Assembly: GCA_003021005.1 (NCBI GenBank)
Contig: PXRI01000029.1
Coordinates: forward strand, 1 to 35,729
Direction: 5' to 3'
Length of the DNA: 35,729 bases
DNA from: Halobacteriales archaeon QS_1_69_70
GTDB lineage: Archaea > Halobacteriota > Halobacteria > Halobacteriales > Haloarculaceae
The notes below the pieces were generated by a model. The model searched no databases. It worked only from the letters and a program-made list of their open reading frames with translations, and was not told where the DNA came from. The position numbers and the translations under genes are program-made. Shown in pieces: positions 1 to 35,729 of the stretch. The number at the start of each line of letters is the position of its first letter. Position 1 is the stretch's first letter.

Positions 1-1
1 G

Positions 2-469
2 GAGACCCGGAAGCTCCACATCTCGCTGGACGGCCTCGAGTACACCCTGGCGCTCATCGACCCCGACTCGATCCGCCAGGAGCCGGACCTCCCGGAGCTG
101 GACCTCTCGGCGGAGGTCGTCATCGAGGGCCGGGACATCGACCGGGCCGTCACGGCCGCCGACATGGTTTCGGACCACATCGCGCTTGGCGTCGATTCGG
201 ACGCCGAGGAGTTCTACGTCGACGCCGAGGGCGACACCGACGACGTCCACCTCGAACTCGGCCGCGAGGACCTCATCGCGCTGACCCCTGGGGAGGCCCG
301 CTCGCTGTTCTCGCTGGACTACCTCGACGACATGAACAAAGCCATCTCGAGTGACGCCGAGGTCACGATGGAACTCGGCGAGGAGTTCCCCGTCAAGATG
401 CACTTCGGCTACGCGGAGGGTGATGGTCATGTTACTTATATGTTAGCACCCAGAATTCAAAGCGATTGA
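2..469 (+). CDS. pcn: DNA polymerase sliding clamp PCNA, C-terminal part (5' end outside window)
   Basis: This is the C-terminal ~155 residues of the archaeal PCNA ring protein, which encircles DNA and tethers polymerases, ligase, FEN1 and other PIP-box proteins. The frame is open from base 2 and the start lies upstream of the window. The sequence is acidic and has PCNA hallmarks: the interdomain stretch around [20 protein letters not shown], the [11 protein letters not shown] helix, and the C-terminal strand ending [12 protein letters not shown], whose LAPRI is the PIP-box docking end of PCNA. All codons up to about base 418 are GC3-rich. The last 16 are not, and a homing endonuclease gene starts 10 nt after the stop (see the separate entry for 419-469). 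The identification is firm; only the true N-terminus is unknown. Confidence 0.95.
419..469 (+). other. Recoded A/T-ending 3' tail of pcn, likely endonuclease insertion junction
   Basis: From codon ggt at 419 to gat at 464, 13 of 16 codons end in A or T (ggt gat ggt cat gtt act tat, then tta, gca, aga, att, caa). The codons just before (ttc ggc tac gcg gag) follow the normal G/C-ending pattern. The encoded residues remain a normal PCNA C-terminus. I infer that this tail was brought in with the adjacent endonuclease gene and is synonymous with the sequence it replaced. That would destroy the endonuclease target while keeping PCNA functional. I looked downstream of the endonuclease (1239-1330) for a displaced original pcn tail and did not see one. 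Confidence 0.7.
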
Positions 470-479
470 GGCGAACAGA

Positions 480-1238
480 ATGCGCATGGCGACGTGCCCT
501 TCGTGCAACGAACAGTTTGAGCGGCTCGGTCTTCACTGGTGGCACGGTACGTGTCCGTATCCGGACATCGACCGGGAACGGCGAGAGATTCTGACTGGTC
601 TACTGATGGGCGATGGGTCAATACCCCGTCCCAGTGATGGTAACTCTCCGGTGTTCCGTCTCCCGATGACGAACCGTCGGTTCCTTCGGTGGTTCGACGA
701 CCGAATGGGCATCCTGACGACCGGCGTATCAATGAAGAAGACGGCGACAGAACTGGCGGAGAACAACCGGAAAACGGGGTTCAGTCCCGATGCCAAAACG
801 GAGAATTACCACGATATGCACACTGTCTGGTCGCGAACGAACCCGTTCTTCGAGAACCTCCGCCGAGGGTGGTACCCCGACGGTTCGAAGCGTTTCCCGG
901 ACGACCTCGCGCTCACGCCGGAACGGGTGAAATTCTGGTACGTCTCCGACGGCTATCTCGACATTGGCAGATGGGGACGCACCCGGGTTGAAGTCAAAGT
1001 CCGCAACGAGAGCGACCGTCTCGATTTCCTCATATCGCTGTTCCGGGATGTCGGCTTCGACCCGACGTTCAGGCGGAACGAACTCCGGTTCACCTGTGAC
1101 GACACGGAGGCGCTCATCGAGTGGATGGGTGACCCACCGGCGGGCTTCGAGTACAAATGGGCTATCGACTCGCGCGAGCGGTACCGCACGCTGAAAGAGC
1201 GAGCGTACGAGAAGCATACGACCCGAACGATAGAGTGA
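480..1238 (+). CDS. Free-standing LAGLIDADG-type homing endonuclease with N-terminal zinc knuckle
   Basis: The 252-residue protein has two LAGLIDADG-like motifs: LTGLLMGDGS near residues 39-48 and KFWYVSDGYL near 150-160. These are the helices that form the dimer-like core and supply the catalytic acidic residues. The N-terminus has a Cys-x2-Cys...His...Cys cluster (CPSC, then HWWHGTC), a zinc knuckle also seen in other archaeal homing nucleases. No splicing-domain residues are present, so this is not an intein. It lies outside the pcn frame, starting 10 nt after its stop, so it is a stand-alone gene. Base composition is less GC-rich than the neighbours, suggesting transfer. The expected role is cutting endonuclease-free pcn alleles so that the gene spreads by repair. 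Family assignment is strong; the pcn target is inferred from position. Confidence 0.82.
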   Translation: MRMATCPSCNEQFERLGLHWWHGTCPYPDIDRERREILTGLLMGDGSIPRPSDGNSPVFRLPMTNRRFLRWFDDRMGILTTGVSMKKTATELAENNRKTGFSPDAKTENYHDMHTVWSRTNPFFENLRRGWYPDGSKRFPDDLALTPERVKFWYVSDGYLDIGRWGRTRVEVKVRNESDRLDFLISLFRDVGFDPTFRRNELRFTCDDTEALIEWMGDPPAGFEYKWAIDSRERYRTLKERAYEKHTTRTIE

Positions 1239-1321
1239 CCCCTCCAGTCATCGAGCCCCCGACCGCCGGCAACCCCGACAGGTTCCCCGCGTTTTCTCCG
1301 CCCCCAGCCCGGCCGTGACAC

Positions 1322-1548
1322 GTGGACGAGACCACGGTGAGACGAGCAGCGGCCGTCGGTGCGGCCCTGAGCGCGGTCGCCCACGCCGTCGCGCCGCGGA
1401 CGCTCCTGCGGACCACCGCGTGTCTGTACGCCGTCATGTTGCGGGTCGAGTTCGATCCGGAAGCGGGGGCGGTCCGGCGGGTGCGGCTCCTCTCGTGCCG
1501 AACCTGCTCGTGGCGGCCTACCTGTGGTTGACGGCGGACTCGACGTAG
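1322..1548 (+). pseudogene. Small haloarchaeal membrane-type protein, frameshifted
   Basis: A GTG at 1322 opens an alanine-rich product (MDETTVRRAAAVGAALSAVA..., then LRVEFDPEAGAVRRVRLL). Near base 1490-1497 the sensible sequence moves to another frame and continues as VPNLLVAAYLWLTADST up to the stop at 1548. Joined, the two halves give a ~75-residue protein with two hydrophobic segments. This looks like small conserved haloarchaeal membrane-associated proteins, but I cannot name a family. The shift fits loss of one base in the ctcctctcg stretch. Without it the frame ends at 1531 with an unlikely Cys/Trp-rich tail. The 3' end overlaps the convergent gene that ends at 1518 by 31 nt. It could be real decay or a base error. 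Confidence 0.45.
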
Positions 1549-2105
1549 TCGACGGCGGCCCGGGGCGACTCGACCGCTCGGAACCCCTCCAGGTCGACGC
1601 CGTGGGTGTCCAGGCCCGCCACGGGCCGGTGGTAGTCAAGCGCGTGACCGAGTTCCGACAGGGTGCCGGCGGCGCCGTCGATGGCGATGACGGCGTCGCC
1701 GTTCAGCACGACGAGGGGGTTCCGGGCATTGCCGAGGCCGGTGGCGATCGGCGTGGTGACCCACTCGTTGGCGTCGGCCCGACGGGTCGTCGGGAGGATG
1801 CCGATGGTCTCGACCGCGCGGCTCGCGTGTCGTCCCTCCCTCCGGTCGGTCCTCCCGCTCGCTCCATCCGAGGCCTCCCTTCGGTCGGCCTCGCGGCTCG
1901 CGGGTCGCTTACGCTCCCCGCTCGCTCCTAACGAGGCCTCACTTCGTTCGGCCTCGCGTGCCCCCTCGCAGGCGGAGGCCATCACGCCGCCCAGCCCGCC
2001 GCAGACCAGGGTGTGGCCGCGCTCGCCGAGCAGGCGGCCGACCTCGCGGGCCACCTCGGCCGTCTCGTCGTCGATGCTGGAGCCGCCGATGACGGAGACG
2101 CGCAT
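1518..2105 (-). CDS. LOG/TIGR00725-like nucleotide-binding protein with in-frame repeat insertion
   Basis: The 195-residue protein begins MRVSVIGGSSIDDETAEVAREV and has the Rossmann-like glycine motifs of the lysine-decarboxylase-like/LOG superfamily (CGGLGGVM; later GAAGTLSELG). It most resembles the short TIGR00725 proteins, which usually have about 150-160 residues. The excess is one block, roughly residues 51-96, rich in Arg/Glu/Ser/Ala (AERSEAS..., READRREASDGAS...), between the CEGARE helix and the VETIGILPT strand. That block is encoded by the dispersed hairpin repeat (see 1818-1960), inserted in frame at a surface loop. The family binds nucleotides or phosphoribosyl compounds; the exact substrate is unknown. 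The ATG at 2105 directly precedes the first strand and is the natural start. Confidence 0.8.
   Translation of the reverse strand: MRVSVIGGSSIDDETAEVAREVGRLLGERGHTLVCGGLGGVMASACEGAREAERSEASLGASGERKRPASREADRREASDGASGRTDRREGRHASRAVETIGILPTTRRADANEWVTTPIATGLGNARNPLVVLNGDAVIAIDGAAGTLSELGHALDYHRPVAGLDTHGVDLEGFRAVESPRAAVDYVESAVNHR
1818..1960. repeat. Dispersed hairpin repeat, copy A (two tandem units, inside LOG-like gene)
   Basis: The core ggcctcccttcggtcggcc is at 1872-1890 and occurs identically in copies B and D. The 69-bp block 1822-1890 aligns without gaps to the reverse complement of 13034-13102 (about 59 of 69 matches by eye). A second, diverged unit follows at 1891-1953, ending in gaggcctcacttcgttcggcc. 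Each unit ends in a potential hairpin with arms GAGGCC/GGCCTC and an 11-nt loop. Both units are in frame with the host gene. Confidence 0.8.
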
Positions 2106-2286
2106 GGCTCCCGGCTACCGGCGCCAGCCACCTCAACTGTGGGGTCCCATCGCACTTCCGCGTGGATCCTCGGTCGGCGGTCCGTCAAGCGATGCCGTAG
2201 AGCGTCTCCCGGTCATCGCGCTATGATAGTTCGGGCGTCGCAGGAGAAGGAGGAGGAGCTTGAAAGGGCGGTCCCGTGCCGCGTTG

Positions 2287-2448
2287 TTATTCCAGGGCGT
2301 CGTCGAGTTCCGACGCGACCTCCTCCAGGAGGTCCGAGCCGGAGAGTTCCTCCATCCGGTCGCGTAGGTGCTCCTGGCAGAGGCCGACCTTGAGGTGGTC
2401 CTTCTCGATGGCCACGTCGGCCTCCCTCTCACAGTAATGACACTGCAC
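2287..2448 (-). CDS. Small zinc-binding protein, DUF6757-like
   Basis: The 53-residue acidic protein has a CHYC pair at the N-terminus and GLCQEH about 20 residues later, a Cys2-Cys/His zinc site. An amphipathic acidic helix follows (EELSGSDLLEEVASELDDAL). It resembles the small haloarchaeal proteins I recall as DUF6757; function is unknown. I chose the GTG at 2448, giving MQCHYC..., because homologues of this type start just before the first CxxC. A TTG at 2478 would add ten residues that look unstructured. It lies 45 nt after the PHP gene on the same strand and may be co-transcribed. Confidence 0.7.
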   Translation of the reverse strand: MQCHYCEREADVAIEKDHLKVGLCQEHLRDRMEELSGSDLLEEVASELDDALE

Positions 2449-2493
2449 GGCCGGTGGTACGGTGCCGAGCGGTTTCAACTCCGCGGTATTGGC

Positions 2494-3264
2494 CTAAAGC
2501 GCCTCGCGGAACTGCCGGTAGTCGTCGGCCCCGACCCCGGCGCGGCCGAGCGTCTCGTCGTGAGCGTCGCTGCCGCCGGTGACCAACAGGTTGTACCGGT
2601 CGACGGCCCGCTCGACCGGCGCCGGATCGACGTCGCGGTCGTAGGGATAGTACCGCTCGACGGCGTCGAGGACGGCACACAGCTCCATGGCGGCCGTCGG
2701 GTCGTCGTACCGGCACGGATGTGCCAGCGAGACGAGGCCGCAGGCCTCCTCGAGGACGGCTCGGCCCTCGCGGAACGACGGGACGTCGCGGGCGACGTAG
2801 CAGGGACAGTCCGAGCCGATGACTTCGGCGAAGGCGTCCTCGTAGGTGTAGTCGGTGGCCTCGGCGATGGCGCGAGCGACGTGGGGGCGGCCCACGCCCT
2901 CCTCGATATCGACGGGCAACTCGACGCCGAGGCGGTCCTCCACGCACTCGACGATGCGGCGACCGCGTTCGACGCGGTCCCGCTGGAGGTGCTCGAGGAG
3001 CGACGCCAGCTCGGGGGTGCGGCGGACGCCGTAGCCGAGGAGGTCGATGCGCTCGTGGCCGGCGTCGACCCGGAGTTCGATGCCGTGGACCACCGTCAGC
3101 TCCCCGACCGCCCCGACCGGGTCCTGTAGGTCCGGGTGGAGCCGGTCGTGGTCGGTGACGGCGACCGCGGAGACGTCTGCTCGCCGCGCCGCGCCGGCAA
3201 GCGACTCGAGCGTCAGCGTCCCGTCGGACCGCGTCGTGTGGACGTGGAGGTCCGCGACGACCAT
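2494..3264 (-). CDS. PHP-domain metal-dependent phosphoesterase
   Basis: The 256-residue protein has the PHP metal-site motifs in order: LHVHTTRSDG (H7, H9), VTDHD (D38, H39), GIE (E63), LAHPCR (H182) and GGSDAHD (D233, H235). PHP enzymes bind two or three metals and hydrolyse phosphoesters. Stand-alone members of this size include nucleoside 3',5'-bisphosphate and oligoribonucleotide phosphatases; the substrate here cannot be told from sequence. The ATG at 3264 directly precedes the first metal-ligand strand. A tcaaag box (ctttga on the coding strand) sits about 26 nt upstream, fitting a leaderless transcript. The frame stays open upstream to 3531, but that extension is Arg/Pro-rich and not protein-like. 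Confidence 0.85.
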   Translation of the reverse strand: MVVADLHVHTTRSDGTLTLESLAGAARRADVSAVAVTDHDRLHPDLQDPVGAVGELTVVHGIELRVDAGHERIDLLGYGVRRTPELASLLEHLQRDRVERGRRIVECVEDRLGVELPVDIEEGVGRPHVARAIAEATDYTYEDAFAEVIGSDCPCYVARDVPSFREGRAVLEEACGLVSLAHPCRYDDPTAAMELCAVLDAVERYYPYDRDVDPAPVERAVDRYNLLVTGGSDAHDETLGRAGVGADDYRQFREAL

Positions 3265-3604
3265 GCCCGGCGTCGGCCCGCCGGGGTCAAAGCCCCGGCG
3301 CTTCCGGGCGACCGTCGCGGCCCACGGGCTCGCCCACGACCGGGGTCGACGGGTTCGTTCCGCACCCGCGTCTATGGGCTCGTCCTGGACTCGCGTCAGT
3401 GGATACGTGCCGGGCGCGCGACGAGGGGTTCGTTTCCCGGTCGGGCGTCTCGGGGTGTGTTCTCGAACGCTCGTCGTCCGATTCCAGTACCGGGCGCCCG
3501 TGGGGGTCGCCGCTCGAGGACTCGACCCCATCCTAAAAGGTGATTAAAGCCAGGAAGGGGAATTATAGACAACGTTCATGAAGGTCCGGTGAGTGCCATG
3601 CGGT
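3265..3604. other. Intergenic region with promoter elements
   Basis: This 340-bp gap separates the divergent PHP gene and the DUF5789-like gene. The half next to the PHP gene is GC-rich and shows no convincing coding or RNA gene. From 3533 it turns A/T-rich. An aattata box at 3561-3567 lies about 40 nt before the ATG at 3605, implying a short leader of 10-15 nt. The ctttga box for the PHP gene is at 3287-3292 on the minus strand. Confidence 0.5.
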
Positions 3605-3895
3605 ATGCGACTGCTCTCGACAGCCGACGAGCCCTTCGACGCCCACAGCTACCCCGCGACGGCCGCGGAGCTGATCGAGGCCTACGGCGACTTGGCGCTC
3701 GACGTGCCGAACGGCGAGGAGACGTTCGGGGAGGCGCTCGGACGCCTCGACGGGGCGACGACCATCGAGAGCCCGGACGACGCCCGGACGACGGCGTACT
3801 CGGCGCTGTCGAAGCAGGCCGTCGGTCGCGTGGGCTACTCCGACCGTGACTCGCCGGCCATCGGCGAGGACGGCCCCGACCAGGTCTCCTTCTGA
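3605..3895 (+). CDS. Small haloarchaeal protein, DUF5789-like
   Basis: The 96-residue acidic protein begins MRLLSTADEPFDAHSYPATA and continues with AAELIEAYGDLALDVPNGEE. This pattern, a short beta start followed by Y-P-A-T-x-x-E-L-I-E-x-Y-G-D and a helix, recalls the haloarchaeal DUF5789 (DUF2795-related) family; function is unknown. The C-terminal third is polar (GRVGYSDRDSPAIGEDGPDQ). I preferred the ATG at 3605. A GTG at 3593 in the same frame would add VPCG and is less likely. It stands alone, with the convergent DUF4393 gene ending 51 nt downstream. Confidence 0.65.
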   Translation: MRLLSTADEPFDAHSYPATAAELIEAYGDLALDVPNGEETFGEALGRLDGATTIESPDDARTTAYSALSKQAVGRVGYSDRDSPAIGEDGPDQVSF

Positions 3896-3946
3896 GCCCG
3901 CCCGGCGTCCGTCGCGTCGCCAGCACAGCCCCGTGGGTCGGGATCG

Positions 3947-5353
3947 CTATCCGGATTCGCGGCGGAACCGGCTGCGTGGCAGTTCGACGTGGACGTCGAC
4001 CGGGAGACACGCCACACAGAAGTCGACGCCCATCTCCGACAGCGAGAGGCTGCCGTAGACGGTCTTGGGCCGTCTGGCGGCTTCGCGGGCGGCCTCGATG
4101 TGTGGCTGGGCCTCCAGCACCTGGTACTGCTTCAGGTCGTCGATGGGGTCCTCGCTGAACGTCACGAGGCCCATCCGTCGGAGGTTCCGGAGGTAGATGG
4201 GCGTCCGGTCGGGGTGGCGGCAGCCGGCGTCGGCGCCGACCCGGGTGAGGTGCTGGGCGACCAGCGTGGACGTGAACGGGACGTAGCCCCGGTCGCGGAC
4301 GTCCATGTAGGCCTGGGTGCCGTCGGTCGCGAGCAGCCGGAGGATGCGGGCCTCGTCGGCGGCGAGGTCCTCGAGGATGGAGGGGTAGGCGGGGTGCAGC
4401 GCCTCGTCGCGGCCGACCTCGGCGGACTTCGAGAGGAGCTTTTCGCCCCGCTCCCGCAGGACTTCGGCGGTGACCGGCCGGCGGTCGACCATCTCCTCCT
4501 CGTGGGCCTCCAGCCAGTCCGAGCGGGCCTCGCCGATGTCGAAGCCGGCGCGCTGGAGTTCGTCCAGCGCGATGGCCCGGGTCTCGGTGAGCAGGTCCGC
4601 GGGCGAACTCGCGGTGGCGGCGGCGTAGGTCATCCGCGTCCCGGTCCGGATGCCGGACTCCAGCGAATAGCCGGTCGCCCGCTGGGTCATCGCGGTTGCG
4701 ACCCGGGCGATGCGGAAGGCGTCGAGGGCGCCGCCGGCCGTCTCGTCGTCGAGTTCGTCGGGGTCGACGCCGGTGAGCCCCGGGACGGGGACGAAGCCGC
4801 CGAGGTTCCCGCCGGCGGGATCGGCCAGGTCGACGATGGCTCCCTCCAGCCCCGAGCGGAACCGCTCGACGTCGTCGGGGTCGATCGATGTCGGGTCCGA
4901 CACGCCCGCCTCGAGGACCTCGAAGACGTCGTCGAGGTTCTCCTCGTCCGCCGCGGTCGCGTCGCGGACTGCTTCCTCGAGCACGCCGAGGACGCCGTCA
5001 AGGTCGACGTCCTCGAGGTCGTCAGGGTCGATCACGAAGTCCTCTAAGATGGCGAGGAGTTCCGAGAGGGTCTCGCGGTCGGTCTCCGCCGGGTTGGCGA
5101 CCGCTCGCTCCAGCACCGCGAGGAGCCGGTCGACCTGCGAGTCCGCCACGGCGTCGCCGGTGACGGCCTCGTCCATCACGGTGAACGCCCGGTCGAGGTC
5201 CGCCGGTGGCAGAGCGGGCTCCGGGCCGTCGACGCCCGGCGGCTCGGGCGCGTGTCCGACGTCCGCGTCGTCGGCATCGGCCGGCGAATTCCTCGCCTCG
5301 GAGGAGCCGGCCTCCCGGTCGGGTCCGGGCGGGCCGTCGGACTCGTCGCTCAC
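3947..5353 (-). CDS. DUF4393 (Abi-alpha-like) protein with helical-repeat N-terminus
   Basis: The 468-residue protein starts at GTG 5353, overlapping the DUF445 stop by 4 nt (GTGA), so translation is probably coupled. Residues 1-55 are a polar linker. Roughly residues 56-165 hold about four 30-residue helical units with the pattern (V/L)xx(V/I)LExxVxxP followed by Asp-rich turns. A middle helical region follows. From about residue 318 the sequence matches the DUF4393/Abi-alpha pattern as I know it: ALHPAYPSILEDLAADEARI, then PIYLRNLRRMGLV, and a terminal SEMGVDFCVACLP. Abi-alpha proteins are linked to abortive phage infection, but no activity is established. Pairing with a DUF445 membrane protein suggests a membrane-associated role (inference). 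Confidence 0.7.
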   Translation of the reverse strand: MSDESDGPPGPDREAGSSEARNSPADADDADVGHAPEPPGVDGPEPALPPADLDRAFTVMDEAVTGDAVADSQVDRLLAVLERAVANPAETDRETLSELLAILEDFVIDPDDLEDVDLDGVLGVLEEAVRDATAADEENLDDVFEVLEAGVSDPTSIDPDDVERFRSGLEGAIVDLADPAGGNLGGFVPVPGLTGVDPDELDDETAGGALDAFRIARVATAMTQRATGYSLESGIRTGTRMTYAAATASSPADLLTETRAIALDELQRAGFDIGEARSDWLEAHEEEMVDRRPVTAEVLRERGEKLLSKSAEVGRDEALHPAYPSILEDLAADEARILRLLATDGTQAYMDVRDRGYVPFTSTLVAQHLTRVGADAGCRHPDRTPIYLRNLRRMGLVTFSEDPIDDLKQYQVLEAQPHIEAAREAARRPKTVYGSLSLSEMGVDFCVACLPVDVHVELPRSRFRRESG

Positions 5354-6580
5354 GCGGCGGTCACCACCGCGAGCTGGATCCAGCCGGCGACGAAGCCCAA
5401 GAGGGCGCCGAGGAGGATCAACATCCACTCGTCTTCGACGAACGCGGGCCGCAAGAGTCCAACGAAGTCCCGGGGCGGGAGGGCCTTGATGCGGCGGGCG
5501 ATGAGGTCCCGGATGGCCTCGCTCCGCTCCTCGTTGAACTCGGGGTCCCGGAGGGGCTCGATGGTGCGGTCGACGCTCTCGTCGGCGAAGGTCTCTCTGA
5601 CCTCCTCGTACTGCTCGCTGCCGGTCGCCAGCCGGATGGCGGGCCCGGCGATGCCGACGGCCCGGTCGACCTCCGGACGGATCGACTCTCTGACCATCTT
5701 CCGTGTGCGGTCGGACTGGCTGCCGTGCAGGAGGTTCTCGGCGACGTTGGCGATAGTGACGACCTCGTCGGCGACGATCCCGGCGTACTCCTCGGCCACC
5801 TCCGGCTTGCGCTTGATGAAAAGGCCCTGGAGCCGGAACGGCCCGAGGCGGTGCTCCTCGATCGGGAGGAAGATGATCTTCAGGGCGATCCAGTTCGTCA
5901 TGTAGCCGACGAAGATGCCCGCGACCGGCAGCACGTAGGGGCTGTCGATCGCCAAAAACAGCGGGATGGTGAGACAGCCCAGCAGGCCGCCGATGAGAAA
6001 GCCGGAGTTGACGATGAAGGAAAGCTCCCGGTCGCCCACCTCCAGGAACAGCCGGTTGAGCAGCTCCGGGTTCTCGTCGAGGTGGTCGGTGATCATGGCG
6101 TTGATGTCGAGCAGTTCGCCGATGTTCTCGCCGATGGTCTCGGTGATCTCCTCGGCGATCTCCGGGAGGCGCTCCTGGACCCGGGTGTGGATGAGGTCCC
6201 GGACGGCCGTCGGCGCGCCGTCCCACAGCTCCGGGTACGCCTCCCGGAGGGTCTCCTCGGTGAGCGCCCGGATCTCGTCCTCGGCGTTCGTGACCATGTG
6301 GGTCGCGATCCGTTCGGGGTCGAACTCCTCGTAGAACTCCCGCTCGGTGGCGATCTTGCCGATCGACCCCCGGGATCTGCTTGAGCTTCCGTGGGAACGA
6401 CGGCGCCAGCTCCTTCATGCCGGGCACCCGGACGCCGACGTAGTCGATCGGACGGAACAGCAGCTGGATGGCGACCCAGTTGGTGAGGTAGCCGATGATG
6501 CCGGTGATCAACGGGATGAGGAGGAGTCGCCACTCCAGGCCGAAGGGCAGGCCGGGCTGTGCGGCTGCGGGGGTGCTCAC
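5350..6580 (-). pseudogene. DUF445 (YheB-like) membrane protein, single-base frameshift
   Basis: Two frames together encode a ~410-residue DUF445 protein. The first runs from GTG 6580 (VSTPAAAQPG) through LLLIPLITGIIGYLTNWVAI to KLKQIPG. The second resumes with SIGKIATEREFYEEFDPERI and continues to the stop at 5350. They join at 6367-6371, a run of five C (five G on the coding strand) where four would restore the frame. DUF445 hallmarks appear twice, GYLTNWVAIQLLFRPI and GYMTNWIALKIIFLPI, with transmembrane helices at the N-terminus, in the middle and at the C-terminus (LILLGALLGFVAGWIQLAVV). The role of the family in archaea is unknown. Everything but the G run looks intact, so this may be a base error rather than decay. 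Confidence 0.8.
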
Positions 6581-6899
6581 GTATGCGGTGTCTCCATTGT
6601 CGGAGCCGGGCGGACGGCACTGGCCCCGGTCGGGGCCGGCTCGTGCCCGACACTCGGTCAAGGTCCGGTTGATGGGTGTGAAACTTTAATCCACGCGCTC
6701 GAACGCGGCGACCGAAGCTGGGGAAAGAAATACCATCTAGTACCAGCTAGTTACATGACTTGGTCTAAAATGGAAAAAATTAAGTGGGTCGGCCGTCCAG
6801 TGTTGGATGGGTAGGCGGGAGCGACGTGGCGTGGTCGCGGGCCCGCGGGCGACGATGCGGCCGGCCCGCCCGCCACGGTGCGCCCGACGGAGATAACCC
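6581..6899. other. Divergent promoter region, A/T-rich core
   Basis: The gap lies between the divergent DUF445 and coiled-coil genes. Its centre (6722-6786) is the most A/T-rich stretch in this part of the window and includes aaaaaattaag at 6774-6784, a good TATA candidate for the gene at 6900. That gene would then have a leader of about 90 nt, and it does have a Shine-Dalgarno-like ggag at 6888-6891. On the other strand ttaaagttt around 6682-6692 could serve DUF445. No RNA gene was recognised. Confidence 0.45.
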
Positions 6900-7574
6900 A
6901 TGACAGACGACGATTCCCCACTCGCGACCCTGTTCGAGTTGCAGCGGAACACGATCAGACAGACCGAGGACGCCCTCGAGAGCGCCCTCGAGGTCCCCGC
7001 CGACGTCAGCGACACGCTGTACGGCGGCATCGACACCCAGCGGGAGGTCCAACGGCAGGTGCTGGGGATGACCCGGCAGTCCATCCACACGTCGTTGGAC
7101 GCCGCCGAATCCGTCACGACGACGTCGGCGACGCTGGACGACCTCCGCGAGTCGGTCGACGAGACGTTCGACACCCTCGAGGAGCAGCAGGCGGAGGCCT
7201 TCGACGCCGTCGACGAGGAGTACGAGTCCCTCTCCGAGGGCTACGAGGAGTTCAGCGACGACGCCGCCGACAGCCTCAGCGAGCAGCTCGACGTCCTGGT
7301 CGAGTTCAACGAGGGCGTCGAGGAGCAGCTGACGGAGACCGTCGACGAGTTCACGGCGCAGCTGGACGAACTCGAGGCGGAACTGGAGGACCAGACCGAA
7401 GAGACCCAAGAGCGCGTCGTCGAGCAGGCCGAGGAGCTGGCCGAGCGCTACGAGGAGCAGCTCGAGGACCTGTCGGACCGGTTCGAGGAGCAGGCCGAGC
7501 GGTTCGACGAGCTCGAAGCGCGCATCGAGGACGTCGGCATCGACATCGGCAACGGCGACCGGACCGCCGAGTAA
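6900..7574 (+). CDS. Acidic coiled-coil protein of unknown function
   Basis: The 224-residue protein is almost entirely helical. It begins MTDDDSPLATLFELQRNTIR and from about residue 80 to 215 has continuous heptad-like Glu/Leu patterns (DELEAELEDQTEETQERVVE, EELAERYEEQLEDLSDRFEE). No signal peptide, membrane segment, Cys or His cluster is present, so it is probably cytoplasmic and structural. Its layout (short N-terminal hydrophobic patch, then amphipathic helices) is compatible with a phasin-like granule-coat protein, but no polyhydroxyalkanoate gene is nearby, so this is only a possibility. Translation probably uses the ggag at 6888-6891, making it one of the few genes here with a ribosome binding site. 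Confidence 0.75.
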   Translation: MTDDDSPLATLFELQRNTIRQTEDALESALEVPADVSDTLYGGIDTQREVQRQVLGMTRQSIHTSLDAAESVTTTSATLDDLRESVDETFDTLEEQQAEAFDAVDEEYESLSEGYEEFSDDAADSLSEQLDVLVEFNEGVEEQLTETVDEFTAQLDELEAELEDQTEETQERVVEQAEELAERYEEQLEDLSDRFEEQAERFDELEARIEDVGIDIGNGDRTAE

Positions 7575-7679
7575 CGACGTAGCGGCAGTCGTACCTGCAG
7601 ATCCGACGGACGGTTCCTCTCTTTATCGCCGGTACGGCTCAAGGAGTGGGTGTGACCGCGGCGCGCCGGATCTCGAGGG

Positions 7680-8030
7680 CTACGTCGGCACGCCGAAGGC
7701 GGCGATTTCGAGACCGAGGACCACGTTGACGACGTAGAGGATGACGAGCGCCGCCAGCCATGCCACGAGCCCGATGAGGGCGGCGTTCCCCCAGCCGCCG
7801 GGGTACCTCCAGTTGATGACGCCGATCCACACCACGAGGGCGACGATGAGTCCGACCAGCGGGATCCACGCGGTCAGCGCCCAGCCGATGGCCCCGAGCA
7901 GCGCCGTGATCACGGCGTGGCTGTAGTCGTCGGCGCCGACGACGATGCTGGCGCTGATGTAGATCGCCAGGCCGCCGACGAGCAGTGCGACCAGGAACGC
8001 GACGAGCGAACCCATGACGTGTGTCGCCAT
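7680..8030 (-). CDS. Small four-helix membrane protein, unknown function
   Basis: The 116-residue protein begins MATHVMGSLVAFLVALLVGG and has four hydrophobic segments at roughly residues 6-30, 38-50, 52-70 and 84-110, separated by short polar turns (VGADDYSHA; NWRYPGGWGN). It is an integral membrane protein of the kind common in haloarchaea; no family function is known to me. The ATG at 8030 was chosen because a tatttatgg box lies about 26 nt upstream on the coding strand (8053-8060). Between box and start is a perfect inverted repeat (see 8037-8060), suggesting regulated leaderless transcription. The frame is open further upstream but reads as Arg/Pro-rich non-protein sequence. Confidence 0.75.
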   Translation of the reverse strand: MATHVMGSLVAFLVALLVGGLAIYISASIVVGADDYSHAVITALLGAIGWALTAWIPLVGLIVALVVWIGVINWRYPGGWGNAALIGLVAWLAALVILYVVNVVLGLEIAAFGVPT

Positions 8031-8036
8031 GGTCGG

Positions 8037-8060
8037 CGGTTTACAAACCGACCATAAATA
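8037..8060 (-). promoter_or_regulatory. Leaderless promoter with inverted-repeat operator candidate
   Basis: The TATA-like box at 8053-8060 (taaata on the plus strand) is about 26 nt from the ATG of the membrane protein gene. Between them, cggttt (8037-8042) and aaaccg (8045-8050) form a perfect inverted repeat with a 2-nt spacer. An overlapping outer pair, ggtcgg (8031-8036) and ccgacc (8048-8053), adds dyad symmetry. A dimeric repressor bound here would block TFB/TBP or polymerase. The operator function is inferred. Confidence 0.5.
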
Positions 8061-8192
8061 ACATTCGGTTGAAACGTCGCCGGGCCGGGTCCTGGGGTCC
8101 GCCGGGCACCGGCGCCCCGGCCGCGTCGGGATACCCGCGCGCCACCGCAGGCACAGCCGCCACCCGAACCACAGCCCGACGTCCACTCCGCG

Positions 8193-10976
8193 TCAGGCCT
8201 CACGCAACTGCCGCAGGACGTCCGGCGCGGCCTCGAGCGCGTCGTCGAGCGCGTCGACGTCGGGGCCGCCGCCCTGCGCGAAGTCCGGCGGGCCGCCACC
8301 GCCGCCACCGACGCGGCCCGCAAGCTCGCCGACGACGCTGCCGGCGTCGATGTCGACGCCGTCCGGTACCGCCACGACGAACGTCGCCCCATCGTGGCCG
8401 CTCCCCAGGACGGCGACCTGGCCCGCCTCGACGAGGGCGTTGGCGGTCGCCCGCAGCTCGTCCATGCCGGTGTCGACGCGGCGGACCACCGCGGTCGCCT
8501 CGCCGATGTCGACCGCCGTCGCGTCGTCGCCGCCCTCCGCGCGGACGGCGGCGAGCTGTTCGGTCAGGTCCTCGATGCGCTTGCCGCGGGCCTTCCACTC
8601 CTCGAAGAACCGCTCGGCGGTCTCGGGGACCGCCTGCGGGGAGACGTCGAGGACGTCGGCAGCCTCGTACAGCGCGTCCTCGGTGCGCTGGGTCGCCTCG
8701 ACGGCGGCGTCGCCGGCGGCGAAGGTCAGCCGCTCGACGCCGTCCTGGACGCGCTCCGTGGACAGGACCTTGATGGCGCCGACGTCGCCGGTGCGGCCGA
8801 CGTGCGTGCCGCCGCACGCCTGGACGTCCTCCTCGACGTGGACCACCCGGATGCGTTCGCCGGGCGGGATGCCGCCCTGGTAGAGGTCGAAACCGTGGGC
8901 CGCCTCCGCCTCGTGGCGCTCCGGCCACTCCCGTGCGACGGCGACGTTGTCCGTGACGACCCGGTTTGCGACCCGCTCGATGCGGCGGACCTCCTCGCGG
9001 GAGATCCGCTCGTAGTGGCGGACGTCGAGCCGCGACGAGTCGGTGCCCTTCCGGGCGCCGGCCTGCCGGACGTGGTCGCCGAGCACCTGGCGGGCCGCGT
9101 GGCCCACGATGTGGGTCGCGGTGTGGTGCTGCATCAGCCGTTGGCGGCGCGCACCGTCGATCTGACCCCGGACGAACTCGCCTTTCCCCGGGTTCCCGTC
9201 GGCCCGGTGGAGCACGACGCCGTCGATCTCCCGGACGTCCGTCACCTCGATCGTGACCTCGTCGGTCGACAGCGTCCCGACGTCGGCCGGCTGGCCGCCG
9301 CCCTCCGGGTAGAACATCGTCTGGTCGAGCACCACGTCGTCGGCCTCCTCGCGCTCGATGACGTCGAGGACGACGGCCTCGAAGTCCGTGCGCTCGGGCT
9401 CCTCGTAGAACAGCTTCTCCGTCTCCGGGAGGTCGGCGACCCGGTCGGAAACCCCGCCGGCGGCATCCGCCTCGTCGGCCGCGTCGCCGCCGTGCCGGGC
9501 GGCGACGCGCGAGTGGAAGTCCTCCGGGATCGCGACGGCGGCGCCGTGCTCGGTGGCGATCTCCTCGACGGTGCCCGGCTGGATGCCGTGGCTGTCGTAC
9601 AGCTCGACGACCTCCGAAAGCGGGATGGCCTCCGCCCTGTCGGCGTACTCCTCGGCCAGCCGCTCGACCTGGCGGGTGCCGCGCTCGACGGTCTCGCGGT
9701 ACTTCTCGACCTCGGTGCGGACGACGTCCCTTATTGTGTCGCGGTTCCCGTAGTCGAGCCGCTCGGCCTGCATGTCGACGAGTTCGTCCAGCGGCGCGTC
9801 GACGCCGACGTCGTCGCAGAGCCGCTTCGTCCGCCGGAGCACCATCCGGGCGAGGTAGCCGGTTCCCACGTTGGAGGGGACGATGCCGTCGCCGAGCATG
9901 TACGCGAGCGTCCGGCAGTGGTCCGCGACGGCGTAGATCGACTCCAGCGGCTCGACGAGCTCGCGGAGGCGGTCGGTGGAGACGCCGAGTTCCGCGGCGA
10001 TGTCGCCGCGGGCGGCCTCGACGTCGTCGACGTCGTCGATGTCGAGCTGCCCCGACAGCCGGGCGGCCCGCCCGACGAGTTCGGTTTCCTCCTCCGAGTG
10101 CGAGAGGCCGGCGTTGTCCGTCAAGAAGTCGATCATGTCCGGGTAGATGGCCTCGTAGACGGTCGCGGTGCCCTGGGACATCCAGGTCCACCGCTCCAGC
10201 CCGTAGCCGGTGTCCACGATGTAGGTGTCCATGTAGGCGTAGCGGTTGCCGTCCTTCAGCTCGTAGTCGCCGTCGGGGTCGGCCTCCATGCACATGAAGA
10301 CCAGCGTGGCGAGTTCCAGACCGCGGTAGACGACCTCGATGGCGGGCCCGGCGTTCCCGCCGCCGACCCACGGGTCCTCGATGTAGGTGACCTCGGAGAC
10401 GTCGGCGCCCATCTCCGCGAGGAGTTCGTCGCAGTACCGGACGGTCTGGTCCTTCCAGTAGACCTCGCCCCGGTAGGCGTACCGGTCGGGCTCGTCGAGG
10501 TCCTCGCGGGCGTTGAACGCGTGGTGGGCCATCATCTCGAAGGCCATCGTGTGCCGCCCGGTCTTGCCGACGTTGTCGATGTCCGCCATCCGGATGCAGG
10601 GCTGGCTGATCGTCAGGGGGTTCGCCGGCGGCGGCGTCTCCCCGGAGGTGACGAGCGGCTGGAAGTCGTAGATCGACGCCTGCGTCAGGAGTACGTCGTC
10701 GCGCCAGCGGTTCGCCGCCACCGGGTACGGGTCGATCCGGTCGTGGCCGCGCTCCTCGAAGAAGGAGAGGAACGCCTCCCGCATCTCCGCCAGCGTGTGG
10801 GCCTCGTCGAAGCCGGGGTCGTCGATGAACTCGTACGCGGCACACGGCGGCTCGCCGCACTGCTCCCGCTCGGCGTCGCGGGTCCAGAAGTGGTCGCCGC
10901 AGGACGGACACTCCCGCCGGACGAACCCCTCCTCCCGGAAGTACTCGAGCCGGTATTCGTCCTCGAGGTCGCTCAT
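8193..10976 (-). CDS. alaS: Alanyl-tRNA synthetase
   Basis: The 927-residue protein is full length for archaeal AlaRS, which charges tRNA-Ala and hydrolyses mischarged Ser/Gly-tRNA. An N-terminal zinc-type segment ([12 protein letters not shown]) typical of archaeal AlaRS precedes the class II catalytic core (FFEERGHDR, then [20 protein letters not shown]). The editing domain carries the metal ligands H618 and H622 (HTATH) and C721 and H725 (CGGTH). The C-terminal DHHA1/C-Ala domain ends with the glycine-rich loop [17 protein letters not shown]. The ATG at 10976 starts [13 protein letters not shown]; an aaaaccctt box about 27 nt upstream fits a leaderless transcript. It is divergent from hef. 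Nothing is missing or broken. Confidence 0.97.
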
Positions 10977-11436
10977 TGGTCCACCTTGGCCCGTCGCCGG
11001 TGAAAGGGTTTTCGAGGCGCGCGTGGCGCTTGGCCGTCACGTCGTGGGCGGCGGCCGAGCGCCCGCGAGCGGGCCTGCGGGAGGTAGAAACCGCGCCGTC
11101 GGTCGAGGATCCCTGCCGGCTCCGTTCGAGGGCCCGGAACTCGTCGACGACCGTCGAGCACAGACGGGGCCGCGGACCGTCGGCGACCACCGTGGCGCCT
11201 GCCGGAGATTCCGCCGAACGTCGCGAGTTTCGAGGAACCGCGAGGGTCCCGGACCATCGCCCGTCGTCGACCGCCGTGGCCTTCGGAGAGCCCGTCGGCC
11301 GTCGGCGAGTGTCCAGAACCTGCCGAGATGCCTCGGTCGTCGGCGACGGCCGTGGCACCCGCGCCACACACGTCGGGGACCACTTCCGCCCCGCCGGCCG
11401 AACCCTTATGCGGCGGAGCGACGAACCCGAGCACGG
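10977..11436. other. Intergenic region between alaS and hef with divergent promoters
   Basis: This 460-bp GC-rich gap holds no convincing gene. The alaS box lies at about 11000-11013 (aaagggtttt on the plus strand). For hef, ccttatgcgg at 11404-11413 is centred about 28 nt before the ATG at 11437. The middle contains a few short imperfect recurrences of gtcggcgac...ccgtggc (near 11178, 11270 and 11338) that may be old duplications. They are not a clear repeat family and do not match the hairpin repeat. Confidence 0.5.
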
Positions 11437-14259
11437 ATGGCCACAGCCCCGGAGGAGCCGGAGTACGTCGAGGGGCCGATGCTCGCGGACCGACGCATCG
11501 AGAAGCGGCGCTACCAGCTCCGGCTGGCCGACACCGCCCGTGGGGACCACACGCTCGTCTGCCTGCCGACCGGGCTCGGGAAGACGGCGGTGAGCCTGCT
11601 GGTGACGGCCGACCGCCTCGCCGAACACGGCGGGCGGTCGCTGCTCCTGGCGCCCACGAAGCCGCTCGTCCAGCAGCACGCCGCCTTCTACCGGGACGCC
11701 CTGGACGTGCCCGACGACCAGGTCGTCGTCTTCACCGGCGCCGTCCGGCCCGAGGACCGCGCGGCCCTCTGGGGTGACGCCCGCGTGGTCTGTGCCACGC
11801 CGCAGGTCGTCGAGAACGACCTGGTCGGCAACCGCATCACGCTCGCCGACGTCGTCCACTGCACCTTCGACGAGTGCCACCGGGCCACCGGCGAGTACGC
11901 CTACAACTACATCGCCGACCGGTACCACGCCGACGCCGACCGGCCGCTCGTCACCGGCATGAGCGCCTCCCCGGGCGGCGACAAGGAGGAGATCCTCACC
12001 GTCTGTGACAACCTCGGCCTGCGGGAGGTCGCGGTGATGACCGAGGACGACGCCGACGTCGAGGCCCACACCTACCACACCGCCGTCGAGTGGGAGGAGG
12101 TCGAAATCCCCGAGGCGGTCCTGGAGATCCGGGACCTGCTGGGCGACGTCATCTCGGACCGCCTCGAGTCGCTGTGCGAGTTGGGGGTGGCGGCCACGAC
12201 CGACCCGAACCTCTCCCAATCACAGCTGAACCGCATCCGGGCGAAACTCCAGCGACTCGTCGACGAGGGCGACAGCGACGGCTACCAGGGGATGTCCGCC
12301 CACGCCGAAATCATGAAGCTCCGCCGGGCCGTCGAACTCGTCGAGACCCAAAGCGTCGAGTCGCTCCGCCGGTACTTCGAGCGCCAGCGGGACGCCGCCC
12401 GGTCGTCGGGCGCCTCGAAGGCCAGCCAGCGGTTCGTCTCCGAACCCCGCGTCCGGGAGGCGATGCAGCGGGCCGAGGCGTTCGAGGACCTCCACCCGAA
12501 GTTCCGCCGCACCCGAATCTTGCTCGCCCAGGCGCTCGGCGTCCAGGACGGCGAGCGCGTCATCGTCTTCACCGAGTCCCGCGACACCGCCGAGAGCCTG
12601 ACGGACTTCCTCGGCGAGCACTTCGAGACGCGCCGGTTCGTCGGCCAGGGTGACAAGGAGGGCTCCGACGGCATGACCCAGACCGAACAGCAGGAGACGC
12701 TGTCGGCGTTCCGGACCGGCGAGTTCGAGGTGCTGGTCTCGACCAGCGTCGCCGAGGAGGGACTGGACGTGCCCGACGTCGACCTGGTGCTGTTCTACGA
12801 GCCGGTGCCGAAGGGCATCCGCTCCATCCAGCGGAAGGGCCGCACCGGCCGCGCCAGCGAGGGCCGGGTCGTCGTGCTGATGGCCGCCGACACCCGCGAC
12901 GAGGCGTTCTTCTGGAAGTCCCGCAACGAGGAACAGCGGATGGCCGAGGAGCTCCGGAAGCTCAAGGACCTCGAGGGCGAGATCGAGGCCGAGATCGCCG
13001 CCCAGCCCGGGCTGGCGGAGTTCCCCGGCGGGCGGCCGACCGAAGGGAGGCCGCCGAACGAGCGAGCGGGAGGAGTGAGCGGAGCGAACGACGACACGCG
13101 AGGTGCGAGCGGCGAAGCCGCGAGCCGCGAGGGGTCGCCGGCGCCGGGGCCCGACGGCGGGTCGGCGAACGCACTCGACGGCGACCCGACGGACGAGCGT
13201 GAGAGCCGCTCCGGCGACGGGACCGCCGATCACAGCCGGGCAGATGCCGGGAATGGTTCGGTGGGGGCGCCGGAAGACGGCGACGGCCAGGCGGCCGCGG
13301 GCTCGAGTGACGACGCCGTCTCCGGGGCCGATGCGTCGGACGACGGCGATGGGGGGACCGGTTCGACCGATTCGACGTCGCCGCCAGAATCCGACGATTT
13401 CGATGTGGGTGACGACAACGGTTCGGCGCCGGACGGGACCCGGACCGACGCCGGTTCCGCCGGCGGGAGCGGCCAGGCCGGTCTCGCGGACTTTGCGGCC
13501 GACGCCGCGACCGAAGCCGGCGGCCCGGACGCTCCGGCCGACGCCGGGCCGCCCGCGGCGGAACTGGCGGGCACCGTCGCCGAGGTCGAGCCGGACGGCG
13601 GGGCGGTCGAGGTGGTCGCCGATCAGCGGGAACTGGACTCCCACATCGCCCGGGATCTGTCGACCCGCGAGGGCGTCGAGACGCGGCTGGAGACGCTCGC
13701 GGTCGGCGACTACGTGGTCTCCGACCGGGTGGTCGTAGAGCGGAAAACCGTCGAGGACTTCCTGGAGACGCTGCTCGGCGAGGACCGCTCGCTGTTCCAG
13801 CAGGTCGGCGACGCCGCCCGGTTCTACGCCCGCCCGGTGGTCGTCATCGAGGGCGAGCGCCTCTACGAGGCCCGCAACGTCCACCCGAACGCCGTCCGCG
13901 GGGCCCTCGCCTCGCTGGCGGTCGACTTCGGCGCGAGCGTCCTCCGGACGGATGGCCCGGACGACACGGCGGACCTGCTCGAGGTCATTGCCCGCCGCGA
14001 GCAGGAGGCCGACGACCGGTCGGTGTCGGTCCACGGCGAGAAGGGCGGCAAGACGCTGGCCGAGCGCCAGGAGTACGTCGTCGGCGCCATCGCCGAGGTC
14101 GGCCCGGTCACCGCACGATCGCTCTTGGAGCACTTCGGCAGCGTCGAAGCGGTCATGACCGCCGAGGAGGACGACCTGCTCGCGGTCGAGGGCGTCGGCG
14201 AGGTGACCGCCGGGCGGATCCGCGAGGTCGCCGGCGGCGACTACGCCGACGCGGAATGA
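11437..14259 (+). CDS. hef: Hef-type SF2 helicase fused to XPF-family nuclease
   Basis: The 940-residue protein is the archaeal FANCM/XPF homologue acting on stalled replication forks. Helicase part: Walker A PTGLGKT (residues 44-50), DECH box (145-148), helicase C motifs VSTSVAEEGLDVPDVD and QRKGRTGRASEG, and the helical insert typical of Hef/FANCM between them. The nuclease part has G757-D758, E768-R769-K770 and D774, matching the GDx(n)ERKx3D active site. A tandem helix-hairpin-helix module follows (TARSLLEHFG, LAVEGVGEVTAGRI). The two enzymes are joined by an unusually long linker (residues ~530-715) rich in Asp, Gly, Ser and Ala, whose first 35 residues come from the hairpin repeat. The start at ATG 11437 is supported by the upstream box; the longer open frame upstream is non-coding. 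Hef is known to form a PCNA-linked repair network in haloarchaea. Confidence 0.95.
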   Translation: MATAPEEPEYVEGPMLADRRIEKRRYQLRLADTARGDHTLVCLPTGLGKTAVSLLVTADRLAEHGGRSLLLAPTKPLVQQHAAFYRDALDVPDDQVVVFTGAVRPEDRAALWGDARVVCATPQVVENDLVGNRITLADVVHCTFDECHRATGEYAYNYIADRYHADADRPLVTGMSASPGGDKEEILTVCDNLGLREVAVMTEDDADVEAHTYHTAVEWEEVEIPEAVLEIRDLLGDVISDRLESLCELGVAATTDPNLSQSQLNRIRAKLQRLVDEGDSDGYQGMSAHAEIMKLRRAVELVETQSVESLRRYFERQRDAARSSGASKASQRFVSEPRVREAMQRAEAFEDLHPKFRRTRILLAQALGVQDGERVIVFTESRDTAESLTDFLGEHFETRRFVGQGDKEGSDGMTQTEQQETLSAFRTGEFEVLVSTSVAEEGLDVPDVDLVLFYEPVPKGIRSIQRKGRTGRASEGRVVVLMAADTRDEAFFWKSRNEEQRMAEELRKLKDLEGEIEAEIAAQPGLAEFPGGRPTEGRPPNERAGGVSGANDDTRGASGEAASREGSPAPGPDGGSANALDGDPTDERESRSGDGTADHSRADAGNGSVGAPEDGDGQAAAGSSDDAVSGADASDDGDGGTGSTDSTSPPESDDFDVGDDNGSAPDGTRTDAGSAGGSGQAGLADFAADAATEAGGPDAPADAGPPAAELAGTVAEVEPDGGAVEVVADQRELDSHIARDLSTREGVETRLETLAVGDYVVSDRVVVERKTVEDFLETLLGEDRSLFQQVGDAARFYARPVVVIEGERLYEARNVHPNAVRGALASLAVDFGASVLRTDGPDDTADLLEVIARREQEADDRSVSVHGEKGGKTLAERQEYVVGAIAEVGPVTARSLLEHFGSVEAVMTAEEDDLLAVEGVGEVTAGRIREVAGGDYADAE
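13031..13133. repeat. Dispersed hairpin repeat, copy B (inside hef linker)
   Basis: The core ggccgaccgaagggaggcc at 13034-13052 is the exact reverse complement of the core in copies A and D. The stem here is GCGGCC/GGCCGC, not GAGGCC/GGCCTC as in copy A. The block to 13102 aligns gap-free with copy A. Relative to hef it is read as RPTEGRP, a different frame from the EADRREAS reading in copy A, so the shared feature is DNA, not protein. Confidence 0.8.
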
Positions 14260-14325
14260 CGCCGGGCCATACCCGTCGGGCCGCCAGGGGCGGGCGTCCG
14301 CCGTGGACCCGGAATCTGCCTCCAG

Positions 14326-15465
14326 TCAGCCGCCGACCGCGCAGTTGTTCGGCCCCAGCTCCAGCTCGAACGCCGTCTCGTCGTCGACCGACTCCCGGCC
14401 GAGGTTGACAGCGACGATGGTCTCGACGTTCGCCGGCGGGTCGCCCACCCCCTCGACGACGCGGTCGACGAAGGACTCGCGGTCCAGCGAGAACGCCGAC
14501 AGCCGGTCCCGCAATGCGCCCAGCCTGGCGGCGTGGGGCCCGCGCTCGCTCGCCCGCTCGGGGGACACGTGTCCAGGCGCGACCACCGTCCGGTCCGGGA
14601 GGCCCGCAAGCCGCTCGGCCAGCGTCTCGTGGAGCGTCCGCGCCAGCCCGGGCGCCGCCTCCTCGCCCACCTGGAGGTCCGGCCGGGGGACGCCATCGAG
14701 GAACAGCGAGTCCCCCGAGAGCAGGCAGTCGTCGACCCGGAGCGACACCGCGCCGGTGGTGTGGCCGTGGGTCGCGATGACCTCGACGCCGACGTCGCCG
14801 ACCGCGATGGTGTCGCCGTCGGCGACTGCCTCGAACGAGCCATCCATCCCGCGGTCGGCGGCGGCGTCGGGGACGAGCGCTGTCGCGCCGGTCGCCTCGG
14901 CGACGGCCCGGCGGCCGCTGAGGTGGTCGGCGTGGACGTGGGTGTCGAGCACCTGCTCGACGCTCGCGTCTATCCCCACGTACCGGTCGACGAACGCCCG
15001 GAGCGGGTCCACGACCAACGCGTCGCCGTCCGAGACGACGGCGTAGGCCAGACAGCCGCTCGCCGGGCGGCGGTACTGGCACACGGTCGCGTCTGCCGCG
15101 TCGACCGCGACGCGGTCGCTGCGGTACACCCGAGCCCAGGCCGCCATGCCGCCGGCGAGGTTAGCGGCGCCGACGCCGGCCTCGCTCAGCGCCGCGGCTA
15201 TCTCGGCGCTGGCCTCGCCCTCCGGGCAGACGACGACGTAGGAGCGGTCCTCCGCGACGAGCGAGGCCGGGTCCCCGGTCGCCCGGGCGCTCACAAACTC
15301 CATGTACGGGACGTTGGTGTGGTTGACCTCGGGGCCCTCGATGCGCCAGGCGTCGACCTCGTCCCCGTTGCGGACGTCGAGGACGTCGACCCGGTCGCCG
15401 GCCTCGACGCGGTCGGCCAGCGTCCCGGCGCTCACCTCGCCGGCCCCAGCGGCGTCGGGCGTCAT
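14326..15465 (-). CDS. Rhodanese-metallo-beta-lactamase fusion, persulfide dioxygenase-like
   Basis: The 379-residue protein has an N-terminal rhodanese domain (VDVLDVRNGDEVDAWRIEG, residues 26-44; active-site loop VVVCPEGEAS with C80; NLAGGMAAW, 102-110). An ETHE1/GloB-type MBL domain follows, with THVHADH (H176, H178, D180, H181), HGH (H235), GDSLF (D252) and APGH (H299), a mononuclear metal site. Such fusions are thought to oxidise glutathione- or thiol-bound persulfides to sulfite, with rhodanese moving sulfane sulfur. Haloarchaea use gamma-glutamylcysteine, so the physiological thiol would differ (inference). A cttaag box about 27 nt upstream of ATG 15465 suggests a leaderless transcript divergent from the ferritin-like gene. 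Confidence 0.88.
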   Translation of the reverse strand: MTPDAAGAGEVSAGTLADRVEAGDRVDVLDVRNGDEVDAWRIEGPEVNHTNVPYMEFVSARATGDPASLVAEDRSYVVVCPEGEASAEIAAALSEAGVGAANLAGGMAAWARVYRSDRVAVDAADATVCQYRRPASGCLAYAVVSDGDALVVDPLRAFVDRYVGIDASVEQVLDTHVHADHLSGRRAVAEATGATALVPDAAADRGMDGSFEAVADGDTIAVGDVGVEVIATHGHTTGAVSLRVDDCLLSGDSLFLDGVPRPDLQVGEEAAPGLARTLHETLAERLAGLPDRTVVAPGHVSPERASERGPHAARLGALRDRLSAFSLDRESFVDRVVEGVGDPPANVETIVAVNLGRESVDDETAFELELGPNNCAVGG

Positions 15466-15586
15466 GGCCAATAGTTGGCCCCGCGCCGCCTTAAGACGGC
15501 CGCCGGGCGCCGGCGGGCCCGGGAAGGCGGCCGCTCCAGCCGGCGGTCGTCGACAGAGTTGTATGGCTGCCGACCGCAACGGGGAC

Positions 15587-16219
15587 ATGGACGGCGAGGC
15601 GTTCCTCGAGACGGTCCGGGAATCGAACGCGACCAGGCTGGACCGACTCGGGTCGGACAAGGCGCTGGTCGCCGCCACGGACGCCGATCTCGAGCGGGTC
15701 CGCGTGCTCGAGACCGCCGCGGCGGCGGAGGCCCGCGCCGCCGCCACGCTCGAGGCGTGGGCTGCCGACGAATCCGACGACCGGGCCCGCGAGGCGTTCG
15801 TCGACGCGGCGGAACGGGAGCGTGCCCACCACGACCGGATCACCGAGCTGGGCGACGTCGCGGCTGCGGACCCCCCGGCCGACGCGCTCCACGAGCACCT
15901 CCGGAGCCTGGACGACACCGTCGGTCGCGCCGCCGCGGGACTCATCGCGCGCCCGCTCGTCGCCTCCCGGTCGCTGCTGCAGGTCATCAACTTCTTCGTC
16001 AACGAGGGCGAGACCGCGACGGCCGACCTGTTCCGGGATCTCCGGTCGGACACCGACCGGCAGGCCGAGGCGGGCGCCGCGATGGTCGCGACGCTCTGTG
16101 AGTCCGAGGACGACCGCGCGCGGGCCGAGACCGCCGCCGACGGGGCGATCGACGCCGCCTACGGGGAGTACGCCGACAGACTCGAGGGACTCGGCATCGA
16201 TCCGAAGCCGGTCTGTTGA
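15587..16219 (+). CDS. Ferritin/rubrerythrin-like helical protein
   Basis: The 210-residue all-helical protein (MDGEAFLETVRESNATRLDR, later SDKALVAATDADLERVRVLE) matches the haloarchaeal proteins usually labelled rubrerythrin family. Acidic and His residues occur in helix positions (AAAAEARAAATLEAW; AERERAHHDRI), but a complete pair of ExxH iron sites is not evident, so the di-iron function is uncertain. The C-terminus AAYGEYADRLEGLGIDPKPVC is characteristic of this group. I chose ATG 15587 because relatives start with a short acidic segment before the FLEAVR-like helix; ATG 15563 in frame would add eight residues. Its position between the persulfide enzyme and a regulator suggests a redox or metal stress setting. 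Confidence 0.7.
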   Translation: MDGEAFLETVRESNATRLDRLGSDKALVAATDADLERVRVLETAAAAEARAAATLEAWAADESDDRAREAFVDAAERERAHHDRITELGDVAAADPPADALHEHLRSLDDTVGRAAAGLIARPLVASRSLLQVINFFVNEGETATADLFRDLRSDTDRQAEAGAAMVATLCESEDDRARAETAADGAIDAAYGEYADRLEGLGIDPKPVC

Positions 16220-16339
16220 GGGCGGGCAAGCGTCCGAATCGACCGTCGCAAGGGATCGGTCCGCCGGCGAGACGGCGGGACCGTGCCGCCCTCGCCTGCA
16301 CCCGGTAGGCTTTGGAGGCCCGAGCCACAGTGGACGCGT

Positions 16340-16861
16340 ATGTCCCTCACGGAGGGTAGCGTCGACGTCTACGAGTGTGAGACCTGCGGGAACGTGGGCC
16401 TCGGCGACGGCGGTGTCGCCTGCTGTGACGGCCCGATGGCGACCGTCGCCGTCGAGCCGGCCGTCGAGGCGCCCACACTGGCGGAGTTGCTCCGGACCGT
16501 CTTCGACATCTCCGACGCCGAACTCGACATCTGTCTCTGCGTGATGGCGGGCGGCGCCCAGACCGTCCGGGAGCTGGCCGACCGGACCGACTACGACCGA
16601 AGCGTCGCGGCGCGGCACCTCAACCACCTCGTCCAACTCGGGGTGCTCGATAAGCAGCGGCGGTTGCTCGAGCAGGGCGGCCACGTGTACGTCTACTCGC
16701 CGAAGCCGGTCGAGACGGTCCGGCGGAGCTTCAAGCGCCAGTTCCTGGTCTGGCTAGGCGCGGCGACCGGGCGGCTGGAGGAACTCCGACGGGAGAAGGT
16801 CGAGGGCATCGTCGAGGGGGAGGGCGGGGAGACCAACTGGCAGCTCTACCACGAGGGGTGA
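16340..16861 (+). CDS. Zinc-ribbon winged-helix transcriptional regulator
   Basis: The 173-residue protein has an N-terminal zinc-ribbon-like cluster (CETC at 13-16, CC at 28-29). A winged helix-turn-helix follows at about residues 46-125: LAELLRTVFDISDAELDICL, then TVRELADRTDYDRSVAARHL as the recognition helix and HVYVYSPKP as the wing. A C-terminal helix (SFKRQFLVWLGAATGRLEEL) probably dimerises. It resembles TrmB/COG3355-type haloarchaeal regulators found near sulfur and redox genes. Targets are unknown; the adjacent rhodanese-MBL and ferritin-like genes are natural candidates (inference). The Cys cluster could sense metal or redox state. Its last codons lie in the first unit of a 37-bp direct repeat. 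Confidence 0.8.
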   Translation: MSLTEGSVDVYECETCGNVGLGDGGVACCDGPMATVAVEPAVEAPTLAELLRTVFDISDAELDICLCVMAGGAQTVRELADRTDYDRSVAARHLNHLVQLGVLDKQRRLLEQGGHVYVYSPKPVETVRRSFKRQFLVWLGAATGRLEELRREKVEGIVEGEGGETNWQLYHEG

Positions 16862-16930
16862 GCGCGGGCGGAACCGCACGAGGACCCACGAGGGGTTGCG
16901 CGCGGAACCGGACGAGGACGTACGAGGAGT
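16851..16930. repeat. Imperfect tandem direct repeat at 3' end of regulator gene
   Basis: Two units of about 35 bp start with acgaggggt at 16851 and 16888 (period 37) and share gcgcg...cggaaccg.acgaggac. A partial third unit begins acgaggagt at 16922. The first unit overlaps the last codons and stop of the regulator gene. It is not related in sequence to the hairpin repeat. Replication slippage is the simplest origin. Confidence 0.6.
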
Positions 16931-17016
16931 CGCCCCGACGCTTTCGCAGGGACAGGTTCGGAGACGGAGGCTATCTGGAGCGGTTGCTGTGGGTGGCAGG
17001 AGGTACAGCCGTTCGA

Positions 17017-17490
17017 TCAGATCCGGTCCTCCACGCCGGCGTAGACGCCGCCGAGCAGCACGCCGTAGACGACGTGCCAGAGGAGTGACGGCGGCGCGAA
17101 GTTCGGGAACGGCGGGTTCGCCGGGGAGCCGACGGCGCCGAGCCACACCGGCATCACGAGCGCGGCGAGGACGGCCCAGGTGAGGACGCCCCAGACGGCG
17201 CCGACCCCGATCAGCTCCCCGGTCGAATCGACCCCGGCGGCGCCGACGATCCCGGCGAAGACGACGCCGAGGACGGCGCCGTGGGAGACGTGGACGACCA
17301 GCCCGAGCCCGGGATTCTGCGGCGGCGCGAGCCCGTACAGCGAGGGGATCGCGACGCCGATCACGGCGTCGTTCATCTGTACGACGAGGGCGCCCATCAC
17401 GGCAGCACCGACGATGCCGCCGAGGACGCCGGCCCGCCAGTTGCCCCGGTCGAGGCCGGTTCGGCGCGTGAATTCAGTCGTGGTCGACAT
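17017..17490 (-). CDS. Four-helix membrane protein, unknown function
   Basis: The 157-residue protein starts MSTTTEFTRRTGLDRGNW and has four hydrophobic segments at about residues 20-50, 65-88, 90-118 and 135-153. Paired glycine-rich motifs, HVSHGAVLGVVFAG and WHVVYGVLLGGVYAG, indicate an internal duplication of a two-helix unit. Proteins like this are common in haloarchaea and are sometimes mislabelled histidine kinase; no kinase motif is present. A gtaaataag box on the coding strand near 17560-17568 lies about 75 nt upstream, implying a leader of roughly 45 nt, or a weaker promoter lies closer. The final function is unknown. Confidence 0.75.
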   Translation of the reverse strand: MSTTTEFTRRTGLDRGNWRAGVLGGIVGAAVMGALVVQMNDAVIGVAIPSLYGLAPPQNPGLGLVVHVSHGAVLGVVFAGIVGAAGVDSTGELIGVGAVWGVLTWAVLAALVMPVWLGAVGSPANPPFPNFAPPSLLWHVVYGVLLGGVYAGVEDRI

Positions 17491-17648
17491 GCCTGGGGTG
17501 CCGACCGCCAGTCATGTACCACCTGTGGGGATGTGGCGACGCCGACGACAGGGGCGACATGCTTATTTACGTACGAGCGATAGTCCGAGCTTCGGTTTGA
17601 ATGCGTACCACACCCGGGGATGCTTCCCGCGACGGGTCGCGCGGGCGG

Positions 17649-18506
17649 TCAGACCCGGCGGATTGTCTCCAGCGTCTCGGCGGCCTCGCGGGCGGCGGCG
17701 AAGAAGTCGCGCTTCCGGCCCACGTCCCTCGTCTCCTCGGCCCGCCGGGTCAGGTTCGTAATCTCGCGGACCAGCGCGGCCTCGGCGTCCTCGAGGTCGC
17801 GGCGCTCCTCCCGTCGGTCGCCGCCGGCATCCGCACGACGCGCCGGCGGGTCGACGCGCGCGGGCCGCCGCTCGGGGGTCGTCGCGGGCCTGGTCTCCTC
17901 GCGGGACTGGCGCGGAGCGGCCTCGCGGTCGTCGCCGGCGGGCGGCTCCCCGGGGGAACGTTCCGCCTCGCCGCCCGCGTCCGGGCTTCCCGTCGCCGTC
18001 CTGCCGTCGGTCCCCGCGTGGCCCGTCTCGCCGTCGCCGTCGGCCTCGGCCCCGCCTCCGGACCTGGCGGCGCCCGGCTCGGCGTCGGCCTCGCCGGTTC
18101 GCGGCTCCCGCCGCACGCCGCTAGTATCCGCACCGGTCTCGCTTCGCTCGGCCTCCCGCCCCCCGCTGGCCGTATCCGAGGGCTCACTCCGGTCGGCCTC
18201 GCCGCTCGTGTGTCTCCGTTCGCTCCGCTCACTCATCCCGCTCGCCTGTTCCGAGGCCTCGCGGCGCTCGCCCTCGCCCGCCAGTTCGCCTTCGTCGGTG
18301 ACCTCCCGCTGGCACGTCGGACAGAAGGCCGTGCCCTCGTAGGTGAAAACCGGCGACTGACACTCCGGACAGTGCCGGTTGGTCATTGTGGCGCCCTGCA
18401 GGAGGAGTTCGCTCATGCGCTCGGAGGCCTCCCGCTTTTCCTGGTCCCGTTCGTACTTCTCCCGGAGTTTCTCGCGCTCCGCTTCGCGGTCGAACTCGTC
18501 GCTCAT
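17649..18506 (-). CDS. Autoantigen p27-like zinc-ribbon protein with repeat-derived linker
   Basis: The 285-residue protein begins with a charged helix (MSDEFDREAEREKLREKYER). A zinc ribbon with C46-x2-C49 and C62-x2-C65 follows (HCPECQSPVF...FCPTC), the signature of the Sjogren syndrome/scleroderma autoantigen 1 (p27) family. Residues ~75-135 are encoded by the hairpin repeat (EGERREASEQASGMSERSER and on), then comes a long Ala/Gly/Asp-rich disordered stretch. A C-terminal helix pair closes the protein (LEDAEAALVREITNLTRRAE; FFAAAREAAETLETI). Archaeal p27-like proteins have no settled function. They are usually shorter, and the excess here is repeat plus low-complexity sequence. Confidence 0.8.
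   Translation of the reverse strand: MSDEFDREAEREKLREKYERDQEKREASERMSELLLQGATMTNRHCPECQSPVFTYEGTAFCPTCQREVTDEGELAGEGERREASEQASGMSERSERRHTSGEADRSEPSDTASGGREAERSETGADTSGVRREPRTGEADAEPGAARSGGGAEADGDGETGHAGTDGRTATGSPDAGGEAERSPGEPPAGDDREAAPRQSREETRPATTPERRPARVDPPARRADAGGDRREERRDLEDAEAALVREITNLTRRAEETRDVGRKRDFFAAAREAAETLETIRRV
18131..18272. repeat. Dispersed hairpin repeat, copy C (inside p27-like gene)
   Basis: This diverged copy has two tandem units. The first ends gggctcactccggtcggcc (18180-18198). The second (18199-18272) carries ctcgtgtgtctccgttcgct and actcatcccgctcgcc, matching the body of copies B and D. Stem pairing is weaker than in A, B and D (one mismatch in the first hairpin). It is in frame with the gene in the same reading as copy A (ERREAS, EADRSEPS). 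Confidence 0.7.
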
Positions 18507-18629
18507 ACGCGTGACAACGCGGCTGTGGGGGAAAAGGACTGCGCTCCCGTGGGCCGTGCTCGCGGCCGATACTGTCGCGGGTGTCGAGGACGCCCGGCGC
18601 GACTGGCCGGTCCCCGACGCGTCCGGCCC

Positions 18630-19112
18630 TCAGAACTCGGCGGTGACCGACCCGTCGGCGTCGAGGGTGATGACGCCGTCGAACAGCGCCCGGAACTCCG
18701 CGAGCGCGGCGTCGTCGTGGACCTCCCCGGAGAGGTGGAACAGTCCCGCGGCGTCGTACTCCTCCAGCAGCGCCAGGATCTCCTCGACGGCCGCCATCGC
18801 GCGGTCCTCGTCGGCGTAGTAGGCCATCTCGGTGATGGAATCGAGGCTGATCCGTCGCTTACCCTCGCTGCCGGCGAGGAACTCCCGGGTGATCTCGACG
18901 ATGCCCGCCAGGTCGTCCGGCGCGGAGACGTAGTGGACGTGGTCGGAGGGCCGCCGGGAGTAGCCGCGCTCCACGGAGAGCGTGTCGAGGATGTCGGCCT
19001 TGGTCTCGTCGACGTCGCGGTCCGTCTCGCCGGTCGACGGGTGGACCAGAAGGACGCCCGTCCCGCCCGGTACGACGTCGGGGGCGCCCTCGATGGCGAG
19101 TTCGTACTCCAT
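18630..19112 (-). CDS. Uncharacterised haloarchaeal protein, KaiC/RecA-fold-like without P-loop
   Basis: The 160-residue acidic protein begins MEYELAIEGAPDVVPGGTGV, then VLLVHPSTGETDRDVDETKA. The layout (GTGVLLVHPS strand and turn, HVHYVSAPDDLAGIVEITRE, RISLDSITEMAYYADEDRAM, LDSI-type strand followed by a helix) recalls the C-terminal half of KaiC/RadA-like folds found in many haloarchaeal proteins, but no Walker A lysine is present. It may be a degenerate, regulatory relative (inference). A tttaag box on the coding strand (19135-19141) is 26 nt before ATG 19112, a leaderless arrangement divergent from the methyltransferase. Confidence 0.7.
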   Translation of the reverse strand: MEYELAIEGAPDVVPGGTGVLLVHPSTGETDRDVDETKADILDTLSVERGYSRRPSDHVHYVSAPDDLAGIVEITREFLAGSEGKRRISLDSITEMAYYADEDRAMAAVEEILALLEEYDAAGLFHLSGEVHDDAALAEFRALFDGVITLDADGSVTAEF

Positions 19113-19203
19113 ACCGGGAGGGCGGCCGGCGGCGACTTAAATCATGGTCAGGCGGCCGGCCGCCGCCCGTGGCGGTTAACACCGCCGACGGCGTAGGGGG
19201 TGT
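19113..19203. promoter_or_regulatory. Compact divergent leaderless promoters with palindromes
   Basis: Two TATA-like boxes sit back to back: cttaaat at 19136-19142 for the minus gene (26 nt from its ATG) and gttaac at 19175-19180 for the plus gene (about 26 nt from ATG 19204). The latter box is enclosed by the inverted repeat ggcggt/accgcc (19171-19186). Between them ggcggccggccgcc (19151-19164) is a perfect 14-bp palindrome. One regulator could control both genes. That role is inferred. Confidence 0.55.
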
Positions 19204-19887
19204 ATGAGCGTTCGAGCCGAGTTCGACGCCTGGGCCGACGAGGGCCGGGACCGCGGGATGGAAACGCGCCACTGGCACACCGCAAAACACGCGCTGGGGC
19301 GGATGCCGGTGGAGGCCGGCGAGACGGTCCTGGACCTGGGGTGTGGCAGCGGGTACGCGGCCCGCGCGCTCCGCGAGGCCGACGACGCCGGCCGCGTGTA
19401 CGGCCTCGACGGCGCCCCGGCGATGGTCCACAACGCCCGGAGCTACACCGACGACGCCGGCGTGGCCTACGTCCTCGGCGACTTCGAGTCGCTGCCCTTT
19501 GCCGACGACGCCGTCGACCACTGCTTCTCGATGGAGGCGTTCTACTACGCCGTCGACCCCTACGACGCGCTCGCGGAACTCCGGCGCGTCCTCCGCCCGG
19601 GCGGCACGTTCTACTGTGCGGTGAACTACTTCGAGGAGAACGTCCACAGCCACGACTGGCAGGAGTCTATCGAGGTCGACATGACGCTGTGGAGCTACGC
19701 CGACTACCGCGAGGCGTTCCGCGAGGCCGGATTCGTCGTCGCCGAACAGGACACCATCCCCGACCGTGAGACGGAGATCCCGCCCGAAAGCGAGTTCCCG
19801 ACCTATGAGTGGGCGACACGCGAGGACATGGTGGAGCGCTACCGCGAGTACGGGACGCTGCTCACGGTCGGGGTGGCGGCGGAGTAG
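19204..19887 (+). CDS. Class I SAM-dependent methyltransferase
   Basis: The 227-residue protein has the methyltransferase motifs in order: motif I VLDLGCGSGYAARAL (residues ~43-57), the acidic motif II end VYGLDGAPAMV, post-motif DFESLPFADDAVDHCFSMEA and RRVLRPGGTFYCAVNYF. The N-terminus (RAEFDAWADEGRDRGMETRH) and HDWQESIEVDMTLWSYADYR point to a small-molecule (UbiE/COQ5-like) methyltransferase, but the substrate is not inferable. ATG 19204 is supported by a gttaac box about 26 nt upstream. The gene stands alone on its strand and is followed by the convergent toxin gene 15 nt later. Confidence 0.85.
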   Translation: MSVRAEFDAWADEGRDRGMETRHWHTAKHALGRMPVEAGETVLDLGCGSGYAARALREADDAGRVYGLDGAPAMVHNARSYTDDAGVAYVLGDFESLPFADDAVDHCFSMEAFYYAVDPYDALAELRRVLRPGGTFYCAVNYFEENVHSHDWQESIEVDMTLWSYADYREAFREAGFVVAEQDTIPDRETEIPPESEFPTYEWATREDMVERYREYGTLLTVGVAAE

Positions 19888-19902
19888 CCGTCGCTCGTGT
19901 CG

Positions 19903-20247
19903 TCACGTCCAGGCGTCGAGTGCCTCGATTCCCCGAAACGCGCCCCGTTCCGGGTACGCATCGACCAGCGCGATGAGGGCCGCCGCAACGCCGTAGGCGG
20001 GCATCGTGTCGTCGGACAGCAGAATTAGACCGGTCTGGTCCTCGATCGGGAGATCACCGAAATCCGTCACGTCGCTCGTGACGACGACCAGTCCGTGTTC
20101 GTGGGCGTACGGCAACACGTCAGTTTCGTCGTCCGCACCGTCTGCGAGCGCGTCCCGGACGTGTTCGGCGACCACCTCTTCGCTTTCCAGGTGGGCGGAC
20201 ACTTTCGGGTCTACGTTCTCGTCAAGGAGAAACCGCCACGCGGACAT
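19903..20247 (-). CDS. DUF5615 PIN-like toxin
   Basis: The 114-residue protein begins MSAWRFLLDENVDPKVSAHL. The DEN near the N-terminus, the helix, then HGLVVVTSDVTDFGDLPIED match the DUF5615 PIN-like fold, in which acidic residues form a putative metal-dependent RNase site. The second half (TGLILLSDDTMPAYGVAAAL) completes the alpha/beta fold. It overlaps the upstream DUF433 antitoxin gene by 26 nt, the usual antitoxin-first order. By analogy with VapBC it would be a ribonuclease held in check by its partner; this has not been shown for the pair here. Base composition is slightly less GC-rich than the neighbours. Confidence 0.8.
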   Translation of the reverse strand: MSAWRFLLDENVDPKVSAHLESEEVVAEHVRDALADGADDETDVLPYAHEHGLVVVTSDVTDFGDLPIEDQTGLILLSDDTMPAYGVAAALIALVDAYPERGAFRGIEALDAWT

Positions 20248-20542
20248 CCCCGACCGCGTCCGGGTCCACGTCCTCCGGGCGGTCTATCGACGCCCGGACC
20301 GTCTCCATCGCGGCCTCCCGCTCGGCCACCAAGTCGCGCATCTCGCGGGGATGGTCGTGGTAGTAGGCGGGCGCGTGATAGACGTCCGCGACGTCCAGGT
20401 CGTACCGGTCCGCGACCGTCTCGGGATCGACGCCGCGCTCCTCGACCAGCGCGCGCACCTGGCGGACGCTGACCCGCCGTCCGGCGACGTGGGGCTCGCC
20501 CACGAGTTCGCGGTCAACGTGTCGCGTGTCCCGCTCGGCCAT
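20222..20542 (-). CDS. DUF433 antitoxin
   Basis: The 106-residue protein (MAERDTRHVDRELVGEPHVA) carries the DUF433 pattern: GEPHVAGRRVSVRQVRALVE followed by GVDPETVADRYDLDVADVYH and APAYYHDHPREM. This is a helix-turn-helix-like domain that pairs with DUF5615 toxins. The C-terminal region is charged and probably wraps the toxin. ATG 20542 was chosen because it directly precedes the conserved part. A cttttgc box lies about 28 nt upstream within an inverted repeat (20552-20580), consistent with autoregulation. Confidence 0.8.
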   Translation of the reverse strand: MAERDTRHVDRELVGEPHVAGRRVSVRQVRALVEERGVDPETVADRYDLDVADVYHAPAYYHDHPREMRDLVAEREAAMETVRASIDRPEDVDPDAVGDVRVAVSP

Positions 20543-20551
20543 ATGGGAATA

Positions 20552-20580
20552 CGTACCGCCCGCTGTTGCAAAAGGGTACG
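20552..20580 (-). promoter_or_regulatory. Toxin-antitoxin promoter with inverted repeat
   Basis: Arms cgtacc (20552-20557) and ggtacg (20575-20580) form an inverted repeat with a 17-nt spacer. The spacer and the far arm include the TATA-like box (gcaaaagg on the plus strand, 20568-20575), about 28 nt before the antitoxin ATG. Antitoxin or complex binding to such arms is the usual autoregulatory design; it is inferred here. Confidence 0.45.
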
Positions 20581-20639
20581 GCCGACAACGCCGCTCTCGG
20601 ACCGTTCGAGGAGACACGGAACCTGTCGACCTCGCTGTA

Positions 20640-21209
20640 TCAGCGCTCGTAGCGCTCGCCCACGGGGATCGCCACCTCGAGCCAGTTCTCCCGCGGCGGT
20701 AGCGGGCACTCGTAGGCCTCGCTGTATGCGCAGGAGGAGCTGTATGCTAGGTTGAAGTCGAGCGGGATCTCGGCGCCGTCCGCCAATTCATCGTCGTAGT
20801 GTAACTCCATGTACCGGCCGCCGGGGTAGGTCTGCTGGCCGGTCGTCTTGTCGCGGAACGGGACGAAAAGCGAGCCGCTGTCGGCCTCGTCGACGCGCTG
20901 GTAGGCGACGAGCGTCGCCTCGGTGGGCTCGCCGTCGGCGTCCGGCACTTCGAACTGCAGCCGGGCCGCCCGGCGGTACAGCTGTTCGCCCGCCGTCGAG
21001 GTCTCCATCGTGACGGTCTCCTCGTCGTCCACCCGCTCGACGGTCGCCTCGACGCGGTAGGCCGGGTCCGGCTCGAAGTACAACAGCCCGTCGAAGGCCT
21101 CGCGCTCGTCGGGCGGGATGGGTGACTGCCGGGACGAGCCGAACTGCTCGTCCTTCCGGTCGCGTGAGGACTGCAGTTCCGTGCGCCAGGTCTCCGTGTC
21201 GAACTCCAC
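20640..21209 (-). CDS. DUF1684 family protein
   Basis: The 189-residue protein has the DUF1684 signature: YPGGRYMEL, then LDFNLAYSSSCAYSEAYECP and PLPPRENWLEVAIPVGE at the C-terminus, preceded by a beta-rich region (LLYFEPDPAYRVEATVERVD). It has no signal peptide and is likely cytoplasmic; the biochemical role of the family is unknown. I chose GTG 21209 (read as MEFDTETWRTELQSSRDRKD). A cttatgcg box 26 nt upstream supports a leaderless start, and the sequence upstream in the frame is not protein-like. It is divergent from the helicase gene. Confidence 0.85.
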   Translation of the reverse strand: MEFDTETWRTELQSSRDRKDEQFGSSRQSPIPPDEREAFDGLLYFEPDPAYRVEATVERVDDEETVTMETSTAGEQLYRRAARLQFEVPDADGEPTEATLVAYQRVDEADSGSLFVPFRDKTTGQQTYPGGRYMELHYDDELADGAEIPLDFNLAYSSSCAYSEAYECPLPPRENWLEVAIPVGERYER

Positions 21210-21373
21210 ACCGGTGGCTCGGGACTCGATCGCATAAGCCCCGGGGTCTGTAGCCCCCCGCATCCTGCAGGCGACCCGCCAGGGTGGTTGAGACGGGTCG
21301 ACCTGTCGCCGTGTCCTCACGTTCACTCCGGCCGGTCGACACGTCTTTAGGCGAAGCGGCGGGACCTCGGGAC
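21210..21373. promoter_or_regulatory. Divergent leaderless promoters, DUF1684 gene and helicase
   Basis: On the minus strand cttatgcg (21231-21238) lies 26 nt before GTG 21209. On the plus strand ctttagg (21345-21351) lies 26 nt before GTG 21374. Both genes would start transcription at a GTG start codon. No clear operator was seen between them. Confidence 0.55.
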
Positions 21374-23740
21374 GTGTCCGCCGACCCCGCCTGGCGCCCC
21401 ATCTTCGGCCACGCCGAGCCGTACGACGAGCAGGTCGACGGCATCGACGCCGCGGTCGAGACCGCGCGCGAGGACGGCTTCCTGGCCCTGGAGGGCGCCT
21501 GCGGGACCGGCAAGACCATGCTCGCGTTGACCGCGGGCATCCACCTCGTCCGGGACCCGGACTCCCGGTTCGAGCGCGTGTTCGTGCTGACGAGCGTCAA
21601 GCAGCAGCTCCGCCAGTTCGAGGCCGACCTCCGGACGATCAATGCGAACCTGCCGGAGGAGTGGCGGCCGGTGTCGGCGATGTCGCTCGTCGGCAAGGCC
21701 GACGTGTGCCCGTACAACCTAGCCGGCGCCGGCGACATCGACGACGACACCGTCTACGAGCGCTGCGAGGGCCTCCGCGAGCGCACCCGCGGCCTCACCG
21801 AGGAGACGACCGCCGACGCGCTCGCGGCCGCGGCCCGGAGCCAGCAGGTCGGCCTCGCCGACTCCGCCAGTGCCAGCGGCGATGGTGGTGGCGCGACGTA
21901 CCTCGAGGCGGCCGACGAGCCGACGCCGTACCCTCGCGACACGCCCGAGGCGGCAGAGCGTGACGTCGAGTACTGTCCCTTCTACGCGCAGTTCCTCGCG
22001 GACCTCCCCGAGGACGGTCATCCCTCTGAGGCCGTCCCGTTCGACCCGACCGGCATGGGCCTCGTCGAACCCGAGGACCTCGTCTCGCTGGCCGCCGGCC
22101 ACGGCTCGTGTCCGCATTCCGTGATGGGGGCGCTCCTCCCCGAACTCGAGGTGCTCGTCGGGAACTACTACCACGCCTTCGACCCGACCACCGTCCGCGC
22201 GTTCACCGGGGACCTCGTGGACGAGGACACCTTCGTCGTCTGCGACGAGGCGCACATGCTCGAGCCCCGCGTCCGGGAGCTGGTCGGCGATTCGGTCTCC
22301 GACCGGGCGCTGTCGGACGCGCAGGCGGAGCTGTCCCGCGTCATCGAGCCGCTCGCCGCCGTCGAGGAGGCCGGCGCGGACGCCCGGCACGGCGGGGACG
22401 CCCGCCGGCAGGCGGCGACCATCCGGGAGGTGCTATCCGACACCGACGTGACGCTCGGGGACCTCCGTGATACGCGCCGGTTCCTCGACGCCATGGAGGT
22501 GGAACTCGGCGCGCGCGTGACCGACCACCTCGACGCCGAGTCGCCGGGCTGGCGCCGGGATCTGCCCGACCTCGAGGACGCCGAGATCCCGCTCCGGGAC
22601 CCCGAGGAACCGGGCGTCGACGAGGTCACCGCGTGGGCCGAGCGCAACGGGTTCGACGCCGGGGTCTGGACGCGAGCGGAGTCGGTCGGGGCGGTCGTCG
22701 CCCGCGTCCTGAACACGCTCGACGAGGACGACACCCGGCGGGCGGCCCCGGCCGTCGGCCGGACGCTGGCGACGTGGTACCGCGCCGACCACACGGACTT
22801 CTTCCGTGAGATCGTCCTCGAGCGGACCTGGGACGAGACCAAGCCCCCGGAGTCGTGGCGCCGCGCCTACACCGCCCGGTACGCGCTCCACAACTGCCTC
22901 CCGGCGGGCGCCATCGGGGAACGGCTCGCCGAGTTCGGCGGCGGCGTCCTGATGAGCGCGACGCTTGCGCCACTGGACGTCTTCGCCGAGGTCACCGGCC
23001 TCCGACACCTCGAGCGGACGGCCGACCGCCCGATCAGAGAGCGGACCTACGGTCTGGAGTTCCCCGAGGAGCACCGCGCCTCGCTGGCGCTCGCGACGCC
23101 GAAGTTCACCTACGCCGACCGCGGCGACCCGGACGAAGACACAGAGCCCCGGCACGCCCACGCCCGCGCAATCCGGCAGGTCGCGGCCTCGCCCGGGAAC
23201 GTCCTCGTCGGGATGCCCTCCTACCGGGAGGCCGAGTGGGCGGCCGACGTCCTGGCGGACTGCGACAAGGAAGTGCTGGTCGACGCCTCGACCGACGACG
23301 TGGCGACCGAGCAACTCAAGCGCGAGTTCTTCGCGGGCGACCCGAAGGTGCTCGTCACCAGCCTCCGCGGCACGCTCACCGAGGGCGTCGACTACCGCGG
23401 CGACCGGCTGTCGGCCGCCATCGTCTGCGGCGTCCCCATCATCAACACCGCCAGCCCGCGGACGCGGGCAGTCAGAACGGCGTACGACCGCGCCTTCGGG
23501 GACGGGTTCCGGGACGCACTGGCGGTCCCGGCCGTCCGGAAGGCCCGGCAGGCCGTCGGCCGCGTCATCCGCGGGCCCGACGAGCGCGGGGTCCGGGTGC
23601 TCTGCGACGAGCGGTACGCCCGCGACTCCTGGGACAGCGTGCGGGAGTTGCTCGGCGCGGCCGAACGCGAGGAGTTCGATCCCGTGAGCCCGGACATGTT
23701 CGAGTACGCCCTCGAGCGGTTCTGGAGCACGTCGGAGTAG
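21374..23740 (+). CDS. XPD/Rad3-like (DinG-type) Fe-S DNA helicase
   Basis: The 788-residue SF2 helicase has Walker A GACGTGKT (residues 41-48), DEAH (291-294), motif GGVLMSATLAPLDV, and the helicase C block VTSLRGTLTEGVDYRGD followed by RQAVGRVIRGPDERG. Four cysteines between motifs I and II (C112, C131, C201, C246) occupy the place of the XPD Fe-S cluster domain. Their spacing is wide because a ~35-residue insert (LAAAARSQQVGLADSASASG and on) lies between the second and third. Family members unwind DNA 5'-3' in repair. GTG 21374 is supported by the upstream box; an in-frame GTG at 21284 would add a poor N-terminus. Related haloarchaeal proteins are annotated ATP-dependent DNA helicase. Confidence 0.9.
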   Translation: MSADPAWRPIFGHAEPYDEQVDGIDAAVETAREDGFLALEGACGTGKTMLALTAGIHLVRDPDSRFERVFVLTSVKQQLRQFEADLRTINANLPEEWRPVSAMSLVGKADVCPYNLAGAGDIDDDTVYERCEGLRERTRGLTEETTADALAAAARSQQVGLADSASASGDGGGATYLEAADEPTPYPRDTPEAAERDVEYCPFYAQFLADLPEDGHPSEAVPFDPTGMGLVEPEDLVSLAAGHGSCPHSVMGALLPELEVLVGNYYHAFDPTTVRAFTGDLVDEDTFVVCDEAHMLEPRVRELVGDSVSDRALSDAQAELSRVIEPLAAVEEAGADARHGGDARRQAATIREVLSDTDVTLGDLRDTRRFLDAMEVELGARVTDHLDAESPGWRRDLPDLEDAEIPLRDPEEPGVDEVTAWAERNGFDAGVWTRAESVGAVVARVLNTLDEDDTRRAAPAVGRTLATWYRADHTDFFREIVLERTWDETKPPESWRRAYTARYALHNCLPAGAIGERLAEFGGGVLMSATLAPLDVFAEVTGLRHLERTADRPIRERTYGLEFPEEHRASLALATPKFTYADRGDPDEDTEPRHAHARAIRQVAASPGNVLVGMPSYREAEWAADVLADCDKEVLVDASTDDVATEQLKREFFAGDPKVLVTSLRGTLTEGVDYRGDRLSAAIVCGVPIINTASPRTRAVRTAYDRAFGDGFRDALAVPAVRKARQAVGRVIRGPDERGVRVLCDERYARDSWDSVRELLGAAEREEFDPVSPDMFEYALERFWSTSE

Positions 23741-24156
23741 GCGACCGGCGGCTGTCGGGCCACCTTCCAGGTGTCGTTGTCGGCGACCCCAACGGCAACC
23801 GCTGGACGTCCGCCGGGGATGCCAGGGCTGGGAACCAGAAGGCGGCGCTGCCACTCGAAGTGGACTCGGGTGGTCTCGCGGGGAACACTACGTCGACGGC
23901 CGTGGTCGTGAGCCGGTGTTCGCGGCCGCGCCGGACGAGCGCCGCTGCCCGCCCGGCCCGTCAGCCAGCCGTCGGTCGGCCGACCCACCTGCGACAGTCG
24001 ACATCCGCACCCCTTGAACCGGATACCCTACCCCTCCGTTTCATCTGGAGAAGCCGAGATGTCAGTGCCGGATACCTTCGGCTTCTGGAAGGGATTCGAG
24101 GGGCCCGGGCACCATGTGACGCAACATGTATACACGATCACGGACAATTCCCGCGG
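23741..24156. other. Gene-free region after the helicase gene
   Basis: Nothing here reads as an intact gene on either strand. The frames are open because of GC content, but the products are Arg/Pro-rich or lack fold-like patterns. Composition falls from very GC-rich (to 24005) to mixed (24006-24156), marking the edge of the accessory patch that follows. No terminal repeats or tRNA were seen. Confidence 0.4.
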
Positions 24157-24237
24157 ATGGCAACCGACAACACCGCCCGCGAGACAGCGGTCAATGACAG
24201 CGGGATGGTCACCATCCCGGTCGAGGTAAGTATTTAG
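24157..24237 (+). pseudogene. Truncated AbrB/SpoVT-type antitoxin remnant
   Basis: A 26-residue open frame from ATG 24157 reads MATDNTARETAVNDSGMVTI, then PVEVSI and stop. GMVTIPVEV is the start of the swapped-hairpin AbrB DNA-binding domain (normally V-T-I-P-x-x-V/I-R...), and the protein ends just where the fold begins. The stop falls in the A/T-rich sequence that also supplies the promoter box of the next gene, so the gene seems to have been cut by insertion or recombination at about 24226. No toxin partner is next to it. Confidence 0.55.
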
Positions 24238-24260
24238 TCGTGTTACCCGTAAATAGGCGC

Positions 24261-24668
24261 ATGCAACGAAGAATCGCTTTACAGCTTCTCGGTTCAGCAT
24301 CTATTGCGACGTTAGCGGGATGTTCAACGGTCGGAAATGTGGGATCTGACGGTGGTGAATCCCCGGATGAGAGTACCCCTGATCTGTACCTTCGGAACGA
24401 CGATACCGATGCACACCTGGGAGAGTTCGAAGTTGTCCAGGATGGTGAAACCGTCATTCGAGATCGATTCGAACTCGAGGCCGATGGTTCAGTCTCCTAT
24501 GAAGACCCCATTACTGAACCTGGATCCTACACCATAACAGTAACTACTGAGACCGGACTCGAGAAATCGTTCACGTGGGAGGAAACGCACGAACCGTCGA
24601 CGGACAGTGATGGGACGCACGTGAGCATCTGGGATGGGAAGATTCGAATCGAGCGCGTAGAGTATTGA
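24261..24668 (+). CDS. Putative Tat-type lipoprotein, A/T-richer accessory gene
   Basis: The 135-residue precursor begins MQRRIALQLLGSASIATLAG and then Cys, a lipobox (LAGC) after a twin-arginine hydrophobic signal; the mature protein would be lipid-anchored outside. The mature part is acidic and beta-rich (LYLRNDDTDAHLGEFEVVQD; GSYTITVTTETGLEKSFTWE), like a small immunoglobulin-type domain. ATG 24261 is chosen because it directly precedes the signal and a tattta box lies about 28 nt upstream (24231-24236). Codons end in A/T far more often than in the neighbours, indicating recent acquisition. No function is assignable. Confidence 0.75.
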   Translation: MQRRIALQLLGSASIATLAGCSTVGNVGSDGGESPDESTPDLYLRNDDTDAHLGEFEVVQDGETVIRDRFELEADGSVSYEDPITEPGSYTITVTTETGLEKSFTWEETHEPSTDSDGTHVSIWDGKIRIERVEY

Positions 24669-24801
24669 GCTTCCCTCGCAGTTTGCTGTTCCCTTGCTTG
24701 CATTCGAGACGTGGCGAGGTACGGCGATGAGTGGACGATTTTGGCCCGATCAGGGATGAAATCGGCACACCCCGGTATCCATCCGGCGGAAACGGTCTAA
24801 G

Positions 24802-25085
24802 GTGTATGCTTCAAGCAATAGCAGACCGACCTCCTCTGCGGCCTCACCCATCGGGCGGTCGCCGGCCATCCTCGGTCCGATACTCATCGGGCTCGTGCCG
24901 TACCTCCCGACCGACCGCAACTCGCCAGCCGGGCGGCGAAGTTCCGGTGAGTCGCCAGTTCGTCGGCTTCACCGGCGCGTCATCACCGTCGGCGCCATCG
25001 GCGTCTTCGCGGCCCGCTCGTCATCGCGGTCCTCGTCGGGGTGCTGGAGCTGCTCATCGAGGTCCCCTCCATCCCGGAGCAGTGA
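24802..25085 (+). pseudogene. Broken small membrane protein gene
   Basis: One frame gives AILGPILIGLVPYL and then LHRRVITVGAIGVFAA. At 25013-25015 (a run of three C) the sense moves by one base and continues PLVIAVLVGVLELLIEVPSI and PEQ, with stop at 25085. Joined, these make a small protein with two or three hydrophobic helices, typical of haloarchaeal membrane proteins. The 5' part is poor (Ser/Pro/Arg-rich), and the true start is unclear. Read as it stands, no intact product exists. It lies at the end of the accessory patch, 45 nt before the convergent ggt gene ends. Confidence 0.45.
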
Positions 25086-25130
25086 CGTGGTGGCCGGCCC
25101 GTGGCAGCGTCGATGTCTCTCGCCCGACGG

Positions 25131-26750
25131 TCAGTACGCGGCCACGGTCCCGTCCTTCCGCGGTTCCGTCGCGCCGGACAGCGTCCCGTCGCGGTCCCGG
25201 ACCACCTGGGCGCCGCCGAACATCGCCGGCCGGAGGACCTCGAGGTCGTGGCCGCGCCGGCGGAGCCCGTGCTGGACCTCGGCCGGCGTGCGGGCCTCGA
25301 CGGCCAGGCGGCCGTCCTCGCGGTACCGCCACCGCGGCCGGTCCAGCGCCGCCTGCAGCCCCAGTCCGTCGTCGAGCAGCCCGACGAGCGTCTGGAGGTG
25401 GCCCTGTGGCTGCATGTAGCCGCCCATGACGCCGAACGCCGACCAGTCGGCGTCGCCGCGGCACAGCAGCCCGGGGATCAGCGTGTGGAACGGCCGCTTG
25501 CCGGGTTCAAGCCGGTTCGGGTGGTCGGGGTCGAGCGAGAAGGACGCCCCGCGGTTCTGCAGCGCGATGCCGGTGTCGCCGGCGACGAGGCCGCTCCCGA
25601 ACCCGGCGAACCGGGAATTGATGTAGGACACCACGTTGCCCTCGCCGTCGGCGACACAGAGGAGGACGGTGTCGGCGTCCTCGGCGGTCGCGTCCGGCAC
25701 CCCGAAGGAGACGTCGGCCGCCTCCGGGCCGATACCCTCGGCGCGGCGGGCCGCCCACTCGCGGCTGGCAAGCGGTGGGACCTCCTCGTACTCCGGGTCG
25801 GTGATGTAGTGGTGGCCGTCGTGGAACGCGCGCTTCATCGACTCAGCCAGGTAGTGGACGCGGGCGGCCGACCCGGATGGGTTGTCGGCGGCGCCGACTT
25901 CGCTGGCGACGTCCAGCGCCTCCAGGGCGACGAGACCCTGGTTGTTCGGCGGGAGTTCGTACACCTCGCTCCCGGCGTAGGTCGTCGAAACGGGGTCGGG
26001 GTACTCGACAGCGAAGTCGGCGAGGTCCTCGACGGCGAGGAAGCCGCCGGCGTCCTGGACCGCCCCGGCGATGTCCTCGGCGATGTGGCCCTCGTAGACG
26101 ACGTCGGCACCCTCCTCGGCGATCGCCGAAAGCGACCGGCCGAGGGCCTCCAGCCGGACGGTCTCGCCGGCGACGGGGGCCCGCTCCCCATCGACCAGAT
26201 AGGCGTCGCGGGCGTGGGCGTCCTCGAACAACGTCTCGCCGTGCCGCCAGGCGTCGGCGACGACCTCGCTCACGGGGTACCCCTCCGTCGCGTACTCGAT
26301 TGCGGGTTCGAGGACGTCGGCCAGCGCGCGGCGGCCGAACTCCCGGACGGTCGCCTCCCAGCCCCGGGCGGTGCCGGGGACGGTGACGGTGTGTGGCCCG
26401 ACCGCCGGCATCGCCGCCGCGGCCGGCTCGACGTCCCGGTCGTCCGCGACGGCCTCACGGACCCGCTCTCGGGTGGCGGCCTCGGGGGCGCCTCCGCAGG
26501 CCCGCATCGCGCCGACCTCGCCGTCGGCGTCCCGGTACAGCATGAAGACGTCGCCGCCGAGACCCGTCGAGGTGGGTTCGACGACGTTCAGCGCGGCGGC
26601 GGTCGCGACGGCGGCGTCGAAGGCGTTCCCGCCGTCCCGGAGCGTGGCCAGCCCCGCCTCGGCGGCCAGCGGCTGGCTCGTCGCGACCGCGCCGCGGGGT
26701 GCGTGGACCGTGGACCGCCTGGATCGGAACGCGTCGACCGTATTCGACAT
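25131..26750 (-). CDS. ggt: Gamma-glutamyltransferase family protein
   Basis: The 539-residue Ntn-hydrolase precursor opens with APRGAVATSQPLAAEAGLAT and GGNAFDAAVATAAALNVVEP, the conserved start of the large chain, with TGLGGDVFMLYRDADG after it. The cleavage and nucleophile threonine is T361 in EDADTVLLCVADGEGNVVS, and the small chain has the GGYMQPQGHLQTL block. No signal peptide is present, so it should act in the cytoplasm, unlike many bacterial GGTs. Haloarchaea accumulate gamma-glutamylcysteine, making thiol turnover a plausible role (inference); acylase activity is an alternative. Starts at 26750 (MSNTVDAFRSRRS) and 26777 are both possible, each with a weak upstream box. The sequence is intact. 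Confidence 0.9.
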   Translation of the reverse strand: MSNTVDAFRSRRSTVHAPRGAVATSQPLAAEAGLATLRDGGNAFDAAVATAAALNVVEPTSTGLGGDVFMLYRDADGEVGAMRACGGAPEAATRERVREAVADDRDVEPAAAAMPAVGPHTVTVPGTARGWEATVREFGRRALADVLEPAIEYATEGYPVSEVVADAWRHGETLFEDAHARDAYLVDGERAPVAGETVRLEALGRSLSAIAEEGADVVYEGHIAEDIAGAVQDAGGFLAVEDLADFAVEYPDPVSTTYAGSEVYELPPNNQGLVALEALDVASEVGAADNPSGSAARVHYLAESMKRAFHDGHHYITDPEYEEVPPLASREWAARRAEGIGPEAADVSFGVPDATAEDADTVLLCVADGEGNVVSYINSRFAGFGSGLVAGDTGIALQNRGASFSLDPDHPNRLEPGKRPFHTLIPGLLCRGDADWSAFGVMGGYMQPQGHLQTLVGLLDDGLGLQAALDRPRWRYREDGRLAVEARTPAEVQHGLRRRGHDLEVLRPAMFGGAQVVRDRDGTLSGATEPRKDGTVAAY

Positions 26751-27080
26751 GCCAGGGCGTGGGACCGGTAGCGACATAGAGCCGGCGACCGCGCCCGGGG
26801 ATACACGTCACCGACCGATGTGTGGGTGGCGTCGCCGGTGCTTCCGGAACCATCCGGTTTTCCGACCGCCGTCGGCCGGTTTCACTTCCGCCAGCGTGTG
26901 GCTCGGCCGGCGTCCGAGCGGAAATTCGGCCGTTCCGCCGGCCCGACCCGCCACAGGCAGCCGTCTGGGGCGACCCGACGGCCTGCCTCGATCCCGTCGC
27001 CGTCCGGCGGTGCGACCGGACGGCCAGTTTCACCCCGGCCTCGAACGCGATTCATTACGCTCCGTCCGCTCGTCCAGCGT
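26751..27080. other. Intergenic region, divergent promoters only
   Basis: This 330-bp GC-rich gap lies between ggt and the zinc-protein gene. Open frames cross it on both strands, but their products are Arg/Pro-rich and lack fold-like patterns. The only signal is ttcattac at 27051-27058, about 26 nt before ATG 27081, a leaderless promoter. A gtgtat motif near 26800 could serve the longer ggt start. Confidence 0.4.
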
Positions 27081-27329
27081 ATGACCGTTCGATTGATCAC
27101 GGACGGCAGCAGCCCCGCCGACGCCAAACGGGTCCTCATCGACGCCGACGACCCGACGGCCCGGTGGCGGTGGCGCTGTCCGAACCGCCACTGCGACTGG
27201 GAGCCGACGAACAACCACGTCTGGTGTGCCACCTGCGCGTCGCTACACGGGGTCGACCCGGAGTACTGGGAACTGGTGGACACCAAGACGGGCGAGCGTG
27301 TGCCGTGGGGGTCGATCGAGTTGCGATGA
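27081..27329 (+). CDS. Small zinc-ribbon protein
   Basis: The 82-residue protein begins MTVRLITDGSSPADAKRVLI and has two Cys pairs, C33-x4-C38 (CPNRHC) and C49-x2-C52 (CATC), embedded in Trp/Asn-rich sequence (RWRWRCPNRH; NNHVWCATC). This is a zinc-ribbon-like fold. The C-terminus YWELVDTKTGERVPWGSIEL is beta-rich. I know no named family. Its stop overlaps the next gene's start (ATGA at 27326-27329), so the two are translationally coupled. A cattac box 26 nt upstream supports the start. Confidence 0.7.
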   Translation: MTVRLITDGSSPADAKRVLIDADDPTARWRWRCPNRHCDWEPTNNHVWCATCASLHGVDPEYWELVDTKTGERVPWGSIELR

Positions 27330-27553
27330 CGCTTCGCGAAGCACTGTACGTTCGCCTCGGCGCCGTGCTGGTCGCGGCGGCCGTCCCGGTTGCCACCATC
27401 GCCGTCGTGGCCCTCGTCGAGGCGGTGGTCACGGTGCCGGCCGTCGCCGTGGGCGGGACGGTCGTGCGACCGACGGAGTTCGTCGCGGCCGTCGCGGTCT
27501 GGCGACTCGCCGTGCGGCTCTACCGGCTCAATGCCGGTCCAGTCGATGGGTGA
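27326..27553 (+). CDS. Small two-helix membrane protein coupled to zinc protein
   Basis: The 75-residue protein starts MTLREALYVRLGAVLVAAAV and has two transmembrane segments, at about residues 11-38 and 48-62, joined by a short polar turn (GGTVVRPTEF). The cytoplasmic ends are Arg-rich. Its ATG overlaps the stop of the zinc-ribbon gene (ATGA), which is the main evidence that it is expressed and that both work together, perhaps the zinc protein bound to a membrane partner (inference). No family is recognised. Confidence 0.65.
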   Translation: MTLREALYVRLGAVLVAAAVPVATIAVVALVEAVVTVPAVAVGGTVVRPTEFVAAVAVWRLAVRLYRLNAGPVDG

Positions 27554-27608
27554 AACGGTTGTTTCAGTTTCCACAAGGCCGATTCCCTTGTCGCCAGGAC
27601 CGTCGACC

Positions 27609-28382
27609 ATGCACGTCACACGCCGAACACTGCTGTCCGCTGCAGCGGGCGGTGCCGCCGCAACGGCCGGCTGTTCTGACGGCTGGGCCGGAGGCCCCGA
27701 CGACCAGTCCCCGACCGAGACGGACCGACCACTGCCCGACGCGTGCCCGACGACGCAGAACCTGGGCGTCGAGTGGCCCGCGGAGCTGACCGACGTCGAG
27801 TCGTTCATGGTGGCCTACGAGAACGCCTACTACCGCGAGGTTGTCGTAGATTACGAACCGACCACCAGGGTCGACGAGTACGGGCTGGAGGCGGTCGTGA
27901 GCGACGGCCCGACCGCGGTCGACGGCGGCTACGAGGTCGCGCTCTACGGCACCGGCGGCGTCTACGAACCCGGACTCCACCTCCAGGCCGAACCCGCCGA
28001 CCCGCCGGCCGGCGCCGACGTCGTGCCGGTCGGCGAGGTGTCTGACGACACTCTCCGGGATTTCCTCGAGACCGCCGCCGCGGAGGGCGAGGCCGAGACC
28101 GTCGTCCAACAGCAGCGCGACCGAATCGACGAACTGATCGAACGGGTCGCGGCACTGTCGGACGACGCCGAGACGCTCGACTCCCCGGGCGACTCGGCCA
28201 CCGCCTACGTCGACGTCGACGGGTCGACCGTCGAGCTCACCCTCCAGGCGGACCGGTTCCACGGCGACTACTGGTGGAGTGCCCGGTACTACGTCGACAA
28301 GCGGGTCGTCCGGCGCGTCGACGACGAGGAGAGCGATCCCCGCGAGGCCGGTGACCTGCTGGAGTGCCGGGAGCAGTCCTGA
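27609..28382 (+). CDS. Putative Tat-type lipoprotein, unknown function
   Basis: The 257-residue precursor begins MHVTRRTLLSAAAGGAAATA then GCSD: twin arginines, a hydrophobic stretch and the lipobox cysteine at about residue 22. The linker GGPDDQSPTETDRP precedes a folded region with alternating strands (SFMVAYENAYYREVVVDYEP; GYEVALYGTGGVYEPGLHLQ). The C-terminal part (ATAYVDVDGSTVELTLQADR; GDYWWSARYYVDKRVVRRVD) looks like a ligand-binding or beta-sandwich domain. It is expected on the outer face of the membrane. No homologue with known function comes to mind. The hairpin repeat, copy D, begins 18 nt after its stop. Confidence 0.8.
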   Translation: MHVTRRTLLSAAAGGAAATAGCSDGWAGGPDDQSPTETDRPLPDACPTTQNLGVEWPAELTDVESFMVAYENAYYREVVVDYEPTTRVDEYGLEAVVSDGPTAVDGGYEVALYGTGGVYEPGLHLQAEPADPPAGADVVPVGEVSDDTLRDFLETAAAEGEAETVVQQQRDRIDELIERVAALSDDAETLDSPGDSATAYVDVDGSTVELTLQADRFHGDYWWSARYYVDKRVVRRVDDEESDPREAGDLLECREQS

Positions 28383-28399
28383 CCGCCCGTGGGCCCGGA

Positions 28400-28537
28400 C
28401 GGGCGCCGCCGCTCGCTCATCCGGCGGCCTCCCTTCGGTCGGCCGCCCGGCTCTCGTGTCGTCGCTCCCGCAGGTCACTCCTCCCGCTCGCACATTCGGC
28501 GGCGCTCGCTCCGCTCGCGCCGCCCGCGTCGTTGCGT
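28400..28537. repeat. Dispersed hairpin repeat, copy D (intergenic)
   Basis: The core ggcctcccttcggtcggcc at 28426-28444 is identical to copies A and B. The stem GGCGGCC/GGCCGCC flanks an 11-nt loop. A second unit follows with ctctcgtgtcgtcgctcc, gtcactcctcccgctcgc and a final ggcggcgctcgctccgctcg. This is the only copy outside a gene. It lies between the lipoprotein gene and the nmd3 promoter, so it could also act as a terminator or RNA hairpin (inference). Confidence 0.8.
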
Positions 28538-28576
28538 GACGCGCCGTTTAACCGCCTCGACCCGATACCACCTCCA

Positions 28577-29713
28577 ATGAGTAACGGGTCCGGTTCCGGC
28601 GCGTTCTGTCCGCGCTGTGGCGACCCCATCGAGCGGCCGCCCGAGGTCGACCTCCCAGCCGGCGTCGACGGCGCGGGCGGTCGGGTCGATCCGGACGCCG
28701 TGCTGTGCGACGAGTGCTACCTCGACGCCTTCGACCTCGTGGACGCGCCGGACCGCATCGAAGTCCGAGTCTGCAGCCGGTGTGGCGCGGTCCACCGCGG
28801 GAACCGGTGGGTCGACGTCGACGCCCGCGACTACACCGACGTCGCCGTCGAGGAGACGGCCGACCGGCTCGCGGTCCACGTCGACGCCGACGAGGTCGAG
28901 TGGGGCGTCGAGCCCGAGCAGGTCGACGAGAACACAATCCGGATGCACTGCCTGTTCACCGGCGTCGTCCGAGGGACCCCGGTCTCCGAGGAGGTTACCG
29001 TCCCGGTGTACATCGCCCGGGAGACCTGCGACCGGTGTGGCCGCATCGCCGGCGACTACCACGCCTCGATCGTCCAGGTCCGGGCGGCCGACCGGACGCC
29101 GACGAGCGAGGAGGCCGACCGCGCCGTCGAGATCGCGGAGGCATACGTCGCCGAGCGGGAGGCGACCGGCAACCGCGAGGCGTTCATCACCGGGACAACG
29201 CGGACCGACGACGGCGTCGACCTGAAGCTCTCCACGAACACGCTCGGCGAGGGCGTCGCACAGCAGGTCGTCCGCGAACTCGGCGGGACGGTCTCCGAGG
29301 CCCCGACGCTGGTCACGGAGGACGCCGAGGGCGAGGAGGTCTACCGGGTCACCTTCACCGTCCGGCTGCCGCCCTTCACGCCCGGCGACGTCGTCGCCCT
29401 CGACGACGGTGACGGCCCCGTTCTGGTCACGAGTGCCCGCAGCAACCTGAAGGGGCGCCGGCTCGCCACCGGCGACCGCTACGAGGCCGACGTCGAGGAC
29501 GGCATCGCCCCCGACGCCCGCAAGATCGCCGACCGTGCCGACGCCGAGTCCACCACGCTCGTGGCCGTCGAGGACGACCACGCCGTCCAGGTGCTAGACC
29601 CCGACACCCACGAAGCGACGACCGTCCCCCGTCCGGACTACCTCGACCCGGACGCCGAGGCGGTCCCGGTCATCAAACACCGGCGCGGCCTGCACGTGCT
29701 CCCGGAGGAGTGA
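28577..29713 (+). CDS. nmd3: NMD3-like 60S/50S ribosome-associated zinc protein
   Basis: The 378-residue protein is an archaeal homologue of NMD3, which in eukaryotes adapts the large ribosomal subunit for export; archaeal function is unproven but presumably late 50S assembly. The N-terminus has the Cys pairs CPRCGDPI, CDECY, CSRCGAVH and CDRCGRIAG, forming two zinc sites. The middle has the eIF5A-like/beta domain (YHASIVQVRAADRTPTSEEA; ITGTTRTDDGVDLKLSTNTL). The C-terminal beta domain follows (FTPGDVVALDDGDGPVLVTS). ATG 28577 has a gtttaac box about 28 nt upstream, so it is leaderless. The taw2-like gene starts 5 nt after its stop; the two form an operon. Confidence 0.9.
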   Translation: MSNGSGSGAFCPRCGDPIERPPEVDLPAGVDGAGGRVDPDAVLCDECYLDAFDLVDAPDRIEVRVCSRCGAVHRGNRWVDVDARDYTDVAVEETADRLAVHVDADEVEWGVEPEQVDENTIRMHCLFTGVVRGTPVSEEVTVPVYIARETCDRCGRIAGDYHASIVQVRAADRTPTSEEADRAVEIAEAYVAEREATGNREAFITGTTRTDDGVDLKLSTNTLGEGVAQQVVRELGGTVSEAPTLVTEDAEGEEVYRVTFTVRLPPFTPGDVVALDDGDGPVLVTSARSNLKGRRLATGDRYEADVEDGIAPDARKIADRADAESTTLVAVEDDHAVQVLDPDTHEATTVPRPDYLDPDAEAVPVIKHRRGLHVLPEE

Positions 29714-29718
29714 GTCGG

Positions 29719-30768
29719 ATGTCGGACGACGCCGCCGGCCCGGACTGCAACGGCGAACTGGCCGCGATCGTCGCGAAGCCGCGGACCGAGGCCGCCATCG
29801 AGGCGTTGCGGGCGGAGGGCGTCTACGACCCCACACGGAGCGTCGACGCCCACGACGCCGACCGCGTCGCCGTCCCGGTCGCCGCGCCGCCGACCGAGAC
29901 CGCCGTCGACGCGGTCGAGGCCGTGGTGCTACCGCGGCGGGAGCGGGGGCTCGCGGACCTGCTCGCCGAGCGCGGGTTCACCGACCGGGAGATCGACGCC
30001 GCGCCGTCGTCGTGGGCCGTCGTCGGCAGCGTCGCCCTCGTGGACTTCGGCGACGTCTCCGCCGACGATATGTTGCCTGAGGACCGCCGTGAGGCCGTCG
30101 GCGACGCCCTCCTCTAGCTGCACGCCAACGTCGACACCGTCCTGGCCCGCGGCGGCGTCGCCAGCGAGCGACGGCAGCCCCACGTTGAGGTCGTCGCCGG
30201 GACCGGCGAGACCGAAACCGTCCACGTCGAGCACGGAACGCGGTACGTCCTGGACCTCGCGACGGTGATGTTCTCGCCCGGCAACAAGGCCGAGCGGGCG
30301 CGGATGGGCGAGGTCGTCGGCCCGGACGAGCGGGTGTTCGACATGTTCGCCGGCATCGGCTACTTCGCGCTCCCGATGGCCCGAGCGGGCGCCGACGTGA
30401 CGGCCGCCGAGATCGAGCCGGCGGCCTACCGGTATCTCGTCGAGAACACTCGCCTCAACCACGTGACAGACCGGCTCCGGCCGGTGCTCGGGGACTGCCG
30501 CGACGTCGAGACGACCGCCGACCGGGTCGTGATGGGCTACTACGACGCCCACGAGTATCTCGACGCGGCGCTCGCGGCGCTCGTCGCCGGCGGGTTCCTC
30601 CACCTCCACGAAGCCACGCCGGAGCCGCTGTTCCCCGAGCGGCCGGCCGACCGGCTCCGATCGTCGGCCGACGCCGCGGGCCGGTCGGTCCAGATCCTCG
30701 CAACGCGGGTAATCAAGGACCACAGCCCTGGCGTCGTCCACGGCGTCGTCGACGCCCGGGTCGACTGA
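29719..30768 (+). pseudogene. taw2: Trm5/TYW2-family tRNA enzyme (taw2-like) with in-frame amber codon
   Basis: One frame spans 350 codons but contains TAG at 30115-30117, after ...REAVGDALL and before LHANVDTVLARGGVASE. The parts fit as one protein: the N-terminal domain (AAIVAKPRTEAAIEALRAEG; GLADLLAERGFTDREIDAAP) and the SAM domain (MFSPGNKAERARM, FDMFAGIGYFALPMARAGAD). Where Trm5 has an N-L-P motif this has VVMGYYDAHEYLDAAL, typical of archaeal TYW2 (Taw2), which transfers the aminocarboxypropyl group in wyosine synthesis on tRNA-Phe. A single base change (for example GAG or CAG to TAG) explains the break. Without readthrough a 132-residue fragment results. It is co-transcribed with nmd3. 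Trm5 remains an alternative. Confidence 0.8.
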
Positions 30769-30846
30769 GACCGGCGTGCCGACGACGCCGACTGACCGAG
30801 CACGGGGCGGCGTGGTCCCTTTGTGCTCTCCGCCCGGAGGCGGGGC

Positions 30847-32067
30847 ATGCACGTCGACTGCGGGACGCTCGTGGACGGCACGGGAGACGTGATCGAGGAC
30901 GCCCGGCTCCGTGTCGCGGACGGCGCGGTCGCCGAGGGCGGGCCCCGGGAGGACGTCGCGGCCGACGGCGAGCGCGTCGACCACTCCGGCGAGGTGGTCG
31001 TGCCCGGGTTCGTCGACGCCCACGTCCACCTGCAGGGGCTCCGCACGATGGACCCGACCGACTGGGTGCTCGCCGACGACGCCGAATGCGCCGCCCGTGC
31101 CACGGTGGACTGTCGCCGCCTGCTCGAGGCCGGCTTCACCAGCGTTCGGGACCTCGGCAGCACGGTCGCGCTCGGCCTCCGTGATGCCATCGCCGACGGC
31201 GACGTCGCCGGCCCCCGGATCTACACCAGCGGCCGCGCCATCTCCCAGACCGGCGGTCACGGCGACGCCCACTTTCTCCCGCACGAGTGGGCCGGCGAGA
31301 GCGGGCTCGGCATCGCGACGCTCGCCGACGGCGAGGCCGAGTGCCGGAAGACCGCCCGACGTCGCCTCCGGAACGGCGTCGACTGTCTGAAGATCATGAC
31401 GACCGGCGGGGTGCTCTCCGAGCAGGACGAGCCGGACCACCAGCAGTTCACCGACGCCGAGATCCGGGCGCTGGTCGAGGAGGCCCACCGCGCCGACCGC
31501 CAGGTCGCCAGCCACGCCCAGGGGGCCGCCGGCGTCACGGCGGCACTGGAGAACGGCGTCGACACCATCGAGCATGGCTTCCACCTCGACGAGGAGGCCA
31601 TCGACCTGCTCCTGGAGACGGACGCCACGCTGGTGCCGACACTGTCGATCATGTTCCGGATCGTCGAGGAGGGGGCGGACCACGGCGTCCCCGAGTACGG
31701 GCTCCGGAAGTCCCGCGAGGCGTTCGAGGCTCACGTCGATTCGACCCGGCGCGCTCACGTGGCCGGCGTCCCCGTCGCGACCGGGACCGACTTCCTCGGC
31801 GCGCCGCTGGTCCCGCACGGGGAGAACGCCCTCGAGATGGAGCTCTTGGTCGAGGAGATCGGCCTTTCGCCCCTCGAGGCCATCGAGGCCGCCACCGGCG
31901 TCGCGGCCCGCACCGTCCCGGACGACGTCGGCGAACTCCGGCCGGGCGCCCACGCCGACTTCGTTGCCCTCGACGCCGATCCGCGGGACGGCATCGAGGC
32001 CGTCCGCGAGGTCGCGGCGGTTTACAAGGGCGGCGAGCGGGTCGCGAACGGTGCGAGCGATTTATAG
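30847..32067 (+). CDS. Amidohydrolase (imidazolonepropionase/prolidase-like)
   Basis: The 406-residue metal-dependent hydrolase has HVDCGTLVDGTGDVIEDARL (small beta domain), VVPGFVDAHVHLQG (HxH metal pair), DCLKIMTTGGV (likely carboxylated lysine), ASHAQG, then TIEHGFHLDEEAIDLL (His ligands) and VPVATGTDFLG (catalytic Asp). The C-terminus HADFVALDADPRDGIEAVRE closes the beta domain. This is the COG1228 group, which includes Xaa-Pro dipeptidases and cyclic amide hydrolases; the substrate is open. ATG 30847 has a ctttgtg box about 26 nt upstream. It is cytoplasmic, since no signal is present. Confidence 0.88.
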   Translation: MHVDCGTLVDGTGDVIEDARLRVADGAVAEGGPREDVAADGERVDHSGEVVVPGFVDAHVHLQGLRTMDPTDWVLADDAECAARATVDCRRLLEAGFTSVRDLGSTVALGLRDAIADGDVAGPRIYTSGRAISQTGGHGDAHFLPHEWAGESGLGIATLADGEAECRKTARRRLRNGVDCLKIMTTGGVLSEQDEPDHQQFTDAEIRALVEEAHRADRQVASHAQGAAGVTAALENGVDTIEHGFHLDEEAIDLLLETDATLVPTLSIMFRIVEEGADHGVPEYGLRKSREAFEAHVDSTRRAHVAGVPVATGTDFLGAPLVPHGENALEMELLVEEIGLSPLEAIEAATGVAARTVPDDVGELRPGAHADFVALDADPRDGIEAVREVAAVYKGGERVANGASDL

Positions 32068-32089
32068 GAGCGAGCCGGCAACGTCCAGT

Positions 32090-32173
32090 ATGGACAGACA
32101 GAAGCTGTTCGCGCTGTTCTTCGCCCTGCTGATGATGACCTCCATGGTCGCCTACGCGGCCACGTTCTTCTGA
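32090..32173 (+). CDS. 27-residue membrane microprotein
   Basis: ATG 32090 opens MDRQKLFALFFALLMMTSMV, continues AYAATFF and stops at 32173. It has a basic start (DRQK) and one hydrophobic helix of about 20 residues, so it is a single-pass membrane peptide. Strong support comes from the promoter: tttata at 32061-32066 sits about 26-28 nt before the ATG, overlapping the stop codon of the amidohydrolase. All codons follow the host G/C-ending bias. I believe similar microproteins occur in other haloarchaea but cannot confirm it here. A role in respiratory or transporter complexes is only a guess. Confidence 0.7.
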   Translation: MDRQKLFALFFALLMMTSMVAYAATFF

Positions 32174-32264
32174 CCGCGGCGGGTCAGCCGCCGCCCGGCC
32201 GGCCGACAACGGGTGGTTTGCGGTGCCGCCGGGATCGCGGTTAGTCGACGGCGGAGGACATTTT

Positions 32265-32487
32265 TCATCTCACCCGCTCCGCGTGGAATACCGACGTCTC
32301 ACCGGTATCTGCTAGCCGTTCGGCGGGGCCGTTCCCCGTCCCGTTGAAGAAGTCGGCGTCGATGCCGCGTGCCGCCGACGGCGGTTCCGGGTTCCCGTCG
32401 GGGTCGCCCTCGCCGCGCTACCGCCAGTCGCCGTCGGTGGCCGCCGGTTCGTCGTCCTCGAGGTCGATGTCGTCGGGGTCGATCCTG
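32265..32487 (-). pseudogene. Decayed coding tail downstream of AOR paralogue
   Basis: On the minus strand, one base out of frame with the AOR stop, the sequence is codon-like: DRIDPDDIDLEDDEPAATDG then DWR and TAG. After that stop the same frame continues RGEGDPDGNPEPPSAARGID, ADFFNGTGNGPAERLADTGE and on to TGA at 32265-32267. Codon third positions are strongly G/C, as in real genes here. It may be a lost C-terminal extension of the AOR paralogue (frameshift at its TGA) followed by further decay, or the end of a deleted gene. The plus-strand tttttc at 32261-32266 could terminate the microprotein transcript. The interval 32174-32264 holds nothing else. Confidence 0.35.
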
Positions 32488-34305
32488 TCAGTCGTCGTCC
32501 GTTCGGGTTCGCGGGGCGGTCTCGGGCACGTTCCCGTCGAGGGTGTCGCCGTTCACCGCCGTGTCGAGGTCGAGACGGGCGAGCGACTCGCGGGTCGGTA
32601 GTCCCGTCCGGGTCCAGCCGCGGGCCGCGTAGTAGGCGTCCAGGAGGGCGTCGAACTCCGCGGGGTCGATGCGGTCGCCCTCGGCGGGCCCGTCGGAGAT
32701 CGGCTCGGTGAACGCCTCGGGCAACTCGTCGCCCGCGCGGTCGAAGCCCTCGCGGCCGTTGAACAGCCGGACGAGCGTCCAGACCCGTTCCCCGACCCGC
32801 TCGAGGTCGGCGGGGTCGTAATCGTCGCCGAGCGCGTCGAACCACTCGGCGCCGAGATCGTCCCACAGCGGTTCGCCGGCGAAGTCGTCGGCGACGAGAC
32901 TCCACAGCACCGATCGGGTGTTCTGGGCGGTGACGACGGCGGCGACGCGCTCGCGCGTGTCGGCAGTCTCGGTGAAGGCCTCCCACTCGACGGGACGGGC
33001 CCGCCGGTGGCAGCCACCCCGGTCGCTCGTGGCGTAGGCCAATGCCATCCCGACCGCCGCCCGGGGGTCGTAGGCGGGCACCGCCATGGATTTGACCGTG
33101 GGGATGACGTCGTCGGTGCCGTAGGCGTCGGTCGCCGCGTCGACGCCGTCGGCGAGGGTCTCGGCGACGCCTGCCTCGCAGGGGCCGTCGGCGCCGGTCG
33201 CGATCGCTTCGATGAGCGTGCGGGCCCCGTCGGCGTCGCCGAAGGCCAACTCACAGTCGAGGCGGCCGGCCTCGGCGGCCCGCATCGCCCACGCGACGGC
33301 GGTACCGGCGGAGATGACGTCGATGCCGAGGCGGTCACAGAGCCCGCCCAGCTCCGCGACGGCGTCGAACTCCCCGACGCCGAGGCCGGCGCCGAGTGTC
33401 ATCGGCGTCGCGCCGCGCGGGACCGACGTTCCGTCGTCGGTCTCGATTTCGAAGCCGCCGGGCACCTCGCAGTCGGGGTGTTCCCGGCCGATGGCGGCCT
33501 CGGCGGCGGCCTCGACGCCGATGTCGTCGACGGCCTGGAACTGGTCGCGCTGCCAGCCCTCGGTGGCGAGGGCGCCCACCTCGTTGGCGAAGTCGATGCT
33601 CTCTATGGTCCCGCCGGCGGCCTGCCACCGGCCGGTGTCGGCCTCGGCGTACTCCCGCTCGTAGCGCGCCCGGAGGTCGGCGAGTTCGGGCGGTATCTCG
33701 GGGGCGGCGTCCCGGACGACGACGGCCTTGAGCCGTTTGGAACCCATCACCGCGCCCGCGCCGCCGCGGCCGGCGTGGTGGTCGCCGGCATCCGAGGCGA
33801 TGGTGGCGTAGGCGACGCCGCGTTCGCCGGCGGGCCCGATGCAGGCCACGCCGGAACCGGGGTGGGCGTCGGCGACCGCGACGGTGTCCTCGCCCCACGT
33901 TTCGGCGGGCTCGATCCGCGCGTCGCCGCCCTCGACGACGATCCGGACCGGTTCGTCGTCTTCACCCGTCACGAGCAGCGCCAGGCAGTCCGCCAGCGAC
34001 CCGGCGAGGCGCCCGGCGAACTCGCCGCCGGCGTACGAGTCCAGGAACCCGCCCGTCAGCGGCGATTTCGTCACCGCGGCATAGCGGGGTTCGCCCGGCA
34101 GGTAGCCGGAGAGCGGGCCGATACAGAAGCCCAGCAGGTTCTCCGGGCCGAGCGGGTCGATCCCGGCGTCGAGTTCCTCGTAGAGGTAGCGCGCGCCGAG
34201 GCCCTTGCCACCGAGATAACGGCGACGCCACCGCTCGGGGACGCGTTCGCGGCTGACGGTCCCTGCGGAGAGGTCCGCTCGCAGGACGTGTTCGCGGCCG
34301 GCCAT
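32488..34305 (-). CDS. Aldehyde ferredoxin oxidoreductase family paralogue lacking Fe-S ligands
   Basis: The 605-residue protein is collinear with tungstopterin AORs. It has LRADLSAGTVSRE, RRRYLGGKGLGARYLYEELD, GPLSGYLPGEPRYAAVTKSP, the pterin-binding HHAGRGGAGAVMGSKRLKAV, GLCDRLGIDVISAGTAVAWA, ATSDRGGCHRR and a final YYAARGWTRTGLPTRESLAR. Normal members bind [4Fe-4S] through C-x2-C-x3-C and a later Cys. At that place this protein has H276-x2-C279-x3-G283 (REHPDCEVPGGF), and where the fourth Cys is expected it reads SLVADDF. Only one of four ligands remains, so electron transfer would need another route or the enzyme acts differently. ATG 34305 opens MAGREHVLRADL. Aldehyde oxidation is the family activity; it is not assured here. 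Confidence 0.85.
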   Translation of the reverse strand: MAGREHVLRADLSAGTVSRERVPERWRRRYLGGKGLGARYLYEELDAGIDPLGPENLLGFCIGPLSGYLPGEPRYAAVTKSPLTGGFLDSYAGGEFAGRLAGSLADCLALLVTGEDDEPVRIVVEGGDARIEPAETWGEDTVAVADAHPGSGVACIGPAGERGVAYATIASDAGDHHAGRGGAGAVMGSKRLKAVVVRDAAPEIPPELADLRARYEREYAEADTGRWQAAGGTIESIDFANEVGALATEGWQRDQFQAVDDIGVEAAAEAAIGREHPDCEVPGGFEIETDDGTSVPRGATPMTLGAGLGVGEFDAVAELGGLCDRLGIDVISAGTAVAWAMRAAEAGRLDCELAFGDADGARTLIEAIATGADGPCEAGVAETLADGVDAATDAYGTDDVIPTVKSMAVPAYDPRAAVGMALAYATSDRGGCHRRARPVEWEAFTETADTRERVAAVVTAQNTRSVLWSLVADDFAGEPLWDDLGAEWFDALGDDYDPADLERVGERVWTLVRLFNGREGFDRAGDELPEAFTEPISDGPAEGDRIDPAEFDALLDAYYAARGWTRTGLPTRESLARLDLDTAVNGDTLDGNVPETAPRTRTDDD

Positions 34306-34731
34306 TCATCGGACGCTTCGTGACTCGCGGGCAAAAACTATGGGGCGGGCACCGAGGCACGGCTCAGATACGCGAAGGTGGCCGGCACAACCGACCTCGG
34401 GCGGAATTACGAAGGGGCGTGCGACGCGGGCCGCAGCCGGCGGGGGCCGGAGGGGGTCGAGGTTCATCACGACAGTAGCACCTCCGGCGGAGTATCGATA
34501 CGCGACCGTTCCGAACCTCCCAGACGGTCACCGGGGTCCACTTGACCGGGACAGCAGCGTTCTCGTCGCCCGTCGCTTGGTGCTCGACAATCAACGTCGT
34601 GTTCGGAAACGAACAGCATGAGACGGTGGTAGACTGTCGCTCGTCGGTGGTCTTGGGCAGTGGACGGACGTTCGATTACCGGAACGACTCACAGTAGTCA
34701 CCGCCGCTTCGACGGGCCACGACCGACAGTA
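34306..34731. other. Gene-free region
   Basis: This 426-bp gap lies upstream of the AOR paralogue and downstream of the lipoprotein gene (both minus strand). Composition is mixed, less GC-rich than coding DNA. Frames open here give no protein-like product. A few A/T-rich spots (gcaaaaactatgg at 34331-34343) could be the AOR promoter, with the box on the minus strand about 26-30 nt from ATG 34305. No hairpin-repeat core, RNA gene or terminal repeat was seen. Confidence 0.4.
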
Positions 34732-35061
34732 TCAGAAGAAGCTCGACGAGGCCTCCGCCTCGACCCGCTCGGCCTCGTCGTTGATTTCGACGGTGAAGGT
34801 TTCCTCGCGGCGCTCGCCCTCCTGTAGCGCTATCTGCCGGGTGAACTCGTCGAGGACCGTGTCCTGTTCGTCGTAGGTCTTGATGACGATCTCCGCCTCG
34901 CCGGCGGAACCACTGTTCTGCACCACGACGGTAATCTCCGTCGGCCCGACCAGCTGTCCCTCGGCGGTGACGTCCTCGACCGTCGGCTCCGGCTGGCTGC
35001 AGCCGGCGAGCCCGACCGTGGCCGCCGCACCCGTCGTCGCGAGAAACTCGCGCCGGTCCAT
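34732..35061 (-). CDS. Small Tat-type lipoprotein with Ig-like domain
   Basis: The 109-residue precursor starts MDRREFLATTGAAATVGLAG and then Cys: a twin-arginine signal (DRREFLATTG) with lipobox LAGC. The mature part (PTEITVVVQNSGSAGEAEIV, then IKTYDEQDTVLDEFTRQIAL, EERREETFTVEI-like strands) is a small beta sandwich of the kind found in haloarchaeal CARDB/FxLYD-like lipoproteins. ATG 35061 is preferred because a tcattt box on the coding strand (about 35085-35090) lies 26 nt upstream. An in-frame ATG at 35199 would bury the signal inside the protein. It probably accompanies the beta-propeller gene upstream. Confidence 0.8.
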   Translation of the reverse strand: MDRREFLATTGAAATVGLAGCSQPEPTVEDVTAEGQLVGPTEITVVVQNSGSAGEAEIVIKTYDEQDTVLDEFTRQIALQEGERREETFTVEINDEAERVEAEASSSFF

Positions 35062-35233
35062 GACACGATTGCCATCCGACCGGCAAATGAAGGTTGTGAT
35101 TCTCCCGGCGGAGCGACCGCACTCCGCCGGTCTCTCGATCTCGGCGGCCTCGTAGGCCCCCAACCGGCGTGCTCGCTCCGTGATGTCGGGCGTGTCCATC
35201 GACAGCAGCGGCCGGTGGACCGGCAGGTCGACG

Positions 35234-35729
35234 TCAACTGTCGGTCACAGCGTACAGGTCCCCGGCGCCGGTGGTGAAGTAGAGCGTGCCGTCGCCGACT
35301 GCGATCTGCTCCTCGGTCCCGACAGCGGGACCATCACTGTCGTACTCGATGCCGCGGGTGGTGAACCGCCACTCCCGGTCGCCGGATTCCCGGTCGATGG
35401 CGGTAACCGCCCCTCGAGGCCCGTCTCCGTCGACGGAGTCCGCACGGCCGACGTAGACCCTCGACCGGCCGACGACCGGGCGGCCGAGTTCACGGTCGGT
35501 CTCCTCGTGCCCGGCCGTCCACAGCGTCTCTCCAGTGTCGGCGCCGAGTGCGGACAGGGTGCCGCCCGCGACGGCGTACACCCGGTCGCCGTCGATTGCA
35601 ATCCCCGTCGACCCGACGCCGTCCTGGACGGTCCAGACCGTCTCGCCGTCGGACGTGAGCGCCGCCAGTCGGTCCTCCGCCCGGACGAACAGGCGCCCGT
35701 CGTCGACGGCGAGCGACGCGATGGGCTCC
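35234..35729 (-). CDS. PQQ-type beta-propeller protein, C-terminal part (5' end outside window)
   Basis: The frame is open from the window edge (EPIASLAVDDGRLFVRAEDR) to the stop at 35234. It shows repeating propeller blades: GRLFVRAEDRLAALTSDGET-V-W, DRVYAVAGGTLSALGADTGE-T-L-W, SRVYVGRAD...GAVTAIDRESGDREW, and GTLYFTTGAGDLYAVTDS. The repeated Y-A-x-D-x-x-T-G-x-x-x-W motif is that of PQQ-binding-like (WD40-like) repeats. Such haloarchaeal proteins are mostly secreted and rarely bind PQQ; role unknown. The N-terminus and any signal peptide lie beyond 35729. Confidence 0.85.
   Translation of the reverse strand, partial: EPIASLAVDDGRLFVRAEDRLAALTSDGETVWTVQDGVGSTGIAIDGDRVYAVAGGTLSALGADTGETLWTAGHEETDRELGRPVVGRSRVYVGRADSVDGDGPRGAVTAIDRESGDREWRFTTRGIEYDSDGPAVGTEEQIAVGDGTLYFTTGAGDLYAVTDS

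Follow-up and report, generated by a model that had tools for sequence, protein, structure and literature searches.

The window analysed here is the whole 35,729-nt stretch of contig PXRI01000029.1 from the Halobacteriales archaeon QS_1_69_70, a draft genome in 44 contigs, and it opens within pcn, the gene of the PCNA sliding clamp, which is truncated at the contig start (Table 1). The truncated pcn product matched Pfam PCNA_C (E = 4.4e-05) and the NCBIfam DNA polymerase sliding clamp profile (E = 1e-65). As the original prediction had stated, a free-standing LAGLIDADG gene follows at once, with its start (480) separated from the pcn stop (467-469) by a 10-nt gap, and its product matched Pfam LAGLIDADG_2 (PF03161, E = 2.5e-10) and phrog_11023, a LAGLIDADG homing endonuclease family (E = 7e-45). 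The assembly holds one copy of this homing endonuclease (HEN). An intein or intron was considered and rejected, as the pcn frame is unbroken to its stop, the HEN occupies a frame of its own, and Pfam revealed no splicing domain. Further downstream, a SLOG-family gene (minus strand, 1518-2105) contains an extra stretch (~1814-1967) of repeated GAGGCCTC/GGCCTCG units, which by alignment is largely absent from G395, the closest relative of the window genome.

Table 1. Features at the pcn 3' end, in window coordinates
Feature	Position	Strand	Basis
pcn (PCNA sliding clamp), C-terminal 155 residues and stop	2..469	+	PCNA_C and NCBIfam profiles; 5' part lost at contig start
Recoded pcn tail, probably element-borne, 16 codons, 13 A/T-ending	419..466	+	codon usage and comparison with relatives
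Leu codon -8 (TTA in the window; CTC/CTG in 16/16 empty congeners)	443..445	+	clearest indicator of where the enzyme probably cuts
Free-standing LAGLIDADG homing endonuclease gene, 252 aa	480..1238	+	Pfam, phrog; I-SceI by profile and fold
C6, C9, H19 and C25 of the HEN	495..554	+	invariant in 14/14 aligned sequences
Asp45, LAGLIDADG motif 1 (GLLMGDGS)	612..614	+	invariant in 14/14
Asp157, LAGLIDADG motif 2 (FWYVSDGY)	948..950	+	invariant in 14/14
Short 3' edge of the element	1239..1257	+	native flank resumes ~1255-1258, as aligned with empty G400 (L062)

Profile and structure comparisons place the HEN near the monomeric LAGLIDADG enzymes. I-SceI was the top solved structure for a profile built from 14 HEN sequences (E = 5e-4), and an AlphaFold2 model (pLDDT 85.5) found its best PDB matches in I-SceI and I-WcaI (TM 0.61-0.63 by query length), with a predicted structure of the monomeric LAGLIDADG fold. 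Besides the match to the family profile, the protein carries two acidic LAGLIDADG motifs, whose invariant aspartates, Asp45 and Asp157, we take from the family to be catalytic, while the invariant cysteines and histidine near its N-terminus presumably form a metal-binding finger. Five HEN pairs gave dN/dS of ~0.05-0.15, and the protein is therefore under purifying selection.

The last 16 codons of pcn are of a different make from those before them. Thirteen of the 16 end in A or T, against 3 of the 30 codons just upstream, and GC3 is 0.19 in the tail, 0.94 in the pcn body, and 0.74 in the endonuclease gene, in which no 16-codon stretch holds more than 10 A/T-ending codons. When the tail residues were redrawn with the codons of seven window frames, none of 200,000 draws reached 13 and the maximum was 7; the abrupt switch from which the original prediction had set out is hence confirmed, and this simulation and the genus comparison below together rule out codon drift as its cause. 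The same prediction described the tail as synonymous, which is mostly right: relative to G395 (L061), 11 codons carry synonymous changes and 3 are identical, and 2 of the 16 residues differ (F to Y and E to D).

Comparison within the window's genus documents both empty and occupied versions of this site. Matches to pcn were found in 19 of its 20 genomes, and a HEN lies behind the gene in three of them (G000, G310, and G396, the last with internal stops); A/T-ending tail codons number 9-13 in these three and 0-3 in each of the 16 empty congeners. The nearest of the latter, G395 (pcn protein 98% identical), lacks the HEN and has a G/C-ending tail, and between it and the window 398 of 417 nt are identical in the body and 32 of 48 in the tail, such that divergence rises from 5% to 33% at a step fitted 52 nt 5' of the pcn stop (~415-419 in the window). 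On the other side, the downstream flank of a further empty congener, G400 (L062), aligns to the window from ~1255 on. By body, the window is nearest to empty G395 and G310 is nearest to empty G400, whereas the tails of the window and G310 are nearest each other. In G396, a deletion lies inside pcn before the tail (L176 ~1770-1790), which may be an assembly error.

We then compared 116 distinct pcn loci, from which two pcn paralogues (L069 and L070) were removed to leave 114, 19 with a HEN or remnant and 95 without, a HEN-free locus being one with no HEN match within at least 1,434 nt behind pcn. These 114 are a purposive sample of the window's genus, Halorubrum, genus g68, and selected relatives, and G396 (L068/L176) stands outside them, as its pcn match is interrupted. 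HEN-bearing loci differed from their nearest empty relative by a median of 3.3% in the body and 22.9% in the tail; between empty loci and their nearest empty relatives, the window's genus had medians of 9.2% (body) and 7.3% (tail), Halorubrum had 2.8% and 16.7%, and the remaining 40 loci had 4.6% and 8.3%. In 24-nt bins, the divergence step comprised the last 48 nt of pcn, and the fitted breakpoint fell 31-60 nt 5' of the stop in 17 of 19 loci against the nearest empty relative and in 14 of 19 against the second nearest. The first comparison had two exceptions, L086 (22 nt), whose own nearest HEN-free relative carries a tail of the element type, and L148, a remnant that shows no step; five of the second-nearest comparisons placed the step elsewhere or showed none, and the fits for L080 and L078 were weak (gain <5 log units). 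At the 3' side, the flank resumed 0-19 nt past the HEN stop in 13 of 19 loci and overlapped by 21 nt in L073, with no value obtained for four decayed copies and L077, and no native pcn tail was found downstream of the HEN in any of the 19 regions of 1,500-2,500 nt. The edges of the inserted unit are thus sharp in most of the sampled loci.

Further, the tail is inherited with the HEN and against the body of the gene to which it is fused. Among the 14 of 19 loci with a near-complete HEN, tail distance tracked HEN distance given the body (partial Mantel r = 0.63, p = 0.0001; 9,999 permutations) and was nearly independent of the body given the HEN (r = 0.06, p = 0.33). For the nine Halorubrum copies, r was 0.87 between tail and HEN (p = 0.0009), -0.015 between tail and body, and -0.13 between HEN and body. 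Because the tail follows the HEN and not the pcn body, we take it to be part of the mobile element. For example, a single one of 360 body positions distinguishes G110 from G044, while dS between their HENs is 0.30 and their tails are 19% different; near-identical pcn genes thus seem to have gained or exchanged the element independently. Empty sites in close relatives, the recurrent 5' breakpoint, and a tail that goes with the HEN are together what the original prediction of an element at the pcn 3' end, bringing its own tail, called for.

How widely the element occurs was assessed in 392 genomes of the order, one of which gave no pcn match. HEN relatives were present in 48 of these genomes, and a HEN or remnant stood at pcn in 16 (G000, G310, G129, G305, G228, G361, G325, G257, G110, G293, G320, G308, G044, G187, G231, and G366), in seven genera and three families, counts that are phylogenetically non-independent. 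In Halorubrum, an intact or decayed HEN stood at pcn in 12 of 52 genomes. Among the named carriers are Halorubrum sodomense, H. lipolyticum, H. californiense (a copy with a stop), H. xinjiangense, Haloparvum sedimenti, and Halarchaeum rubridurum; in the last (L004/L072), the HEN match begins 536 nt behind pcn and not immediately after it. Decay is evident in several genomes, with broken HEN frames in G404, G187 (also with a run of N), G361, and G396, C-terminal pieces in G231 and G415, and a remnant of 27 residues in G366. On a tree of the pcn body (402 nt columns, modest support), HEN presence required 17 changes, at least 9 of them forced by well-supported branches, and shuffled labels required 18.0 on average, with 148 of 500 shuffles as low as observed. 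Hence, the distribution is patchy with respect to the gene that hosts the HEN.

Among the 16 tail codons, codon -8, the Leu of Met-Leu-Ala-Pro (MLAP), best separated loci with and without the HEN. It was A/T-ending in all 13 loci with an intact HEN, in none of the 16 empty congeners, and in 22 of the 95 HEN-free loci (p = 7e-8, with kinship ignored), and the sole exception among all 19 was L076, which has native Leu-Ala codons and a HEN with an internal stop. Only four tail nucleotides of 48 separate HEN-bearing L080 from empty L146 (native CTC-GCG), of which two lie in codon -15, one in codon -8, and one in codon -7; L145, the nearest empty relative of L080 by body, shows five tail differences and itself has CTA at codon -8. 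Across the order, the exact pattern with an A/T-ending codon -8, which requires the residues MLAPRIQS and cannot match other pcn endings, occurred in 43 of 392 genomes, made up of all 12 with an intact HEN at pcn, 3 of the 4 in which it is decayed, and 28 of the 376 that lack it. Of these 28, the match in G014 is not at its pcn copy among the matches listed, and several others had no listed pcn position with which to compare. Most likely, then, the enzyme's cut site lies near the Met-Leu-Ala-Pro codons of the ordinary pcn end. Because the same Leu codon is changed in 13 of 13 intact copies, recoding would remove that site, and because native third positions are nearly all G or C, synonymous two-fold changes go to A or T, so that the bias of the tail would fit selection for an altered site.

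Some recoded tails stand without an endonuclease. The original prediction had named HEN-free relatives with the same tail as the observation that would overturn it; none of the 16 empty members of the window's genus has such a tail, and among HEN-free Halorubrum loci 11 of 39 carry an element signature, either Ala at codon -12 or the string AGAATACAAAG. The former, a V-to-A change, was found in 9 of the 39, in 8 of 19 HEN loci, and in none of 56 other empty loci, and the latter in 3 of the 39 (one also with Ala), 4 of 19, and none of 56. Searches with tblastn and blastn found no HEN remnants behind these 11 tails, and the blastn matches of Halorubrum downstream regions fell in the flanks that follow the L126 and L087 remnants. 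As HEN remnants exist at other loci, the simplest reading of these tails, judged from sequence comparison, is that they are scars of repeated invasion followed by loss of the HEN; they may instead stem from escape mutations in the host or from transfer of a tail without its HEN.

Taking these observations together, we hold it highly probable that the pcn 3' end harbors a mobile element in which the recoded last ~48 nt of pcn and its stop are joined to an I-SceI-like HEN, and whose homing would keep pcn working and leave its tail immune. The HEN would cut the ordinary pcn 3' end, near the Met-Leu-Ala-Pro codons, in cells without the element, and homologous recombination with an occupied copy would then repair the break, so that tail and HEN take the place of the native tail and a short spacer. 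The new tail would leave the essential clamp whole and free of the cut site, and the HEN could later decay or be deleted while the tail persists as a scar. PCNA is reported to be essential in Haloferax volcanii (PMC7776575), so a cut or inexact repair at the pcn end should be costly. Counting against this account are the HEN-free element-type tails with no HEN remnant found behind them, the raised tail divergence of HEN-free loci outside the window's genus, the A/T-ending codon -8 of L145 and of 11 of 332 genomes outside HEN-bearing genera, the native Leu-Ala codons of L076, and the weak breakpoint fits.

Several other histories could leave an A/T-rich tail beside a nuclease gene. Haloarchaea recombine freely, and an ordinary exchange might have swapped the pcn 3' end with that of an AT-rich haloarchaeon, the HEN being merely adjacent; the GC3 of the HEN (0.74), below that of the body, would suit such a source. 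The tail is far more AT-rich than the HEN, however, and identity to the window tail is at most 75% among the 95 HEN-free tails, against 87.5% for the most similar HEN-bearing tail. With the edge falling in the same 30-nt stretch in most lineages and tail distance following HEN distance, we consider such a swap very improbable. Still harder to credit is a regulatory or RNA-level role of the codon shift, for instance in translational coupling to the HEN gene. A possible GTG start of the HEN lies inside the recoded Ser codon AGT of the pcn tail in L074, L075, L076, and L077, and it possibly ties tail and HEN together in these four copies, yet such an overlap accounts for one codon in one subtype and not for 13 of 16, and the folding of the tail RNA was no better than that of shuffled sequences (z 0.23).

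A role for host escape deserves slightly more weight, though it too is unlikely as the whole explanation. Synonymous mutations in the cut site might have arisen as resistance, with the HEN settling beside resistant genes or with the HEN-free tails being resistant alleles. The HEN-free Halorubrum tails are indeed hypervariable (~16.7% against ~2.8% in the body) and many are only partly recoded, the element-type ones among them have no HEN remnant behind them, and A/T-ending codons -8 in HEN-free genomes are enriched in HEN-bearing genera (17 of 44 against 11 of 332 elsewhere; genera tallied by hand). Escape leaves unexplained, however, why the tails of HEN-bearing genomes with different bodies match, and why V-to-A at codon -12, a change of residue, is found at HEN loci and otherwise in Halorubrum only. 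It may nonetheless operate alongside the mobile element, which we continue to prefer.

Haloarchaeal inteins, for example those in polB and mcm, are homing endonucleases in replication genes; they are spliced, whereas the pcn element involves no protein splicing, its pcn frame being continuous and its HEN a separate gene. I-SceI and other monomeric LAGLIDADG enzymes (PF03161) have the same predicted fold as the HEN and likewise two LAGLIDADG motifs, but I-SceI is intron-encoded, while the pcn HEN is free-standing with an N-terminal Cys/His motif, and its immunity would come from the recoded gene end and not from splitting of the site. Free-standing genes of the same Pfam family are also known from Haloferax glycosylation islands, where they are reported with no such gene-end capture (PMC5867893).

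The precedent invoked by the original prediction, C-terminal replacement by fungal mitochondrial homing endonucleases, is real: mobile ORFs of this kind are described at Glomus atp6, atp9, cox2, and nad3 and at Allomyces atp6 (PMC3630166). Like them, the pcn element has a LAGLIDADG gene (in fungi also GIY-YIG) behind a core gene and, joined in frame to that gene, a foreign C-terminus with many synonymous differences. Four Glomus genes keep a native C-terminal copy, or part of one, downstream, in contrast to 0 of 19 pcn elements, a trait that is not known to be required of the type. Unlike the fungal ORFs, the pcn element resides in archaeal chromosomes, its host gene is an essential gene of replication, and many genomes between them show the site empty, intact, broken, or scar-like. 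A designed counterpart is HomeR, a home-and-rescue drive at the essential replication gene PolG2 of Drosophila, likewise with a re-coded 3' end (PMC7968924); HomeR is engineered, Cas9-based, and made for an insect, whereas the pcn element is natural and encodes one enzyme. In keeping with the original prediction, which knew of no case at archaeal pcn, the open-access literature yielded no published HEN at an archaeal pcn or sliding clamp gene, thyX, or rtcB, and subscription papers could hold one.

Beyond pcn, the next HEN relatives (37-48% identity) adjoin thyX and rtcB. Relatives that are 42-48% identical lie directly 3' of thyX at L016 (G097), L017 (G082), and L018 (G181), and in genus g33 the thyX genes with a 3' HEN (3 of 18 genomes) end in CTAGCACCA, CTCGCACCA, and ATCGCTCCG, with the last codons altered. 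CTCGCG is absent from all three of these and from 4 of 14 HEN-free congeners (present in 10 of 14), and in the eighteenth g33 genome, G176, thyX is disrupted and the HEN lies 5' of it. A HEN subgroup lies directly 5' of thyX at L019 (G238), L022 (G215), and L199 (G176), with a remnant in G390, and among the thyX heads behind these, a clear A/T shift appeared only in G215 (11 of 20 codons; 6 in G238, 5 in G390, 7 in G176, and 2-8 in HEN-free genomes). The case for recoding at thyX is therefore weak. At rtcB, the G099 locus (L026, reverse strand, oriented 1327-1488 and 1817-3292) holds a broken HEN flanked by a cut-off rtcB start and an intact rtcB; compared with rtcB of two relatives, the cut-off start matched at 102 and 98 of 126 nt and the start in use at 96 and 94, as would be expected, by a small margin, if the element had supplied a new rtcB head. 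In Halosimplex aquaticum (L084 2480-4021), two different rtcB C-terminal pieces flank a HEN relative, and no other part of rtcB was recognised in the locus.

HEN relatives of 29-40% identity are also encoded at 15 loci of IMG/VR viral contigs (L238-L252), none beside pcn, thyX, or rtcB in the viral contig loci examined, and viral contigs are possible carriers of the HEN between hosts. Empty pcn and thyX ends often have CTCGCGCC (Leu-Ala-Pro) in common, which could explain jumps between the genes. These loci point to a HEN family that captures gene ends, though outside pcn the evidence is thin. We give an even chance to the broader proposal of a natural family of home-and-rescue drives in haloarchaeal chromosomes, with HENs 3' of pcn, 3' or 5' of thyX, and 5' of rtcB, each bringing a replacement end that would mend the host gene and destroy the target of its own enzyme.

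The pcn element would thus be a selfish nuclease living at an essential gene without splicing, nature's equivalent of the engineered home-and-rescue drives, and its host group has cultured members. Public genomes display most stages of its probable life cycle, namely the empty site, the occupied site, the broken copy, and the recoded tail alone, and the element yields an exact target prediction. Finally, core genes such as pcn can carry 3' ends whose history is not that of their bodies, a caution for phylogenies based on these genes.
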